The notes under the pieces were generated by a model that was given only the letters and a program-made list of their open reading frames with translations, was not told the origin of the DNA and did not search any database. A stretch of 64,000 nt of DNA from Epibacterium sp. Ofav1-8 (lineage in GTDB: Bacteria; Pseudomonadota; Alphaproteobacteria; Rhodobacterales; Rhodobacteraceae), in assembly GCF_022348185.1 (NCBI RefSeq), contig NZ_JAKRFD010000005.1, positions 62,001 through 126,000 of the forward strand. Reading direction: 5' to 3'. The stretch's first letter is position 1. Every line of letters starts with the position of its first letter. The position numbers and the translations under genes were made by a program. Positions 1 through 64,000 of this stretch are shown here, piece after piece.

Positions 1-133
1 GGCACAGGAACCCCTCGTCGGCAAAGGCAAGCTGATAGACCGGTGACTGGGTTTGCGGTGTCACTGGCACATGTTCCGCACGGCTGCGGTCGGCGCGGGC
101 ATCCGGGAAACGGCTGTGGCGGTCGTCACTCAT
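1..133 (-). CDS. LOG family / TIGR00730-type Rossmann-fold protein, N-terminal fragment
   Basis: This is the first 44 codons of a leftward gene that runs off the window. The ATG is at 133-131 and the peptide begins MSDDRHSRFPDARADRSRAE, followed by a segment ending in AFADEGFLC. This N-terminal pattern resembles the long form of LOG-family (lysine-decarboxylase-like, cytokinin riboside phosphate phosphoribohydrolase-like) proteins of Rhodobacteraceae. The signature PGG.GT..E motif of that family would lie outside the window, so the call rests only on remembered similarity of the leader. The gene is divergent from the dehydratase at 338. Confidence 0.55.
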   Translation of the reverse strand, partial: MSDDRHSRFPDARADRSRAEHVPVTPQTQSPVYQLAFADEGFLC

Positions 134-337
134 ATCAAATCTTGCCTGTCTTGGGGTCAAAAAGGTCAGACCCCCTCATAGCCCGGAAGCAACACTCAAA
201 CCAGCGCCGTGATCGCGCCAATCCAGATGATCCCGACAAAACGCCCCCAGCGACGAAGCGACCATCCCCTCTGCGCATCTGGTTGCGAAATTAAAGGTTC
301 GTGCCTAGGGTTCGGCGCAAATACACTGAGGCGAGGT

Positions 338-1297
338 ATGACGATGGACTGGACACCCCTGATTTCCGGCGCGCGCAACAGGATTGCCGCGCATGTGGTG
401 AAAACGCCGACTGTCTCGGTCCAGAGCTTCGGCCTTGCCTTCCCGGTGGAATTGAAACTCGAACATCTGCAACACGCCGGCAGTTTCAAGGCACGCGGCG
501 CTTTCAACACGCTGCTGTCGGAACCGGTACCGGAAGCCGGTCTGGTCGCGGCCTCCGGCGGCAACCATGGTGCGGCGGTCGCTTTTGCCGCGCGCGCTCT
601 TGGTCACACTGCCAAGATCTACGTGCCCGAGATTGCCGGGCAGACCAAGATCGACCTGATCCGCTCTACCGGTGCAGATTTGGAGATTGTCCCGGGAGCC
701 TATGCCAATGCGCTGGAAGCCGCCCAGGATTGGGAGCTGCAGACCGGAGCCATGCAGATCCACGCCTATGACGCCCCGGCAACGGTCGCGGGTCAGGGAA
801 CGCTGTTTGCAGAATGGGACGAGCAGGGGCTCGAAGCTGACACTGTTCTGATCGCAGTGGGGGGCGGTGGCCTGATCAGCGGCGCATTGGGCTGGTTCCA
901 GGGCAACCGCAAGGTGGTGGCCGTAGAACCCGCAACCTCCTGCGCCCTGAAGACGGCGCTCACAGCGGGCACCCCCACCAATGTCGAGGTCAGCGGTATC
1001 GCCGCCAATGCGCTTGGCGCGCGGCGTATCGGGGACATCTGTTTCGACCTCGCCCAGAACGCTCGCACGCCCAGCGTCATCGTCCCCGATGCCGCGATCG
1101 AGGCCGCGCAACATGCCCTCTGGCGCGATCATCGACTTCTGGTGGAACCGGCAGGCGCGACCGCGCTCGCGGCCCTGATGTGCGGCGCTTATCTGCCCGC
1201 CCGTGGCGAAAAGGTTGCTGTCCTGCTGTGCGGTGGCAATATCGACCCCGAGCCCCTGAGCGATCCCGCCACACAGCTTGATGTCTCCTTCACCTGA
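338..1297 (+). CDS. Threonine/serine dehydratase (PLP fold type II)
   Basis: The product is a 319-residue, single-domain PLP enzyme of the serine/threonine dehydratase family. It would deaminate L-threonine or L-serine (or a related hydroxy amino acid) to the 2-oxo acid in the cytoplasm. The PLP-lysine segment HAGSFKARGAFN is near residue 50, the substrate loop SGGNHG follows, the glycine-rich phosphate loop VGGGGLISG is mid-protein, and LLCGGNID is near the C-terminus. There is no ACT domain, so this is the short catabolic-type form. The start is taken at 338 because GAGG lies just upstream; an in-frame reading extends further left but has no ribosome site. A GntR-type regulator follows 48 bases downstream on the same strand. 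The exact substrate is not determined by the sequence. Confidence 0.85.
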   Translation: MTMDWTPLISGARNRIAAHVVKTPTVSVQSFGLAFPVELKLEHLQHAGSFKARGAFNTLLSEPVPEAGLVAASGGNHGAAVAFAARALGHTAKIYVPEIAGQTKIDLIRSTGADLEIVPGAYANALEAAQDWELQTGAMQIHAYDAPATVAGQGTLFAEWDEQGLEADTVLIAVGGGGLISGALGWFQGNRKVVAVEPATSCALKTALTAGTPTNVEVSGIAANALGARRIGDICFDLAQNARTPSVIVPDAAIEAAQHALWRDHRLLVEPAGATALAALMCGAYLPARGEKVAVLLCGGNIDPEPLSDPATQLDVSFT

Positions 1298-1345
1298 TCA
1301 TCAGAAAACCTTGCGGCGCGGCGCGCGGCCCCCTATCGAACGGGC

Positions 1346-1945
1346 ATGAGTGAAACCGCAGTCGACAAGATCTTTCGCGCGCTGATGGAGCGGATCGTCA
1401 CCGGCGACCTGCCCGCGGGCGAAAAACTGCGGCAGGACCATATCGCGCGGGATTACGAGGTCAGCCATGTTCCCGTGCGCGAGGCGTTTTTGCGGCTCGA
1501 AGCAAAAGGCTTGGCGAAATCCATCCCACACAAGGGGATGCGCGTCACCGCGTTGGAACCCACCGAGATCCGCGAGGTGATCGAGATGCGGGTGGCGTTG
1601 GAAGTGCTGGCGCTGACCCACGCGATGCCCCGGCACGATGCCGAGAGCGTCTCCACCGCCGAAGCAGCCCGCCGGGACTGCGATGCGGCCACTGACATGG
1701 TGACTTGGGACCGCTGCAATCGGCGCTTTCACCTTGCGTTGCTGGCGCCCTGCGCGATGCCGCGCCTGCTGGCCTCGATCGAGGATCTGCACATCACCGC
1801 CGCCCGCCACATGTTCGCCAATTGGCGGACACGGTGGGCCCCGCGCCCGGATGGCGATCACGCCGCACTCATGACAGCTGTGCAGGAGCAGGATCTGGCG
1901 CAGGCCTGCGATCTCTTGCGGCGCCACCTGCGCCGGGTCAGCTAA
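1346..1945 (+). CDS. GntR family transcriptional regulator (FCD subgroup)
   Basis: The 199-residue protein has an N-terminal GntR winged helix-turn-helix (about residues 5-70, including LPAGEKLRQDHIARDYEVSH and VPVREAFLRLEAKGL). A shorter all-helical FCD-type effector domain follows from about residue 75 (MRVALEVLALTHAMPRHDAE). FCD regulators bind small carboxylates or amino-acid-derived effectors through a metal-binding helical pocket. The gene follows the dehydratase at 338 and precedes dapD on the same strand, so it may control one of them, but no operator was recognised. Length is at the short end of the family. Confidence 0.85.
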   Translation: MSETAVDKIFRALMERIVTGDLPAGEKLRQDHIARDYEVSHVPVREAFLRLEAKGLAKSIPHKGMRVTALEPTEIREVIEMRVALEVLALTHAMPRHDAESVSTAEAARRDCDAATDMVTWDRCNRRFHLALLAPCAMPRLLASIEDLHITAARHMFANWRTRWAPRPDGDHAALMTAVQEQDLAQACDLLRRHLRRVS

Positions 1946-2066
1946 CCCGGCAGGCGTCGCTCCGCCCACACCTAGAGGCGCGTTCAGGGCATGACGCAGG
2001 TGGGTTTTGCGGCTATAAGCGCCCGAATCCAACAGAACATCCAACCAAAACCCGGAGCCGGAACAT

Positions 2067-2894
2067 ATGTCCAACGCGCAGCTGGAAACCGCAATCGAGG
2101 CCGCCTGGGAGGCCCGCGATACCATCACCCCCGCCACGACAGGCGAAACCCGCGACGCCATCGAGGCGACGCTCGCCGCCCTCGACAGCGGCAAACTGCG
2201 CGTGGCGGAAAAGCAGGACAGCGGCGACTGGCACGTGAACCAGTGGGCCAAAAAGGCCGTGCTGCTGGGCTTTCGCCTGAAGGACATGGAAGAGCAATCC
2301 GGCGGCCCGCAGGGCTCCGGCTGGTGGGACAAGGTCGACAGCAAGTTCAAGGGCTGGGAGGCGTCTGACTGGCAATCCGCAGGCTTCCGCGCGGTGCCGA
2401 ACTGCGTCGTCCGCAAATCCGCCTATATCGCCCCCGGCGTGGTGCTGATGCCGTCTTTCGTGAACCTCGGCGCTTATGTCGACGAAGGCACCATGGTGGA
2501 CACATGGGCCACTGTCGGCTCCTGCGCGCAGATCGGCAAAGGCGTGCATCTCTCCGGTGGTGTTGGCATCGGCGGCGTGCTGGAACCGATGCAGGCGGGC
2601 CCGACCATCATCGAGGACAACTGCTTTATCGGCGCGCGCTCCGAAGTGGTCGAAGGCGTGATCGTGCGCGAAGGGTCCGTGCTCGGCATGGGGGTCTTCA
2701 TCGGCCAGTCGACCAAGATCGTCGACCGTGAAACCGGCGAAGTGATGTATGGCGAAGTGCCGCCCTACTCGGTCGTCGTGGCAGGCTCCATGCCCTCGAA
2801 GAACGGCATCAACCTCTATTGTGCGGTGATCGTGAAACGCGTGGACGAAAAGACCCGCTCCAAAACCGGGATCAACGAGCTGCTGCGCGACTGA
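2067..2894 (+). CDS. dapD: 2,3,4,5-tetrahydropyridine-2,6-dicarboxylate N-succinyltransferase
   Basis: DapD succinylates tetrahydrodipicolinate with succinyl-CoA in the succinylase branch of diaminopimelate/lysine synthesis. The 275-residue length matches the family. The first third is helical. From about residue 105 the protein has hexapeptide left-handed beta-helix turns (for example [24 protein letters not shown] read in successive turns), then the characteristic [11 protein letters not shown] and [18 protein letters not shown] segments. The gene ends just before a strong terminator, so it is probably the last gene of its transcript. The partner enzyme DapE is encoded about 13 kb away at 16312, on the same strand. 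Confidence 0.96.
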
Positions 2895-2930
2895 CCCTCA
2901 GGCATCTGCGCAAAACACACCGAAAATTGA

Positions 2931-2960
2931 AACCAGGCAGCGCCGGCTGTCTGGTTTTTT
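2931..2960 (+). terminator. Intrinsic terminator after dapD
   Basis: An 11-base-pair stem (2931-2941 with 2946-2956, one G-U pair, four-base loop) is followed directly by a run of T. It lies 36 bases after the dapD stop codon. Confidence 0.85.
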
Positions 2961-3065
2961 ATTACCAAACGAATCGCGTTTGTGGAACATTTGAAAAGTT
3001 GCGATAGATTATTGTATGGACGGTCAGAGTCCGCCCGGATGTGAGATGTAGAAGGAGTTGCCCCA

Positions 3066-3461
3066 ATGCCAGCATCCTGGAAACCAGACGGTTACCCTTC
3101 TCTGAGCCCCTATCTGGTGTGTCACGATGCCGAAGGGACGATCGCCTTCTTGGAAACGGCCTTCGGCGCGGTTGTGTTGCGCCGGCTAGATCGTGACGAC
3201 GGAAGCCTGATGCACGCCGAAATTCGCCTCGACGACAGCGTACTCATGATCGGTGGCTTGCCCGAAGCGAGTGAGAACGAGGCGCATATCCACCTGTACG
3301 TGCCCAATGCGCAGGCGACGTTTGATCGCGCTGTTGCCGCTGGGGGAACCGTCGTGCAGGAACCCATTCGCAAACGCCCGAACGACGACATACGCGGCGG
3401 CATCAAGGGCCCGAGCGGCACCACCTGGTGGGTGGCGACGCAGGCAACCAGCCCCGCCTGA
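3066..3461 (+). CDS. VOC/glyoxalase-fold family protein
   Basis: The 131-residue protein has the paired beta-alpha-beta-beta-beta layout of the vicinal oxygen chelate superfamily. It is closest in pattern to the YP_/PhnB-like group: LSPYLVCHDAEGTIAFLETAFGA at the start, then DDSVLMIGG, HLYVPNAQATFDRAVAAGG and a C-terminal GPSGTTWWVATQ. Metal-binding residues of true glyoxalase I are not obvious, so a defined enzymatic reaction cannot be claimed. AAGGAG precedes the ATG by eight bases. The gene is single and convergent with the hut operon. It could be a stress or small-molecule-binding protein. Confidence 0.75.
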   Translation: MPASWKPDGYPSLSPYLVCHDAEGTIAFLETAFGAVVLRRLDRDDGSLMHAEIRLDDSVLMIGGLPEASENEAHIHLYVPNAQATFDRAVAAGGTVVQEPIRKRPNDDIRGGIKGPSGTTWWVATQATSPA

Positions 3462-3491
3462 GTAACAAGGAAAGGCGTGGCTTCGCGGCAA

Positions 3492-3516
3492 AGAGAGCCT
3501 TGGGTCAAGGCTCTCT
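3492..3516. terminator. Hairpin between converging VOC gene and hut operon
   Basis: A perfect 10-base-pair stem (3492-3501 with 3507-3516) with a five-base loop lies between the two stop codons. A short T run follows only in the leftward direction, so it best fits the end of the hutUGHI transcript. It may serve both sides. Confidence 0.5.
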
Positions 3517-3538
3517 CAAGTAATGTGGGCCCGCACGG

Positions 3539-5221
3539 TCAGCCAAGGATGCCGGGCAGGTTCAGGCCATGTTCCTTGGCACAATCCTTTGCGATGTCAT
3601 ATCCCGCATCCGCATGCCGCATGACACCAGTGGCCGGATCGTTCCACAGAACGCGACCGATGCGACGATCTGCGTCCTCGGTCCCATCACAGCAGATCAC
3701 CACGCCGGAATGCTGCGAAAAGCCCATGCCGACGCCGCCGCCGTGGTGCAGCGACACCCATGTCGCACCCGATGCGGTGTTCAGCAGTGCGTTCAACAGC
3801 GGCCAATCCGACACCGCGTCAGAGCCATCCATCATCGCCTCGGTCTCACGGTTCGGCGATGCCACGGAACCAGAGTCGAGGTGGTCGCGGCCGATCACAA
3901 CCGGTGCGGACAACTCGCCATTGCGCACCATCTCGTTGAACGCGAGGCCTGCCTTGTGGCGGTCGCCCAGACCAATCCAGCAGATCCGCGCGGGCAGGCC
4001 CTGAAAGGCGATCCGCTCATCTGCCATGTCGAGCCAGCGATGCAGGTGCTCGTTCTCGGGGAACAGCTCCTTCATCTTGGCGTCGGTCTTCTTGATGTCC
4101 TCGGGATCACCCGACAGCGCACACCAGCGGAACGGGCCGATACCCTGGCAGAACAGCGGGCGGATATAGGCGGGCACAAAACCGGGGAAGGCAAAGGCGT
4201 TCTCAAAGCCCTCTTCCAGCGCCATCTGGCGGATGTTGTTGCCGTAATCGACCGTGGGGACGCCCATATCGTGGAACGCCACCATCGCCTCAACCTGCAC
4301 CCGCATCGAGGCACGCGCGGCTTTCTCGACTGCCTTCTTGTCGGTCTCGCGCTTCTCTTTCCACTGTGCCATGGTCCAGCCCTGCGGCAGGTAGCCATTG
4401 ACCGGGTCATGCGCGGAGGTCTGGTCGGTGACGATATCGGGGCGCATGCCGCCCGCTTTGGCGCGCTCCACCAGTTCGGCAAAGACATCCGCCGCATTGC
4501 CCAAGAGGCCCACGGATTTCGCCTCGCCCGCCTTGGTCCAGCGGTCGATCATCTCCAGCGCCTCGTCCAGCGTCTCGGCCTTTTCGTCGAGGTATTTGGT
4601 CCGCAGGCGGAAATCGATCGAGTCGGGGTTACACTCCACCGCCAGACAGCAGGCACCCGCAAAAACAGCCGCCAGCGGCTGCGCGCCGCCCATACCGCCG
4701 AGGCCGCCGGTCAGAATCCATTTGCCCGTGAGATCACCCCCATAGTGCTGACGACCCGCCTCGGCAAATGTCTCATAGGTGCCCTGCACGATGCCTTGGG
4801 TGCCGATGTAGATCCAGGACCCGGCGGTCATCTGGCCGTACATCATCAGGCCTTTTTTATCGAGCTCATTGAAGTGATCCCAATTGGCCCAATGCGGCAC
4901 CAGATTGGAGTTTGCAATCAACACACGGGGCGCGTCCTTGTGGGTCTGGAAAACGCCAACAGGTTTACCCGACTGCACCATCAGGGTCTGATCTTCATCC
5001 AGATTCTTCAGCGTTTCGACGATCAGGTCGAAATCCTTCCAGGTGCGCGCGGCGCGGCCGATGCCGCCGTAGACCACCAATTCATGCGGGTTTTCAGCCA
5101 CATCGGGGTGCAGGTTGTTCATCAGCATCCGGATTGGTGCCTCGGTCAGCCAGGACTTTGCGGTGATCTCGGTGCCAGTGGCCGGATAGATGTCGCGGGT
5201 GTTCTTGCGGGGATCGTTCAT
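3539..5221 (-). CDS. hutU: Urocanate hydratase (urocanase)
   Basis: HutU adds water to urocanate with tightly bound NAD+ to give imidazolonepropionate, the second step of histidine breakdown, in the cytoplasm. The 560-residue length is typical. The glycine-rich NAD site [11 protein letters not shown] is near residue 170 and the urocanase family signature [10 protein letters not shown] is near residue 400. The segment [20 protein letters not shown] is also conserved. The start at 5221 has GGAGG seven bases upstream and overlaps the hutG stop as ATGA; a reading four codons longer is less likely. It is the last gene of hutI-hutH-hutG-hutU. Confidence 0.97.
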
Positions 5222-5994
5222 GCGGGCCTCCATTCAGTCAGATCGGTGAGAATTTGGGTCAGATGTGTGCGCAGCCGGTCGGCGCGTGCGGGGGCATAGC
5301 TCCAAGGCGGGGTCTCGTCGCAATAGGTGGCTTGGGCGAGTTCCATCTGGATCGCGTGCCAGCCCTCATTGGGACGGCCATAGTGACGCGTGGTCCAGCC
5401 CCCCTTGAAACGACCGTTCAGCACAGAAGAATACCCTTCCGCACGCTGACAGTGATTAAAGACCATCACTTCAAGATCGCGCGCGCAGGTGGTGCCGAGG
5501 TTGGTGCCGACGTTGAAATCCGGCAGGCGGCCATCAAACAGGAAGGGAATGTCACCCCGGATCGAGTGGCAATCATACAGAATGGCAAAGCCGTGGATGC
5601 CTGCCACCCGCTCCATCTCTGCCGTGAGCGCGGCATGATAGGGCGCGTGATAGGTCTCGCGGCGGCGGGCGATTTCCGCCTCATCCGGCTCACGGGTCCA
5701 GATCGGATTGCCATCAAAGTCTGTCAGCGGCACCAGCGTGGTGGTGTTCTGTCCGGGATAGAGGCTGACGCCTGCGGGATCACGGTTCACGTCGATCACA
5801 TAGCGATGAATGGGGGTGCGCACGGTGGTCACACCCTCCACCAGATCCGCATAAAGATCGTGAATATGCCAATCCGTATCGGCAAGACCAAGACCACGTT
5901 CGTTCAGATCCTTGGCAACCTCTACAGGCACCTCGGTCCCCGTATGCGGCAGGCCAAGGACCAGCGGCGAGGAACCTTGCGTGACCTCGATCAT
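5218..5994 (-). CDS. hutG: N-formylglutamate deformylase
   Basis: The 258-residue protein matches the N-formylglutamate amidohydrolase family, which releases formate and glutamate in the final step of the pathway. Family features are [13 protein letters not shown] at the N-terminus (metal-binding histidine) and [20 protein letters not shown] in the middle, with NLGTTC after it. It acts on the product of HutF, encoded divergently at 8806. The presence of both shows the two-step route from formimidoylglutamate rather than direct formimidase cleavage. It overlaps hutH and hutU by four bases at either end, so translation is coupled. Confidence 0.93.
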
Positions 5995-7514
5995 ACCGCG
6001 ACCTCCACGCCTGCGGCCTGAGCCACGCGACCGGCGCGCACCATGGCGCTGGCGGCTTCGATCTCAGGCGCGAGGTAGCGGTCTTCGCCCAGGCTGGGGA
6101 TTTCACCGCGCAGCATGGTCAGCAAATCCTGCAAGCGGGTGGAGGTTTTGAGCGGCGCGCGCGCCTCCACACCCTGCGCGGCGCAGAGCATTTCCACCCC
6201 AAGGATCACCGAAAGATTCGCTGTCATCTTCGCCAGACGCAGCGCGCCATGGGCCGCCATCGATACGTGATCTTCCTGGTTGGCAGAGGTCGGCGTGGAA
6301 TCGGTCACGCAGGGGTTTGCCAGATGCTTGTTCTCGCTCATCAGCGCCGCGGTGGTGACCTCGGCGATCATGAAACCGGAGTTCAGGCCGGGGTTGGGCG
6401 TCAGGAAGGGCGGCAGGTCGTGGCTCAGGGTCGGATCGACCATCAAGGCGACCCGGCGCTGCGCGATCGCGCCGATCTCGGCCACGGCGAGCGCGATCTG
6501 ATCGGCGGCAAAACCCACATATTCGGCGTGGAAATTGCCGCCCGAAACAATCCGACCAGCCTCGACCAGCACCAGCGGGTTATCGGTCACTGCGTTGGCC
6601 TCAATCTCCAGCGTGCGCGCGGCCATGCGCAGCACGTCAAGTGCCGCGCCCACCACCTGCGGCTGGCAGCGGATGCAATAGGGATCTTGGACGCGGGTGT
6701 CGCCCTCACGGTGGCTTTCCCGAATTTCCGACCCGTCCATGATGTCGCGCATCACCTGCGCCACATCGATCTGCCCCGCATGACCACGCAGCGTGTGGAT
6801 GTCGGCCACCAGCGGTGCGGTGGAGCCCATGATCGCATCGGTCGTCAAAGACGCAATTGCCATGGATGCCCGCGCCAGATCCAACGCCTGAAACAGCCCA
6901 GCCAGCGCGCAAGCGGTCGAGAACTGCGTTCCGTTGATCAGGCCGAGGCCTTCTTTCGGCCCCAATACGATAGGCTGCAGCCCCGCGCGTTTCAGCGCTT
7001 CGGCTCCGGACAGGCGCTCGCCTTCAAACGTCGCCTCACCCTCACCAATCATCGCCGCTGTCATATGTGCCAGCGGAGCAAGGTCGCCCGATGCGCCGAC
7101 AGATCCTTGCGACGGCACGACCGGGGTCACCCCACGCGCCAGCATCTCCTCGATTTGATTGATCACCAACCAGCGCACACCCGAGGCACCGCGTCCAAGC
7201 GACAAGAGCTTCAACACCATCATCAGCCGCACTTTGTCTTCGGCCAATGGCTCACCGACGCCGCAGGAATGGCTGAGGATCAGGTTTCGCTGAAGTGTTG
7301 CGGTATCTTCGGATGCGATCTTGGTCGAGGCCAGTTTGCCAAATCCGGTGTTGATGCCATAGACAGGCGCCTCACCTGCGGCGGCCTCGGCCACCATCGC
7401 GGCTGCCGCTTCGACACCTGCGCGGGCAGAGGGTGCCAGACGTGCGGGGGTGCCATTGCGCCAGATCTGCTCCAACGTGGAGAGGGTTACGGTGCCGGGG
7501 ATCATCTCGATCAT
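5991..7514 (-). CDS. hutH: Histidine ammonia-lyase (histidase)
   Basis: HutH removes ammonia from L-histidine to form urocanate, the first step of the pathway and the source of the HutC inducer. The 507-residue length is normal. The Ala-Ser-Gly triplet that cyclises into the MIO cofactor is in [13 protein letters not shown] near residue 145. [11 protein letters not shown] near residue 50 and [20 protein letters not shown] near residue 400 are also family hallmarks. It overlaps hutG (ATGA) and hutI by four bases. Nothing suggests it is instead a tyrosine or phenylalanine lyase, given the hut context. Confidence 0.97.
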
Positions 7515-8728
7515 GTGCGAACCTCCAGTTTGCCGCCCATGACGCGGGCATGCAGCGGGTTAAATCCAATGCGATAGGCCAGTTCTGCCGGGCGGGCGAC
7601 GTCCCAGACCACAAGATCTGCGCGCAGACCGGGCGCGATACGTCCCCGATCCGAGAGGCCCAGCGCGCGAGCCGCATGAGTCGTTACCCCGGCCAATGCC
7701 TCTTCGGGTGTCAGCCGGAACAGGGTGCAGCCCATGTTGAGCGTCAGGAGCAACGAAGTCAGCGGTGAGGAGCCGGGGTTACAATCGGTCGCCAAAGCCA
7801 TGGGCACGCCATGGGTGCGGAAATGCTCCATCGGTGGCAATTGCGTTTCCCGGATCGTGTAGAAAGCACCGGGCAAGAGCACGGCAACAGACCCGGAGAC
7901 CGCCATCGCGCGGGCGTCTTCCTCGGTCGCGTATTCCACGTGATCGACGGACAAGGCGCCGCGTTCTGCCGCCAGCTTGCTGCCCCCTTGATGGGACAGC
8001 TGCTCAGCGTGGAGCTTCACCGGCAGGCCCAGCTCGGCTGCAACATCAAAGACACGCGCGATCTGTTCGGCAGAAAAGGCGATGCCCTCGCAAAAGCCAT
8101 CCACCGCATCCACCAGTCCCTCGGCATATGCAGCCCGCAAGGTCGGCAGGCAGACCTCATCCAGATATTCATCCGCACGGCCCGCATATTCCGCCGGGAC
8201 CGCATGCGCGCCGAGGAACGTGGTCTTGACCGTTACATCCCGCAGTTCGCCCAAACGGCGCGCCGCGCGCAGCATGTTAAGTTCGGTGTCGCGATCCAGC
8301 CCATAGCCGGATTTTACCTCGACCGAGGTCACCCCCTCAGCAAGCAGCGCATCCAGACGGGGCAGCGCACCAGCGACAAGCGCTTCCAGATCCGCCGACC
8401 GGGTCGCCGTCACCGTGGATACGATACCGCCACCCGCCTTTGCGACCTCTTCATAGCTCGCCCCATTGAGGCGCATCTCAAACTCGCCCGCGCGATCACC
8501 GCCAAAGACAATATGCGTATGGCAATCGATCAGCCCCGGCGTCACCAGCCGTCCGCCCAGATCCTCATGCGGCCAAGTTTTGTACTCCGCCGGAAGGGAG
8601 GCTTCAGGGCCGCACCAGACGATTTCAGCGCGATCAATGGCGACGGCTCCCGCTTCGATCATCCCATATGGCGCGCCCGGCTCCATCGTTGCCAGCTTGG
8701 CTCCACTCAACACGTATTTGTCGCGCAT
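7511..8728 (-). CDS. hutI: Imidazolonepropionase
   Basis: HutI is a metal-dependent amidohydrolase that opens the imidazolone ring to give N-formimidoyl-L-glutamate, the third step. The metal-binding [17 protein letters not shown] segment is near residue 70. [27 protein letters not shown] and [10 protein letters not shown] follow, all typical of the family. The start at 8728 gives 405 residues and has a purine-rich GAGGGGG just upstream. A longer reading would begin at 8827, inside hutF, and is rejected. It is the first gene of the leftward operon, transcribed from the divergent hutI/hutF promoter region. Confidence 0.96.
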
Positions 8729-8749
8729 CTCGCCCCCCTCAGAATCCTC

Positions 8750-8778
8750 TTGCTCCACAAACGGTATGCGCTTATTCT
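8750..8778 (+). promoter_or_regulatory. Probable sigma70 promoter for hutF
   Basis: TTGCTC (8750-8755) and TATTCT (8773-8778) are separated by 17 bases. The expected transcription start (about 8785) falls inside the palindromic operator, which is the geometry of a repressor-controlled promoter. Assigned by eye, not by scoring. Confidence 0.45.
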
Positions 8779-8780
8779 CA

Positions 8781-8796
8781 TTATGTCTATACATAA
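8781..8796. promoter_or_regulatory. Palindromic operator, probable HutC site
   Basis: TTATGT-CTAT-ACATAA is a palindrome with two perfect six-base arms, in the 77 bases between the divergent hutI and hutF start codons. Its core TGTCTATACA resembles the TGTATATACA-type sites known for HutC repressors. hutC is present at 10713. Binding is inferred from sequence and position. Confidence 0.65.
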
Positions 8797-8815
8797 GAGG
8801 GCCAGATGCAGACAA
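8786..8815 (-). promoter_or_regulatory. Possible sigma70 promoter for hutI-hutH-hutG-hutU
   Basis: On the minus strand TTGTCT (8815-8810) and TATAGA (8791-8786) are 18 bases apart. The -10 lies within the palindrome at 8781-8796, so one bound repressor could shut off both directions. Confidence 0.4.
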
Positions 8816-10170
8816 TTTTTGCCGCAACCGCCTGCCTGCCCGAGGGCTGGGTTCAGGATGTCCGCCTGACCGTTGAAGGCGGCAGCATCACACGTATTGA
8901 GAGCGCCGCCACCGCCGCACCCGGCGATACGCGCGTCGATGTCTTGCTGCCGGCGCTTGCGAACCTGCATTCTCATAGCTTTCAGCGCGCCATGGCTGGC
9001 CGCACGGAGTATCGCGCGGGTGGGCAGGACAGTTTCTGGACATGGCGAGAGCTGATGTATCGCTTCCTCGACCACCTCACGCCTAAACAATACGAAGCCG
9101 TGGCGGCGCTGACCTTCATGGAGATGCTGGAGGCTGGCTATGCTTCTGTCGGTGAATTCCACTATGTCCATCATCAGCCCGGCGGTACCCCCTATGAGAG
9201 CCTCACCGAACTCAGCCAGCGGGTGATGGCGGGCGCTCAACAAACCGGCATCGGCCTCACACATCTGCCCGTTCTCTACACCTACGGCGGTGCGGAAAAA
9301 CAGCCACTTGCGGGCGGGCAGCTGCGGTTTGGCAATGATGTTGAGCGTTTCTCGCGTCTTGTCACCGAGGCCCGCGGTGCGGCGCAAGAGCTCGGGGGCG
9401 ACACGCGCGTCGGTATCGCGCCGCATTCCTTGCGGGCCACCTGCCCCGAGGATCTTGCCGCGGTGTTGCCGGTCGCCGCCGAAAACCCCATCCACATCCA
9501 CATCGCCGAACAACCGCGTGAGGTGGCCGAGATCAAAGCATGGCTCGGCGCACGTCCAGTGGAATGGCTGCTCGCGAATGCACCAGTAAATGACCAATGG
9601 TGCCTGATCCATGCCACGCATATGACGGACGAGGAAACCCGGCGCATGGCAAGATCCGACGCCGTGGCGGGCCTCTGCCCCGTGACAGAGGCAAACCTCG
9701 GCGATGGCCCCTTCAATGGACCGGAGTTTCTGGCAGAGGCCGGGCGCTTTGGCGTTGGCTCCGATTCCAACGTGCGGATCTCATTGGTCGAAGAGTTGCG
9801 CACGCTTGAATACTCGCAACGCCTCCGCGATCTGGCGCGCAACGTGCTGGTTCCCCATGAAGGCTCCGTCGGTGAAACGCTCTATCTGGGCGCGGCCAAG
9901 GGTGGGGCACAGGCGCTTGGCCGGAGCGCCGGACGGCTGGAGGTTGGCGCGCTTGCGGATCTCGTTGCGATTGACCGCAACCATCCCGCCCTGTTTGGCT
10001 TGCCAGAGGCGCAAATTCTGGATGGATTGTGTTTTGCGGCTGACGACCAGACCGTCACCGATGTCTGGGCGGCCGGTCGTCACATGGTGCAAGAAGGGCG
10101 CCACATCGCCCGTGACGCCATCGTCAAAACCTACCGCACGGCAATCACATCGCTTCTCGCAAAGCTTTGA
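8806..10170 (+). CDS. hutF: Formimidoylglutamate deiminase
   Basis: HutF is an amidohydrolase that deiminates N-formimidoylglutamate to N-formylglutamate and ammonia, feeding HutG. The 454-residue length fits. The metal site [19 protein letters not shown] is near residues 47-65. [15 protein letters not shown] and CLIHATHM lie further on, and [20 protein letters not shown] carries the catalytic aspartate region. The start codon is only nine bases after the operator palindrome, so the transcript leader is very short. The 3' end overlaps the converging hutD by 26 bases. Confidence 0.95.
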
Positions 10171-10675
10171 TCTGAACATGCAGCACCGTGCCCTCGACTA
10201 CACCTTGGGCCGGTGCCTCCAGCGCGCAGCCTTGCGCGGCGACGAAATGATCCCCGCCAAGGTGAAGCGCGCCGTCGATCACAAAGACCAGATCACCCGC
10301 CTGCCCAGCAAAATCCCCTTGATGCACCTGAGCCTTCACCTGCACGTACCGTGGGTCAAAGATCACGTTCACGGCGCGGCACGGGCCATCAATCAACTGC
10401 GCCTCCAATGCCAAACCTCCGTCAAACTCCAGCGGCGTCAATGGCTTGGCCTCTCGCTCTGCGTCTGTGCTGTGCAAACACAGTCCTTTGCCTGCGATGA
10501 TGGTATGAACACGCCACAGCCCAGGAAACGCAGAAAACGGCCCATTTTGCGCAATCTCCGCAAGGCTCAGACGCCAGATTAGGCCGCCCGCCCCTTCGCG
10601 CACCGCAAGCTCTCGCGTGGTGCCGCCACCGTTCTTCCATGACATCGGTTCGATCTGCGCAGCGTCAAAGCGCAT
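10145..10675 (-). CDS. hutD: HutD/Ves family cupin protein
   Basis: The 176-residue protein belongs to the HutD family: MSWKNGGGTTRELAV at the start, WRLSLAEIAQNGPFSAFPG, then a short cupin-like barrel. HutD proteins occur in hut loci and are thought to set an upper limit on hut expression, probably by binding a pathway intermediate rather than by catalysis. The start at 10675 has AAAGGAG six bases upstream; a longer in-frame reading lacks such a site. It is divergent from hutC with only 37 bases between start codons, and convergent and overlapping with hutF. Confidence 0.88.
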   Translation of the reverse strand: MRFDAAQIEPMSWKNGGGTTRELAVREGAGGLIWRLSLAEIAQNGPFSAFPGLWRVHTIIAGKGLCLHSTDAEREAKPLTPLEFDGGLALEAQLIDGPCRAVNVIFDPRYVQVKAQVHQGDFAGQAGDLVFVIDGALHLGGDHFVAAQGCALEAPAQGVVEGTVLHVQIKALREAM

Positions 10676-10712
10676 GGGCTCTCCTTTACAAGCGCGGTTT
10701 AAGGCAGACATA

Positions 10713-11456
10713 ATGGCATTTAGCCAGAGTTATTATTCAGCGCGGAGCCCTGAAGTGCAACAACAGAAGAAAACCAGCTTTCAGGATGTGCGTGACGAGG
10801 TCATGCGCCGGATCGAAGCCCGGGTCTGGGATCAGGGCGCGCTGCTGCCGACCGAGGCCGATCTGGCAGAAGAGTTTGGCTGCGCCCGCGCCACTGTCAA
10901 CCGTGCACTGCGCGAACTCGCAGACCGCGGCATTATTGATCGCAAGCGCAAGAGCGGCACGCGGGTTGCGACGCTTCCGATCAAACAAGCCAAACTGGAA
11001 ATCGCCACCACCCGTCGGCTTGTGGAAGAGCGCAACGCCACCTATCGATATGCGCTGGTCTCTCGTAAGGTGCAGACGGCGCCGGGTTGGCTCAGCTCAC
11101 AAATGGACCTGCCCTTTGACGCCCGCGTTCTGCACATGGACGTGATGCATTACGCCGATGGCCAGCCGTTTCAATTCGAGGATCGCTGGATCAATATCGC
11201 CGCTGTCCCGGACAGCGAAACGGCGGATTTTTCGGAAACACCCCCGGGGGAATGGCTGCTGGCGGCGGTGCCGTTCTCCAATGCCGAGGTCAGCTTTTTC
11301 GCCAGCGCCGCAGATGCCACCCTCGCAGACTATATGTCCTGTGCGCCCGGCGCGCCCTTGTTCCAGATGGAGCGTGCAACCTGGTTCCAGGCGCAGCCGG
11401 TGACCTTCGCCCGGATGAGTTTTCACCCCGGCTACCGCATGCGCAGCCGTTACTGA
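10713..11456 (+). CDS. hutC: Histidine-utilisation repressor, GntR/HutC family
   Basis: This 247-residue regulator has a GntR winged helix (about residues 20-90: LLPTEADLAEEFGCARATVNRALRELADRGI) followed by a UTRA effector-binding domain ending in FARMSFHPGYRMRSRY. HutC proteins repress hut genes until urocanate binds. The start at 10713 is chosen because the upstream codons would lie inside hutD on the other strand. A copy of one operator half (AGACATAA, 10706-10713) touches its start codon, suggesting weak autoregulation. Its last seven bases overlap the converging gene at 11450. Confidence 0.92.
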   Translation: MAFSQSYYSARSPEVQQQKKTSFQDVRDEVMRRIEARVWDQGALLPTEADLAEEFGCARATVNRALRELADRGIIDRKRKSGTRVATLPIKQAKLEIATTRRLVEERNATYRYALVSRKVQTAPGWLSSQMDLPFDARVLHMDVMHYADGQPFQFEDRWINIAAVPDSETADFSETPPGEWLLAAVPFSNAEVSFFASAADATLADYMSCAPGAPLFQMERATWFQAQPVTFARMSFHPGYRMRSRY

Positions 11457-13030
11457 AGATCGCCCAGAAGCACCTGGGATTCGTATGATTTCAGGGTCGG
11501 GCGCGCCATATTCTTGTAGCTGCGCCAGCTGTCGCCCATGAGATCAAAGAATTCCGCCCGCGTATCGGCGTCCAGACCTTTTAGGCTGGCTGCCCCGGGA
11601 TGGTAGCTCTCGCTCTCCAACCCGTTGCCACGAATAATTTCGTGATTCTCGAACAACAGGTGGAAGTAGGTCACGGCCTGCCCATCCGCGCGCCGGCGGA
11701 TGGTTGTGTCGTTGATCATGTGATGTGCAGGCACGAGCACCTCGTCCTGACCAAACAGGACCTCGGCCGTGGCCGAACACAGCAGCACCCGGTGACTGGG
11801 GGAAAGCTCGATCTCATCGTGCTGCCCCAGCGCATTGGCGGCGATCCGCACCGGCGCATCCTTGCCGGAGGCAGTCCGCTCACTGCGCCCGATCCAGCGG
11901 ATCGGCTGCGCCCCGTGATCGCGCGTCTGCACCATCATACCCACTTCGAGCGCCTCGACGGCGACCGGTCCCTGCGTGGTTTCGATCAGGGTGCCCGCCA
12001 CAAAGCACGGGGTGGTGGTCAGATTGACAAACGCGACATCGGAGTTCCCGTCATCGTCTTCGACCGTGTAGGTAAAGACCGTGGTCTCGTCATCATCGAC
12101 GTCATCCTGACCGGTGATGTCAAAGGTGCCATCTTCGTTGAGCGTGACGATCTCGCCATTGGCGAGGGTCACCGAACTGCCGGCGGTCACGGGCTGGTTG
12201 TTGATGTGGGTGATGGTAAGCTGGGTGCCGTCGACCTGCTCATCATTGGCCAGCACATCCAGCGTCGTGGTGGTGCCTTCCTGCAATGACACATCGTCAT
12301 CGCCCGCGATCAGCGCGGTCTGGATCGAATCGCCAGCGATCAGGAGGTTGGAGTCATAGCTCGCATCCCCGGTATCGGCGATCGCGATCTTGATCGAATT
12401 GACCTCACCGGGATTGACGGGGGCCGTCAGCTTCAACGTGACCGTGAAGCCGTCCATCTCGGTGTTGTAATTGTCCTCGTCTTCCGGGTTGTCGACATAG
12501 AGGTTCTCGTTCGAGCCATCGTTGATGTTGTTGATGGTGATGTCTCCATCGCCCACCACAAGCTGCGCCTCGACACCATTGACCCAGACCGAAACGGCAT
12601 CGTTGAACCCGGAGCCGACATATTCCAGGTATTCCTCTGAAGAGAACACAAACTGCATCGACAGGGTTGAACCTTCGGGAACAAAATCCGCCTCGAACAC
12701 TGCCGCGTCATAGGTGGTGCCGCCCGCGATCGCGTCCAGATCCGAATCGCCTGCGGTGCCATGCTGGGTTGTTGTGCTTGCAGTTGTGTTGGTGTTGGTC
12801 GTGCCCGAATTGTTGGTGAAATCGGTCGCGTTGCCGGTCGACAGGATGACACCGCTGTCCGAAGGCGTCACATCCGGAGCCACCGTATCGCCATCGCTAT
12901 AGATACCGGAGGCCCCGCCAGCGCCGGTGTAGCTGGCCGATTCAATGGAAATTCCATTGCCGAACATTGCCTCGGCCATTTCCTCGGCTGAGGCATTTGT
13001 ATTTACGGGCAGTTCTTGAGCAGTCGCCAT
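11450..13030 (-). CDS. Exported-type protein: choice-of-anchor L + cadherin-like segment + Hint domain
   Basis: The 526-residue protein has three parts. Residues 1-240 are an acidic, Asn/Thr-rich beta domain of the choice-of-anchor L kind (SGVILSTGNATDF, MQFVFSSEEYLEYVGSGFND, SIKIAIADTGDASYDSNLLI). Residues 241-340 are a cadherin/VCBS-like segment (TLDVLANDEQVDG, FTYTVEDDDGNSDVAFV). Residues 341-480 are a Hint_2 domain starting at Cys342 (PCFVAGTLIETTQGPV) with the conserved SPSHRVLL. There is no cleavable signal peptide, as is usual for type I-secreted proteins of this group; secretion by type I is inferred. Hint_2 proteins are common in Rhodobacteraceae, but their autoprocessing role is not established. 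ATG at 13030. Confidence 0.8.
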   Translation of the reverse strand: MATAQELPVNTNASAEEMAEAMFGNGISIESASYTGAGGASGIYSDGDTVAPDVTPSDSGVILSTGNATDFTNNSGTTNTNTTASTTTQHGTAGDSDLDAIAGGTTYDAAVFEADFVPEGSTLSMQFVFSSEEYLEYVGSGFNDAVSVWVNGVEAQLVVGDGDITINNINDGSNENLYVDNPEDEDNYNTEMDGFTVTLKLTAPVNPGEVNSIKIAIADTGDASYDSNLLIAGDSIQTALIAGDDDVSLQEGTTTTLDVLANDEQVDGTQLTITHINNQPVTAGSSVTLANGEIVTLNEDGTFDITGQDDVDDDETTVFTYTVEDDDGNSDVAFVNLTTTPCFVAGTLIETTQGPVAVEALEVGMMVQTRDHGAQPIRWIGRSERTASGKDAPVRIAANALGQHDEIELSPSHRVLLCSATAEVLFGQDEVLVPAHHMINDTTIRRRADGQAVTYFHLLFENHEIIRGNGLESESYHPGAASLKGLDADTRAEFFDLMGDSWRSYKNMARPTLKSYESQVLLGDLQ

Positions 13031-13113
13031 AATATGATCACCAAGATTGGTCGCAACACCGAGGATTATAAACGCGGTTCCCCATACGCGCCCTTTAGAT
13101 GCGCTTCAAATAT

Positions 13114-13164
13114 GGTCAAACCGGGGCAGGAATTGGGCGCAATTGTATGCAAATTGGTTTGACC
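13114..13164. repeat. Spaced inverted repeat upstream of the Hint gene
   Basis: GGTCAAACC (13114-13122) and GGTTTGACC (13156-13164) are perfect inverted repeats with centres 42 bases apart, about four helical turns. They lie in the 164-base gap between the divergent genes at 13030 and 13195. This could be an operator pair for an unknown regulator or a long-loop hairpin. Confidence 0.45.
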
Positions 13165-13194
13165 TTCCCCGCTTGGCCCAGCTAATGCAAGCCC

Positions 13195-13560
13195 ATGACC
13201 CAGAAAAAACCCTCCCGCCAGCAGGTCTACACGCTGCTCGTCCAGATTGGCCGCAAAGACGGCGATGGCCTGCCCGACGGGGCAACCGGCGCGGCGCTCA
13301 TGGTGTATGCGTCGGGCGTCGACGAGGCAGAAGCCGTGCGCGAAACCGTCGCCATCCTGAAACAGGCGGATACCGCCCCGCTGGATGTGACCGGCTACGG
13401 CACGCTCGCCGAGCGTGAAGCCGAGGGCCACGAGATTGCGGACGAAGAACGCGATCTGATGCAGCGCGCGCTGGATGAAAACGCGGTGATCGTCGCGCAG
13501 ATGACCCCGTTTTTTGGGGACGAACTGCAGCACGACAGCGACACGGACGCCTTGCACTGA
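13195..13560 (+). CDS. Conserved hypothetical small acidic protein
   Basis: I do not recognise a named family. The 121-residue soluble protein has no signal peptide, membrane segment or cysteine. It reads as alternating alpha/beta (QVYTLLVQIGRKDGDGLPDG, GAALMVYASGVDEAEAVRET, DVTGYGTLAEREAEG), and the pattern of a short strand followed by a helix with AEAVRETVAIL suggests a small ferredoxin-like fold. It is divergent from the Hint gene and convergent with the receptor gene at 13603. Codon use looks native. The function is unknown. Confidence 0.7.
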   Translation: MTQKKPSRQQVYTLLVQIGRKDGDGLPDGATGAALMVYASGVDEAEAVRETVAILKQADTAPLDVTGYGTLAEREAEGHEIADEERDLMQRALDENAVIVAQMTPFFGDELQHDSDTDALH

Positions 13561-13602
13561 AGTTCAGGGCGGCTGCGGTGACGGACCAGTACTGCTGAGC
13601 GC

Positions 13603-14670
13603 TCAGGACCGGCTGCCAAACCACTTGCGATAGAGCGTTTCGTAGGTGCCGTCTTCCTGCATGGACAAAAGCGCCCGATTGGCCGCCTCGACCCGGTCTG
13701 ATCCCTGCGGGAAGATGATACCGTAGTATTCGGTCAGAAACTTGCGCCCCATCACATGCCCGATCCCCGCACCATCGGTCTTTACATAGTGGTTCAGAAC
13801 GGGCGAATCGAACACGACGATGCGGGTCTCGCCGGCCTCGAAATCCTTTAGCAGCTCGCCCAGACCCGGAAAGGCGACATAGTCGATTTCACGCCGGTCC
13901 AGAAAGCCCGCTGCGGTCGACCCCTGGATGGTCCCGACGCGTTTGCCATAGAGATCGTTGACGGAATTGACCGATCCGTTGATCGCTTCGACCGTCATTG
14001 CGGCCGTGATCTTGGCCACGAAAACGGAGACCACGAACAGCGAGGACAACACCAGCAGCACGCCAAAGATGCGGCCGAGGAAACTGCGCGGAACCCGTTC
14101 TTCAAAGCCGCCATTCACAACCAAGTTGAGCGCCCACCAGAACGACGGGAACCATGCCTCTTTCAAGGGGCGATCAAAGTAGGGCTGCGCGCGGCGTTCG
14201 AAAACCCACATCAGCATGCCCCCGACCAGCAGGATCACAAAGGCGATGCCGATGGCGGCAAACAGGTCCCAGGACAACAGCGCCGCAATCAGGCTCGGCT
14301 CTGATATGTCATCCTCGTGCAGCATGATTTGCAGGCCGCTCTCAAAGATGGGCTGGCTGAAGTCCATGACCGCTTCGCGCCCCGCCGTGATCGAGATATT
14401 GGCCGCCGCCATGTCCGCCTCGCCGCGCTCGACCTCTTCGAGCATCTGCACAAAACTGTCGACACGGTTGATTTTGATATCCCAGGTCAGGCGCCGCGCG
14501 ACCTCTCGCATCAGGTCCATGGTGAAGCCGACGTCCTGCCCTCCGACCTGCATCGAGAACGGCGGGCGCGTGATTGTGTTGACAACAACCTGCTCCTGCG
14601 CACGCAGCGGAAGCGCGGGCAGGCTCATCAGAACTGTTATCAGGCAGAACCAAAGGGAACGCAGGGTCAT
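13603..14670 (-). CDS. Prokaryotic ionotropic-glutamate-receptor-like channel
   Basis: The 355-residue protein reads as signal peptide (1-24) and S1 half of a periplasmic amino-acid-binding domain (25-125; [41 protein letters not shown]). It continues with TM1 (about 135-157), a re-entrant pore loop (about 173-190; [18 protein letters not shown]), TM2 (about 199-221) and the S2 half (about 230-355). This is the layout of GluR0-type bacterial receptors. The motif [12 protein letters not shown] at 215-226 resembles the M3 SYTANLAAFLT gate of animal receptors. The pore lacks the TVGYG potassium filter. Ligand and ion selectivity are unknown. It is a single-gene leftward unit. Confidence 0.82.
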
Positions 14671-14740
14671 GATCTAGGTCTCGAATCCAATGTCCGACCT
14701 GCCTTAGAAGGGCTGCGCCGTGATTCTCAAGCCCCAGCGC

Positions 14741-15838
14741 TCAGGCGGTACGCTGTTCGGCCAGAACTGCGGCATCAAACGCGCGCACCACGGGATATCG
14801 CGGGTGGGCATGTTCCGGCAGGCTGTTGCGATCCAGATCCGCAAGGAGGCTCGCGGCGAGTGCTGGTCGATCACGGCGAATCCGGCCGAGGAACAGGCTT
14901 TCGATCCCCAGTCCCGCCGCCATCGGCACCTCATGCCCCGGCAAGATGACCTGCATATAGGTTGCCAAAGCACCGGCGGCGGGCTCGGGATGCGCCGTGC
15001 GCGTGCCCGCCAGGGTCTCGGCCGGCGCCAGCACCGCCTCGCAGCCGAACAGGTAGTCCACATCTGACCCCGTCAGCACCATGCGCTGGAACGGCGCGAC
15101 CACAATGTCCTGCGTCAAACCAAAATAGGGCGACCGCACCCGCACGGGATGAAAGCTGCCCAGCGCAGGCACCTGCCGGCGGATCACATGCAGCACCGGC
15201 ACCAGCGCACCGCTGGCGCAGCGCAGCAGATCGCCCCGTCGCAGATCCCGGACCGGACGCATCCCGGTGTCTGTCGCCAGCGGCGTCTCCGGCGTCAGGC
15301 CCGGCATCGGGCCAACCGGCTCCTGGCAATCTGACAGCGCGATATAGTCGACATCAGGGGCAATGTAGCACTGTGGCGTGCCGCTCATCAGGGCCCGGAG
15401 ATCCTCCAGCCGCCACGGGCGCGGGGCGTCGATCGGCATGATGTCAGCCCGCCCACCGTCGAGATGTTCCAGCGCCAGCTGACCGCGAAAGGCTGGCGCA
15501 TCCCAACTGTAGGTCAGCCGCACCTGATCGGTGCGGCCCCGTCTGGTCGGGTTCATGGTTTTGTGCAGCACGGCGCCATATTGCTCCAGCACCAGATTGA
15601 TGCCGCCGCCAGGCACCGCCGAGACCTGGAAGCGCACCGGCCAATCGCCGCCGCGTTCGAACAGGACCAGCGGTTCGGGTTTGCGCAGTTCCGGCAGGCT
15701 GATCTCCAGCACCAGCGCGCCGGTCGCCAGCAGCGCGTTCGGTTCACGCAACAGCAGACAGTGCTGCGCACCTTCGGGTGTCAATCCGGCAGGATCAAAC
15801 ACCTGCGCTTGATTGTGCCACAGGCCCAGCCAGCTCAT
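14741..15838 (-). CDS. Hint-domain protein with replaced catalytic residues
   Basis: The 365-residue protein has an N-terminal beta-rich domain (about 1-185) and a C-terminal Hint_2-like domain (about 190-335). The start of the Hint region, PGLTPETPLATDTG, aligns without gaps to PCFVAGTLIETTQG of the protein at 11450, so the catalytic Cys is Gly here. SPSHRVLL is matched by APFQRMVL, so the His is Gln. Autoprocessing is therefore unlikely. The start at 15838 follows a G-rich stretch; an in-frame ATG 18 codons upstream is an alternative. It lies 70 bases upstream of, and on the same strand as, the receptor gene at 13603, so they may be co-transcribed. Confidence 0.72.
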   Translation of the reverse strand: MSWLGLWHNQAQVFDPAGLTPEGAQHCLLLREPNALLATGALVLEISLPELRKPEPLVLFERGGDWPVRFQVSAVPGGGINLVLEQYGAVLHKTMNPTRRGRTDQVRLTYSWDAPAFRGQLALEHLDGGRADIMPIDAPRPWRLEDLRALMSGTPQCYIAPDVDYIALSDCQEPVGPMPGLTPETPLATDTGMRPVRDLRRGDLLRCASGALVPVLHVIRRQVPALGSFHPVRVRSPYFGLTQDIVVAPFQRMVLTGSDVDYLFGCEAVLAPAETLAGTRTAHPEPAAGALATYMQVILPGHEVPMAAGLGIESLFLGRIRRDRPALAASLLADLDRNSLPEHAHPRYPVVRAFDAAVLAEQRTA

Positions 15839-16311
15839 GCATGCCCCCAAGTCGGAGCACCAACATCGTGCCGTCTGTATCCTGCCATCCACACCTCGCA
15901 GCGCATCTATGTCGTGCCCCGGGCGGGTGGCGCATGCGTCGGCCTTATTGGTGCCCGGGGCGTCCCTCAGTTTCAGTCCCGATGTTCCCGGTCAGGGACG
16001 CCACGCGACGCAGAAGGATGACACAGCGCGACAATCGGGTTCGGTGAATCAGGTGATCCAACGGTCCGCCTCTGTTCGCTTTGGTAGTCCTGCTCGTCGC
16101 ACGTCCGGGCGATCTTGTCGCCGTCCCGTTCCATGCCTCGGTCTGTTATTCCCTCCATCCTAGCACGCGCGGCGCGCCCTGTCAGGGCACGATTGCCCAC
16201 GATGCGACTGCCCGAGCATTTCGGCCACAGGTCCGCGCAAGGCGCGATGACAATTGCACCGCCTCCGCAATTCGCGCTAGGTCACTGTCGATGATTTCAG
16301 GAGGACCCCGC
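15839..16311. other. 473-base gap with no supported gene
   Basis: The gap lies between the divergent Hint-like gene and dapE. Short open frames on both strands lack ribosome sites and recognisable sequence. An eight-base inverted repeat (15960-15967 with 15994-16001) is present. Promoters for both flanking genes must lie here, but none stands out. Confidence 0.5.
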
Positions 16312-17457
16312 ATGACCGCCACCGATCCCGTCCAGTTGACCGCGGACCTCGTTCGCTGCCCTTCGGTCACACCCGTCGAGGGCGGCGCATTGGTGTTGCT
16401 GGAACGACTGCTGAGTGATGCGGGCTTTGCCTGCACCCGGGTGGATCGCGGAGGCGTCTGCAACCTCTTTGCCCGCTGGGGCGACAAGGGCCATGCCAAG
16501 ACCTTCGGCTTTAACGGCCACACCGATGTCGTTCCCGTCGGTGACGAGGCCGCATGGACCCACGATCCCTTTGGCGCCGACGTGGTCGATGGGGTGATGT
16601 ACGGTCGGGGCACCACCGACATGAAATCCGGCGTTGCGGCCTTTGCTGCTGCTGCCATCGACTTTGTGCGCGAGACACCGCCCGACGGCGCCGTGGTTCT
16701 GACCATCACCGGCGATGAGGAAGGCGACGCCGTGGATGGCACCACGGCCCTGCTCGCGTACATGGATCAGGCGGACGAGAAGATGTCCGTCTGCCTCGTG
16801 GGTGAACCCACCTGCCCCAATCACATGGGCGAGATGATCAAGATCGGCCGCCGTGGCTCGATGACCGCATGGTTCACGGTAACCGGCGTGCAGGGGCATT
16901 CGGCCTATCCGCATCGTGCCAACAATCCCTTGAATGGCCTGTCGCGCCTGATGGATCGCCTCGGCAGCCATCAGCTTGATGACGGGTCCGAGCATTTCGA
17001 CGCCTCCACCCTGGCGATCGTCACCATTGACACCGGCAATCCTGCAACCAATGTGATCCCCGCCCAGGCCCGCGCGGCGGTGAACATCCGCTTCAACGAC
17101 CTGCATTCCGGCGCTTCGCTCACCAACTGGCTGCAAGAGGAAGCGGACAAGGTGGCCGAAGAGTTCGGTCTCAGGGTCGACATGGACGTCAAGATCTCTG
17201 GCGAGAGCTTCATCACACCCCCGGGTGACCTGTCCGATCTGGTGGCCCAGGCTGTACAGACCGAAACCAACCAAGTGCCAGAACTATCGACCACCGGCGG
17301 CACATCCGACGCGCGTTTCGTCAAGGCGCATTGCCCGGTGGTGGAGTTCGGTCTCGTGGGCAAAACCATGCATCAGGTCGATGAAAATGTTGAGGTCGCC
17401 CAGATCCATCAACTGAAGGCCATCTACACTCGCATTCTGACGGATTACTTCGCATGA
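16312..17457 (+). CDS. dapE: Succinyl-diaminopimelate desuccinylase
   Basis: DapE is a di-zinc M20 peptidase-family enzyme that hydrolyses N-succinyl-LL-diaminopimelate to LL-DAP and succinate, three steps after DapD. The 381-residue length is typical. Metal and catalytic motifs are [13 protein letters not shown] (His/Asp), [22 protein letters not shown], and the late [11 protein letters not shown]. The start at 16312 has AGGAGG upstream; longer readings into the intergenic region are not supported. It is translationally coupled to the GNAT gene by an ATGA overlap. Confidence 0.96.
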
Positions 17458-17876
17458 GCCTGTTGATCGTGGAAACGGAAGATCTCGACACCTGCCTGGA
17501 GCTGCGCTTCGAGGTGTTTGTACGAGAGCAGGGCGTTCCCCCGGAGGAAGAGCGCGATACGCTCGATGACTCTGCCACGCATCTTCTCGCGACGCAGGAT
17601 GGCACACCCGTGGGAACCGCGCGGATTGTGTTTCAGGGCGATATTGCCAAGATCGGGCGGGTCTGTGTGGTAAAATCCGCGCGGGGTACGGGGCTTGGTG
17701 CACGGCTGATCGAGGCTTGCGTCGACGTTGCCAGAGAGCGGCAGGGGATCACCCGGGCCAAGCTCGGTGCGCAGATCCACGCCATTGGCTTTTATGAGAA
17801 GCTTGGCTTTGAGGCCTTTGGGCCTGTTTACCTCGATGCGGGTATAGATCACCGGGATATGGTAAAACCGCTATAG
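17454..17876 (+). CDS. GNAT family N-acetyltransferase (ElaA-like)
   Basis: The 140-residue cytoplasmic protein has the GNAT fold. It starts [20 protein letters not shown], an ElaA/YjcF-type pattern, with the acetyl-CoA pyrophosphate loop [16 protein letters not shown] near residues 73-88 and the closing [19 protein letters not shown]. It overlaps dapE by four bases, so both are probably made together, but the acceptor substrate is unknown and need not be in the lysine pathway. Confidence 0.85.
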
Positions 17877-17982
17877 GGCACTCAGCAGGTGCCACCTGGT
17901 AAAAAGGTTGGTCCATATTTCGCCGCCTGGCGTTTGGTGTTTTCAGCATGACGTTCCCTGCGCGCCATGCTACGGCAGATCT

Positions 17983-20268
17983 ATGGCGCGTATTCCCACA
18001 AAGGCCGAGATTCTGGACTGGATCTCCGCCCACCCGACCCAGAACTCCAAACGTGACATTGCCAAGGCTTTTGGCATCAAGGGCGCTGAGCGGATCGACC
18101 TCAAACGCCTTCTGAAGGAGTTGGAGGCCGAAGGGCATCTGGAAAAGCGCAAGCGCAGTTACACCGATCCGGATCGTTTGCCGCCGGTCACGGTGCTGCT
18201 GGTCAAAGCCCCCGATGACAATGGCGATCTGTTTGCCCAGCCGCTGGAATGGCATGGCGAAGGGGTGGAACCCATCGTGATGGTGATCCCGCGTGCGTCT
18301 GATCCGGCCCTGGGCGAGGGCGACCGTATCCTTGCGCGCCTGACCGTGGTGCAGGAAGAGGATCACAACTATGAGGCCCGCCTGATCCGTCGCATCGGGA
18401 CCAACCCGAAGCGCATTCTGGGTATTTATCGCCAGGGGTCCGAAGGCGGGCGTATTGTTCCCATCGACAAGGCGGGCTCCAACGAGTGGCAAGTGCCCGA
18501 AGCAAACACGCATGGCGCGAAGGACGGCGAATTGGTCGAGGCCGAGCTTGCCGGACCAAAGGCCCGCATGGGTTTGCCCAAAGCGCGCATCGTCGAACGG
18601 CTCGGAGATCCGTCCGCCCCCAAGGCGGTGTCGCTGATCGCAATCCACCAGCATGGCATTCCCGACCATTTCCCCGATGCGGTTGTTGCCGAGGCTGACA
18701 GCGCCAAACCAATGGGCCTCAAGGGGCGCGAAGATCTGCGCGACCTGCCGCTGATTACCATCGACCCTGCCGATGCCCGCGACCACGACGACGCCTGCTT
18801 TGCCCATGCGGATGAAGACCCGAAGAACCCCGGTGGCCATGTGATCTGGGTCGCGATCGCCGATGTCGCGGCCTATGTGACGCCCGGTTCGGCGCTGGAC
18901 CGCGAAGCACGCAAACGCGGCAATTCCAGCTACTTCCCTGATCGGGTCGTACCGATGCTGCCGGACCGGCTTTCAGGCGATCTCTGTTCTCTGCACGAGG
19001 GTGTGCCACGTCCCTGTGTGGCGGTGCGCATGCAGATCGACGCCGAGGGCAACAAGATCGCGCACCGCTTTGTGCGCGGCCTGATGAAATCGCAGGCCTC
19101 CTTGCACTACGGCGAGGTGCAAGACGCCGTGGATGGTCGCGTCACCGCGCGCACGGAACCGTTCCTGGAAGACGTCATAAAACCACTCTATGCCGCCTAT
19201 GAAGCGCTCAAAGCCGCCCGTGGCGCGCGCCAGCCGCTGGATCTCGACCTGCCAGAGCGCAAGATCGTGCTCGACGACAAGGGCAAGGTTGCCTCGGTCA
19301 ATTTCCGCGACCGCCTCGATGCGCACCGGCTGATCGAAGAATTCATGGTGCTGGCCAATGTGGCCGCCGCCGAAACCCTGATCAAGAAGCGCCAGCCGCT
19401 GTTGTTCCGGGTGCATGAAGAACCCGCTCAGGACAAACTTGACGCGCTGCGCGACACAGCACAGGCGGCGGGTCTGAACCTTGCTAAAGGACAAGTGCTG
19501 CAAACGCGGCACCTGAACGCATTGCTGAATGCCGCCGCGGGAACCGATGATGCGGAGCTGATCAACATCTCCACGCTGCGATCGATGCAGCAGGCCTATT
19601 ACTACCCGGAGAATTTCGGCCATTTTGGTCTCGCGCTGCGCAACTATGCGCATTTTACCTCGCCGATCCGCCGCTATGCCGACCTGATCGTGCACCGCGC
19701 GCTGATCACGGCTCATGGGTGGGGCAAGGACGGGCTTTCGGTTGACGAGGTCGAGCGGCTGGAGGACACCGCGACCCATATTTCCGCGACCGAGCGGCGC
19801 TCGATGCTGGCGGAGCGCGACACCACGGACCGCTACCTTGCGTCCTATCTAGCGGAACGCGTGGGCAACGAGTTCACCGGTCGGATCTCCGGCATTGCCC
19901 GCTTTGGCGCCTTTGTGAAACTGGATGAAACCGGGGCCGATGGGCTGGTGCCAGTGCGCTCGATCGGACGGGAGTATTTCCATTTTGATGCGCAGGCTGG
20001 CACGTTGATGGGGTCTGACACCGGATTGATCATCGCCATCGGTCAACGGGTGACGGTGCGTCTGACCCAGGCTGCACCGGTGACCGGCGGGTTGGAGCTG
20101 GAATTGCTGGCCCTTGAAGATGCGGAACTGCCAAAAGGGCGCGGCGATGCCGGCAAAGGCGGTCGCCGTCGGAGCCCTGCGGGCCGCACCGTGTCTCGCA
20201 GCAGGGCCGCAAAATCAAAGCACAAGGCGGCCAAGGTAAAACGCAAGGTGACCCGAAAACGCAAATAA
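17983..20268 (+). CDS. rnr: Ribonuclease R
   Basis: RNase R is a processive 3'-5' exoribonuclease that degrades structured RNA. The 761-residue protein has an N-terminal winged helix (about 6-60), cold-shock-like OB domains, and the RNB catalytic core from about 245 with IDPADARDHDDACFA at 260-274, which supplies the Mg-binding aspartates. An S1 domain follows at about 625-705 (GRISGIARFGAFVKLDETGADGLV). The tail is strongly basic (KSKHKAAKVKRKVTRKRK). The start at 17983 gives MARIPTKAEILDW; an upstream in-frame reading is unlikely. Confidence 0.95.
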   Translation: MARIPTKAEILDWISAHPTQNSKRDIAKAFGIKGAERIDLKRLLKELEAEGHLEKRKRSYTDPDRLPPVTVLLVKAPDDNGDLFAQPLEWHGEGVEPIVMVIPRASDPALGEGDRILARLTVVQEEDHNYEARLIRRIGTNPKRILGIYRQGSEGGRIVPIDKAGSNEWQVPEANTHGAKDGELVEAELAGPKARMGLPKARIVERLGDPSAPKAVSLIAIHQHGIPDHFPDAVVAEADSAKPMGLKGREDLRDLPLITIDPADARDHDDACFAHADEDPKNPGGHVIWVAIADVAAYVTPGSALDREARKRGNSSYFPDRVVPMLPDRLSGDLCSLHEGVPRPCVAVRMQIDAEGNKIAHRFVRGLMKSQASLHYGEVQDAVDGRVTARTEPFLEDVIKPLYAAYEALKAARGARQPLDLDLPERKIVLDDKGKVASVNFRDRLDAHRLIEEFMVLANVAAAETLIKKRQPLLFRVHEEPAQDKLDALRDTAQAAGLNLAKGQVLQTRHLNALLNAAAGTDDAELINISTLRSMQQAYYYPENFGHFGLALRNYAHFTSPIRRYADLIVHRALITAHGWGKDGLSVDEVERLEDTATHISATERRSMLAERDTTDRYLASYLAERVGNEFTGRISGIARFGAFVKLDETGADGLVPVRSIGREYFHFDAQAGTLMGSDTGLIIAIGQRVTVRLTQAAPVTGGLELELLALEDAELPKGRGDAGKGGRRRSPAGRTVSRSRAAKSKHKAAKVKRKVTRKRK

Positions 20269-20315
20269 CCCGGTCACGTCGCGCGCCTCCGGGGTTCGCG
20301 CCAGAGGTTTTGCGC

Positions 20316-20400
20316 TCCGCTTTGCGGATCGCCGGGGGCAGGCCGCGCCTTCGGCGCGGCCTGCCCCCGGCCCAAGGGGCGCCCTTGCATTTCAATGCAA
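20316..20400. repeat. Cluster of palindromes between rnr and the GST gene
   Basis: Several inverted repeats are packed here: TCCGC-TTT-GCGGA (20316-20328), a 19-base-pair GC-rich stem (20331-20371), AAGGG/CCCTT (20374-20386), and TTGCAT-TTCA-ATGCAA (20385-20400). This resembles REP-like intergenic elements of Rhodobacteraceae. Whether it is repeated elsewhere cannot be seen from one window. Confidence 0.55.
20331..20371. terminator. Very stable hairpin, probable bidirectional terminator
   Basis: A perfect 19-base-pair stem (20331-20349 with 20353-20371) with a three-base loop lies between the converging rnr and GST genes. No U tract follows, so it may stop or protect transcripts by structure alone. 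Confidence 0.5.
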
Positions 20401-20455
20401 AGGTGACGCGCGGGAGCTCCCCGGCCCCTCTGAGGGGTCATCAACTGCGCGAAAC

Positions 20456-21169
20456 CTACGCCGCCTGCGGGAGCGTCAGAGCGCCCTGCTCCATCACACG
20501 GGACACATAGGCCAAGAGGTTCCCGTGGCGCTGTGTCACCGCCACCACCTGCGGCGCAGCGGGCGCACGGGACAGGGCCTCAATCATCGGCGCGGCAGAG
20601 CAATCAGCGGCGGTCATCTGATCCCCAAACAAAAAACGCTGATCGCCCAGGATATTCTCAATCGCCGTTAAATCCTGCTCCAACCGCTGCAGTCGCTCCG
20701 CCCGGTCGAACCGCGAATGCCCCGTGAAGTGCAGACCGTCCAAAACTTTGGCGCGAAAGCTGTTGACGGGCTCTTCTGGTACACCGGCGAAAACCGTCTG
20801 TAACATCCCCGCCCAGCCTTCATCTTCGAGCCAGCGGGCACACATAAGCTGCAACCACAGCGACTCGTCCACCATGCGGATGAGCGCGCGTGACTGACCT
20901 TTTTGCACAGCACTGAGGCCCGTATCGAACCCTGCGCCCCGGTCTTCGAGGAAACCACGGATGCCTTCGCTGTCGGGGAACAGGGTACCGTTCTCGTCCC
21001 GCACCACGGGAAGCTTGCTGTGCGGCATGCGGGCGAGCTCTGCCGGGTCGTGCACATCCTGCCGCTGCCAGTCCTCACCAGACATCTGCAGCAGCAGCGC
21101 CGCTTTGGTACAAAACATGCTGTAGCTGTAAAAACCGTCGCCACCGCCGTGGGTCAATAGGGTCAACAT
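20456..21169 (-). CDS. Glutathione S-transferase-like protein
   Basis: The 237-residue cytoplasmic protein has a thioredoxin-fold N-terminal half (FYSYSMFCTKAALLLQMSG, then HSKLPVVRDENGTLFPDSEGIRGFL with the cis-Pro and Glu/Ser glutathione positions). The C-terminal half is all-helical and includes FLFGDQMTAADCSAAPMIEAL. The SYSMFCTK segment resembles the metaxin/failed-axon-connections type of GST rather than the detoxification classes. The gene is divergent from the WYL-domain regulator at 21256 with 86 bases between starts, so that regulator is a good candidate for its control. Confidence 0.8.
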   Translation of the reverse strand: MLTLLTHGGGDGFYSYSMFCTKAALLLQMSGEDWQRQDVHDPAELARMPHSKLPVVRDENGTLFPDSEGIRGFLEDRGAGFDTGLSAVQKGQSRALIRMVDESLWLQLMCARWLEDEGWAGMLQTVFAGVPEEPVNSFRAKVLDGLHFTGHSRFDRAERLQRLEQDLTAIENILGDQRFLFGDQMTAADCSAAPMIEALSRAPAAPQVVAVTQRHGNLLAYVSRVMEQGALTLPQAA

Positions 21170-21255
21170 CGTCTCTCTCCATTTGGGATGTGATGAGGAT
21201 GTGCTATACGGGCCTGTTGTCAGTTTTTGTCATCAGGGGAAGGTACACGCAGGGT

Positions 21256-21948
21256 ATGACCAGAACAGAACGCCTCTTTCGCCTGATGCAGACCCTGCGC
21301 CAGCTACCGCCACCGGTGACGGCTGAACAGCTCGCCCAGGATCTTGCTGTCTCTGGTCGGACCATCCATCGCGATATTGACGCGCTCCGGGCCTTGGGGG
21401 CCGTGATCGACGGGGCCGCGGGATTTGGCTTCACGCTTGTCGAGGATGCAACGCTGCCCCCGCTCGGGTTTGGAGCCACCGAACTGGAGGCGCTGGTGCT
21501 GGGCCTTTGCGAGGTTCAGCAGAAGGGCGATCCCGATCTGGCAGATGCGGCCCGCACTGCCCTGAAAAAACTGCGCGCCCGCTTGCCCAAGAGCCAGGCC
21601 GACCGATTGCAGCACGCGGTCCTCTCTGCGCATAGCTTTGCCCCGCCGCACGCCCCGACGGTGGATGCAGCCGAACTGAGACAGGCGACGTGGGACGAGC
21701 GGGAGGTGGGGTTTGATTATGTGGACGCCAAAGGGGCAAGCACATGGCGACAGGTGAAACCGCTTGGACTGGTCTATTTCGACAGTTCCTCGGTGCTGAT
21801 TGCATGGTGCCTCCTGCGTCGGGACTTTCGGGTGTTTCGCCTGGATCGCATGCAGGGGCTTGAGGTGACGGAGACGTCCTTTCGCCCGCATCGTGTTCGG
21901 CTCTACCGCGCCGCACTCGACCATCTTCGCAACCAGGCCTATGGCTGA
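21256..21948 (+). CDS. YafY-type HTH/WYL-domain transcriptional regulator
   Basis: The 230-residue protein has an N-terminal HTH_11 (MTRTERLFRLMQTLRQLPPP, LAQDLAVSGRTIHRDIDALR) followed by a WYL domain (WRQVKPLGLVYFDSSSVLIAWCLLRRDFRVFRLDRM). WYL domains sense nucleic-acid or nucleotide ligands in several systems, but small YafY regulators next to glyoxalase or GST-like genes usually act as local regulators. The start at 21256 is preferred because the upstream in-frame codons extend into the divergent promoter region. Confidence 0.88.
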   Translation: MTRTERLFRLMQTLRQLPPPVTAEQLAQDLAVSGRTIHRDIDALRALGAVIDGAAGFGFTLVEDATLPPLGFGATELEALVLGLCEVQQKGDPDLADAARTALKKLRARLPKSQADRLQHAVLSAHSFAPPHAPTVDAAELRQATWDEREVGFDYVDAKGASTWRQVKPLGLVYFDSSSVLIAWCLLRRDFRVFRLDRMQGLEVTETSFRPHRVRLYRAALDHLRNQAYG

Positions 21949-22066
21949 GGGCGGCCCACAGGCAGAGGAACGCTGAGGAGCGGCGACGCCTGCCTGAGTT
22001 CTTTTGCCCGCGGCGCAGTCACGCTACAGTTGTTGTCAATAAACAGAGCAGGTGTTGAGGTTCAAA

Positions 22067-23434
22067 ATGCGCAGTTGGGTTAAAAGAGCGCTATGTGTCG
22101 GGTTCACCCTCCCGGCATGGATGGCGCAAGCAGCCGTTTCGGAACAACAAATCCTCACGGAGACGCCGCGGCCACAGGCGCGCCCCGCCGGTCCCGAGGC
22201 GCACGCGGCGCGCATTCAGCTCGCCACCGCCACCACACTTCGTCCGGTGGCACGCACCAGCGTCGCCGCCACGACGGAAGCTGCGCTGTCAGCCTCCCGC
22301 TCGGACCAAAAAAAAGACGTACACTTCAAAACCTGGCTCAGCGACTTCGCCTCCCGTGCGCAGGCACAGGGCATTCGGCCGGAGACTTTGAACCGCGCAC
22401 TCGACGGCGTCACCTATGACGCCTCCGTCATCGAGCGGGACCGCAACCAGTCCGAGTTCACCAGAACGATCTGGGATTATCTTGATCGTGCTGCCTCCGA
22501 CAGTCGTGTGCGCAATGGCAAGGCGGCCCTTCAAGGCCACCGGGATACGCTGGCACGGATAGAGGCGCACTACGGGGTCGATAAGGAAGTGGTGGTTGCC
22601 GTCTGGGGTCTGGAAAGCAGCTATGGAAGCTTTCGCGGAGATATGGACATCATCCGTTCCCTGGCAACGCTCGCCTTTGATGGTCGGCGCGGCGCCTTTT
22701 TCGAAGAGCAGCTGATTGCCGCGCTGAAGATCCTGCAATCCGGCGATGTGGCGCCCCGGGAGATGACCGGCAGCTGGGCCGGCGCAATGGGACACACGCA
22801 GTTTATCCCAACATCCTACCTCGATTACGCGGTGGATTTCACCGGTGACGGGAAGCGGGACATCTGGTCCGATACCCCGACGGATGCCCTCGCGTCGACC
22901 GCGGCCTATCTGAAGAAATTCGGCTGGGTCTCCGGACAGCCCTGGGGGGTGGAAGTGACGCTGCCCGACACCTTCGACTTCACGCTGGCCAACCGCAGGA
23001 TCAAGAAAAGTCCGGAGGCATGGGCTCGGCTTGGTGTGCGTGCGATGAATGGCCAGCCGGTGCCCAACCATGGTGAGGCCTCGATCCTGCTGCCGGCAGG
23101 CGGCAAGGGTGCTGCCTTCATGATCTTCAAGAATTTCTCTGTGATCGAGCGCTACAACACGGCCGATGCCTATGTGATCGCCGTCGGTCACCTGAGCGAC
23201 CGGCTGCGCGGCGGCGACAAGATCAAGGGCGGCTGGCCGCGTGGAGATCGCGCATTGACCTTTGCCGAGCGTAAGGAATTGCAGCAACGTCTGACACGCG
23301 CCGGTTTCAGCACCGATGGCATCGACGGGCGCATCGGACCCAAGACCGTGGCCGCTGTGCGCGCCTATCAGAGCGCCAAGGGATTGATGCCGGACGGCTA
23401 TGCCTCGCTGACACTGCTGGAGAAGCTACGCTAA
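22067..23434 (+). CDS. Lytic murein transglycosylase (MltB-like) with peptidoglycan-binding domain
   Basis: The 455-residue protein has a signal peptide (1-23, ending MAQAA), an Ala/Arg-rich linker, and an MltB-type SLT_2 domain (about 80-375). The domain carries the catalytic glutamate in WGLESSYGSFRGD and the GSWAGAMGHTQFIPTSYLDYA motif. A C-terminal PG_binding_1 repeat (about 395-455; LTRAGFSTDGIDGRIGPKTVAAVRAYQ) completes it. It would cleave glycan strands with 1,6-anhydro product formation in the periplasm. The ATG at 22067 follows GAGG; a GTG five codons earlier overlaps that site. Confidence 0.93.
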   Translation: MRSWVKRALCVGFTLPAWMAQAAVSEQQILTETPRPQARPAGPEAHAARIQLATATTLRPVARTSVAATTEAALSASRSDQKKDVHFKTWLSDFASRAQAQGIRPETLNRALDGVTYDASVIERDRNQSEFTRTIWDYLDRAASDSRVRNGKAALQGHRDTLARIEAHYGVDKEVVVAVWGLESSYGSFRGDMDIIRSLATLAFDGRRGAFFEEQLIAALKILQSGDVAPREMTGSWAGAMGHTQFIPTSYLDYAVDFTGDGKRDIWSDTPTDALASTAAYLKKFGWVSGQPWGVEVTLPDTFDFTLANRRIKKSPEAWARLGVRAMNGQPVPNHGEASILLPAGGKGAAFMIFKNFSVIERYNTADAYVIAVGHLSDRLRGGDKIKGGWPRGDRALTFAERKELQQRLTRAGFSTDGIDGRIGPKTVAAVRAYQSAKGLMPDGYASLTLLEKLR

Positions 23435-23472
23435 CACCCCATAACCCCTCAGGGCGCTCAGCTCCTGCACAC

Positions 23473-23503
23473 AAAAAAGCCCCGCTCGATGGCGGGGCTT
23501 TTT
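23473..23503. terminator. Bidirectional intrinsic terminator
   Basis: A GC-rich stem with A and T runs on both sides (23473-23485 with 23492-23503) lies between the converging transglycosylase gene and the first importer operon. Confidence 0.88.
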
Positions 23504-23519
23504 CTTGTCATATGGTGGA

Positions 23520-24695
23520 TCAGCTCGGGCTCATGCCGCGCAAACGCTCACTGCGGCGACGCAAAAGCTCAACCGTGGTCAGCAGACAGATCGAGATCGC
23601 CACAAGGATCGTCGCCACCGCCAGAATGGTGGGCGAGATCTGTTCGCGCAGGCCGGTAAACATCTGCCATGGCAGTGTTTTCTGTCCCGCAGACCCGACA
23701 AAGAGCACCACCACAACCTCGTCAAAGGAGGTGATGAAGGCAAACAGCCCCCCGGAAATCACGCCAGGCAGGATGAGCGGCATCTGCACCCGGAAGAAAG
23801 TGGTGATCGGCCCGGCCCCCATATTCGCCGCGGCACGTGTCAGGGAGCGATCAAACCCCACCAGAGTCGCAGTCACCGTAATGATGACGAAGGGGATACC
23901 GAGGGCCGCGTGGGCCAGGACAACCCCGAAATACGTCCCCTGCAGACCGATACGGCTGTAGAAGAAATACATGCCCGCAGCCGAAATGATCAGCGGCACG
24001 ATCATCGGCGAGATCAGCACCGCCATGATTGCCCGGCGGAACGGCACATGCGGTTGGCTCAGGCCGATCGCCGCAAGCGTGCCGAAGCTCACCGACAGGA
24101 AGGTCGCCATAGGCGCAATCCGCAGCGAGTTCCACAGCGCCTGCTGCCAGTCATCGTTGCTGAAGAAATCCTGGTAGTGCTTGAGGGAATAGCCTTCCGG
24201 GTCAAACCGCAGCATTTCCGGTGTGAAGGTAAAGAAGTTCTCGGCGTTGAACGAGAGCGGCATCACCACCAGAATCGGCGTGATCAGAAACACGAAGATC
24301 GCGCCGCAGATCACCCGAAAGCTGTAGTACCACAGAACCTGACCGGGCGTCAGATAGGGGGGCAGGTGCTTGCGATAGCTCGACGTGGCAAGCCAGAAGA
24401 TGAACCAGCCCGCGAACCAGCCGAACAGTGCCCCCACCACAAGGGCGGGCAGACCGCCGAGCAGGAACCCGGCGATTGCAAACACGGCGACTGTGGCCCA
24501 ACGCACGGGTTTCTCCTGCGCCAGCAGGTTGCAGTACACAAAGCCCATAGCGCCCAGGAGAACCGCGCCGATCACAAGCCCGAGCAGGCCCGATCCCTGC
24601 GCCGTGCCCACGAAGAGGCCGAAGAAGCCCCCTGCGGCAGCGGACACGGCAGCGGTGAAGGCGGGAGTTTGGTTTTGAACAGGTGTCAGTGCCAT
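23520..24695 (-). CDS. Polyamine-type ABC transporter permease, PotC-like with extra N-terminal helices
   Basis: This is the inner-membrane permease subunit of a spermidine/putrescine-type importer. The 391 residues exceed the usual 260-290 because about 100 residues at the N-terminus carry three or four extra hydrophobic helices (AAAGGFFGLFVG, LLGLVIGAVLLGAMGFVYCNLLA, WATVAVFAIAGFLLGGLPALVVGALFGWFAG). The standard permease domain follows from about residue 130, with the EAA loop RAAANMGAGPITTFFRVQMPLILPG near residue 290. It is the last gene of the ATPase-binding protein-PotB-PotC operon and lies five bases from its neighbour. Confidence 0.88.
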   Translation of the reverse strand: MALTPVQNQTPAFTAAVSAAAGGFFGLFVGTAQGSGLLGLVIGAVLLGAMGFVYCNLLAQEKPVRWATVAVFAIAGFLLGGLPALVVGALFGWFAGWFIFWLATSSYRKHLPPYLTPGQVLWYYSFRVICGAIFVFLITPILVVMPLSFNAENFFTFTPEMLRFDPEGYSLKHYQDFFSNDDWQQALWNSLRIAPMATFLSVSFGTLAAIGLSQPHVPFRRAIMAVLISPMIVPLIISAAGMYFFYSRIGLQGTYFGVVLAHAALGIPFVIITVTATLVGFDRSLTRAAANMGAGPITTFFRVQMPLILPGVISGGLFAFITSFDEVVVVLFVGSAGQKTLPWQMFTGLREQISPTILAVATILVAISICLLTTVELLRRRSERLRGMSPS

Positions 24696-24700
24696 TTGTC

Positions 24701-26380
24701 TTATCCCAGCTTCACGTTGTCGATGCCGACGATCTTGTCATAGGCCCAGTAGAGCAGCAGCACGACCGCCAGAAGGATACTCCCGAGCGCCGCCGCCAAG
24801 CCCCAGTTGAGCGAGGACGAGATATGATAGGCAATCCGGTTGGAGATAAAGACCCCCTTGGTGCCGCCCACGATCTCGGGCGTGATGTAGTAGCCGATCG
24901 CCAGAATGAAGACGAGAATCGACCCCGCGCCGATCCCCGGGACCGACTGCGGGAAATACACCCGCCAGAACGCCGTCCAGTTGGTCGCACCCAACGACTT
25001 TGCCGCGCGCAGATAGGACGGGTTGATGGTCTGCATCACCGAATACATCGGCAGGATCATGAACGGCAGCAGGATGTGGGTCATCGCCACGATAGTGCCG
25101 AACTGGTTGTTGATCATCACCAGCCGCGCCGCGTCATCGACCAGTCCCAGCCAGACCAGCACATCATTGATAACCCCCTGTTGCTGCAGCATGACCTTCC
25201 AGGCCGATGTCCGGACCAGAAGCGAGGTCCAGAACGGCAGCAGCACCAGGATCATCAGGATATTGGCCGATCGTGTCGGCAGGTTGGCCAGAATCCAGGC
25301 AACCGGATAGCCCAGCAGAATGCAGGACCCGGTGATCACCAGCGACATGACCAGAGTCCGCTGGAACAGCGTGATATAGATCTGCTGGTTCTCGGGCCGC
25401 GGCTCTGCGCCTTCGGGGCCTTTCTGCATGTCGATGGAGTTCAGGAAATACCCGCTGGTGTAATTGGGGCTGTAGGTCTGGATGGTGCGCCAGTTGCCCA
25501 GATCGCCCCAATCCTCATCCATGTCGAGAAAGGCGGCCTTGAAGGAAATCGGCTCCAACTCCGCCAGTGCCTCGGCTGCGGCCGTCAACTCGGCTGCGCC
25601 CGGGCCCGTGTAGCTAGCGAGCTTTTCCGCACCACCAGCCGACTGAACGGCGGTGGCAAAGGCCACAAAAACGGTTTCCCAGGGATCTTCTTCAGCGACG
25701 ACATCCTCTTCCGCGATTGCCGTGAACAGAGCAAAATCCGTGTAGGCTGTCGCCATGCGGGGGAAGAGCGCGCTGATCTCGGCGCCTGGCACAAAGCCAA
25801 TGTCGCCGGCAAAACTGTCACCGGTCAGCTGGCTGAGCTTGGCCCGCTGCGCGTCCAGAAGGCCGGTGTTGCCCTCGGCGCTGCTGCCCCCGGTCATGAT
25901 TTCAAACCAGAGCGCCTCATCCTTCAGAGCGCCATCATTGGCGCGTTCGATGGCCTTGACGTGGTCCTCACCAACATCATCAACCTTGCGCCCGCTGCCC
26001 CGGAACAGAGAGGAAATCCCGGTCTCCTCATAGTTCAGGCGCGTGCCGAGCTTGGTGTGTTCCTTGGCTTCGGCAGCAACGAAGAGATCGTAATAGAGAC
26101 TCTCATACACCGCTTCGCCCGGAGCCTCGTCACCGAGGGCATCCCAGTCTTTCAGGGTCACCACGGTTTCGGAAAGCGTGTCTGACACGATTCGGTTCTC
26201 GACCGAGCGGAACAGCATGTCCGCGATCGGGAGAATGAAGGTGAGGAGGATGAAGACCAGAAGCGGCGCGATCAGCATCAAGGCCCGCATTTTCTGCATC
26301 CTCAACGCGCGGGCCAGGCTGCGCTTCAACGGCGTACCGTCAGCCGCTAGGACCGGGCCGGTTTGAGTTGTGTCACTCAT
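24701..26380 (-). CDS. Polyamine-type ABC transporter permease, PotB-like with large extracytoplasmic insertion
   Basis: The 559-residue protein has TM1 at about 33-57 and the remaining five permease helices from about 343 onward, with the EAA loop RAAKSLGATNWTAFWRVYFPQSVPG near residue 470. Ordinary PotB proteins are about 280-310 residues, with some 40-50 residues between TM1 and TM2; here about 285 lie between them. The insertion is Ala/Glu/Asp-rich with predicted helices (VAIERANDG-like and AAELTAAAEALAELEP segments) and faces the periplasm by topology. It could contact the binding protein or the substrate; its role is unknown. The reading frame is uninterrupted. Confidence 0.88.
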   Translation of the reverse strand: MSDTTQTGPVLAADGTPLKRSLARALRMQKMRALMLIAPLLVFILLTFILPIADMLFRSVENRIVSDTLSETVVTLKDWDALGDEAPGEAVYESLYYDLFVAAEAKEHTKLGTRLNYEETGISSLFRGSGRKVDDVGEDHVKAIERANDGALKDEALWFEIMTGGSSAEGNTGLLDAQRAKLSQLTGDSFAGDIGFVPGAEISALFPRMATAYTDFALFTAIAEEDVVAEEDPWETVFVAFATAVQSAGGAEKLASYTGPGAAELTAAAEALAELEPISFKAAFLDMDEDWGDLGNWRTIQTYSPNYTSGYFLNSIDMQKGPEGAEPRPENQQIYITLFQRTLVMSLVITGSCILLGYPVAWILANLPTRSANILMILVLLPFWTSLLVRTSAWKVMLQQQGVINDVLVWLGLVDDAARLVMINNQFGTIVAMTHILLPFMILPMYSVMQTINPSYLRAAKSLGATNWTAFWRVYFPQSVPGIGAGSILVFILAIGYYITPEIVGGTKGVFISNRIAYHISSSLNWGLAAALGSILLAVVLLLYWAYDKIVGIDNVKLG

Positions 26381-26472
26381 GATTGTCCCTGTTGTCTTCC
26401 CGCGTTTTTCAAATCTGCGGGGTGGAGGTCTCCGCCGCGGCGGCGCCCTGGGGACGCGGCGCCGGAGAGGGA

Positions 26473-26499
26473 GCCGGAGAGCGCAGACCGCTCTCCGGC
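26473..26499 (-). other. Intercistronic hairpin between binding-protein and permease genes
   Basis: A perfect 11-base-pair stem (26473-26483 with 26489-26499) lies 20 bases downstream of the binding-protein stop codon. There is no U tract. Such hairpins commonly protect the binding-protein message so that it outnumbers the permease message. Confidence 0.6.
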
Positions 26500-26519
26500 A
26501 TCGGCATCATCAGATCCGA

Positions 26520-27623
26520 TTACTTGGCCAGCCAGGCCTGGAACTTCGCGTCGATGTCGTCGCGATAGTCAGCCCAGAACTCGTAGTTGTACAGGAACGT
26601 GTTCTGTGCGTTTGCCGGATCGGTCGGCATATGCGGCGCCATCTCGATGCCAAGCTCGGCATGTTTGCCGACGAGCGGTGCGGAAGAGGCACGCGCCGGG
26701 CCGTAGGAGATGTATTTCGCCTGATCCGCCAGACGCTGAGTGTCGGTGGCGAAATAGATGTAGTCCAGGGCACGTGCCTTGCGCTCATCCGAGAGACCTG
26801 CCGGAATGATCCAGCCGTCCAGGTCGAACACCTGTGCGTCCCAGAGCATCGCCACCGGCTGATCCTGCTCTTCGATCACCGAGAACAGACGGCCGTTGTA
26901 GGTGGAGCCCATCACAACTTCGCCATCGGCGAGCAGCTGCGGCGTGTCGGCACCGGCGGACCACCAGATCACGCTGTCCTTGATGGTGTCGAGCTTCGCC
27001 AGCGCGCGCTCCTGACCTTCTTCGGTTTCCAGCACGTCATAGACTTCGTCCTTGGCGACGCCGTCGCAGAGCAGAGCCCATTCCATGTTGTTGATCGGAC
27101 GCTTCTCCAGCGCACGCTTGCCCGGATAGGCTTCGAGATCAAACACGTCGCAAACGCTTGTCGGCGGGGTGTCACCGACCAGATCGGTGCGATAGCCGAA
27201 GGTGGTGGAATAGACGATCTGCGGGATGAAGCAGTCGGACACCAGCAGTTCACCGAAGTCTTCTTCGGCAGAGGTGCCGTCCGGCGCAGCCGCCAGGTGC
27301 TCATCGGGATCGATTTCCATCGCCAGACCTTCGTCGCACAGACGCATTGCGTCCGCGGCCACAACGTCGACAACATCCCAGGTCACATTGCCCGCTTCGT
27401 TCATTGCACGCAGCTTGGCGACGGCCTCGTTGGAGCTTTCGTCATTGATGATCTTGACGCCGGTCTTTTCGGCGTAGGGCTCGTGATAGGCCTTGAGCTG
27501 AGAGTTGGAGTAGGCTCCGCCCCAGGACACGATGGTCATTTCATCCGCCATATCCGCGGCAAAAGCCATCGGCGCGCAGAGAGCGGTCGTGGCGGCGAGT
27601 GCCGTCAGTTTACGCAGTTTCAT
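26520..27623 (-). CDS. Extracellular solute-binding protein, spermidine/putrescine type (PotD-like)
   Basis: The 367-residue periplasmic binding protein (cluster D/PotD-PotF type) has a signal peptide of about 22 residues (MKLRKLTALAATTALCAPMAFA). MTIVSWGGAYSNSQLKAYHEPYAEKTG follows, and the body matches bacterial extracellular solute-binding family 1/8 (WDVVDVVAADAMRLCDEG, MGSTYNGRLFSVIEEQDQPVAM, GWIIPAGLSDERKARALDYI). The start at 27623 has AGGAGA upstream; a reading 19 codons longer has none. The ligand cannot be fixed from sequence; a polyamine is inferred from the permeases. Confidence 0.9.
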   Translation of the reverse strand: MKLRKLTALAATTALCAPMAFAADMADEMTIVSWGGAYSNSQLKAYHEPYAEKTGVKIINDESSNEAVAKLRAMNEAGNVTWDVVDVVAADAMRLCDEGLAMEIDPDEHLAAAPDGTSAEEDFGELLVSDCFIPQIVYSTTFGYRTDLVGDTPPTSVCDVFDLEAYPGKRALEKRPINNMEWALLCDGVAKDEVYDVLETEEGQERALAKLDTIKDSVIWWSAGADTPQLLADGEVVMGSTYNGRLFSVIEEQDQPVAMLWDAQVFDLDGWIIPAGLSDERKARALDYIYFATDTQRLADQAKYISYGPARASSAPLVGKHAELGIEMAPHMPTDPANAQNTFLYNYEFWADYRDDIDAKFQAWLAK

Positions 27624-27719
27624 ATTCGTATTCTCCTTGTTGAGACACTGATTATTCATGTGTTTGGCCCCCCGATCCATTCAGCACCGCCGGGGGTTCC
27701 TATGCGCAACCGGTCGCGA

Positions 27720-28820
27720 TCAAGCGTCCAGCGCGCGGCAGTCCTCGGGCAGCCAGCCGATTTCGATCTGCTGTCCGGGCTGAAGGCGAACCTGATCCGG
27801 CGCGTTGCGGGTCTTGATGATGAACTCATCGTTGCCCGCGACCTTCAGGCGCGTGCGGAAGATGTCACCCATGTAGATGAATTCCAGCACTTCGGCCTTG
27901 AGGGTGTGCACGCCTTCTTGCAGGCGATCCTTGTTGTATTCCACCCGTTCCGGGCGGATCGATACTCGTGTGCGCTGTCCCACCTCGGACACGTTGATGG
28001 GCATGGCGTCGATCAGTTCCCCACCGTCGAGCTGCACCAGGGCGCGGCCATCGGAGATTTCCTTGATCACGCCTTCCAGCGTGTTGTTCTCGCCGATGAA
28101 CTGGGCCACGAAACTGTTTGCCGGCTCTTCATAGAGCTGATCCGGCGGCGCCAGCTGCTGGATGCGACCATCGTCGAACACGGCGACGCGGTCCGACATG
28201 GTCAGCGCCTCGGTCTGGTCGTGGGTCACATAGACCGTGGTGATCCCGAGCTGGTGCGCCAGATGGGTGATCTCGAACTGCATCTTTTCGCGCAGCTGCT
28301 TGTCGAGCGCGCCGAGCGGCTCGTCCATCAGCACCAGTTCCGGCTCGAACACCAGGGCACGGGCAAGCGCAACACGTTGCTGCTGGCCACCGGACAGCTG
28401 CGCCGGGCGACGGCCGCCAAAACTGCCCATCTCAACCATGTCGAGCGCACGTTTGACTTTTTCTTCACGTGTGGATTTGCCCATTCCACGCACCTCGAGC
28501 GGAAAGCTCAGGTTCTCGGCAATGGTCATATGCGGAAACAGGGCGTAGTTCTGGAACACCATGCCAATGCCACGCTTGTGCGGCGGGATGTTGTTGATCG
28601 AGACACCGCCGAGGCGAATATCGCCATGAGTGGCGGTCTCGAAGCCGGCCAGCATCATAAGGCAAGTGGTTTTCCCCGACCCCGACGGACCAAGCATGGT
28701 CAGGAATTCGCCCTTGGGCATGGTGAGGTTCAAGTCTTTGACGACGAGTGTCTCACCGTCATAACTCTTTTGCACGCGTTCGAATTCAACGAACGCGTCA
28801 GTATTCGACGCATCGGCCAA
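27720..28820 (-). CDS. Polyamine-type ABC transporter ATP-binding protein (PotA-like)
   Basis: The 366-residue cytoplasmic ATPase has Walker A GPSGSGKTT, signature LSGGQQQR, Walker B LVLMDEP and a C-terminal TOBE domain (IDAMPINVSEVGQRTRVSIRPERVEYN). It energises the permeases at 23520 and 24701. I take the TTG at 28820 as start: GGGGAG lies four bases upstream and the protein then begins (M)ADASNTDAFVEFERVQ, as expected for close homologues. An in-frame ATG at 28901 would add 27 residues of low-complexity sequence. It is the first gene of the leftward operon. Confidence 0.9.
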   Translation of the reverse strand: MADASNTDAFVEFERVQKSYDGETLVVKDLNLTMPKGEFLTMLGPSGSGKTTCLMMLAGFETATHGDIRLGGVSINNIPPHKRGIGMVFQNYALFPHMTIAENLSFPLEVRGMGKSTREEKVKRALDMVEMGSFGGRRPAQLSGGQQQRVALARALVFEPELVLMDEPLGALDKQLREKMQFEITHLAHQLGITTVYVTHDQTEALTMSDRVAVFDDGRIQQLAPPDQLYEEPANSFVAQFIGENNTLEGVIKEISDGRALVQLDGGELIDAMPINVSEVGQRTRVSIRPERVEYNKDRLQEGVHTLKAEVLEFIYMGDIFRTRLKVAGNDEFIIKTRNAPDQVRLQPGQQIEIGWLPEDCRALDA

Positions 28821-29078
28821 ATCAGGCTCCCCGTATATGTTCTTATCCCGGCGGCTTTGATCCGCTCTTTGTTCATTAGTGTAAGCACAGCGGCACTCCA
28901 CTGTGCAACCGGATCAATCGGCTCCGGCTCGGCGTCCCGGTGGGTTTCTCAACTCTCCCGGAGGAATGGATCGCAAACCCAGACGCTTTGCGACCTTTAC
29001 TTGCTTGTTTGCGCCATTTTTGGACATTTTTACCCCTAAGCACAACAGCTGACGCGATGATTTTTTTTGCATGCGCAC

Positions 29079-29106
29079 AAAAAAGGGACCGCTAACGGTC
29101 CCTTTT
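29079..29106 (-). terminator. Terminator of the aminotransferase transcript
   Basis: An 11-base-pair stem (29081-29091 with 29096-29106) with a CTAA loop is followed on the minus strand by six U. It lies 28 bases after the aminotransferase stop codon. Confidence 0.9.
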
Positions 29107-29134
29107 GATGATTCGAATCAGGTGAACAACCGGA

Positions 29135-30532
29135 TCAAACCGCTTCGGAAAGCAGATCCTGCGCCTTGAGTTCGGCGTAGCATTCATCAAGCGACTTGGT
29201 TGCGCGCGCAATCAATGTGTCGATCTCTTCCGTTGTGATCACCAGCGGCGGAGAGATAATCATGCGGTCGCCCACATGGCGCATCACCAGATTGTTGGCA
29301 AAGCAACGCTCGCGGCAAATGAAGCCCACCGTTCCCGCGTCCGATGCAAAGGCTGCGCGGGTCGCCTTGTTTGGCGTCAGCGCGATGGAGCCCATCATCC
29401 CGACGATCTTGGCTTCGCCGACCAACGGGTGATCCGTCAGTGCCTCCCATTTTTCCTTGAGATAGGGCGCGGCGACGTCGCGGACGTGCTCCAGAACCTT
29501 CTCCTCCTCAAGAATGCGGAGGTTCTCCAGCGCCACAGCAGCCGCCACCGGGTGACCGGAATAGGTGTAGCCGTGGTTGAATTCGTCCTGTGCAATCACA
29601 CCGGCCACCTCGTCCGAGACGATGGAACCGCCGATCGGCGCATAGCCCGAGGACAGCCCCTTGGCTATGGTCATGATATCAGGTCGGATACCCATGGTTT
29701 CGGAGCCGAACCAGTTGCCTGTGCGCCCAAAACCGCAGATCACCTCATCCGCGATCAGCAGGATGTCATACTTGTCGCAAATACGCTGGATCTCGGGCCA
29801 ATAGGTTGCGGGCGGCACGATCACCCCCCCGGCCCCCTGGACCGGCTCGGCGATAAAGGCCGCCACACGGTCTTCGCCCAGTTCCAGAATGGCTTTTTCC
29901 AACTCCTGTGCGCGCGCCAGACCGAACTCTTCGGGATTCGTATCCCCCCCTTCGGCCCACCAGTTCGGTTGGTTGATATGGTGCACATCCGGGATCGGCA
30001 GGCCACCCTGTGCGTGCATCGCCGACATGCCACCCAGAGACCCGGACCCGACCGAAGAGCCGTGATAGGCGTTCTTGCGCGAGATGATGATGGATTTGGT
30101 CGGCTTGCCCTTCATGGCCCAGTAATGCCGCACCATCCGAATGTTGGTGTCGTTGGCCTCGGACCCGGAACCGGCGAAGAACACATTGTTCAGATCCCCC
30201 GGCGCCAGTTCGGCGATCTTGGCGGCCAGCGCGATGGCAGGCACATGTGTCGTCTGGAAGAAGGTATTGTAATAGGGCAGCTCGCGCATCTGGCGCGCCG
30301 CCACCTCGGCCAGCTCATCACGGCCGTAGCCGATGTTGACGCACCACAGCCCCGCCATGGCATCGAGAATCTCATGCCCTTCGCTATCGGTCAGGGTGAC
30401 GCCATTGGCGCGCGTGATGACCCGGGCGCCCTTCTGCGCCAGACCGCCGTTTGCGGTGAACGGATGCATGTGATGCGCCGCATCCAGCGCTTGCAGTTCT
30501 GCGGTGGGCAGATGATTGGTAATCGTCGTCAT
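29135..30532 (-). CDS. Class III aminotransferase, probable putrescine/omega-amine:pyruvate type
   Basis: The 465-residue PLP enzyme belongs to the aminotransferase class III family (SpuC/omega-amino acid:pyruvate group). Marks are VFFAGSGSEANDTNIRMVRHYW, AYHGSSVGSGSLGG, LLIADEVICGFGRTGNWFGSE and the PLP lysine in MTIAKGLSSGYAPIGG near residue 280. Between two polyamine importers and beside a GntR regulator, transamination of putrescine or a similar terminal amine to the aldehyde is the best inference. The start at 30532 has AGGAG eight bases upstream. A canonical promoter lies 30-60 bases upstream. Confidence 0.9.
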   Translation of the reverse strand: MTTITNHLPTAELQALDAAHHMHPFTANGGLAQKGARVITRANGVTLTDSEGHEILDAMAGLWCVNIGYGRDELAEVAARQMRELPYYNTFFQTTHVPAIALAAKIAELAPGDLNNVFFAGSGSEANDTNIRMVRHYWAMKGKPTKSIIISRKNAYHGSSVGSGSLGGMSAMHAQGGLPIPDVHHINQPNWWAEGGDTNPEEFGLARAQELEKAILELGEDRVAAFIAEPVQGAGGVIVPPATYWPEIQRICDKYDILLIADEVICGFGRTGNWFGSETMGIRPDIMTIAKGLSSGYAPIGGSIVSDEVAGVIAQDEFNHGYTYSGHPVAAAVALENLRILEEEKVLEHVRDVAAPYLKEKWEALTDHPLVGEAKIVGMMGSIALTPNKATRAAFASDAGTVGFICRERCFANNLVMRHVGDRMIISPPLVITTEEIDTLIARATKSLDECYAELKAQDLLSEAV

Positions 30533-30564
30533 TGGGGACACTCCTGAACGGAAAGCTTTCGTCC

Positions 30565-30592
30565 AGAATATGATCAAAAATCACACTGTCAA
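30565..30592 (-). promoter_or_regulatory. Sigma70 promoter for the aminotransferase gene
   Basis: On the minus strand a perfect TTGACA (30592-30587) is separated by 16 bases from TATTCT (30570-30565), and the spacer contains TGATCA. It lies in the gap between the regulator gene and the aminotransferase start. Confidence 0.65.
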
Positions 30593-30597
30593 TCGAA

Positions 30598-31344
30598 TCA
30601 GTTGATCGGCGTCAGCCCCGCCCGGACCTGTTCCATGCCCTGCAACACGTCCCGTTCCATGGCCAGCGCCACCAGATCCGCATCTTTTTTACGCAGCCCC
30701 TCAAGGATGTCCTTGTGACGGTCTGGAAAGCTCTGCGTTCCGAAGCGTCCGCAGACCACCCGGAGCGAGGGGCCAAAGCGCAGCCAAAGCCGGTCAGCGA
30801 GATCAGCAAGGATGGGCGCACCCGCATGGGCGTTCAAGGCGGTGTGGAACTGGTAGTTCAGCTCAAGATAGCCCGCCACATCCCCGGAGGAGATCGCCTT
30901 GTCCAATGTCAGATCCAACGCCTCCAACTTGTCCACCTTGGGCGCAGGCATGCGTGTTGCCGCGCGACGCGCCAGCTCACACTCTATTGTTTTTCTTGCA
31001 TAAACCAGCTCATCTATATCCTCGGCCCGAAGTTCGGGCACCGATACGCGACGGTTGCCCTGAAACACCAGGGCCCCGTCCGAAATCAGCCTGCGGATCG
31101 CTTCGCGCACCGGTGTCATGCCGCTCTCCAGCGCCTCCACCAGCCCCTGTATCGTGACCGCCTGTCCAGGGGCCAGTTCCCCGAACAAAATCTGCGCCCG
31201 CAAACGCTGGTAGACCTGCTCGTGAGCGGGCAGTTTTGCCCCCCCTTCCGACGGGGGCCCGGATGGCGGATTTGGCACATTCAACGAACTTGGATCCTTC
31301 TCATTTTCGGGCAGCTTGCACCAACGAAATGCAGATGAAAACAT
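30598..31344 (-). CDS. GntR family transcriptional regulator (FCD subgroup)
   Basis: The regulator has a GntR winged helix (HEQVYQRLRAQILFGELAPG, VEALESGMTPVREAIRRLISDGAL) and an FCD effector domain (DELVYARKTIECELARRAATRM, YLELNYQFHTALNAHAGAP). It is divergent from the binding-protein gene at 31431 and just upstream of the aminotransferase, so it probably controls polyamine use. The start is uncertain: the ATG at 31344 gives 248 residues but has a weak ribosome site, while a TTG at 31284 preceded by AAGGA would give 228. Confidence 0.88.
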   Translation of the reverse strand: MFSSAFRWCKLPENEKDPSSLNVPNPPSGPPSEGGAKLPAHEQVYQRLRAQILFGELAPGQAVTIQGLVEALESGMTPVREAIRRLISDGALVFQGNRRVSVPELRAEDIDELVYARKTIECELARRAATRMPAPKVDKLEALDLTLDKAISSGDVAGYLELNYQFHTALNAHAGAPILADLADRLWLRFGPSLRVVCGRFGTQSFPDRHKDILEGLRKKDADLVALAMERDVLQGMEQVRAGLTPIN

Positions 31345-31430
31345 AAAGTGTCTTGCCGGATGAGGCAAAACTTGATCAAAATAGCCCACAGCCGGACAGA
31401 AAGACGCCGGCATGCACAGGGGAGATTCTC

Positions 31431-32516
31431 ATGACACTCAAAACGGCCACCATCGTGTCCGCCATCGCACTCAGCGCGGCAGCCGCCTCGGCAGATGAGG
31501 TGCGCGTCTACAACTGGTCCGACTATATCGACGAGTCGCTGCTGGAGAAATTCGAGCAGGAAACCGGTATCGACCTGATCTACGATGTCTTCGATTCAAA
31601 CGAATTGCTGGAGACAAAGATGCTCGCAGGGGGATCCGGCTATGATGTCGTCGTGCCCACCGGCTCGTTCCTGCAACGTCAGATCCAGGCCGGCGTGTTC
31701 CAGAAAATCGACAAGGACAAGCTGGAAAACTACGGCAACGTCTGGGATGTGATCCAGGACCGCACCGCCCGGTTTGACCCCAACAACGACTACTCGATCA
31801 ACTACATGTGGGGCACCACCGGAATCGGCGCCAACACCGGCAAGGTGAGCGAAGCCCTGGGCGAGGACGCCCCGATCGACAGCCTGGCGCTGGTCTTTGA
31901 CCCTGCCAACATGGAAAAGCTCTCCGAATGCGGCGTGCATTTCCTCGATGCTCCGGATGAGATGATCCCTGCCGCGCTGACCTATCTCGGGCTTGACCCG
32001 AACAGCCACGACAAGGATGACCTGGAACAAGCGGCCGATGCGCTCGAAGCGGTGCGTCCCTATGTTCAAAAGTTCCATTCGTCCGAATACATCAACGCGC
32101 TCGCCAATGGTGATATCTGCGTGGCCTTCGGCTGGTCCGGCGACATTCTCCAGGCCCGCGACCGTGCTGCCGAGGCCGACAATGGCGTCAATATTACCTA
32201 TAACGCGCCGTCTGAGGGTGCTCTGATGTGGTTCGACCAGATGGCGATCCCGGTGGATGCGCCGAACCCGGAGGCTGCGCACAAGTTCCTGGACTTCATC
32301 CTTGACGCCGAGAACATGGCCGCCGCGTCGAACTATGTGTACTACGCCAACGGCAACAAAGCCGCGCAGGAGTTCCTCGCCGAGGACGTGATCGGAGATC
32401 CGGCGATCTATCCGACCCCCGCGGCGTTGGACAACACCTACATCAAGGGCCCCTACCCGCAGAAGGTCCAGCGTGTCGTGACGCGCCTGTGGACCCGTGT
32501 GAAATCCGGCACCTGA
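31431..32516 (+). CDS. potF: Putrescine-type extracellular solute-binding protein (PotF-like)
   Basis: The 361-residue periplasmic protein has a signal peptide (1-21, ending AASA) followed by DEVRVYNWSDYIDESLLEKF, the hallmark start of PotD/PotF proteins. Other conserved parts are GGSGYDVVVPTGSFLQRQI, YMWGTTGIGANTGKV and YNAPSEGALMWFDQMAIPVDAPN. The length and pattern are closer to the putrescine-specific PotF than to PotD. AGGGGAGA precedes the ATG. It heads the rightward operon with the ATPase and two permeases and is divergent from the GntR regulator. Confidence 0.9.
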   Translation: MTLKTATIVSAIALSAAAASADEVRVYNWSDYIDESLLEKFEQETGIDLIYDVFDSNELLETKMLAGGSGYDVVVPTGSFLQRQIQAGVFQKIDKDKLENYGNVWDVIQDRTARFDPNNDYSINYMWGTTGIGANTGKVSEALGEDAPIDSLALVFDPANMEKLSECGVHFLDAPDEMIPAALTYLGLDPNSHDKDDLEQAADALEAVRPYVQKFHSSEYINALANGDICVAFGWSGDILQARDRAAEADNGVNITYNAPSEGALMWFDQMAIPVDAPNPEAAHKFLDFILDAENMAAASNYVYYANGNKAAQEFLAEDVIGDPAIYPTPAALDNTYIKGPYPQKVQRVVTRLWTRVKSGT

Positions 32517-32538
32517 GACCCATCAGGCCGACCCTTCC

Positions 32539-32564
32539 GGCAGGGCGCATCCAAGCGCCCTGCC
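32539..32564 (+). other. Intercistronic hairpin downstream of the PotF-like gene
   Basis: A perfect 10-base-pair stem (32539-32548 with 32555-32564) with a six-base loop lies 22 bases after the binding-protein stop and before the ATPase gene. No U tract follows. It matches in position the hairpin at 26473 in the other importer operon. Confidence 0.6.
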
Positions 32565-32618
32565 CCGACTGACAGACGATAACGGGCAGGTTTCGAGCCG
32601 CCCGAATGGGGGCACACT

Positions 32619-33746
32619 TTGGCATTACCGGTATTTGAACCCTGGACGGATCCGCAGGCAAAGCCGCTGATCCAGTTCCAGAACGTGACCAAACGCTTTG
32701 GCGATTTCACCGCGATCGACGACCTGACCATCGACATCTTCGAGCGCGAGTTCTTTGCGCTACTGGGGCCGTCGGGCTGCGGCAAGACCACGATGATGCG
32801 GATGCTCGCCGGGTTCGAAGCCCCCACAGAGGGCAAGATCTTCCTTGCCGGGCAAGATATTGCACCCGTTCCCCCAAACCAGCGCGCCGTGAACATGATG
32901 TTCCAGTCCTACGCGCTGTTTCCTCACCTCAGCGTCTGGGAAAACATCGCCTTCGGGCTCAAGCGCGAAGGCATGCCCCGCAACGAGATCAGCGCCCGCG
33001 TCGAAGAAATGCTGCGCCTGACCCGGCTGGAAAAATTCGCCCGTCGCAAACCGCATCAGATTTCCGGCGGACAACGCCAGCGGGTGGCACTGGCCCGCAG
33101 TCTCGCAAAAGCACCCAAACTGTTGCTGCTGGATGAGCCGCTCGGCGCCCTCGACAAGAAGCTGCGCGAGGAAACCCAGTTCGAACTGATGGACATTCAG
33201 GAAAAGACCGGCACCACCTTTGTGATCGTCACTCACGACCAGGAAGAAGCCATGACAGTGGCCAGCCGGGTCGCGGTGATGGACAACGGCAAGGTGATGC
33301 AGGTCGCCACACCCGCAGATATCTACGAGGCGCCCAATTCCGTCTATGTCGCTGATTTCATTGGCGACGTGAACCTGATCAAGGGCACGGTCACCGCAAC
33401 CGGCGAAGCCACCTACGCGCTGCACTGGCGCGAGGGTGCCGCACCTTTGGTCGTTAAATCGCCAAACACAATCTCTGATGGCCAAACCGCGCATCTGGCG
33501 ATCCGCCCGGAGAAGGTGACCATCAGCGCCGACAAACCCGAGGGCGCTGACAACGTGGTCCAGGGCAAGGTCCTGGATATCGCCTATCTCGGCAACCTCT
33601 CGACCTACCACGTGGAACTGCCCACCGGCGATGTGATCAAGGCACAAACCGCCAACACCCGCCGCATTTCGCGTCGTGCCTACACATGGGAAGACACCGT
33701 CTGGCTGTCCTGGACAGCCACCGGCGGCGTCTTGCTGGGTGAGTGA
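32619..33746 (+). CDS. potG: Putrescine-type ABC transporter ATP-binding protein (PotG-like)
   Basis: The 375-residue ATPase has Walker A GPSGCGKTT, signature ISGGQRQR, Walker B LLLLDEP, the switch histidine in VIVTHDQEEAM, and a TOBE domain near the C-terminus (AHLAIRPEKVTISADKP). It begins at a TTG (32619) behind GGGGG; the only nearby ATG (32606) is out of frame and stops at once. The stop codon overlaps the next gene's start, so ATPase and permease synthesis are coupled. Confidence 0.93.
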   Translation: MALPVFEPWTDPQAKPLIQFQNVTKRFGDFTAIDDLTIDIFEREFFALLGPSGCGKTTMMRMLAGFEAPTEGKIFLAGQDIAPVPPNQRAVNMMFQSYALFPHLSVWENIAFGLKREGMPRNEISARVEEMLRLTRLEKFARRKPHQISGGQRQRVALARSLAKAPKLLLLDEPLGALDKKLREETQFELMDIQEKTGTTFVIVTHDQEEAMTVASRVAVMDNGKVMQVATPADIYEAPNSVYVADFIGDVNLIKGTVTATGEATYALHWREGAAPLVVKSPNTISDGQTAHLAIRPEKVTISADKPEGADNVVQGKVLDIAYLGNLSTYHVELPTGDVIKAQTANTRRISRRAYTWEDTVWLSWTATGGVLLGE

Positions 33747-34627
33747 TGCGCCGTTTCTTTCTGATCGCAGTCCCCTATGTCTGGCTTCTGGCACTGTTTC
33801 TGGTGCCCTTCGTCATCGTCCTGAAGATCTCGTTGTCGGATGCGGCCATCGCCCGCCCGCCCTATTTGCCGCAGTTCGACTGGGCCGCAGGCATTGGTGC
33901 GTTTCTTGCTGAGCTGGATTTTGAAAATTTCACATGGCTCATCGAGGATGACCTCTACTGGAAAGCCTATCTCAGCAGCCTTCAGATCGCGCTGACCTCA
34001 ACTCTGCTGACGTTGATCGTGGGCTACCCCATCGCCTATGGCATGGCGCGCGCGCCCGAAGAATGGCGGCCGACGCTGATGATGTTGGTGATTCTGCCGT
34101 TCTGGACCTCATTCCTGATCCGCGTCTATGCGTGGAAGGGCATCCTGTCGAACGAAGGCTTCCTCAATCAGTTCCTGATGTGGACCGGCCTTGTATCCGA
34201 ACCCCTACAGATCCTGAACACCACCACCGCCGTCTATATCGGCATCGTCTACACCTATCTGCCGTTCATGATCCTGCCGATCTATGCGGCGCTGGAACGG
34301 ATGGACGACAGCCTGATCGAAGCGGCCGAGGACTTGGGCTGTTCGCGTCTGTCTGCCTTCTGGCTGGTGACCATCCCCCTGTCCAAAGGGGGCATCATCG
34401 CGGGCTGTTTCCTCGTCTTTATTCCTGCCATGGGCGAATTCGTGATCCCTTCGCTGCTCGGCGGATCTGACACGCTGATGATCGGCAAAGTGCTGTGGGA
34501 GGAGTTCTTCTCCAATCGCGACTGGCCGGTGGCAAGCGCGGTGGCGGTGATCCTGCTGTTGATCCTCGTGGTGCCGATCGTGCTGTTCCAACGCAATCAG
34601 CAAAAAGAACAGGAGGGCGACGCATGA
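33746..34627 (+). CDS. potH: Putrescine-type ABC transporter permease (PotH-like)
   Basis: The 293-residue inner-membrane protein has six hydrophobic helices and the EAA loop EAAEDLGCSRLSAFWLVTIPLSKGG near residue 195. LVILPFWTSFLIRVYAWKGIL is typical of the PotB/PotH half. Unlike the homologue at 24701 it has no large extracytoplasmic insertion. The ATG at 33746 shares one base with the potG stop; a GTG one codon earlier is also possible. Confidence 0.92.
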   Translation: MRRFFLIAVPYVWLLALFLVPFVIVLKISLSDAAIARPPYLPQFDWAAGIGAFLAELDFENFTWLIEDDLYWKAYLSSLQIALTSTLLTLIVGYPIAYGMARAPEEWRPTLMMLVILPFWTSFLIRVYAWKGILSNEGFLNQFLMWTGLVSEPLQILNTTTAVYIGIVYTYLPFMILPIYAALERMDDSLIEAAEDLGCSRLSAFWLVTIPLSKGGIIAGCFLVFIPAMGEFVIPSLLGGSDTLMIGKVLWEEFFSNRDWPVASAVAVILLLILVVPIVLFQRNQQKEQEGDA

Positions 34628-35442
34628 AACGTCTGAGCGCATTCAATGTGGTCTCGCTGACGCTGGGCTTTGCCTTCCTCTATATCCCGATGCTGATCCT
34701 GATCCTGTTTTCCTTCAATGAAAGCAAACTGGTGACGGTCTGGGCGGGCTTTTCGACCAAATGGTATGCCGAATTGATGCAGAACGAGGCCATGCTGCAG
34801 GCCGCATGGGTCACGGTAAAGGTTGCGGTATTCTCTTCGACCATCGCGACCGTGCTTGGAACCATGGCGGCTTACGTCATGGTGCGCGGCGGGCGCTTTA
34901 TGGGCCGGACGTTGTTTTCCGGCATGATCTACGCGCCTTTGGTGATGCCCGAGGTGATCACCGGCCTGTCCCTGCTGTTGCTGTTCATCGGCATCGGCTT
35001 GGACCGCGGCGTACTGACGATTGTGCTGGCACATACCACCTTCTCCATGTGCTATGTCTCTGTTGTGGTCTCCTCGCGACTGGCGACATTTGATCGTTCA
35101 CTGGAGGAAGCGGCGCTGGATCTGGGCTGCTCGCAGGCGCAGGCTTTCCGCTTGGTGACATTGCCGATTATCGCGCCGGCTGTGGTCTCCGGCTGGCTGT
35201 TGGCCTTCACCCTGTCGCTTGATGACCTGGTGATCGCCTCCTTCACCACCGGTCCGGCCGCCACGACCCTGCCGATCAAGATCTTCTCGGCTGTGCGTCT
35301 CGGTGTCAGCCCGGAGATCAACGCGCTCTCGACCATTATGATCGGCATCGTAACTGTCGGCGTGATCAGCGCATCGCTCGTCAGCAAACGGGCGCTGGTC
35401 AAGCAGCGGCGCGAAGAACAGGAAGCGGTGCGCACCGCATGA
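34624..35442 (+). CDS. potI: Putrescine-type ABC transporter permease (PotI-like)
   Basis: The 272-residue inner-membrane protein has six helices and the EAA loop EEAALDLGCSQAQAFRLVTLPIIAP near residue 160. The opening FLYIPMLILILFSFNESKLV is typical of PotC/PotI. It overlaps the preceding permease by ATGA and the following oxidoreductase by ATGA, so transporter and enzyme are expressed together. No extra N-terminal helices are present, in contrast to the homologue at 23520. Confidence 0.92.
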   Translation: MKRLSAFNVVSLTLGFAFLYIPMLILILFSFNESKLVTVWAGFSTKWYAELMQNEAMLQAAWVTVKVAVFSSTIATVLGTMAAYVMVRGGRFMGRTLFSGMIYAPLVMPEVITGLSLLLLFIGIGLDRGVLTIVLAHTTFSMCYVSVVVSSRLATFDRSLEEAALDLGCSQAQAFRLVTLPIIAPAVVSGWLLAFTLSLDDLVIASFTTGPAATTLPIKIFSAVRLGVSPEINALSTIMIGIVTVGVISASLVSKRALVKQRREEQEAVRTA

Positions 35443-36746
35443 TGCACCGCATCTTTTCCGACTACGCCTATGGGGCAGGTCCACGCAGCACCTGCTGGTG
35501 GGATGAGACCTGCCCTGCGCCCATCTGGCCAGAGCTTCAGGGGGATCAGACCGTTGATGTGGCGATCATCGGTGGCGGGTTCACCGGGCTTTCAGCTGCG
35601 CTGCATATGTCGGAGGCCGGGCTGAATGTTGCGGTTCTGGAGGCCGAAACACCCGGGTGGGGTGCATCAGGGCGCAATGGCGGATTTTGTTGCCTCGGCG
35701 GCGCCAAACTTGGCGCGCGCGCCATGGCGCGCGTCTACGGCAGCACCGAAACACAGGTCTATCAGGCGGGCGAGGAGGCCGCTGTCCACTTGGTGGAACA
35801 GTTGATCGCCCGCCATCGGATCGATGCGGATACACATTCACAGGGCGAAACCGTCATGGCGCATTCCGCCAAGGCCCGCGCCGCCCTGATGCGAGAGGCC
35901 GAAAATGAACAGGCCGAGTTCATCGACGCCCCGCAACTGGCTGCACAGGGTCTTGGTGGAGCATTCCACGGTGCCCTCACCACACCTGTGGGCTTTGCCC
36001 TCAACCCACGCAAATACCTCTTTGGTTTGGCACATGCTGCGCAGACGGCAGGTGCAGATCTCTATCAGAACAGCCCTGCGATCAGCCTGCACCATGACGG
36101 CAAACACTGGCACGCTGTCACGCCAACAGGTCGGTTGCGCGCCTCACGGATGGTCATCGCGACCAATGGGTATTCCAGCGAAAACCTGCCCGATTGGCTT
36201 GCAGGCCGCTACATGCCGGCCCAGTCCACGGTGATGGTCACGCGCCCCATCACGCCGGATGAACAGGCACGGCAAGGCTGGACCTCAGCGCAGATGGCCT
36301 ATGACACCCGACATATGCTGCATTATTTCCGCCTGATGCCGGATGGGCGATTTCTCTTTGGCATGCGCGGCGGGCTGACGTCCTCACCCCGCGCAGAGAA
36401 GAGGATTCGCGCTGTGCTGCGCAGCCATTTTGAACGGTTGTTTCCGGCCTGGCGGCATGTGGACACCTCACATAACTGGTCCGGAATGGTGTGCCTGTCG
36501 CGCAACCTGGTCCCTTTTGTGGGCGCTGTTCCAGACCATCCCGGCCTGTTTGCAGGGCTGTGCTATCATGGCAATGGCGTTGCGATGGGCAGCTATTCCG
36601 GCGCGCTTCTGGCGCAGCTGGTGCAGGGAAGCACACCGGACATGCCGTATTCAAAGGTCATGCAGCGCCTGCCCCGCTTCCCGCTGGGGCGTGCGAGGCG
36701 CTTGCTGATGCCCCCGGCCTACGGGCTGCTCGGGCTCATGGACTGA
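35439..36746 (+). CDS. FAD-dependent oxidoreductase, PuuB-like (gamma-glutamylputrescine oxidase family)
   Basis: The 435-residue DAO-family flavoprotein has the dinucleotide motif VAIIGGGFTGLSAALHMSEAGLNVAVLE near residue 35 and GWGASGRNGGFCCLGG soon after, typical of PuuB/OrdL enzymes. The late segment GLCYHGNGVAMGSYSGALLA binds FAD. PuuB oxidises gamma-glutamylputrescine; however, no glutamine-synthetase-like puuA is in this window, so a different amine substrate is possible. It is the last gene of the potFGHI unit and its 3' end overlaps the converging kinase gene by 28 bases. Confidence 0.85.
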   Translation: MMHRIFSDYAYGAGPRSTCWWDETCPAPIWPELQGDQTVDVAIIGGGFTGLSAALHMSEAGLNVAVLEAETPGWGASGRNGGFCCLGGAKLGARAMARVYGSTETQVYQAGEEAAVHLVEQLIARHRIDADTHSQGETVMAHSAKARAALMREAENEQAEFIDAPQLAAQGLGGAFHGALTTPVGFALNPRKYLFGLAHAAQTAGADLYQNSPAISLHHDGKHWHAVTPTGRLRASRMVIATNGYSSENLPDWLAGRYMPAQSTVMVTRPITPDEQARQGWTSAQMAYDTRHMLHYFRLMPDGRFLFGMRGGLTSSPRAEKRIRAVLRSHFERLFPAWRHVDTSHNWSGMVCLSRNLVPFVGAVPDHPGLFAGLCYHGNGVAMGSYSGALLAQLVQGSTPDMPYSKVMQRLPRFPLGRARRLLMPPAYGLLGLMD

Positions 36747-37603
36747 AGCGCCGCCATCTCCAGATCCCGCGCCTCCAGATCCCCCCGCCACTGACAATAG
36801 GCCGCCATGCGCCAGTGAAACCAGGGTTTGAGGGCATGATACCGCGCCACAACTTCGCGCACGGGGTACGCGGAGGTGAACTCTGTTTCTTCGTCCGGTG
36901 ACAACACCGCACCCCGATAGAGAAACTGCATCGCCGGGGACAGGAACAGCGCGAGGTCTTCTGCCGGATCTCCCCGTTGTGGGCACTGCCAGTCAATGAG
37001 CGCCAATCTGGTCTCACGCACAACCAAGTTTCCGGGTACGGCATCACCATGGATCAGACAAAGATGTCGGGTGGGCGGCACCGCTCCACGAGGAGCAACT
37101 TGGTACAGATCGTCCGGCGCCGCGCATTCGGCCAGTATCGCCCCGGTTTGCGCCGCCAGTTCCTGCGAGCCGTTGCACCCTGCCGGCAACCCGGAAAAGC
37201 CAGCCTGTTGGTGCAACACGCCGAGGAAACGCGCCACCTGAGCGGCGCCATTTCGCCAGGGGGTCCCTGAAACATGGCGATAGATCAGCCAGTCCCGACC
37301 CTGCCACCGGCCGTGTCCGAGAAAGCGCGGCGCAATGCCGGACCCGCCCAGCGTCAGGAGCGCGGCCCGCTCTCGCTCAGGATCATTTGCAAACAGCGGG
37401 TTGGCGCGCTGTCGACGATAGAGTTTCACCACCACATCGCCTGCGCGCCAGACGTGGTTGCTCCGCCCCCCGTGCAAAGGGACCGGCTCTGAAAGCGACC
37501 AGCCCTGCTGCGCCAGATGACGAAACAGGGCTGGTTGTATCTGCAAGGTGTCCAGTGTCAGGATCAGGACTCCGATATCCGGATCGCCCCTTCTCCCCGG
37601 CAT
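36719..37603 (-). CDS. APH/choline-kinase-fold phosphotransferase
   Basis: The protein, about 294 residues, has the small-molecule kinase fold: a glycine-rich N-lobe (PLHGGRSNHVWRAGDVVVKLYRR), the Brenner-type catalytic loop LIHGDAVPGNLVV, and the metal-binding LALIDWQCPQRGDPAEDLALFL. These define aminoglycoside/choline/ethanolamine kinase-like enzymes; the substrate is unknown. The first 14 codons may not be translated, as a GTG codon shortly inside is another possible start. It is convergent with the oxidoreductase and lies just downstream of flgD on the same strand. Confidence 0.78.
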   Translation of the reverse strand: MPGRRGDPDIGVLILTLDTLQIQPALFRHLAQQGWSLSEPVPLHGGRSNHVWRAGDVVVKLYRRQRANPLFANDPERERAALLTLGGSGIAPRFLGHGRWQGRDWLIYRHVSGTPWRNGAAQVARFLGVLHQQAGFSGLPAGCNGSQELAAQTGAILAECAAPDDLYQVAPRGAVPPTRHLCLIHGDAVPGNLVVRETRLALIDWQCPQRGDPAEDLALFLSPAMQFLYRGAVLSPDEETEFTSAYPVREVVARYHALKPWFHWRMAAYCQWRGDLEARDLEMAALQSMSPSSP

Positions 37604-37626
37604 CCATAGGGACCGGCACCAATTGG

Positions 37627-38325
37627 TCAGGAGTTCCCCGAGGTTCCTTCGGGATCCCGCAGGGCGGTGACCGCAGAGGCAAGGATGGCGCTTCCGCTCT
37701 CCATGATCAAGGCCACTTCACCATTGACGTTCTGAGTTTCCTCAACGCGCCCATAGACCTCTGCAACCTCGGACAGGATCACCTCGTCATTGGAGTAGCT
37801 TTCCACGACAAATGTGTAAGATCCCTCGGGGAGTGTGTTGCCATCGCCGTCCTCACCCGACCACTGGTAGGGCTCGGCCGAGACGGGCAGATCGATCCGG
37901 CCGACCTCGTTTTCTTCGGCATCATAGATGACCATCTTGACCTCATCCGCCACCGCAGCGGGGTTGGGTGCAACCGCCACCGGTGTGGAGCCATCAAAAT
38001 GCGCCGCGGCCTGCGCGCGGACCTCTTTGCCCACCCAGCCGGTCAGCTGGGACATATTGCCCAGGGACAGCGCCGACAGCATGCTGGACAGGGTCTCATT
38101 GGTGAGCACCTGCTGCTCGACCGAGGAGAACTGTGCCAGCTGCGCCGTATAGTCGGAGGAATCCATCGGCTCCAGCGGGTCCTGATATTTGGCCTGCGTG
38201 GTCATGAGGTTCAGGAAGGTTTCAAAATCAGAGGTCAGTGCGCTGGTGGCGGACTGGCTGGCGGCTGCACTGCCGCTCCCCCCGGTGGCTTGCTGGGTTC
38301 CAAAGCTCGATACTGGTGTGGTCAT
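37627..38325 (-). CDS. flgD: Flagellar hook assembly protein FlgD
   Basis: FlgD is the scaffold cap for hook polymerisation. The 232-residue protein has the conserved N-terminal FlgD segment (DFETFLNLMTTQAKYQDPLEPMDSSDYTAQLAQFSSVEQ, residues about 33-72) and an Ig/FlgD-tudor-like C-terminal part (YQWSGEDGDGNTLPEGSYTF). It lies four bases downstream of fliK, with which it forms a two-gene leftward operon, a common pairing because both control hook building. Confidence 0.93.
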   Translation of the reverse strand: MTTPVSSFGTQQATGGSGSAAASQSATSALTSDFETFLNLMTTQAKYQDPLEPMDSSDYTAQLAQFSSVEQQVLTNETLSSMLSALSLGNMSQLTGWVGKEVRAQAAAHFDGSTPVAVAPNPAAVADEVKMVIYDAEENEVGRIDLPVSAEPYQWSGEDGDGNTLPEGSYTFVVESYSNDEVILSEVAEVYGRVEETQNVNGEVALIMESGSAILASAVTALRDPEGTSGNS

Positions 38326-38329
38326 TTTT

Positions 38330-39922
38330 TCATATCCTCATGTCCAGCCCATCGGCTGCAATGTTGAGTTGTTGGGACGGCAGCTGATCTGCCCGCTCGT
38401 CGATATTTGCGCCCGCGTCATCATCCGAACCGCGTCCGCCAGAGCCGGAGGCAGAGGCACCGTCATCCTCTCCGGTATCACCGGCCTGCGTATCCGATCC
38501 GAACTGAAACGAGATATCGCTGAACCCCATTTCCTTGAACTCGCGGGCAAGATCCTGAATGTGACGCCGCATCAGGTCCTCGGTTTCGGGCCGTTCCGCG
38601 TTGATGGTCACGGTCACCCCGACATCGGTCGTGACCAGGCGCATATTCACGTGACCAAGTTCGCGCGGGTTGAGTGATACATCCACGTTGCGACGCCCTG
38701 CCGTGGCCACGGCTTCGGCCAATTGCTGCGCCACATGCCGTGGGGTTTCGGCGCGATAGTTTGCGGCCCCCGAACGTACAGATGCTTCTGCCAGCAATTG
38801 CGGCAGGGCAAAGCTCTCCGCGCCGCGTTGTGTCAGCACATCCTCTCCGACGCGCGCACTGTCACTGGCTCCGAAAACACCTGTTACGACAAAGGACGGT
38901 GTTTGCAGCACAGACGTGCCAGAAAGGGACTGCAGAGCCCCTCCCGCTGGCGTTGATCCGGTTATCGACGGTGCTGCGGTCCGGGCCGACGCCGGCGTCA
39001 CATTCGCGCGCATCGGAGGCGTGGCTGATGTAAACTGAGCCTGCTGCCCGGTGAGCGGCATGTCACGCAGGCGCAGCGGCGTCGCATCCTTGTCCGCAGT
39101 CGGTTGCGGGATCAGCCCCGGTATCGCCGCCTCCTGTTGCGGCGCGCTGCGTGTCTTTGGCGGCGACGCGGGCATATCCGTCGGCTGCCCGCTCAAGCCG
39201 GCAACCTGGCGCCGTTGCATATCGCGGTGCTGCTCGAGCGGAACCGAGGTTGCATTGCGGGTTTCCTGCGCCGCCATTTGATCCGCCCGCACGGCGGCCA
39301 TCGGGTGATCGGCCTTGTCCGCGCGCGGCCCCGTTCCGCTCTCTTTGCCTTCACCCGCAGCAACGGCGGTTTGGACTCCGCCAGCCTCAGAGGTAGCGGG
39401 AGTTGCGGTGTTTTGCTGTGCAGCGGTACCGCCAGTGCCACGCGATGTGTCAGCAGACGCGTTGGCGTCAGCTTTTGCACCTGCGGACCCATCCGGTTTC
39501 GCAGCAGGTGACGCCGCGGCCTGTTCCTCTCCTGCCGCAGCGGGATTGGGCGTCGCATCCGCTTTGCCAGAGGCGTCAGCCGCGCCGCCCGCCTGTGGAG
39601 CAACTGTCGACTTGGTTTCCTGAGCAGAATCAGTAAGCGCGACCAACTCCGCTTCCGGGGTCTCCTCCTCACTTTCAACAGCATCAGCGCTCTCTCGTCG
39701 CCCGTCGGTGTCTGCACGCTGATCCGTGCTGGCACCGGCCTGCTCCACCTCTGCTGAGGTGTCTTCCGTCGCCTCGCTTTGCTCCGCAGGTTTGTCTTGC
39801 TGATCTGTACCGCGCGCAAGAACGGACTCAAAGGAATCACCTTGTCGACGGGACGGTTCGGAGCGCTGCGACTCGGCTGGCCCTGAGCCAACTGCCTGAG
39901 TCGAAAGGATGTTCACAATCAT
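38330..39922 (-). CDS. fliK: Flagellar hook-length control protein FliK
   Basis: The 530-residue protein is the export-substrate switch and hook ruler. Residues about 20-400 are low complexity, rich in Ala, Glu, Thr, Ser and Gln, as expected for the flexible ruler. The conserved Flg_hook domain is at about 410-490 (VSLNPRELGHVNMRLVTTDVGVTVTINAERPETEDLMRRH). The C-terminus is acidic and Gly-rich. It is divergent from the FlgJ-like gene at 40049, across a hairpin-containing promoter region. Confidence 0.9.
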   Translation of the reverse strand: MIVNILSTQAVGSGPAESQRSEPSRRQGDSFESVLARGTDQQDKPAEQSEATEDTSAEVEQAGASTDQRADTDGRRESADAVESEEETPEAELVALTDSAQETKSTVAPQAGGAADASGKADATPNPAAAGEEQAAASPAAKPDGSAGAKADANASADTSRGTGGTAAQQNTATPATSEAGGVQTAVAAGEGKESGTGPRADKADHPMAAVRADQMAAQETRNATSVPLEQHRDMQRRQVAGLSGQPTDMPASPPKTRSAPQQEAAIPGLIPQPTADKDATPLRLRDMPLTGQQAQFTSATPPMRANVTPASARTAAPSITGSTPAGGALQSLSGTSVLQTPSFVVTGVFGASDSARVGEDVLTQRGAESFALPQLLAEASVRSGAANYRAETPRHVAQQLAEAVATAGRRNVDVSLNPRELGHVNMRLVTTDVGVTVTINAERPETEDLMRRHIQDLAREFKEMGFSDISFQFGSDTQAGDTGEDDGASASGSGGRGSDDDAGANIDERADQLPSQQLNIAADGLDMRI

Positions 39923-39964
39923 GATCCACCGGATGTTCTATCTCGTGTGACTCATGAATATCGC

Positions 39965-39995
39965 AAACCGGTTACGGCATTTTTAACCGGTTTTT
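39965..39995. promoter_or_regulatory. Hairpin with U tract in the fliK/flgJ divergent region
   Basis: AAACCGGTTA (39965-39974) pairs with TAACCGGTTT (39984-39993), and T residues follow on the plus strand. It looks like an intrinsic terminator but lies between divergent genes, so it may be an attenuator, an operator, or a barrier to read-through. It overlaps a possible CtrA site. Confidence 0.5.
39972..39986 (+). promoter_or_regulatory. Possible CtrA binding site (TTAC-N7-TTAA)
   Basis: The spacing of the two half-sites matches the TTAA-N7-TTAA consensus with one mismatch and is followed by C. It lies between divergent fliK and flgJ-like genes. Weak by itself. Confidence 0.3.
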
Positions 39996-40048
39996 GTTCA
40001 AAGTGCAGAAATCGAAGAATTCGACACAGTACAGAGGACTGAGGCAAA

Positions 40049-40339
40049 ATGCCCATACCAAGTGTTTCCCTGCCGCCAGCGGCAGCTTCTTTGCAGCACG
40101 CTGCCGATCCGAAGGATGCCGCGTTGCGCGAGGCAGCGATCGACCTCGAAGCCTCCTTTCTATCTGAAATGCTGAAAGCCGCCGGTCTCGGCAAATCCCC
40201 CGAAGCCTTTGGTGGCGGCGCGGGAGAGGACCAGTTTTCCGGCCTCCTCGTAAACGAGCAAGCACGCGCCATGGCCGAAGCTGGCGGCATCGGCCTGGCC
40301 GAATCCATCTACAACTCTCTGAAGGACTCTCAAGAATGA
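40049..40339 (+). CDS. Rod-binding protein (FlgJ N-terminal domain-like)
   Basis: The 96-residue protein matches the rod-binding domain of FlgJ without a muramidase domain, as in many alphaproteobacteria (sometimes called CheL). Conserved are AAIDLEASFLSEMLKAAGLG and FGGGAGEDQFSGLLVNEQARAMAEAGGIGLAESIY. It would act in the periplasm as a rod cap. GAGG lies five bases before the ATG. The stop overlaps the next gene by ATGA, giving a two-gene unit. Confidence 0.9.
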   Translation: MPIPSVSLPPAAASLQHAADPKDAALREAAIDLEASFLSEMLKAAGLGKSPEAFGGGAGEDQFSGLLVNEQARAMAEAGGIGLAESIYNSLKDSQE

Positions 40340-40704
40340 GCACACTTAGCGATCAATCCCCGCAAAGCCTTATCGATGCACTCGACGCGCTGCTGGAAGA
40401 GGAACGCGCCGCCCTGACCAAAGGGGAACTGAGCAAACTCAAAGACATTCTGGAGCGCAAGGAAACGCTGTTTGACCAGTTGAACCGGATTTCCGACCTG
40501 GAACAGGAGAGCCTCAACGACGTCCACGGCAAGGTCACCCGCAACCAGGCGCTGCTGGGCAGCGCCATGCAGGGGATCAAGGCTGTGGCAACGCGAATGG
40601 CGGAGCTGCGCAAGGTGCGCAAGGGGCTCGAGGTCTATAACCGGTCCGGTCAACGCACCAGCTACACAACCAGCGGCAGTCTGAAACTGGAGAAGCGCGC
40701 GTAA
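40336..40704 (+). CDS. FlgN-like flagellar export chaperone
   Basis: The 122-residue, all-helical protein has an extended heptad pattern (LIDALDALLEEERAALTKGELSKLKDILERKETLFDQL) and a C-terminal tail SYTTSGSLKLEKRA. Size, fold and position next to the rod-binding gene fit FlgN, the chaperone of the hook-associated proteins FlgK and FlgL. FlgN sequences diverge strongly, so the name rests on pattern and context. Confidence 0.75.
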   Translation: MSTLSDQSPQSLIDALDALLEEERAALTKGELSKLKDILERKETLFDQLNRISDLEQESLNDVHGKVTRNQALLGSAMQGIKAVATRMAELRKVRKGLEVYNRSGQRTSYTTSGSLKLEKRA

Positions 40705-40748
40705 GCCCTGCGGAGGTCGGGACAATTTTAAAAATGCAAATTGCACCA

Positions 40749-40763
40749 TTAGCACTCTCTTAG
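40749..40763 (+). promoter_or_regulatory. Possible CtrA-like site upstream of flagellin (TTAG-N7-TTAG)
   Basis: Two TTAG half-sites with the canonical seven-base spacer lie 157 bases before the flagellin start. Each half differs from TTAA at one base. No convincing sigma54 or sigma28 promoter was recognised in the same leader. Confidence 0.25.
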
Positions 40764-40919
40764 CACCTGATACGCCAATGTCGCCTTGCATCTCAAGCGA
40801 GGTGGCGCGGAAACCGAAAGGTGAAGCACGGTCAGAACGACGACAGAGAGAGCCCCGGTGACGGGGTTGGGATTACCAAATCAGGGGCTAAATTGCCCTA
40901 AATCAAAGGAACTCATGCT

Positions 40920-41768
40920 ATGTCCAGCATTCTGACGAACAATGGTGCAATGGTTGCTCTGCAGACCCTCAAGTCTGTGAATGACGACCTGACCGACACG
41001 CAAAACGCCATCTCCACCGGTAAAGAAATCGGGACCGCCAAAGACAACTCCGCTGTCTGGGCGATCTCCAAGACCATGGAATCCGACATCGCCGGTTTCG
41101 AAGCCATCGAAGAAGGCCTCGCCGTTGGCGAAGCGACCGTCGCAGTGGCCTCGGCCGGTGCCGAACAGATCGTGGAAAAACTGACCGAAATCAAAGAGCT
41201 GATCGTCTCCGCTCAGTCCGAGAACGTGGACCACGGCAAGATCCAGACCGACATCACCTCCAAGGTCGAGCAGGTCGAAGCGATCATTTCCGCGGCCCAG
41301 TTCAACGGTGCGAACCTCCTGGCCTCCGATATCGACGGCAACACCACCACGCAGATGGGCGTTCTTGCATCGCTTGACCGCGTTGGCGCCGGCGGCGCCG
41401 TGTCTGCCGTGGAAATCACCATCGCGACCGTTGATTTCGAATCCAGCCTGAACCTCAGCACCAGCCTGACCTCGATCACCGATACCACCTCCGCGGCATC
41501 CGCGCTGGGTGAAATCGAGACCTACCTCCAGGCTGCCATCACCGGCGCTGCTGCCCTGGGTGCGTCTGCCGCACGACTGGAGGATCAGTCCATGTTCGTG
41601 GCCGACCTGGTGGACTCGATGACCCTCGGTGTGTCGACGATGACCGACACCAATATGGAAGAAGCGTCGGCTCGATTGAGCGCCCTGCAGACCCAGCAGG
41701 AACTCGCGGTGCAGTCCTTGACCATCGCCAACGAGGCGCCGGGTTCGCTGCTGCAGCTCTTCCGCTAA
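40920..41768 (+). CDS. fliC: Flagellin
   Basis: The 282-residue filament subunit has the conserved N-terminal D0/D1 helices (SSILTNNGAMVALQTLKSVNDDLTDTQNAISTGKEIGTAKDN) and C-terminal D1/D0 helices (MFVADLVDSMTLGVSTMTDTNMEEASARL, ending APGSLLQLFR). Between them is a short variable domain. It is a small flagellin, typical of alphaproteobacteria. GGA precedes the ATG with an AAAGGAACTCATGCT leader. The 215-base upstream region and the flaF-flbT genes downstream fit post-transcriptional control. Confidence 0.95.
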   Translation: MSSILTNNGAMVALQTLKSVNDDLTDTQNAISTGKEIGTAKDNSAVWAISKTMESDIAGFEAIEEGLAVGEATVAVASAGAEQIVEKLTEIKELIVSAQSENVDHGKIQTDITSKVEQVEAIISAAQFNGANLLASDIDGNTTTQMGVLASLDRVGAGGAVSAVEITIATVDFESSLNLSTSLTSITDTTSAASALGEIETYLQAAITGAAALGASAARLEDQSMFVADLVDSMTLGVSTMTDTNMEEASARLSALQTQQELAVQSLTIANEAPGSLLQLFR

Positions 41769-41777
41769 CCGCCTTTT

Positions 41778-41803
41778 GGTTGGGGCGCTCCAGCGCCCCA
41801 ACC
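41778..41803 (+). terminator. GC-rich hairpin after the flagellin gene
   Basis: A stem of at least 11 base pairs (41778-41788 with 41793-41803) lies ten bases after the stop codon. There is no U tract, so it may stabilise the flagellin message or give partial termination before flaF. Confidence 0.55.
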
Positions 41804-41851
41804 AGCTTACTTCTCTGAGAATCAGTGAACAATAATACGTTAGGATAACAC

Positions 41852-42223
41852 GTGAATGCCCTTCTAAAGGCGAAGAGCGCCTACGCGGCGGCAAAAGCCC
41901 CGACCCGTACAGCACGGAACACCGAATATGAGATCCTTGCGCGCATCACGCATCGGATGATCGTGGCAAACAGCAAGGGTTCGGACGGATTCAAGGAGCT
42001 CGTCGCAGCTGTTTCCGACAATCGAAAACTCTGGACGCTCTTCACTTCGGATCTGGCCAAGGACGGCAACAAACTGCCAACCGAGTTGAAACAACGTCTG
42101 TTTCATCTGGCCCGCTTCACGCGTGAACACAGCAGCAAGGTCCTCGCCCGCAAGGCTTCGGTCCAGCCGCTGGTAGAAATCAACACGGCCATCATGCGTG
42201 GCCTCAGAAGCGGAGCGACCTGA
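41852..42223 (+). CDS. flaF: Flagellar biosynthesis regulator FlaF
   Basis: The 123-residue protein is the alphaproteobacterial FlaF, which is needed for flagellin translation and secretion and opposes FlbT. Typical are NALLKAKSAYAAAKAPTRTARNTEYEILARIT at the start and LKQRLFHLARFTREHSSKVL near the end. It starts at GTG 41852; no in-frame ATG fits. It lies between flagellin and flbT, the standard order. Confidence 0.93.
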   Translation: MNALLKAKSAYAAAKAPTRTARNTEYEILARITHRMIVANSKGSDGFKELVAAVSDNRKLWTLFTSDLAKDGNKLPTELKQRLFHLARFTREHSSKVLARKASVQPLVEINTAIMRGLRSGAT

Positions 42224-42225
42224 AC

Positions 42226-42630
42226 ATGAGTGGATTGGTCCTTAAACTCGCGCCCAAAGAGCGCGTCCTGGTCAACGGAGCCGTGATCGAAAACGGAGAT
42301 CGCCGCAGTCGCTTGTCGATCGTCACCCCTGATGCGCATATCCTGCGCCTGCGGGATGCGATCCACCCCGAACAAGCGAATACGCCGGTGCGCCGTGTGT
42401 GCTATGCTGCACAGCTGGTCCTGTCCGGCGACGTCGACCCCGAAGAAGATCGCCTGCCGATGCTGCGTCGTATCGAAGAGCTGAGCCAGGTCTTTACCGA
42501 CCCGGATAGCCGTGCGGCGCTTTCGGAGGCCACGGAGGCGGTGATCAGCAACAACCACTATCGCTGCCTCAAGGCCTTGCGGGCCTTGCTGCCTCGCGAG
42601 GAGCGGCTGATGGCCGTCAGATCGCAATGA
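42226..42630 (+). CDS. flbT: Flagellar biosynthesis repressor FlbT
   Basis: The 134-residue FlbT binds the flagellin mRNA leader and represses or tunes its translation in alphaproteobacteria. Family parts are LVLKLAPKERVLVNGAVIENGDRRSRLSI at the N-terminus and ISNNHYRCLKALRALLPREERLM at the C-terminus. It starts two bases after the flaF stop and overlaps the following gene by ATGA. Confidence 0.95.
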   Translation: MSGLVLKLAPKERVLVNGAVIENGDRRSRLSIVTPDAHILRLRDAIHPEQANTPVRRVCYAAQLVLSGDVDPEEDRLPMLRRIEELSQVFTDPDSRAALSEATEAVISNNHYRCLKALRALLPREERLMAVRSQ

Positions 42631-44579
42631 GCTTCACACCGCATATTCCGTCTTCGGGGGTCGCGGGCTGGAACTTTTTGCAATCGACCTATGACCGGCA
42701 ATACGATGCTTTCATCAAGTCCGGACAGTTAAAGAACGACAGCGAATACTTTGCCGAGAATATCGGCAAAGTGACCTCCAGCGATGACTTGCTCAATGAC
42801 CGCCGCCTGCTTCAGGTGGCGGTCAAGGCGTTCGGGTTGGAAGAGGAAATCAACTACCGGGCCTTGCTTCAGCGCGCGCTGAATGAAGGGACGTCGGCGG
42901 ATGATGCGCTCGCCAATACCATGAATGACGAGCGCTACGTGGATTTCTCCGAGGCCTTCGGCTTTGGTCCGGGGCAATCGCCCATGACCGGCGACAAAAA
43001 GGCCATGCAAGCCGTCATGGACAAGTTCCAATCCGCTTCCTTCGAAGAAGCCGTGGGCGAAGTCGATGAAACGATGCGCACGGCCCTGTTTGCCAAACGG
43101 GCCATGCTCGAGGTCTTTGGCGAGCCGGACGAGGACGATGTGTCCCAGCTGAGCGTGAAAGAGCGCGCGCTGCGGGAATTCGACCTCACCCTGAAGGAAA
43201 TCAACGGCGCTGAAGATGGCCCGCAGGGGGTGACCTCGGTTGAGGATCAGTGGAAAGACATCGTTCAGCGGGACGTGCTGACCGATTTCTTCAACACGAC
43301 GCTGCGACTGCCGCCTGCCGCTGCGGGGCTGGAAGAGGACGAACTGATCCAGACCTATCGGGATCGGGCGATGATCGTGTTTGGCAGCGACGATCCCACG
43401 GTGTTCTTTTCCGCGGACAACAAGGCGACAATCATCTCCGGCTATAAAACACGTGCAACGGTGGATGGTGATCTGAGCGAAGATATCGCAAAGACTGCGA
43501 CTCTCGCGGAGAATATCCTGGACCAGTTGGTATCACGGGACGCTGCGTTGAACGAGGAATGGGACTTTATCTCCCGGCAGGATCCGCTGGCCGACTTCAT
43601 GAAGGTGGCCCTGGATCTTCCCGATGACATCGCCGAACGTCCCACCAGCGAAGCCATGCGAATTTATCGCGAGAAGGCGATCGAGGAATTCGGCACCGAT
43701 GATCCCAACGTGTTTGCCAGCAGCGATCAGCTCGATGCAACCCTTGCGGTCTATCGGGAAAAAGCCTCTGCCGCCGGCATGCGCAACAGCGAAATCTCTT
43801 CCAACCTGAGAACGGTTGAGACCATCTTTGAATTTTCCTTCGACTCCACCGATGTGGTCGATGAGGACGGGGAAAATGCAGCCGCAGCGGCCGAAATTGA
43901 TGCCGGCTGGTACAGTATCATGGGGCAAACCGGTGTCCCCCGGTTCCTGCAAACCGCTCTGGATGTAAATTCGGCGCTCGACGCAGGGGAGGTGTTTGAC
44001 GACCTGACCATCGACGAACAGTTGACCATCTACAAAGACAAGGCGACCGAACTGTTTGGCACCGAGGATCTGAACGAGCTGACCGGCCCGTATCAAATGG
44101 GCGCACTCAGCGACGCGTATCGGACCAACGCAGAGGCTGCTGGTGAGAGCGAGTTCTTCATCACCTACTACACGCAGATTGCAGAGCGGGAATTGAACAC
44201 TCTGTTCCAGACCGATGACACGGATGCGGAGCAGGAGTTCGAGGATGCGCTGGAAGAGCTGCGCACCATGAATGACGAAGATGACGGGCCCAGCGCCAGC
44301 TCGCAGTGGTTCACGATCATGGGGCAACAGGCCATGACCGACTTCATGCAGGTCGCACTCGGCTTGCCCAAGGAAGTGGGCCAGATGGATATTGACCAAG
44401 CTGTCGAGGTTTACAAACGCAAGGCCAAGGATGTCCTGGGCACTGACAAACCATCCGAATTCATTGCAGGCGACAAGATGGATGATCTTGTGAACCTGTA
44501 CCTGACACGCGCCCAGATGAATTCGATCAACAGCGGTTACAGCTCCGGCAACGCCGCGCTGATGATGTTGCGCAGCTAG
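42627..44579 (+). CDS. DUF1217 flagellar protein with tandem repeats
   Basis: The 650-residue protein opens with a DUF1217 domain (SSGVAGWNFLQSTYDRQYDAFIKSG; then YFAENIGKVTSSDDLLNDRRLLQVAVKAFGL). DUF1217 proteins are found in alphaproteobacterial flagellar clusters and have no settled role; secretion or hook association is only suspected. Here the C-terminal two thirds hold four diverged repeats starting near residues 216, 319, 435 and 568, each with a DF/RF.(K/Q)(V/T)AL.(L/V) helix, a Y(R/K)(E/D)(K/R)A segment and FG(T/S)(D/E)(D/N). It is acidic and has no signal peptide. It is the last gene of the flagellin unit. Confidence 0.85.
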   Translation: MSFTPHIPSSGVAGWNFLQSTYDRQYDAFIKSGQLKNDSEYFAENIGKVTSSDDLLNDRRLLQVAVKAFGLEEEINYRALLQRALNEGTSADDALANTMNDERYVDFSEAFGFGPGQSPMTGDKKAMQAVMDKFQSASFEEAVGEVDETMRTALFAKRAMLEVFGEPDEDDVSQLSVKERALREFDLTLKEINGAEDGPQGVTSVEDQWKDIVQRDVLTDFFNTTLRLPPAAAGLEEDELIQTYRDRAMIVFGSDDPTVFFSADNKATIISGYKTRATVDGDLSEDIAKTATLAENILDQLVSRDAALNEEWDFISRQDPLADFMKVALDLPDDIAERPTSEAMRIYREKAIEEFGTDDPNVFASSDQLDATLAVYREKASAAGMRNSEISSNLRTVETIFEFSFDSTDVVDEDGENAAAAAEIDAGWYSIMGQTGVPRFLQTALDVNSALDAGEVFDDLTIDEQLTIYKDKATELFGTEDLNELTGPYQMGALSDAYRTNAEAAGESEFFITYYTQIAERELNTLFQTDDTDAEQEFEDALEELRTMNDEDDGPSASSQWFTIMGQQAMTDFMQVALGLPKEVGQMDIDQAVEVYKRKAKDVLGTDKPSEFIAGDKMDDLVNLYLTRAQMNSINSGYSSGNAALMMLRS

Positions 44580-44584
44580 GTTTG

Positions 44585-44630
44585 AAAGAGCGAATGGTCA
44601 TCACTTAGATACGCTCTTCGAGTGATGACC
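44585..44630. terminator. Interleaved inverted repeats after the DUF1217 gene
   Basis: GGTCATCACT (44596-44605) pairs perfectly with AGTGATGACC (44621-44630). AAGAGCG (44586-44592) can pair with CGCTCTT (44612-44618), which lies in the loop of the first stem. The two stems interlock, so they are alternatives or form a pseudoknot. No U tract follows. Position between converging genes suggests a transcript end. Confidence 0.5.
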
Positions 44631-44862
44631 GTTGCCCTTTCCGCACGCCGTTGTGTTGCCTCCGACGACCCAGCGTGTACCGCGAGCGTTTTTCTCTCTT
44701 CCTACTTGGGGATATGCCATCGCGCAGGCAGGTCGCAGCGCCTGATCGCCTGATCCTGTTCCCACAGGCGAGGCAGGCCGCGCTTTCATCTACATGACAG
44801 CGACACGGCTGGCGCGACACCGCCAGCCTTATCATGATCGGTTACTGCAATGGCATTTAGCC

Positions 44863-46209
44863 TCAGCGACCGGATCCGATTCGGCGCAGCAACAATGCAA
44901 GACGATTGAAGCTGCCTTTGATGCCGTCCACTTCCGCTCGCCCGAAGAAACTATCAAGTTCCGGCCAGACCTTGACGGCCTGGTCGAGCACAAGATCGTT
45001 GCCTTCGGAATAGAGCCCCGCGCGGATCATCACTTCAGATTGCTCGTAGGCACCGAGGAATTTCCTCACCGCCAGAATCATTTCGTTCTCATCTTTGCTG
45101 GCCGCCGCGGGCAGGCTGCGCGACACCGACCGCGACACGTCGATCGCCGGAAAGCGGCCGCGCTCCGCTATTTCACGGTTAAGAACGATGTGACCATCCA
45201 GGACACCTCGCAAAATATCCGCGATCGGCTCATCCATATCGGACCCTGCGACAAGCACACTGAAGACCGCCGTAATGTCACCCTGCCCATCAGAGCCCGG
45301 ACCCGCACGCTCGCAAAGCCCGGTAATCAGCGGCGTCACGGAGGGAGGAAAGCCGCGCAGAGCCGGGGCTTCTCCCGAGGCCACCGCGATTTCACGATGC
45401 GCTTCTGCAAATCGGGTGATGGAATCGGCCATGAACAAGACGTTTAGCCCCTGATCGCGGAAATGCTCTGCAACGGACATCGCCGCCCAGGCACATCGCC
45501 GCCGCACCAGTGCCGATTGGTCTGACGTCGCAGCAACCACGACGGCGCGTTTCATCCCCTCCGGACCGAGCACCTCCTTGACGAAGTGATTGACCTCGCG
45601 GCCACGTTCGCCAATCAGCGCCATGACGACGACATCGGCCTCCATGTTCTGTGCAAGCTGGGCCATCAAGGTGGATTTACCAACGCCTGACCCCGCAAAG
45701 AGACCAACACGCTGACCGTTCACGATCGGGAGAACGGTATTCAGAATCGCAAGCCCGGTGGACAAACGCGCGCCAAGCCCACGCCGTGCCGCGGCCTTTG
45801 GTGGGCTTGCCATGATATCGCGACTGTCCACGCCACGCAGCATCGGCTTGCCGTCCAGCGGTTCGCCAAATGGGTCGATGACCCGTCCGATCCAACTGTC
45901 GTCGGGTGCAAACTCCGGTGTCGGAAACAGCAGCACCGCATCGCCGATCGAGGCGCGCTCGGGCGCGGTATCGGGCAGCATGCGGATGTGGTCACCGCCG
46001 ATCGCAAGAACCTCGCCATGCAGATCGTCCTTCTTGCCGCGCCGCAACAGCAGCCGGTCGCCGATGCGGGCCTGCCCTTCCAGTCCAGAAACCTCAATCT
46101 CGCCGCCGGAAATTCCGGTTACCCGCCCCATCGGGGCCGCGAGACGTGTAGTGGCCAGTTCCTGACTGAGCGCCTGGATCGATTTCATCATCTGCGGGTT
46201 CTCCAACAT
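44863..46209 (-). CDS. fliI: Flagellum-specific ATPase FliI
   Basis: The 448-residue protein is the export ATPase. It has Walker A FAGSGVGKSTLMAQ near residue 168, the GERGREV catalytic segment, VLFMADSITRFAEAHREIAV with Walker B, and the FliI-specific GFPPSVTPLITGLCERAG. It is encoded alone on the minus strand, divergent from flgB; its usual partners FliH and FliJ are encoded elsewhere (candidates at 62425 and 50949). A shorter start at the MMKSIQ codons (46191 or 46188) is also possible. Confidence 0.96.
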   Translation of the reverse strand: MLENPQMMKSIQALSQELATTRLAAPMGRVTGISGGEIEVSGLEGQARIGDRLLLRRGKKDDLHGEVLAIGGDHIRMLPDTAPERASIGDAVLLFPTPEFAPDDSWIGRVIDPFGEPLDGKPMLRGVDSRDIMASPPKAAARRGLGARLSTGLAILNTVLPIVNGQRVGLFAGSGVGKSTLMAQLAQNMEADVVVMALIGERGREVNHFVKEVLGPEGMKRAVVVAATSDQSALVRRRCAWAAMSVAEHFRDQGLNVLFMADSITRFAEAHREIAVASGEAPALRGFPPSVTPLITGLCERAGPGSDGQGDITAVFSVLVAGSDMDEPIADILRGVLDGHIVLNREIAERGRFPAIDVSRSVSRSLPAAASKDENEMILAVRKFLGAYEQSEVMIRAGLYSEGNDLVLDQAVKVWPELDSFFGRAEVDGIKGSFNRLALLLRRIGSGR

Positions 46210-46241
46210 TCCTCTGAAAACAATTTCTAAAGGAATCAGGG

Positions 46242-46256
46242 TTAAGCCTTGATTGA
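46242..46256 (+). promoter_or_regulatory. Possible CtrA-like site (TTAA-N7-TTGA)
   Basis: It lies in the 70-base divergent region between fliI and flgB, with one mismatch to TTAA-N7-TTAA. Weak alone; noted because similar elements occur at other flagellar promoters in this window. Confidence 0.3.
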
Positions 46257-46279
46257 AATTGATCGAGGGAGAAGCCCCG

Positions 46280-46669
46280 GTGTTCGAAAGACTGAATGTT
46301 TTTAATATCGCCTATTCCATGGCGACTCATGCGGGCAAGCGTCAGGCGCTTGTCTCGGAAAATATCGCAAACGCGGATACCCCCGGGTATCACGCCAAGG
46401 ATATCAAACCCTTCAAGGAAGTCTTTGCCGCAGGTGAAGCGCAGGGGGACATGATGTCCTCCCGTGGCTCACACATGCATGGTGTGGACGGCTCGGGATT
46501 TGACTGGGCGGTGACGACGAATGAATCGTCTGTCGACCCCAACAACAACTCCGTTTCGATCGAAGAGCAGATTCTCAACGGTGTGGATGCCAAGCGCCAG
46601 CACGACCGCGCGCTCGCCATCTACAGGTCATCGATGAACATCCTACGCGCCAGTCTTGGTCGCAGCTGA
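46280..46669 (+). CDS. flgB: Flagellar basal-body rod protein FlgB
   Basis: The 129-residue proximal rod subunit has the conserved LVSENIANADTPGYHAKDI motif near residue 30 and the C-terminal helix RALAIYRSSMNILRASLG. The start is taken at GTG 46280, with GGGAG upstream, giving (M)FERLNVFNIAYSMATHA as in homologues; an in-frame TTG further left adds nine residues. It heads the flgB-flgC-fliE-fliQ-flgF-flgG-flgA-flgH-fliL-like operon. Confidence 0.94.
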   Translation: MFERLNVFNIAYSMATHAGKRQALVSENIANADTPGYHAKDIKPFKEVFAAGEAQGDMMSSRGSHMHGVDGSGFDWAVTTNESSVDPNNNSVSIEEQILNGVDAKRQHDRALAIYRSSMNILRASLGRS

Positions 46670-46686
46670 TCGACGGAGTTTGAACC

Positions 46687-47079
46687 ATGAGTGATTTTTC
46701 CAAATCCCTGGCTGTAACCGCCAGCGCCCTTCGGGCCCAAGCCGCACGTCTGACCCATGTGTCGGAAAACATCTCGAACGCGGATACTCCTGGGTACCGC
46801 CGCAAGACGGTTTCCTTTCAGGCCGTGCGCGATCTGGAGACGGATGTGAGCCAGGTCCGGGTCGGTCGCGTGTCGCTGGACAGAACCGAACTGGAAAAGG
46901 TCTATGATCCTTCGCACCCGATGGCCGATGAAACCGGTCACTACGAAGGGTCGAACGTCGATCTGATGATCGAAGTTGCCGATGCGCGTGAGGCGCAGCG
47001 GACCTACGAAGCAAACCTGAAAATGTTCGATCAGACCCGGCAAATGTCGGCCTCACTGATGGATCTGTTGCGTCGCTAA
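46687..47079 (+). CDS. flgC: Flagellar basal-body rod protein FlgC
   Basis: The 130-residue rod subunit has VSENISNADTPGYRRKTVSFQ near residue 27 and GSNVDLMIEVADAREAQRTYEANLKMFDQ near the C-terminus, both family marks. GGAG lies eight bases before the ATG. It follows flgB by 17 bases. Confidence 0.96.
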   Translation: MSDFSKSLAVTASALRAQAARLTHVSENISNADTPGYRRKTVSFQAVRDLETDVSQVRVGRVSLDRTELEKVYDPSHPMADETGHYEGSNVDLMIEVADAREAQRTYEANLKMFDQTRQMSASLMDLLRR

Positions 47080-47102
47080 CCTGAAACGAATGGAGATCCA
47101 GA

Positions 47103-47399
47103 ATGGATATTCGTGCTATCAACGCCACCTCCGGCTATGCAGCCGCCCGCCCTGCCACACAGGTTGATCCGGAATACACTCCCGGCACCTTCCAGGAGCA
47201 GGCCAAGACAAGCTTTGAGGATTTCACCAACACGCTCGCAAACAGCGAACAGGTGTCCGTGCAGGCCATGACCCAAGGCGCAGATCCGCACGCGCTGGTA
47301 CAGGCCCTGGCCCAGACCGAACTGGCTGTGGAAACCGCGGTAACGGTGCGCAACAAAGTGGTCGAGGCCTACCAGGAAATCCTCCGGATGCCGGTCTGA
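47103..47399 (+). CDS. fliE: Flagellar hook-basal body protein FliE
   Basis: The 98-residue MS ring-rod junction protein has FEDFTNTLANSEQVSVQAMTQGADPHALVQALAQTELAVETAVTVRNKVVEAYQEILRMPV, read here as the FliE core split in segments, ending exactly as the family does. It lies between flgC and fliQ, the usual order. Confidence 0.95.
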   Translation: MDIRAINATSGYAAARPATQVDPEYTPGTFQEQAKTSFEDFTNTLANSEQVSVQAMTQGADPHALVQALAQTELAVETAVTVRNKVVEAYQEILRMPV

Positions 47400-47402
47400 G
47401 CC

Positions 47403-47672
47403 ATGATGACCGAAGGTCTCTTTTACGACACGCTGCGTCAGGCGATCCTCGCCGCCATTTCCATGGCCATGCCGATCCTGGCAGCCGCATTGGTCATTGG
47501 TCTCGTTGTTGGCCTGTTTCAGGCGCTGACCTCGATCCAGGAGATGTCACTGACCTTCGTGCCGAAACTGGCCGGGGTGCTCATCGTCGTCTGGCTGACG
47601 ATGGGCATCATGACACAAACGCTGGTCGCATTCTTTAGCGGCCACGTCATTCCGCTGATTCAAGGAGGATAG
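47403..47672 (+). CDS. fliQ: Flagellar export gate protein FliQ
   Basis: The 89-residue protein has two membrane helices (about 17-40 and 52-75) and the typical GLFQALTSIQEMSLTFVPKL loop. FliQ is part of the FliPQR export gate core. The adjacent ATG codons at 47403 and 47406 are both possible starts. It is separated in this cluster from fliP (63307) and fliR (52438). Confidence 0.95.
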   Translation: MMTEGLFYDTLRQAILAAISMAMPILAAALVIGLVVGLFQALTSIQEMSLTFVPKLAGVLIVVWLTMGIMTQTLVAFFSGHVIPLIQGG

Positions 47673-47675
47673 GAT

Positions 47676-48392
47676 ATGGGCTCCATCGGTTATGCGACCC
47701 TGTCGCGCCAATCCGGCCTGCTGAACGAAATGCAGGTCGTGGCCAACAATATCGCGAACTCCGCCACCACCGGGTATCGCTCCGAAGGTCTGATCTTTTC
47801 GGAATATGTAAAATCTGCCCCGGGTCAGGAAAGCCTTTCGATGGGGCGGGCGAACATTCGCAACACCTCACTGGAACAGGGCACCCTGAGCCAGACAAAC
47901 GGCAGCTTTGACCTCGCCATCGAAGGGGATGGGTTCTTCATGGTGGAGACCCCGGCCGGCAATCGCCTGACACGGGCGGGGAACTTCACACCAAACGCTG
48001 CAGGGGACCTGGTTACGGCGGATGGCTACCGCGTGCTGGATGCCGGACAAGCGCCGTTGTTTGTCCCTGGTGACGCGGAATCCATTGCCTTTGGCGCCGA
48101 CGGCACGCTGAGTGCGGATGGTCGGCAGTTGGGCCAGATCGGCCTGTTCCAGCCGGATGAAGAGGCTCAGATCCTGCGCGAAGACGGGGTGATGTTCCGC
48201 GTCGAAGGCGAGACCATTCCGGCTGACGGGGCCCAGGTGCTGCAAGGCTTCCTCGAAGGGTCCAACGTCAACACCATTCACCAGCTGGCCCGCATGATCG
48301 AGGTGCAGCGCGCCTACGAAATGGGACAGAGCTTTCTTGACCACGAGGATAAACGCATCCGCGCGGCCATCGACAACCTTATGAAATCATAG
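47676..48392 (+). CDS. flgF: Flagellar basal-body rod protein FlgF
   Basis: The 238-residue rod protein has NEMQVVANNIANSATTGYRSEGLIF at the N-terminus, FDLAIEGDGFFMVETPAGNRLTRAGNF in the middle, and LEGSNVNTIHQLARMIEVQRAYEM at the C-terminus. AAGGAGG precedes the ATG. It is followed by the paralogue flgG after nine bases. Confidence 0.95.
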   Translation: MGSIGYATLSRQSGLLNEMQVVANNIANSATTGYRSEGLIFSEYVKSAPGQESLSMGRANIRNTSLEQGTLSQTNGSFDLAIEGDGFFMVETPAGNRLTRAGNFTPNAAGDLVTADGYRVLDAGQAPLFVPGDAESIAFGADGTLSADGRQLGQIGLFQPDEEAQILREDGVMFRVEGETIPADGAQVLQGFLEGSNVNTIHQLARMIEVQRAYEMGQSFLDHEDKRIRAAIDNLMKS

Positions 48393-48401
48393 GAGATCAT
48401 C

Positions 48402-49187
48402 ATGCGTGCACTTAAAATCGCCGCCACGGGGATGAGCGCGCAACAGCTGCGCGTCGAAACCATCTCCAACAACCTCGCCAATATGAACACCACCGCCTAC
48501 AATGCACGGCGGGCCGAATTCGCTGACCTGCATTATCAGCAGGTCTCACGCGCCGGCACCGTCAATGCATCTGACGGCACGGTCTTGCCGACCGGTGTCC
48601 AGGTTGGCCTGGGTGTACGTCCGTCGGCGGTTTCGGTCTATCTGAACCAGGGCGCCCTGTCGCAGACCGGGAATGACCTGGATCTGGCGATTGACGGCAA
48701 CGGCTACTTCGAAGTGACCCTGCCGTCGGGAGAGACCGCCTATACCCGCGACGGTTCGTTCAAACGCTCTGCCGAAGGTCTGGTGGTGACCAGCGACGGT
48801 TACCCGGTTTCGCCAGAGGTCACCGTGCCGGAGGACGCGACATCGCTGTCGATCAATGCCGAAGGCGAGCTCTACGCCTATTTCAGCGATACGGTGGAAG
48901 CGGAACTTCTGGGCCAGTTCACCCTTTCGGGGTTCACCAACCCCAAAGGACTGGAGGCTGTCGGGAGCAACCTGTTCAAACAGACCGAAGCCTCTGGTCA
49001 GCCCATCACCACCGAACCCGGTGCAGACGGTCTGGGCACACTGAGACAGGGCTATCTGGAAGACAGCTCCGTTGATGCTGTGCGCGAGATCACGGATCTC
49101 ATCGAAGCCCAGCGCGGCTACGAGATGAACTCCAAAGTGATCTCCGCCGTTGACCAGATGATGTCGGCAACCACACAGGTGCGTTAA
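48402..49187 (+). CDS. flgG: Flagellar distal rod protein FlgG
   Basis: The 261-residue protein has ISNNLANMNTTAYNARRAEFADLHYQ at the N-terminus, the GNDLDLAIDGNGYFEV and TRDGSF motifs, and the C-terminal LEDSSVDAVREITDLIEAQRGYEMNSKVI. Length and motifs match FlgG rather than FlgF. flgA begins at the next base after its stop. Confidence 0.97.
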   Translation: MRALKIAATGMSAQQLRVETISNNLANMNTTAYNARRAEFADLHYQQVSRAGTVNASDGTVLPTGVQVGLGVRPSAVSVYLNQGALSQTGNDLDLAIDGNGYFEVTLPSGETAYTRDGSFKRSAEGLVVTSDGYPVSPEVTVPEDATSLSINAEGELYAYFSDTVEAELLGQFTLSGFTNPKGLEAVGSNLFKQTEASGQPITTEPGADGLGTLRQGYLEDSSVDAVREITDLIEAQRGYEMNSKVISAVDQMMSATTQVR

Positions 49188-49604
49188 ATGAAACTCCTGC
49201 CCGTCCTCATCGGCCTTCTCTTCGCCCAATCCGCCCTGGCAGATGTGCTCGTGCCAGTTCGGACCATCCGGGCAAAGGAGATCATCGCCGCCGAAGATCT
49301 GGTGTTCAAGAACATCCAGTCGCCCGGCGCCTTGAGCGTACCGGAAGAGCTGATCGGGCAAGAAGCACGGGTTGCGCTTTATGCAAGCCGTCCCATTCAC
49401 GCCGGCGACATCGGACCGCCGGCGCTGGTGGACCGCAACGATCTGGTAAAGCTGATCTTTCGCCACGGCGGTCTCGAAATCACCACGGAAGGCCGTTCGC
49501 TCGGCCGCGGCGCCGAAGGCGAACTGATCCGTGTCATGAACCTGTCTTCGCGCACGACGGTCACTGGCCGGATCAGGGCCGACGGCAATATTGAGGTAAA
49601 CTGA
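49188..49604 (+). CDS. flgA: Flagellar P-ring assembly chaperone FlgA
   Basis: The 138-residue periplasmic protein has a signal peptide (1-18, ending SALA) and the SAF-like region VRTIRAKEIIAAEDLVFKNI with the later IRVMNLSSRTTVTGRIRADGNIEV typical of FlgA. It is shorter than enterobacterial FlgA (about 220), as is common in alphaproteobacteria. Its last base is the first base of flgH. Confidence 0.92.
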   Translation: MKLLPVLIGLLFAQSALADVLVPVRTIRAKEIIAAEDLVFKNIQSPGALSVPEELIGQEARVALYASRPIHAGDIGPPALVDRNDLVKLIFRHGGLEITTEGRSLGRGAEGELIRVMNLSSRTTVTGRIRADGNIEVN

Positions 49605-50341
49605 TGAAACCCATTCTCGCAGTCAAATGTGCAGTCCTCGGTCTCGGCCTTCTGGGCGGATGTGCACGTCTGGATCACCTGGGCAAACCGCCGAGCTTCA
49701 CGCCCGCGAACGAAACGCAGGAGCACGTCGCGATGCTCTATCAGGGCTTGCCCCTGACCTCGCAACCACAGCGCGCTGTCGACAATGCCTCGTTGTGGAG
49801 CCGGTCCCGGCAATCCTTGCTGGGGGACCGTCGCGCGACGAAAAAGGGCGATATCCTGACGGTCGTGATCGAAATCGACGAAGAGGCGTCCATCTCCAAT
49901 GACACCGAACGCTCGCGCACGTCTTCCGAGAGCATGCAGGTGCCTCAGCTCCTCGGCCTGCCCCAGCGCCTGAACGAGGAATTGCCGGACGGCGCCTCCA
50001 GTGCGGATCTTGTAGACCTTGGGTCCTCCTCCTCCTCAGGGGGCAGCGGCTCGGTCAGCCGGAGCGAAAAGCTGGAATTGCGCGTTGCCGCCACCGTTGT
50101 CGACGTGCTTCCCAACGGTGTCTTGGCCATCAGCGGTTCGCAGGAGCTTCGGGTGAATTTCGAACTGCGCGAGCTTCTGGTGTCCGGATATGTGCGTCCC
50201 GATGACATCAGCCGCCAGAACGAGATCACCTATGACAAGATCGCGTCTGCACGGGTGTCCTATGGCGGCCGCGGACAAATCACCGATGTTCAGCAACCCC
50301 GCTACGGTCAGCAGGTGCTGGACGCCGTCCTGCCGTTCTGA
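49604..50341 (+). CDS. flgH: Flagellar L-ring lipoprotein FlgH
   Basis: The 245-residue outer-membrane lipoprotein has a lipobox LLGGC (Cys near residue 20), then SLWSRSRQSLLGDRRATKKGDILTVVIEIDEEASISNDTERSR and the conserved GVLAISGSQELRVNFELRELLVSGYVRPDDIS. It forms the L-ring bushing. A Ser-rich linker (SSSSSGGSGSVS) lies in the middle. Confidence 0.96.
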   Translation: MKPILAVKCAVLGLGLLGGCARLDHLGKPPSFTPANETQEHVAMLYQGLPLTSQPQRAVDNASLWSRSRQSLLGDRRATKKGDILTVVIEIDEEASISNDTERSRTSSESMQVPQLLGLPQRLNEELPDGASSADLVDLGSSSSSGGSGSVSRSEKLELRVAATVVDVLPNGVLAISGSQELRVNFELRELLVSGYVRPDDISRQNEITYDKIASARVSYGGRGQITDVQQPRYGQQVLDAVLPF

Positions 50342-50353
50342 GGTGAACTTGTG

Positions 50354-50878
50354 ATGTCAAAACTGCTTCCAGTCATCATGCTGATCATCGGACTTGGAGG
50401 GGGTATCGGCGCCGGCATCATGCTGGCGCCCGCGCCCGAAGAGCCCATCACACCGGCAAGTTCAGACGCCGAGGCTGATGAGAATGCCACCACGGAGGCC
50501 GGCACCGATACGGATGACACCGCGGACGATCACGACGCCGCCAGCGATGCGCCTGCTAATGAGTTCATCAAGATCAACAACCAGTTTGTGATCCCCGTGG
50601 TCGAACGCGATCAGCTGGCGTCGATGGTGGTGGTGTCCTTGAGCCTGGAAACCAAGCCGGGCATGGCCTCCAAGGTCCATGCATTCGAACCGAAGCTGCG
50701 CGATGTGTTTCTCAGGGTGCTGTTTGACCATGCCAACATGGGCGGTTTTCGCGGTGCCTTCACCCGCTCCGAAGTGCTTGATCCGCTGCGTACATCCCTG
50801 CGGGAGGAGGCGCGCCGCTTCCTTGGCAAGGACCTCGTGGATGTGTTGATCCTCGAAATCACCCGCCAGGACGTCTGA
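50354..50878 (+). CDS. FliL-like flagellar membrane protein (second copy)
   Basis: The 174-residue protein has one membrane helix (about 4-22) with a Gly-rich tail, an acidic linker rich in Asp, Ala and Thr (about 30-70), and a C-terminal FliL-like domain (FIKINNQFVIPVVERD, VVVSLSLETKPGMASKVHAFEPKLRDVFLRVLFD, ARRFLGKDLVDVLILEITRQDV). It differs from the canonical FliL at 60096 and ends the flgB operon. A GTG one codon before is an alternative start. A stator-supporting role is inferred from FliL. Confidence 0.82.
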   Translation: MSKLLPVIMLIIGLGGGIGAGIMLAPAPEEPITPASSDAEADENATTEAGTDTDDTADDHDAASDAPANEFIKINNQFVIPVVERDQLASMVVVSLSLETKPGMASKVHAFEPKLRDVFLRVLFDHANMGGFRGAFTRSEVLDPLRTSLREEARRFLGKDLVDVLILEITRQDV

Positions 50879-50900
50879 ACAAACGCCGATACACATTAGA

Positions 50901-50931
50901 AAGCCGCCCTCGAAACGAGGGCGGCTTTTTT
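50901..50931. terminator. Terminator between the flgB operon and the flhA-side operon
   Basis: A perfect 12-base-pair stem (50901-50912 with 50916-50927) and AAA loop is followed by six T on the plus strand. It lies 22 bases after the FliL-like gene and can serve the converging transcript as well. Confidence 0.9.
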
Positions 50932-50948
50932 AGTGCTGGTTCTGGTGA

Positions 50949-51353
50949 TCAATCCAGGTTCATCAGCCGGTCGAACAACATCTTGTTGCGATGCGCCTTT
51001 GCATCTGCCTTATGTTTGCTCTCCATGGTTTCGACAGCATGTTTGCGCCCGAAGGCCTGCCGGAGCTTGTCCATGGCGCGGAATTTCTGTGCCGTCACCT
51101 GCGCCAGCTCCTGATTGAGATCGCGGCGGGCGTTGGTATGCCATTGCTGCCATTGCAGATCGACGCCCAGCGTTTTCATCTCGTGGCTCTTGTCGATCAA
51201 GGCCTTTGAGTCCTCGACCTGCTGTTTCAACATCGACAGCTTGCCGCGCAGCTGCGCCTCACGATCCAGCAGCGGTTTCACCTTTGCATGTTCCCTCAGA
51301 TAGACCGCGTTGGTCACGGCACGCATCTGACCCAACATCTTGTCCTGTTTCAT
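50949..51353 (-). CDS. Coiled-coil flagellar protein, FliJ-like candidate
   Basis: The 134-residue protein is almost wholly helical with long heptads (REAQLRGKLSMLKQQVEDSKALIDKSHEM, DLNQELAQVTAQKFRAMDKLRQAFGRKHAVETMESK) and many charged residues. Size and antiparallel coiled-coil character fit FliJ, the stalk of the export ATPase, which is otherwise missing from this window. It overlaps flhB by ATGA and ends the operon. Sequence identity to FliJ is not evident, so the name is provisional. Confidence 0.6.
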   Translation of the reverse strand: MKQDKMLGQMRAVTNAVYLREHAKVKPLLDREAQLRGKLSMLKQQVEDSKALIDKSHEMKTLGVDLQWQQWHTNARRDLNQELAQVTAQKFRAMDKLRQAFGRKHAVETMESKHKADAKAHRNKMLFDRLMNLD

Positions 51354-52441
51354 AGTATGCTATCCTTGGCTTTCTTGCGCATCTCTTCGGCGAACCGGAT
51401 GGCCGCGGCGACAGGCGCATAATGTTCTTCGGCAATTTCCTCACCCACCTCGACGGTGGCATAGAGTGCCCGCGCGGTGGGCGGATCGCTGTGCAGCGGT
51501 ACGCCGTTTTCCTGAGCGATTTCCCGGATCACCGCCGCAACCTCGTCCACACCCTTGGCGACGCATTCGGGCGCACTGCCCGAAGCCCGGCTCCATTTCA
51601 GTGCAACCGCGTAATGGGTCGGGTTGACGATCACCACATCCGCCTCGGGAATCGCGGCCGCGATCTGCTTGCTGACGATCTTGCGCCCTTTCTGCTGGCG
51701 CTGCCCCTTCATCTGCGGGTCCCCTTCTGAATTCTTCATCTCGTCCATGACGTCCTTGCGGGACATCATGTTCTTGCGAATGAATTCCGCCTGCTGGAAA
51801 GACGCATCCACCATGCCGATTCCAAGGGCGATCACCAGCGTCAGGATCAGGAACTCCAACGCGAGCTGCACCAGGAACGGCACCACCGTCGACGCGCTGG
51901 TGTCCACCGACGCCACCATCTCGGGCAAACGCCAACTGAGATAGATGCCCAATGCGATGGAGTAGAGCATCAGTTTGAAGAAGTTTTTGCCAAACTCAAA
52001 CAGGCCGGAGCGCCCAAATTTGTTCTTTGCGTTCTTGATGACCGACAGGCGCGACAGCTTTGGTTCAATGCGTTTGGGCGCAAACACCATCGCCTTTTGC
52101 GCAAAGACCGCAAGCACAACCAGCGCAGCCGGTACGATAAACCAGGGCAACACTGCGGCAACCGATGATCGCATGAATTCCCCGGCCACCGGTGCTGCGA
52201 GCCCATCGCTCAGGAATACTGGCGCCAACCGATCCGGCTGATCGATAAAGGCCATTAGCACCGTGCCCAACTTCTCGACCGAGGCGCTGCCTGCGGAATA
52301 CAATGCAATCAGCAGCCCCAGATAGGAGGCCGCTTGCAACAGATCGTTGGACTTTGGGACATCACCGTCCTGACGCGCCTTGCGCAGCTTTTCCGGTGTT
52401 GGTTCGAATGACTTATCAGAGTCGTCGCTGTCGTCGCTCAT
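51350..52441 (-). CDS. flhB: Flagellar export switch protein FlhB
   Basis: The 363-residue protein has four membrane helices (about 30-215) and the cytoplasmic autocleavage motif NPTHYAVALKW near residue 270, where Asn-Pro cleavage changes export specificity from hook to filament substrates. The N-terminus DKSFEPTPEKLRKARQDGDVPKS is typical. It overlaps fliR (ATGA) and the FliJ-like gene. Confidence 0.97.
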   Translation of the reverse strand: MSDDSDDSDKSFEPTPEKLRKARQDGDVPKSNDLLQAASYLGLLIALYSAGSASVEKLGTVLMAFIDQPDRLAPVFLSDGLAAPVAGEFMRSSVAAVLPWFIVPAALVVLAVFAQKAMVFAPKRIEPKLSRLSVIKNAKNKFGRSGLFEFGKNFFKLMLYSIALGIYLSWRLPEMVASVDTSASTVVPFLVQLALEFLILTLVIALGIGMVDASFQQAEFIRKNMMSRKDVMDEMKNSEGDPQMKGQRQQKGRKIVSKQIAAAIPEADVVIVNPTHYAVALKWSRASGSAPECVAKGVDEVAAVIREIAQENGVPLHSDPPTARALYATVEVGEEIAEEHYAPVAAAIRFAEEMRKKAKDSIL

Positions 52442-53217
52442 GGCATACCTGCGCCGGGATTGGCAAAGAAGCTCAGCAAGTTACGCCCCCAGACGTCGAG
52501 GATCATCGGTGCGCTGACCATCAGCAGGAACAACGCGCCCAGGGTAATCACCGGCGCCCCGATAAAGACCACCATCAACTGCGGCATGGCCCGGTTGATG
52601 ATGCCGAGGGTGAGATTGTAGATCACCGCAGTGATGATAAAGGGGGCCGCCAGGGTGAACGCGCCGGAAAAGGCCTGCGAAACCCGGAACACGCCCCATT
52701 CCGACAGTCCCGATGCCTCGGGGAACTGCCCAACGGGAAACAACTGGTAGGATCCGATCATCAGTTCGACGGCGCGGATATGCAGGTCGAGCAAGATCGC
52801 CAATGCGATCCCCGCGATCCACAGGACCGCGCCGACCGCTGGCATCGGATCGACCCCGGCCCCGCCGAGCACCTGGCTCAGAGAGGTACACTGGGCCGCG
52901 ATGGACCCCGCAGTCTGCAACATATGCATGAACATGCGCAGCGCCATACCAAGCGCCAGACCCACCACAACCTCGGTTGCAATCAGCCCCGCGTACTGCA
53001 TGATCGTCTCCGGCATCGGCATTTGCGGCAACGCCGGTGCGACGACGGCCGTGAACACAAGCCCGACTGCAAGCCGCATCTGGGTCGGAAACATCTGCTC
53101 GCCAAACGCCGGCATGATCGACACCATGGCACCGATCCGCAGGAACACGATGGCCGCCTGCCAAAAGCCAATACCAAGCAGTGCCATCAGTTCCGGAGTG
53201 ATGCCTTCGAATCTCAT
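52438..53217 (-). CDS. fliR: Flagellar export gate protein FliR
   Basis: The 259-residue, six-helix protein belongs to the FliPQR gate. Typical parts are GFWQAAIVFLRIGAMVSIMPAFGEQMFPTQMRLAVGL, IATEVVVGLALGMALRMFMHMLQTAGSIAAQ and the helical C-terminus ending VWGRNLLSFF. The start at 53217 overlaps the flhA stop by ATGA; longer readings would run into flhA. Confidence 0.96.
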   Translation of the reverse strand: MRFEGITPELMALLGIGFWQAAIVFLRIGAMVSIMPAFGEQMFPTQMRLAVGLVFTAVVAPALPQMPMPETIMQYAGLIATEVVVGLALGMALRMFMHMLQTAGSIAAQCTSLSQVLGGAGVDPMPAVGAVLWIAGIALAILLDLHIRAVELMIGSYQLFPVGQFPEASGLSEWGVFRVSQAFSGAFTLAAPFIITAVIYNLTLGIINRAMPQLMVVFIGAPVITLGALFLLMVSAPMILDVWGRNLLSFFANPGAGMP

Positions 53218-55304
53218 GCAGGGACCATGCCAACCAGGGCCGGGCGTGCCTCGAGGCCGATCTCCTCGAACGACAGCACCGGGTTTTGAATGCCGCGCGA
53301 CCTCAGAATTGTGCGCAGGTAGCGCCGGCGGCGGGTCGAGGTGACGATCGCAGCAAACACCCCCTGTTCCGTGACCTGATTGATCTTGTCGCTCATCGCC
53401 TCCACCAGTTTGTTGAACGTGTCGGGCGGCAAGGCGATATCGAGGCCGGACTGGGTTTCCACCTGATAGGTGTTGAAGGCATCTTCCCATTCAGGCGCCA
53501 GTTGCACCAACGGGATGGTACCATCCTCGCGTTTCATTTCCGCGACCAACTGGAACCCCAGGCGCTGACGGACATGCTCGGTGATCAGTTCCGGCGATGT
53601 GGTTCGCATGCGAGCTTCGGCAATGGACTCCAGAATAAGTGGCATGTTGCGGATCGATACGCGCTCTTCCAGCAGCAGCCGCAGCACCGCGTGCAGCGTG
53701 TCGATCGGCACCTTGTCCGGGATCAGCTCATCCAGCAGTTTCTTGTTGGCATTGGCCCGGAACTCGTCCGACAGTTCGGTCATTTCGCGCAGCAGGCGGC
53801 GCAACGCCTTGAGTGTCAGAAGGCGCGGGAAGCTCTGCTTGACCACTTCTAAAAGATGGGTGGCCAGGATTTCCGGCGGCGATACAACGGTGGCCCCCAT
53901 AAGGGCGGCATCTTCCTGGTGTTTCGTGGAAATCCAGCGCGCGGGCGCGCCGTAGACCGGTTCGGTAACATCAGTGCCCTTGGGCAGCGCAGCATGATTG
54001 TCCGGCATCAATGCCAGCACCATATCGGCATGAAGCGTGCCCCGTGCCTGCTCAACACCCTGGATACGAATGACATAGGTCCCGTTTTCCAGTTCCGCCT
54101 CATCGGTCAAACGGATTTCCGGCAGGATGAGACCAAACGTGGTCGCAACATGCGTGCGCATGTTGGCAATCCTCGCGTCGAGGCCCGTTCCTGGGTCCAG
54201 AACCATCGACACCAGGTCTTGCGAGAACTCCAGGTGCAGATCATCAAGATCGAGAATATCGCCAAGCGCTTTCGATTTCTCCGGCGACTGCACTTCCTCG
54301 ACCTTGGCATCAATTTCCTTCTGCGCCTCCTCGGCGTTCTTCTTCTGCATGCGGTAGGCGAAGAAACCCAGCACTGCGCCGCCGGTAATGAAAGGGATAA
54401 AAGGCAGACCTGGAACCAGGGCAAAGAGCACCATCAAGACAGCAACAGCTGCCAGCGCTCCGGGATATTTGCTCATTTGCGAGAAAATCGCCGCGTCGGT
54501 CGCACCGGTAGCGCCACCGCGGGCCAGCAGCAACGCCGCCGCGATGGAGATGATGACCGAAGGGATTTGGGAAACGAGGCCATCGCCGACGGTCAGAATC
54601 GCATAGGTTTCAAACGCGGTTCCCAGGGGCATGCCATGGATCAGAACCCCCATGATCAAGCCGACGATCAGGTTCAGCAGAGTGATCAACAGGCCCGCAA
54701 TGGCATCGCCCTTGACGAATTTTGATGCGCCGTCCAGCGAGCCAAAGAAGGTGGTCTCTTTCTGCTCTGTCTCGCGACGTTCCTTTGCGGTCGCGTGATC
54801 GATCGCACCCGCGGACATATCACTGTCGATCGCCAGCTGTTTGCCCGGCATGCCATCAAGTGCGAAACGCGCGCCCACTTCGGCCATTCGGGCCGCGCCC
54901 TTTGTGATCACCATGAAGTTCACGATGAGCAGCACGCCGAACACAACAAGGCCGAGGAAGACGCTGCCCCCCATGACGAAATTGGCAAACCCTTCGATCA
55001 CGTTACCGGCCGCATCGGTCCCGGAGTGACCTTGCCCAATGATCAACTTGGTCGACGACACATTGAGCGACAGGCGCAACATCAACGACCCGAGCAGGAT
55101 GGTCGGGAACGACGAGAAATCCAGCGGCCTTTCGATGAAAAGCGTGATCGTGAATATGAGGATGGCGAGCGCAAAGGATGTGGCAAGGCCAACATCCAGC
55201 ACCCAGGCTGGCATTGGCAGGATCATCATGACGATAATCGCCATGAGCGCCATAGCGAGCAGGATTGTCGGGCTGAAAAGCTCTTTGACTGACAGATTCG
55301 GCAC
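53214..55304 (-). CDS. flhA: Flagellar export gate protein FlhA
   Basis: The 696-residue protein has about eight membrane helices in the first 320 residues, the conserved cytoplasmic loop KGAARMAEVGARFALDGMPGKQLAIDSDMSAG near residue 150, and the large C-terminal chaperone-docking domain (PEILATHLLEVVKQSFPRLLTLKALRRLL, ending ALVGMVPA). FlhA uses the proton motive force for export. The start codon is GTG at 55304 with AAGAGA upstream. It is followed by fliR with overlap. Confidence 0.97.
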   Translation of the reverse strand: MPNLSVKELFSPTILLAMALMAIIVMMILPMPAWVLDVGLATSFALAILIFTITLFIERPLDFSSFPTILLGSLMLRLSLNVSSTKLIIGQGHSGTDAAGNVIEGFANFVMGGSVFLGLVVFGVLLIVNFMVITKGAARMAEVGARFALDGMPGKQLAIDSDMSAGAIDHATAKERRETEQKETTFFGSLDGASKFVKGDAIAGLLITLLNLIVGLIMGVLIHGMPLGTAFETYAILTVGDGLVSQIPSVIISIAAALLLARGGATGATDAAIFSQMSKYPGALAAVAVLMVLFALVPGLPFIPFITGGAVLGFFAYRMQKKNAEEAQKEIDAKVEEVQSPEKSKALGDILDLDDLHLEFSQDLVSMVLDPGTGLDARIANMRTHVATTFGLILPEIRLTDEAELENGTYVIRIQGVEQARGTLHADMVLALMPDNHAALPKGTDVTEPVYGAPARWISTKHQEDAALMGATVVSPPEILATHLLEVVKQSFPRLLTLKALRRLLREMTELSDEFRANANKKLLDELIPDKVPIDTLHAVLRLLLEERVSIRNMPLILESIAEARMRTTSPELITEHVRQRLGFQLVAEMKREDGTIPLVQLAPEWEDAFNTYQVETQSGLDIALPPDTFNKLVEAMSDKINQVTEQGVFAAIVTSTRRRRYLRTILRSRGIQNPVLSFEEIGLEARPALVGMVPA

Positions 55305-55622
55305 GGTTTTTCTCTTATGTGAAAGCGATCAGAAACAGGCCGGCAGCACCGGTCGGGACAGGGCGAGATCTGTCGGACCACAGGTGTTTCAGAAGACCAA
55401 ACGCCAAAAGCCGTGACGGCAATGCAGAGCAATGCGGCACGGCCACGGACAACCGGCCTTGCGGCGCGGTAAATTTCATCGCGTTCACTGGCATTCTGCC
55501 TGTTCCAATTCAGGATTCTTCCCTGGATTTCAGGTTAGGCGTCCAGGATTTACAAAGTGTTATCACCGCGAAAGGAAATGGCCGCCCCGAAGAACGGCCA
55601 TGTCACCTGCAGAGTTATCGCG
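55305..55622. other. 318-base gap upstream of flhA
   Basis: The gap separates flhA from the upstream gene on the same strand. A seven-base-pair hairpin (55578-55584 with 55595-55601) lies just after the upstream stop codon and could be a weak terminator. A separate flhA promoter may lie here but none was recognised, and no gene is supported. Confidence 0.5.
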
Positions 55623-58067
55623 TTACGGTTCGTCTGGAGCTGTGTCGCGTTCAACCTGCCGCAACAGCTCTTCGATCGAACTGCGTGCGCCCATACTGCT
55701 TTCGACCAGCGCGCGCGCTTCGGCCAGCGGTGGCAGTCCCTGCGGTTCGCGCACCGCCGCATCAATCTGATCCGTCAGATCGGAAACGGCACGGAATGGC
55801 GCCCGGTCCTGATCCAGTGTTTCCACGGCCTGACGATCTTCCGAGTGCCAGAAACCACGGGCAGCCTCGTTCAACTCCTGTGCGGACAGCATGTACTCGC
55901 TGGCGCGATTGTATTCCTTGTTCAACCACAGGGCCTTGGCGCGCATGCGATCCGCCTGCTCACCTTCAAGTCCCATCAACTCCACCAATGCACGCTGCGG
56001 TTGCTCCATAGCCAGATGTGCTTCAGCACTCATCATGCGTCGGTTTTGATTGCCCGGCTCCAGGCTCATCTTGCGCAGAAGGTTCTCTGCCTGCTCGGGA
56101 AAGCCCAGATCAAGAAGGCGTCGCGCGACCATCTCACCAACCTGCGCTGCACGTGTTGCGCCACTGTCCTCGGCAAAAATGAGGCCATATTTGAGGAAAG
56201 TGACATCATCCGCGTTTTCCGTCAGCAAGGTCATGAACGGAAGGTTTGCCCGGTTGCGCGCCGCGACCCCGTCGCGGGCCGTGAGCCTATTGAACCGCGC
56301 AGATGCCTCGTCAAAGCGGCCAACCAGCGCCAGCGCGGTGACCTCAGCCACACGCAGATCCGCACCAAGTTCCGTATCGCGGTTTTCCAACTCGTAAGAG
56401 GCCGCCAACTCTGGCACATCCGGAGACAAAGCCCGCCGTTCTTGAAAGCTCAATTCGATCAGGTCGATCAGAGCACGCGGCGTATTTTCACTCTGCGCAG
56501 CGACTTCTTCCGTCAGGTTGCGAGCAACCGCGTCACTGTCTCCCTCAAGTGCGGCGATGGCCGCTTCTGCCAGATTGCGATCAGGAATGTTCTCGACGCC
56601 GGTGCGCTCCACGGCGCGCATCGCGACTTTGGCAACATGGGGATCACCCGCTTCGGCGAAAAAGGTGCTGACCCTTGGCCCCAGCTGAACCCGAAGGTGA
56701 GGCGGCATCTTCGCAAAGGCCTGCTGGATGGCATCGGTGTTGGCGCTTTTTTTCACCACACCGTCCGACATCGCCGCCCAGAAGGCCGCATCTCCGCCGC
56801 AGGTTTGCTGACCGGAGAAAACGGTGTTCACGGGCAAATCCGCAGAATCGAGGATTCGAGCCATGGTCGTCATGATCTCGCGGGACCGCGTTGGCAGATC
56901 GTCTTCCGGGATCAGGTTCAAGGTCGCGGCCGCCTCGGCACCAAAACCAAAATACAGATAGGTGCGTGCCAGTCGAAGGGTCGCCTCGCGATTCACCTGG
57001 TCAAATTCACCAAGGATCTTGTTGCGCAGCGCACTGATCTGCTCGGAAAACGGCTGATCATCACCCCAATCGTGAATCGCCAGTTCGCGATCCGCAATGC
57101 AATGCGTATCCTGTGAATCGCCTCCGGCTCCGACGGCCAGCAAGCCGGTTTCACGGTCGATGGCCGATGTCACCGAAATATTGTCCAGCGGATTGAGCGG
57201 CCGGTTCTCATTGCCAAGCGGATCAAGCTGGTTGGTCGCGGCGTCCTGATCTGTCGGTTGCAGCAACCCCTGATCGCTGGCGCGTCCGATCTGTTGCAGG
57301 ATTCGCGCTTCGGTATCATTGACCATTGCCGCCCGCCGGTTCTCGTCGAGATCCATCAACAGGCTGGCGTCCGACTCCAGCGAGGCAGGCTCTGATTTAC
57401 CATCTTTGGTTTTTTCGTTCGCAGCGACCTCGGGTGTATCCTCGGCCAATTGTGTACCACCGGCATCTGTTCCCTCTAGCGGGGCGCCATCCGGGCCGGC
57501 TGCATTCAATGGCAACTGGACGGGACCAGTATGCCGAGGGCTTTGCTGAGCTGTGCCAAAGGTCTGGGCCACAGCATCCGCCAGGTCCATTGCAACCCGC
57601 GCACTGGCCAAATCCTGTTGACCCAGTTGAAAGCCGCCCCCGATCGCCGCAGACGGAAATGTAAGGGGCAGGCTGGTTGTGTCCGCTGGCGCATCCAGTT
57701 TCAGCGACCGGCCTTCCCGAACGTCCACGACAAGATAGCCATCGGCCTGCTGATAATAGTCCACGGCGCACTCGCACCCCAGTTCGATCCGGAGCGGTTG
57801 CCCCGGGCCGGTCTGGCTCACAGAGCGGACCCGGGTGCGGGGGATCAGATCAAACACGTTGCGCGTATTGAACACCGCGGTCGGCGATCCGACGTTGATT
57901 GTCGCAATACGGTCGCTCTGCGTCAGAGACCATTCCACACCATCCGGAATTCGCATCACCAGACGTGTAAAATCCTCGTGTTCTCCGGACCTGGCGACAA
58001 TGGTCTGCGCGCTTGCGTATCCGGCTATCACCATTGCGGTGGCATATGCGATTGCTCGCGAGATCAT
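55623..58067 (-). CDS. Large periplasmic flagellar protein, MotC-position, with TPR-like repeats
   Basis: I do not recognise a characterised family for the whole 814-residue protein. It has a signal peptide (1-20, ending YASA) and an N-terminal beta-rich domain (about 22-125; FTRLVMRIPDGVEWSLTQSDRIATINV, VVDVREG) that resembles AMIN-type envelope domains. An acidic low-complexity linker spans about 150-310. A long helical region follows from about 320 to 790 with paired helices of TPR-like spacing (ATLRLARTYLYFGFGAEAAATLNLI, MMSAEAHLAMEQPQRALVELMGLEG). It overlaps motA by ATGA and sits two genes after a MotE-like gene. In Sinorhizobium, MotE is the chaperone of the periplasmic protein MotC, so a MotC-like role is a reasonable inference. 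Confidence 0.75.
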   Translation of the reverse strand: MISRAIAYATAMVIAGYASAQTIVARSGEHEDFTRLVMRIPDGVEWSLTQSDRIATINVGSPTAVFNTRNVFDLIPRTRVRSVSQTGPGQPLRIELGCECAVDYYQQADGYLVVDVREGRSLKLDAPADTTSLPLTFPSAAIGGGFQLGQQDLASARVAMDLADAVAQTFGTAQQSPRHTGPVQLPLNAAGPDGAPLEGTDAGGTQLAEDTPEVAANEKTKDGKSEPASLESDASLLMDLDENRRAAMVNDTEARILQQIGRASDQGLLQPTDQDAATNQLDPLGNENRPLNPLDNISVTSAIDRETGLLAVGAGGDSQDTHCIADRELAIHDWGDDQPFSEQISALRNKILGEFDQVNREATLRLARTYLYFGFGAEAAATLNLIPEDDLPTRSREIMTTMARILDSADLPVNTVFSGQQTCGGDAAFWAAMSDGVVKKSANTDAIQQAFAKMPPHLRVQLGPRVSTFFAEAGDPHVAKVAMRAVERTGVENIPDRNLAEAAIAALEGDSDAVARNLTEEVAAQSENTPRALIDLIELSFQERRALSPDVPELAASYELENRDTELGADLRVAEVTALALVGRFDEASARFNRLTARDGVAARNRANLPFMTLLTENADDVTFLKYGLIFAEDSGATRAAQVGEMVARRLLDLGFPEQAENLLRKMSLEPGNQNRRMMSAEAHLAMEQPQRALVELMGLEGEQADRMRAKALWLNKEYNRASEYMLSAQELNEAARGFWHSEDRQAVETLDQDRAPFRAVSDLTDQIDAAVREPQGLPPLAEARALVESSMGARSSIEELLRQVERDTAPDEP

Positions 58068-58933
58068 GCTGCGTCCTGTTTCACTTCATTCAAAGCTTCC
58101 TCCAGCTCGGAGAACCCGGGCCGGATGTGGGATGGCGTGTTCTGACGCCCCACTTCGATACAGATGGCTGCGGCGTGGTTGTGAAGATTCGCGACGAGAA
58201 CCTCACGTATCAACTGATAGAAATGCGCGTCTTCCTCGACCACGGACTTCACCTTGCCCGCAAAGGGCGCGACCAGGCCGTAGGAGAGGAACACCCCGAG
58301 GAACGTCCCCACAAGCGCGCCGCCGATCATCTTACCCAGCACTTCTGGCGGCTGGTCGATCGAGGCCATGGTCTTGATGACCCCCAGAACCGCCGCAACA
58401 ATCCCGAGGGCTGGCAGACCGTCGGCCATGGTCTGCAGCGCATGGCTTGAATGCAGCGCGTGGTGCAGGTTCGCCTCGATCCGCTTCTCCAGAACCTCCT
58501 CCACCTGATGCGGGTCATCATAGTTCATGGATGCAGAACGCATGGTGTCGCTGATCAGGTTGACTGCTTCCTTGTCCGCAAGGATTTTTGGGTATTTGCC
58601 AAAAACCGTAGAGTTTTCAGGGTCTTCGATATGCTGTTCGACCTCGACCGGATTGGCCCGAGCGATACGAATCAGAGCGAACAGCAGACAGAGGAGATCC
58701 TTGTAGTCATCAGGTTTCCACTTCGGTCCCTTGAAGACCTTTCCCATGTCCTTGAGCGTGTGCTTAACGCCGCCCATGTCATTGCTGATCAGGAACGCCC
58801 CGATCGCCGCACCGCCAATCATCATCATCTCGAAAGGGAGAGACTTGAGGATGATGCCCAGTTTACCCCCTGCAAGAAGGTAACCACCAAACACCATGGC
58901 AAAGATCACGATGATCCCTACAATCCCGATCAT
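58064..58933 (-). CDS. motA: Flagellar motor stator protein MotA
   Basis: The 289-residue, four-helix protein is the stator subunit that forms the proton channel with MotB and pushes on FliG. Typical parts are GIVGIIVIFAMVFGGYLLAGGKLGIILKSLPFEMMMIGGAAIGAF at the start and ALGIVAAVLGVIKTMASIDQPPEVLGKMIGGALVGTFLGVFLSYGLVAP in the last third. No MotB gene (peptidoglycan-binding OmpA domain) is adjacent; it is presumably outside the window. It overlaps the large periplasmic gene by four bases. Confidence 0.96.
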   Translation of the reverse strand: MIGIVGIIVIFAMVFGGYLLAGGKLGIILKSLPFEMMMIGGAAIGAFLISNDMGGVKHTLKDMGKVFKGPKWKPDDYKDLLCLLFALIRIARANPVEVEQHIEDPENSTVFGKYPKILADKEAVNLISDTMRSASMNYDDPHQVEEVLEKRIEANLHHALHSSHALQTMADGLPALGIVAAVLGVIKTMASIDQPPEVLGKMIGGALVGTFLGVFLSYGLVAPFAGKVKSVVEEDAHFYQLIREVLVANLHNHAAAICIEVGRQNTPSHIRPGFSELEEALNEVKQDAA

Positions 58934-59007
58934 AGGTAAGCTCCAAATTCCGTCACTACTTTGAAGGTAGGCGAGTCTTGTTAAGAAAGGCTGAGTGCGC
59001 GCCCAAG

Positions 59008-59622
59008 TTACTCCTTGGGCACCTCACCATTTCGTCCGGCCAGCACAACGCTGATCGTATAGGCGGCTTCGGGGCTCAGACCGGCCATGATGCCAGCGGC
59101 CGCATCCGGGCGCATCCGCGCCAGAAAACCGGCGGCAAAACTCGGATCCATTTCCTCAAACAGCGCCGCTGCGTCCTTGGGCTTCATCTGCTCATAGACA
59201 GAGGTCAGCGTGGTGACATCCGCTTCGGCCGCACCGTCCGCCAGGGCCAGTGTTGCCAGCAGTTTCTGTTCCGCCTGCTGAAGATCCGTCAGCTTCTTCT
59301 CGATCGCCTCATCCGCGATCTCGAGCGCCTTCATGCGGTCTTCGATCTCGGCTTCGCGCTCATCAAGCATGGCTTCGCGCTTCTTGAAGGCTGCCAGCAT
59401 CGCCTGCATTTCCGCCGAATCGGGAACCGCCTGTCGCGTCATTGGCCCGGCCTGTTCGTTCGGCGTGTCGGATTGAAGCTCCGCCACTTCGCGCGCGATC
59501 GCCGGACCAGCCTCCAGCGCGATGCGGACAGCTGCAGAGCCCATCAGGAACACGGCCAGCAACATCAATGTGCCACGCTTGGCCTTTTCCATCTTCTTGG
59601 ATTTGTCTGCCTTCGCCATCAC
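59008..59622 (-). CDS. motE: MotE-like flagellar chaperone with MgtE_N-like C-terminus
   Basis: The 204-residue protein has a single N-terminal membrane or signal-anchor helix (about 17-36) and a long coiled coil (about 65-130; FKKREAMLDEREAEIEDRMKALEIADEAIEKKL). Its C-terminal repeat region is of the MgtE N-terminal-domain type (PKDAAALFEEMDPSFAAGFLARMRPDAAAGIMAGLSPEAA). This is the layout of MotE proteins, which in Sinorhizobium protect and fold MotC. It is 74 bases upstream of motA and overlaps the gene before it by ATGA. Confidence 0.83.
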   Translation of the reverse strand: MMAKADKSKKMEKAKRGTLMLLAVFLMGSAAVRIALEAGPAIAREVAELQSDTPNEQAGPMTRQAVPDSAEMQAMLAAFKKREAMLDEREAEIEDRMKALEIADEAIEKKLTDLQQAEQKLLATLALADGAAEADVTTLTSVYEQMKPKDAAALFEEMDPSFAAGFLARMRPDAAAGIMAGLSPEAAYTISVVLAGRNGEVPKE

Positions 59623-60086
59623 GCCACCCGGTTCTGATTCCGGTTGTGACGCACAAACATCAGCCCCGCAGGTTTCGACTCCTCCTGCGGCTCGGGTTGA
59701 ACCGGCTCGGCCGGCTCCTCCACCTGCGCATCCGCTTCATACGCTTCGGCCAAGGCGTCGTTTTCCTCGGTTGCCTGAGCGGCCGGCTGAGCCTCCTGCT
59801 GCGGTGCGATGTCGTGCATCGACGCCATCATCAGCTCCAGCTTGTGCGCCACCGATTCGGCGCGTCCGGTCAGCTGCTCCAGGGCCCGGCTGGATCCGTC
59901 AGACATCTGACGGGCTGCCACCAGCGATTTGTTCAAGTCATCTACTTGCGATGAGAGCACCGCCACCGCGCCTCCGACCCCTTTTTCGAGATCATTGAAG
60001 CGTTTCAGACGGCGCGACAGCACCAGGCAATAAAACCCGGCACCCAGTGCTCCGGCCGCAAGCAGGATATCAGCAATAAGTTCCAT
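59619..60086 (-). CDS. Membrane-anchored coiled-coil flagellar protein (DUF6468-like)
   Basis: The 155-residue protein has an N-terminal membrane helix (MELIADILLAAGALGAGFYCLVLSRRLKRFNDLEKGVGGAVAVLSS, helix at about 4-22). A short coiled coil follows to about residue 90, then an acidic Gln/Glu/Pro/Ala-rich tail and a basic end. This matches the DUF6468-type proteins of alphaproteobacterial flagellar operons, whose role is not known. It sits between fliL and the MotE-like gene. Confidence 0.7.
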   Translation of the reverse strand: MELIADILLAAGALGAGFYCLVLSRRLKRFNDLEKGVGGAVAVLSSQVDDLNKSLVAARQMSDGSSRALEQLTGRAESVAHKLELMMASMHDIAPQQEAQPAAQATEENDALAEAYEADAQVEEPAEPVQPEPQEESKPAGLMFVRHNRNQNRVA

Positions 60087-60095
60087 CCTGTCCTC

Positions 60096-60620
60096 CTAGT
60101 TGAGTACGAAATCCATGATCAGCAGATCGCGCACGCGCCCTTGACCGGTCGCGATATTGATCCGCCGTAGCATCTGTGCCCGCAGTTTCGGCAAGGCCAT
60201 CGGATCGGTCATATCCTCAAGCTCCAGCGCCCGCAGATAACTGTTCAGAACATCGACAACCCTGGGGAGGACTTTTTCAACCTCGGCCTGATCGGCCTGG
60301 TTGACCTCGAGTTGCGCACGGAACCGAAGCTGTTGAACACCGCTGGCTTTGTTCAGCGTGATCACGATCGGTTCCATTTCGATAAAGGCGAGGCTGGCGA
60401 TCTCTTCCGCCGACTCACCCTTGCTCACACCTTCTGGTGCCTCTTTGGTCGCATGCGCATCTTCCGGCGCCTGAGTGCTCCCAAAGGGAAGAAGGCCTGA
60501 CTGAACGGCGTAAAACCCGCCCCCTGCACCGGCAATGGCAAGTACGAGCCCAATGATAAGGGGCATCTTACTCTTCTTCGCCGATCCTTCTGTTTCTACA
60601 TCAGCTACAGCGTCTGTCAT
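60096..60620 (-). CDS. fliL: Flagellar basal-body associated protein FliL
   Basis: The 174-residue protein has a short cytoplasmic head (with SAKKSKMP), one membrane helix (about 20-40; LIIGLVLAIAGAGGGFYAVQSG) and a periplasmic FliL domain (FIEMEPIVITLNKASGVQQLRFRAQLEV, QMLRRINIATGQGRVRDLLIMDFVLN). FliL surrounds the stator and helps torque. The start at 60620 has AGGA upstream; an in-frame reading 11 codons longer lacks one. It heads the leftward operon and is divergent from fliF. Confidence 0.93.
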   Translation of the reverse strand: MTDAVADVETEGSAKKSKMPLIIGLVLAIAGAGGGFYAVQSGLLPFGSTQAPEDAHATKEAPEGVSKGESAEEIASLAFIEMEPIVITLNKASGVQQLRFRAQLEVNQADQAEVEKVLPRVVDVLNSYLRALELEDMTDPMALPKLRAQMLRRINIATGQGRVRDLLIMDFVLN

Positions 60621-60666
60621 GGCTTTTCCTAAAACGTCGTGCACCCCGTTCATAACCCGACAGGAA

Positions 60667-60681
60667 CTAACCGAATGTTAA
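60667..60681 (-). promoter_or_regulatory. Probable CtrA-like site between fliL and fliF (TTAA-N7-TTAG)
   Basis: On the minus strand TTAA and TTAG are separated by seven bases; on the plus strand it reads CTAA-N7-TTAA. One base differs from the TTAA-N7-TTAA consensus, and it lies in the divergent promoter region of two flagellar operons. Confidence 0.45.
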
Positions 60682-60739
60682 GGCCAATCGGAGAAAAGGG
60701 TTGCAGGCCGGAGAGAACGCCGGTGCGACGGAGGTTAAT

Positions 60740-62425
60740 GTGCAGCAGATCAAGAATGTCTGGGCAGGTTTGGACACGCGGAAGCGGATGATGGGAATCG
60801 GGGCGACACTCGCCGTGATCTTCACCTTCTTCCTGATGTCCATGGTGGCCAACAAGCCAACCATGCAACTACTATATGCCGGGCTCGAAAGCAGCTCGGC
60901 CGGAGATGTGGTCAGCGCTCTGGAACAGAGTGCTGTCGACTATGAAGTGCGCGGTGGATCCATCTATGTCCCCGCAAACAAACGCGATGAATTGAGAATG
61001 ACGCTGGCCAGCCAGGGTCTGCCCGCCAATGGTGGCAAAGGGTATGAACTGCTCGATTCGCTCAGCGGTTTTGGGACGACATCGCAAATGTTTGACGCCG
61101 CCTATTGGCGCGCCAAAGAGGGGGAGCTGGCCCGCACCATTGTCGCCAACCCCCATGTCACCCAGGCGCGTGTTCATATCGCCAACACCAGCAACAACCC
61201 GTTTCAGAGAACCATCGAACCCACGGCCTCGGTCTCGGTCACCCCAATGGGAACCCCGATCACCCCGTCGCAGGCCAACGCGATTCGCTTCCTGGTTGCT
61301 TCAGCCGTGGCCGGTCTCGCAGTGGATAATGTTGCGGTGATTGATGCCAATGGCGCGTTGATCGGGTCTCCAGAGGCCGCAGCGGCCGCAGGCGCGGGCA
61401 CGGACGATCGCTCTCAAACGCTGCGTGAACGGGTCTTGCGCCTGGTCGAAGCACGCGTTGGACAAGGCAACGCGGTCGTAGAAATCAGTGTTGAAACCGT
61501 AACCGACACGGAATCCATTCGCGAAAAGCGGGTTGATCCCGACAGCCGCGTTGCCATCAGCACCGATGTCGAAGAACGCACCGACAGCTCGCAGAATCAG
61601 GCGGGGGAGGTCACTGTGGCCTCGAATATCCCGGATGGTGATGCCGGCACCGGTGAAGGCTCCCGTGCCAATACCAACGCAACGCGCGAGCGTGTGAACT
61701 ACGAGATCTCGGAAACCGAAAAAGAAATTATCCGTGGACCCGGTGCGATCAAGCGCCTCACGGTTGCGGTACTGATCAATGGTATCACCACAGAGAGCGG
61801 CGAAGAGGGTCAGACCGTCTTCGAGCCGCGCCCCCAGGATGAACTCGACGCCCTGCGCGAATTGATTTCCGCCGCCGTTGGTTTCGACGCGGAACGCGGT
61901 GATGTCATCACCCTGAAATCCATGGATCTGCCGAATGTGGAACCGCAAGGCACCACAGCCGAGGCCTCATTCTTCGACAATCTCTACTTTGATGTCATGT
62001 CGATTATCCAGATGGCTGCCCTGGCAGTGGTCGCGCTGATCCTCGGGCTCTTCGTGGTGCGTCCGATCCTCGCCGGCAACGGTGCATCGGTGAAAGCGCT
62101 GCCGGGTCCCGATGGCCCTGCCCCCGCCGGCGGCCTGCCGGAGTTGCCTGCCATGGGCGGCGATTCGGGGTTCATGACCAACCCCAATCTCGGTGCCGGT
62201 ATCGCGCTCGATGGCGAGATCGACAATGGCGAGGACGATCAGTTCGACCCGATGGGCGGCATGGGCGGCCTGCCGGGCATGGGCGATGGGCTCAACAGCT
62301 TTGGCGGTGGCGGCATGAGCGACGATCCGGTGGACCGTCTGCGCTCGATGATCGGCGAGCGTCAGGAAGAGACCGTGCAGATCCTGCGCGGGTGGCTTGA
62401 AGAAAACAACGAGGAGCGTGCCTGA
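60740..62425 (+). CDS. fliF: Flagellar MS-ring protein FliF
   Basis: The protein, about 561 residues, forms the MS ring. It has an N-terminal membrane helix (about 20-40), YscJ/FliF ring-building domains (LYAGLESSSAGDVVSALEQSAVDYEVRGG, ELARTIVANPHVTQARVHIA), a second helix (about 438-460; IIQMAALAVVALILGLFVVRPILAG), and a Gly/Met-rich cytoplasmic tail ending in an FliG-binding segment. I choose GTG 60740 because GGAGG lies five bases upstream and the product begins (M)QQIKNVWAGLDTRKR, as in related proteins. A TTG at 60701 is in frame and would add 13 residues. Confidence 0.94.
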   Translation: MQQIKNVWAGLDTRKRMMGIGATLAVIFTFFLMSMVANKPTMQLLYAGLESSSAGDVVSALEQSAVDYEVRGGSIYVPANKRDELRMTLASQGLPANGGKGYELLDSLSGFGTTSQMFDAAYWRAKEGELARTIVANPHVTQARVHIANTSNNPFQRTIEPTASVSVTPMGTPITPSQANAIRFLVASAVAGLAVDNVAVIDANGALIGSPEAAAAAGAGTDDRSQTLRERVLRLVEARVGQGNAVVEISVETVTDTESIREKRVDPDSRVAISTDVEERTDSSQNQAGEVTVASNIPDGDAGTGEGSRANTNATRERVNYEISETEKEIIRGPGAIKRLTVAVLINGITTESGEEGQTVFEPRPQDELDALRELISAAVGFDAERGDVITLKSMDLPNVEPQGTTAEASFFDNLYFDVMSIIQMAALAVVALILGLFVVRPILAGNGASVKALPGPDGPAPAGGLPELPAMGGDSGFMTNPNLGAGIALDGEIDNGEDDQFDPMGGMGGLPGMGDGLNSFGGGGMSDDPVDRLRSMIGERQEETVQILRGWLEENNEERA

Positions 62426-63021
62426 TGACCATTGCACATCTTCTTGAAGATTTCGGCGTGAAGACTCCGGTCGAACCCGTGAGCAACTTCTCCGAGGAAA
62501 TCGTGGAAGAAGCCAAGCTTGTGTCCTTTGAAAAGGGCTACACCGCAGGCTGGGACGATGCGATCGACGCCAAGGACAAGGAGACGACACGGATCTCCGC
62601 AACCCTTGCCGGATCGCTCGAAGACCTCACCTTCACCTATCACGAAGCGCAGACGCAGTTGATGGAATCGCTTGATCCCATGTTCAAGGTCCTGACCTCC
62701 GTCATCCTGCCTGACACCATGGCCGCGACCTTTGGCCATCATGTCATCGATCACCTGAGCGAGATGGCAAAGGGTCAGATTAACGAACCGATGGAGGTCG
62801 TTGTCGCTGCCGGTGAGGGGAATGCGGTACGCGCGCTGCTGGGCGAGGAGCCCACATCCGACGTCCGCGTGCGCGAGGATGCGGGTCTGTCTCCCGGTCA
62901 GGCGCAGCTGCGCGTTGGCAAATGCGAACGCGAACTGAACTCCGAGGCCCTGATCGAATCGATCCGCGATTCAATTGATGCCTTCTCCTACCAATTCAAA
63001 GAGGAAAGCCACTATGGATGA
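62425..63021 (+). CDS. Probable FliH-like export regulator
   Basis: The 198-residue cytoplasmic protein starts on the last base of the fliF stop codon and precedes fliN, the place of fliH in many clusters. It has an N-terminal segment (IAHLLEDFGVKTPV), a central helix with KGYTAGWDDAIDAKDKET, and a C-terminal alpha/beta half with RVREDAGLSPGQAQLRVGKCERELNSEALIESI. The latter is the pattern of FliH/V-type ATPase E-like proteins, where DP.L..G.C.. precedes the end. Identity to FliH is low by eye. Confidence 0.72.
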   Translation: MTIAHLLEDFGVKTPVEPVSNFSEEIVEEAKLVSFEKGYTAGWDDAIDAKDKETTRISATLAGSLEDLTFTYHEAQTQLMESLDPMFKVLTSVILPDTMAATFGHHVIDHLSEMAKGQINEPMEVVVAAGEGNAVRALLGEEPTSDVRVREDAGLSPGQAQLRVGKCERELNSEALIESIRDSIDAFSYQFKEESHYG

Positions 63022-63310
63022 GTCCGGTGAACTGAACCCCAAATCGGCCGATGCCGCGAACCCCTTTGTATCGGTGCCGGTGGAAGTCATTGTCTCCGTG
63101 GGCAAGGCGCGCCCCTTGATCCGGGATCTCGTCAATCTGGGCGAGAACGCCATCCTGACCCTGGACAAGAAAGTCGAGGATCCAGTCGATCTCTACGTCG
63201 GCGACCGCCTGGTGGCACGCGGGCAACTGGAAGAGATGGAGGGCGACCAGGCCGGGCAATTGGCCGTCCGGCTGACTGAAATTGCCGATTTGCAAAGCGG
63301 GCTGGGATGA
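63014..63310 (+). CDS. fliN: Flagellar motor switch protein FliN
   Basis: The 98-residue C-ring protein has the SpoA domain: VPVEVIVSVGKARPLIRDLVNLGENAILTLDKKVEDPVDLYVGDRLVARGQL, read as consecutive strands. The start at 63014 has GAGGAAAG upstream and overlaps the preceding gene by eight bases. Its stop overlaps fliP by ATGA. No FliM or FliG is in the window. Confidence 0.94.
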   Translation: MDESGELNPKSADAANPFVSVPVEVIVSVGKARPLIRDLVNLGENAILTLDKKVEDPVDLYVGDRLVARGQLEEMEGDQAGQLAVRLTEIADLQSGLG

Positions 63311-64000
63311 CACGTAAACTCTTCGCTCTAGGGGCATTGGCAGCCATTGCACTGCTGATGCTGCCCCAGGTAGCGCTGGCTCAAGAACTGAGCCTTGACC
63401 TCGCAGACGGACAATCGATTTCGGCTCGGACCATTCAACTGATCCTGCTGATCACGGTGCTCAGCATTGCGCCGGGTCTGTTGATCATGATCACCTGTTT
63501 TCCGTTTCTGGTCACTGTGCTGTCCATTCTGCGGCAGGCCATCGGCCTGCAGCAGGCGCCTCCGAACATGCTGATGATCAGCCTGGCGCTGTTTTTGACG
63601 TATTTCGTCATGGAGCCGGTCTTCACCGAAGCATGGAACGTGGGCATCGCGCCGCTACTGGACGAGCAGCTCGAAGTGGTGCCTGCGCTTGAACGCGCCG
63701 TCGTCCCCTTCCGTGGGTTCATGGCGAACCGGCTGGACCCGGATACGTTCTATGCGATCGCGGATCTGCGTCCCGGAACCGAAGGCATAGATCCGACCCC
63801 CGAAGCACCGCTCTCCGTCCTGATTCCAAGCTTCATGCTGTCAGAGATCACGCGTGCCTTTGAAATCGGGTTTCTCGTGTTTCTGCCGTTTCTGGTGATC
63901 GACCTGGTGACCGCCACCGTGTTGATGTCCATGGGGATGATGATGGTCCCACCGGCGCTGGTTTCCCTGCCGTTCAAGCTGGCCTTCTTCGTGGTCGCGG
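63307..64000 (+). CDS. fliP: Flagellar export gate protein FliP, 3' end beyond the window
   Basis: The first 231 codons are present. They give a signal peptide (about 1-25; MTRKLFALGALAAIALLMLP), then LLITVLSIAPGLLIMITCFPFLVTVLSILRQAIG, LALFLTYFVMEPVF, and VLIPSFMLSEITRAFEIGFLVFLPFLVIDLVTATVLMSMGMMMVPP, all typical of FliP. It completes the fliPQR set seen at 47403 and 52438. The family length is about 245-250, so only the last 15-20 codons are missing. Confidence 0.96.
   Translation, partial: MTRKLFALGALAAIALLMLPQVALAQELSLDLADGQSISARTIQLILLITVLSIAPGLLIMITCFPFLVTVLSILRQAIGLQQAPPNMLMISLALFLTYFVMEPVFTEAWNVGIAPLLDEQLEVVPALERAVVPFRGFMANRLDPDTFYAIADLRPGTEGIDPTPEAPLSVLIPSFMLSEITRAFEIGFLVFLPFLVIDLVTATVLMSMGMMMVPPALVSLPFKLAFFVVA

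Follow-up and report, generated by a model that had tools for sequence, protein, structure and literature searches.

A MotK-type gene behind motA in the flagellar operon of Epibacterium sp. Ofav1-8 and its sequence relatives across the Alphaproteobacteria

The flagellar genes described here lie on the minus strand of a 64,000-nucleotide stretch of DNA from Epibacterium sp. Ofav1-8, which is referred to at its full length as the window. They are arranged in the order fliL, pflI, motE, motA, a motK-type gene, flhA, fliR, and flhB, with fliF being divergent (Table 1), and thus include the complete series fliL-pflI-motE-motA-motK by which a MotK operon is recognized. The ATG of the motK-type gene overlaps the motA stop codon by 4 nt (ATGA), a gap of 318 nt separates the gene from flhA, and the opposite strand between its ends is interrupted by stops. 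The 814-residue reading frame and the sequence of a MotE-like gene, motA, and this gene with its ATGA overlap had been proposed in a sequence-only reading, and both are confirmed by the ORF positions and the domain matches. motB is absent from the window; MotB_plug has a single match in the genome, located elsewhere. The closest named relatives of the protein, 72-75% identical, come from the metagenome bin MedPE-SWcel, Phaeobacter sp. B1627, and Tritonibacter species, in a search from which near records of the source's own genome were possibly excluded; they place the window in this section of the Roseobacter group. The collection of plasmids that was searched yielded a single partial match only. 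Between fliL and fliF there is a site with two mismatches to the CtrA box TTAAC-N6-TTAAC; such sites number 12 in the window, which is near chance (mean 7.6).

Table 1. Genes and protein features at the locus, with window coordinates and the basis of each assignment
Feature	Position	Strand	Basis
fliL	60096..60653	minus	Domain match
pflI (DUF6468)	59619..60086	minus	DUF6468 match; 53% to C. sphaeroides homologue
motE (COG3334/FlgY-FlbB type), no cysteine	59008..59622	minus	MgtE_N 2.1e-5; FlbB (spirochaete collar protein model) 3.3e-6, a score below the model's cut-off; Cys count 0
motA	58064..58933	minus	MotA_N 3e-36; NCBIfam MotA1 5.8e-108
motK-type gene, 814 aa	55623..58067	minus	ORF of 814 codons plus stop; homology to C. 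sphaeroides MotK
Signal peptide, residues 1-20 (MISRAIAYATAMVIAGYASA)	58008..58067	minus	By inspection
AMIN domain, residues 21-118	57714..58007	minus	AlphaFold2 pLDDT ~95 in full model; fold matches
Cys98-Glu-Cys100 (CxC)	57768..57776	minus	Both columns Cys in 146/146 distinct family proteins
Linker, residues 119-318, largely disordered	57114..57713	minus	pLDDT mostly <50
Conserved linker helix, residues 240-268 (..ILQQIGRASDQGL)	57264..57350	minus	Column information
TPR solenoid, residues 319-779	55731..57113	minus	AlphaFold2 pLDDT mostly 90-98; TPR_19 E 6.8e-7
Cys323	57099..57101	minus	Cys in 146/146 family proteins
Cys423	56799..56801	minus	Cys in 146/146 family proteins
C-terminal helix, residues 780-806 (L..A..L..S...R..I..LL)	55650..55730	minus	Conservation
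flhA, downstream neighbour	53214..55304	minus	Domain match

The 814-residue protein starts with what by inspection is a Sec signal peptide (MISRAIAYATAMVIAGYASA-QT). Its AlphaFold2 model, computed with 73 sequences, has a mean pLDDT of 82.8 and a pTM of 0.63, and the N-terminal beta domain modelled alone reaches a mean pLDDT of 93.2. The best five VIA-align rows for this domain (Z 11.1-9.3) are AmiC as the top match (Z 11.1, rmsd 3.1, 102 residues), three PilQ structures (Z 11.1 over 100 residues, 9.9, and 9.3), and Slr0280 (Z 9.8); a small heat-shock protein takes the sixth row with Z 8.3. The matched domains of PilQ and Slr0280 are AMIN domains. PilQ is also the best match of the beta domain in a sequence search of the PDB (E 0.0072), and at E values up to 0.1 the Pfam models AMIN-like and AMIN are found in 31 and 6, respectively, of 72 family beta domains; the window's own beta domain has no match to either model at this threshold. 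On these grounds the beta domain is assigned the AMIN beta-sandwich fold. It is followed by the linker, in which AlphaFold2 places helices at residues 150-169 and 240-265, and by a confident helical solenoid spanning residues ~320 to 800. TPR superhelices match the solenoid with Z up to 15.1, the TPR structures of LGN and OGT being found at Z 14-15. The combination of an AMIN-like beta domain with a TPR solenoid, as it had been read from the sequence, is therefore upheld by the domain match, the models, and the fold matches. Two helices stand out by their conservation. Residues 240-268 have a mean column information of 1.34 (occupancy 0.90) as compared with 0.44 (occupancy 0.38) in residues 120-239; the C-terminal helix 780-806 is as conserved as the TPR part (1.19 each) and is retained in short family members that lack the last repeats. 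Both would be candidate docking sites, the former as a conserved segment inside an otherwise variable linker.

MotK was described by Velez-Gonzalez et al. 2024 as a protein of 652 residues from Cereibacter sphaeroides. Its gene belongs to the operon fliL2-pflI-motE-motA2-motK; the N-terminus of the protein is AMIN-like and everything behind it TPR-like (PMC10954123). Mutants in motK or motE build flagella that are paralysed. MotK is periplasmic, is tied to the Fla2 motor, and interacts with MotE and MotB2; its localization requires MotA2/MotB2, while that of MotE does not, and MotE depends on MotK but not vice versa (PMC10954123). Binding of peptidoglycan by the AMIN domain has been proposed, and homologues of low similarity have been reported from Roseobacteraceae (PMC10954123). 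For direct comparison, genome G051 was taken as C. sphaeroides, since its cytochrome c1 is 100% identical over 155 residues to a chain of PDB entry 2qjk, its MotE has 185 amino acids with the only cysteine at position 49 (29 + 20, as published), and its MotK has 652 amino acids when counted from the ATG overlapping motA, again as published. BLASTP aligns the window protein with this MotK in two segments, i.e., residues 246-588 (E 9e-28, 29.6% over 345 aa) and residues 10-119 (E 1.5e-12, 32.4% over 111 aa), and from fliF to flhB both organisms have their genes in identical order. What the analysis establishes is kinship with C. sphaeroides MotK, the arrangement of the operon, an AMIN-linker-TPR architecture, and co-occurrence with flagella (see below). 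The 814-residue protein is not an orphan and belongs to the already described MotK family; judged from its sequence, the gene is very probably a motK homologue whose product would be needed for rotation.

Following the GTDB lineage of the source, the window's family is the Rhodobacteraceae and its class the Alphaproteobacteria. Profile A1 has a MotK match in 270 of 394 sampled family genomes, and the motK-type reading frame can therefore not be a chance ORF. The family loci analysed number 161 and represent 152 distinct proteins. motA is located directly upstream of motK in 149 of these 152 (a same-strand motA ending at most 4 nt from the start chosen for motK in 148 cases and 87 nt from it in locus L128), the remaining three being at contig ends; with motK starts set to the codon nearest the motA stop, the 4-nt overlap recurs in 124 of 152. 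motE was undetected at three family loci that have room for it (L038, L048, L164). At 67 of 121 distinct loci, motK and flhA are separated by a lytic transglycosylase (SLT) gene, recognized in one case with E 2.6e-8; at the other 54, the window included, no such gene was found in this place.

A single-protein search detected MotK in 103 of 149 family genomes. All of these 103 have FlhA, none of the 27 FlhA-less genomes has MotK, and 19 of the 149 have FlhA without MotK. With FlhA types divided at 765 bits, a line set after the scores were known, on either side of which the two C. sphaeroides copies fall (773.6 and 708.5 bits), the only full-length FlhA in 12 of these 19 is of the high-scoring, Fla1-like type (one of them, G030, has an additional partial FlhA piece of 160.6 bits); none of the 12 genomes with solely Fla1-like full-length FlhA has MotK, whereas all five with both types have it, and MotK was undetected in 7 of the 110 genomes with a lower-scoring FlhA. 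From this co-occurrence it follows that, in the 149-genome sample, MotK accompanies the Fla2-type motor.

The four cysteines at positions 98, 100, 323, and 423 are the highest-scoring alignment columns of the protein among 146 distinct family proteins, a count made after leaving out L036, L040, and L092 (contig ends), L128 (apparently frameshifted), and L017 and L075 (over-extended ORFs). The pair in the AMIN domain is spaced CxC in 144 of the 146 and CxxC in two, and exactly four cysteines follow residue 20 in 142, five in the other four. Relatives from the class, counted as domain rows so that a protein with two AMIN-like domains enters twice, have cysteine in 0/43 rows at each of the C98 and C100 columns, in 1/4 at C323, and in 2/30 at C423, while they keep R35 (53/53), H30 (47/53), W334 (20/21), and W430 (27/30). 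Two relatives from other families, L196 and L215, have no beta (AMIN) domain by profile. L196 has aligned cysteines at C323 and C423; L215 has one at C423 and a further cysteine at about the distance expected upstream for C323; the CxC motif is present in neither. With the first pair gone and the second retained in both, local bonds C98-C100 and C323-C423 are suggested rather than a disulfide across the linker, as far as two cases permit. Their lack of the domain also implies that AMIN-mediated wall binding would not be universal.

The MotK paper refers to cysteine or disulfide in connection with MotE alone, apart from one reference that concerns MotB; a disulfide-linked MotE dimer is reported there in C. 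sphaeroides and suggested for Sinorhizobium meliloti (PMC10954123). Such a dimer cannot be general, since the MotE of the window is cysteine-free and, with uncurated starts, no cysteine follows residue 35 in 85 of the 121 distinct MotE ORFs of the family.

Beyond the family, the MotK profile matches 121 of 289 class genomes, three of the 121 being from the Rhodobacteraceae. FlhA is present in 106 and MotE in 112 of the 121, and neither was detected in six. Conversely, MotK was undetected in 59 of the 165 FlhA genomes of the class sample, and 40 class genomes have FlhA and MotE and no MotK match. From the 43 best-ranked non-family genomes 38 were fetched (G429, G677, G655, G394, and G597 being omitted), and two of lower rank, G503 and G513, were added, giving 40 stretches of 11-19 kb. 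motE occurs in 36, fliL in 34, and motA in two of the 40; at two loci there is a DNA-level match without an ORF match in the HMM search. The 38 MotK-like ORFs encode 584-1,412 residues, 36 of them at least 933, with two beta-domain matches in 18, one in 17, and none in three. The association with both motA and motE that the sequence-only reading had supposed holds within the family, where no homologue away from them was seen (motA upstream in 149/152), and in the class it mostly holds for motE (36/40) and mostly fails for motA (2/40). MotK is reported to have no BLAST similarity to proteins of Caulobacteraceae, kinship being argued from structure (PMC10954123); a 2025 preprint (PMC11870540) and a 2026 review (PMC13023049) likewise group MotK, MotC, and CC_2058 by structure, and according to the preprint PflA and PflB are not sequence-conserved across taxa. 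The profile matches provide a link by sequence within the class, albeit with no locus assigned to Caulobacter by name. The invariant cysteine set, this class-wide link, and the AMIN-less forms are additions to what is known of MotK; none of the three was found in the open-access literature that was searched.

Very probably, the product of the window gene is exported and serves in the periplasm as an accessory stator component. The motor concerned is the alphaproteobacterial ('Fla2-type') one, which is inherited vertically. In the mechanism proposed, the AMIN domain would grip peptidoglycan and the TPR arm would extend to MotB and, above the MS-ring, to the E-ring made of MotE, in the manner of the PflA spoke, which runs between E-ring and rim (PMC11870540). 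Local disulfides may stiffen the two folded parts, and the linker helix and the C-terminal helix might serve for docking. The window protein has the build expected for such a spoke, i.e., AMIN domain, loop, and TPR arm, and is encoded near a homologue of the E-ring proteins FlgY, FlbB, and MotE. In structure comparison, a periplasmic scaffold of Campylobacter jejuni (9hmf_K) ranks second for the whole model in Foldseek (E 6.5e-5, 874 columns), with generic TPR proteins scoring similarly. The N-terminal domain of PflA matches the beta domain at Z 7.4, among small heat-shock proteins at Z 8.3-6.3; PflA is not among the 50 matches listed in the comparison that gave the TPR superhelices, and TPR solenoids match many unrelated proteins equally well. 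Sequence searches of the PDB with the window protein, the family profile, and the MotE profile gave no significant match; with the family profile, PflA was not found and PflB appeared at E 2.5-3.3 only. To our knowledge, no PflB is known in the motor of the window protein. A PflA-like spoke, by which the wall would be connected with the stator and with the E-ring of MotE, is somewhat favoured.

This spoke has to be weighed against a factor that would activate or recruit the stator, moving with MotA and MotB and forming neither a fixed ring nor a spoke. That MotK of C. sphaeroides needs MotA2/MotB2 for its localization and MotE does not (PMC10954123) would agree with such a factor, as would the finding that motK overlaps the end of motA by 4 nt at 124 of the 152 distinct loci of the family; the PflA-like build of MotK and the linkage of the class gene to motE (36/40 stretches) instead of motA (2/40) do not, and a moving recruiter is regarded as possible, albeit doubtful. 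For a role in opening the peptidoglycan during flagellar assembly, the AMIN fold and the SLT gene in 67 of 121 distinct loci could be adduced; the SLT gene is, however, not found in the other 54, the window among them, and the idea is already weakened by the C. sphaeroides motK mutants still being flagellated (PMC10954123), so that a cell-wall factor of this kind is most improbable.

It is also rather unlikely that the gene encodes a true MotC orthologue, that is, a client of the chaperone MotE controlling rotation via MotB, to which an AMIN domain would have been added. MotK shares with MotC its partner MotE, the periplasmic location, and the richness in TPRs, a 2026 review treats both as distant homologues (PMC13023049), and the AMIN-less MotK-like proteins of other families are nearer to MotC in shape. 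Against this, MotC of S. meliloti is encoded after motB (PMC10954123), whereas the window gene follows motA and motB lies elsewhere, and the dependence of MotE on MotK in C. sphaeroides (PMC10954123) is opposite to the relation between MotE and MotC (PMC13023049). motB was sought in 14 genomes of the class that had given no match to MotK, and no evident MotC was seen among the ORFs read behind it in 10 of them. The size of MotC is about 430 residues according to the sequence-only reading.

Summarizing, the earlier interpretation is partly supported. The picture of an exported AMIN-plus-TPR protein that pairs with MotE and probably belongs to a stator-associated structure in the periplasm remains apt. 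The 'MotC position' has to be given up, since MotC is another protein, encoded in Sinorhizobium behind motB, a gene absent from the window, and the statement that no function had been assigned was overtaken in 2024 by the description of MotK as a periplasmic protein that binds MotE and MotB2 and whose knock-out is paralysed (PMC10954123). Returning to the spoke, it is moderately probable that MotK and the larger, mostly MotE-linked class proteins of 933-1,412 residues constitute one orthologous, sequence-recognizable family, the alphaproteobacterial E-ring spoke. The lineage of the window would have kept a single AMIN domain, shifted the gene to the place right after motA, with co-translation of spoke and stator as the result, and gained the four-cysteine set; the inter-chain disulfide of MotE would be missing in most of the family, and the AMIN domain would have been lost in other lineages. 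As a seemingly orphan protein thus joins a family with a known phenotype, motility in a large group of marine bacteria becomes readable via the work on C. sphaeroides and Caulobacter. Inexpensive tests of what holds E-ring, spoke, and stator together are offered by the cysteine pattern and by the natural forms that lack the AMIN domain or have two, and the absence of the MotE cysteine casts doubt on the generality of the disulfide-linked MotE dimer.

Among known systems, Fla2 MotK of C. sphaeroides (RSWS8N_12065, UniProt Q3IY86) shares with the window protein the operon position, with motE two genes upstream in both organisms, as well as the signal peptide, the succession of AMIN domain, linker, and TPR part, and the four cysteines. 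It differs in length (652 versus 814 residues, at ~30% identity), and its MotE has the cysteine reported to link the dimer (PMC10954123), which the MotE of the window lacks. Dshi_3259 of Dinoroseobacter shibae and other MotK homologues of Roseobacteraceae, likened here by their description, come from related bacteria, have an AMIN-like N-terminus, and are encoded by a large gene behind motA or motE (PMC10954123). FssB (CC_2058) of Caulobacter crescentus is likewise exported, acts in motility, and carries TPRs in addition to an AMIN-like N-terminus (PMC13023049, PMC10954123, PMC7885107); deletion of fssB disrupts motility and leaves filament assembly unaffected (PMC7885107). CC_2058 adjoins the MotE homologue CC_2059, and its build resembles that of the class-wide relatives found with the MotK profile. 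MotC of S. meliloti is, as MotK, a periplasmic, TPR-rich partner of MotE, and is described without an AMIN domain, unlike the window protein (PMC13023049). PflA of Campylobacter combines, as does the window protein, an AMIN domain, a flexible loop, and a TPR arm; its loop wraps PflB (PMC11870540), and it binds the E-ring protein FlgY (PMC13023049, PMC11870540).

In 67 of the 121 distinct relatives, a gene for an SLT-type lytic transglycosylase lies between motK and flhA; such a gene was looked for in the motK-flhA gap of the window and was not found there. MotK-like proteins in which the AMIN domain is not detectable are encoded immediately 3′ of motA in two relative loci, L215 and L196, of families other than that of the window.

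Coordinates of the features
Feature	Position	Size
DUF1217 protein gene	42627-44579	650 residues
Gene 3′ of flgH-like gene	50351-50878	175 residues
motK-flhA gap	55305-55622	318 nt
motE	59008-59622	
Near-palindromic site	60666-60682	
MotK-like protein gene	L215:8947-10701	
MotK-like protein gene	L196:7289-9541	

The DUF1217 protein carries its domains over two stretches (Pfam, E 4.4e-48), and its gene adjoins one that is flagellin-like by eye. Immediately 3′ of a gene of flgH-like appearance, a protein with a hydrophobic N-terminal segment is encoded; it looks FliL-like by eye, and a Pfam search with an E cut-off of 0.01 gave no match for it. The near-palindromic site, which is located in the 47-nt fliL-fliF gap, comes near the CtrA consensus; the likeness is statistically weak.

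Replacement of one cysteine reportedly destabilises MotE of C. sphaeroides and S. meliloti (PMC10954123). While cysteine is present in both these proteins, the entire MotE sequence of the window is devoid of it.
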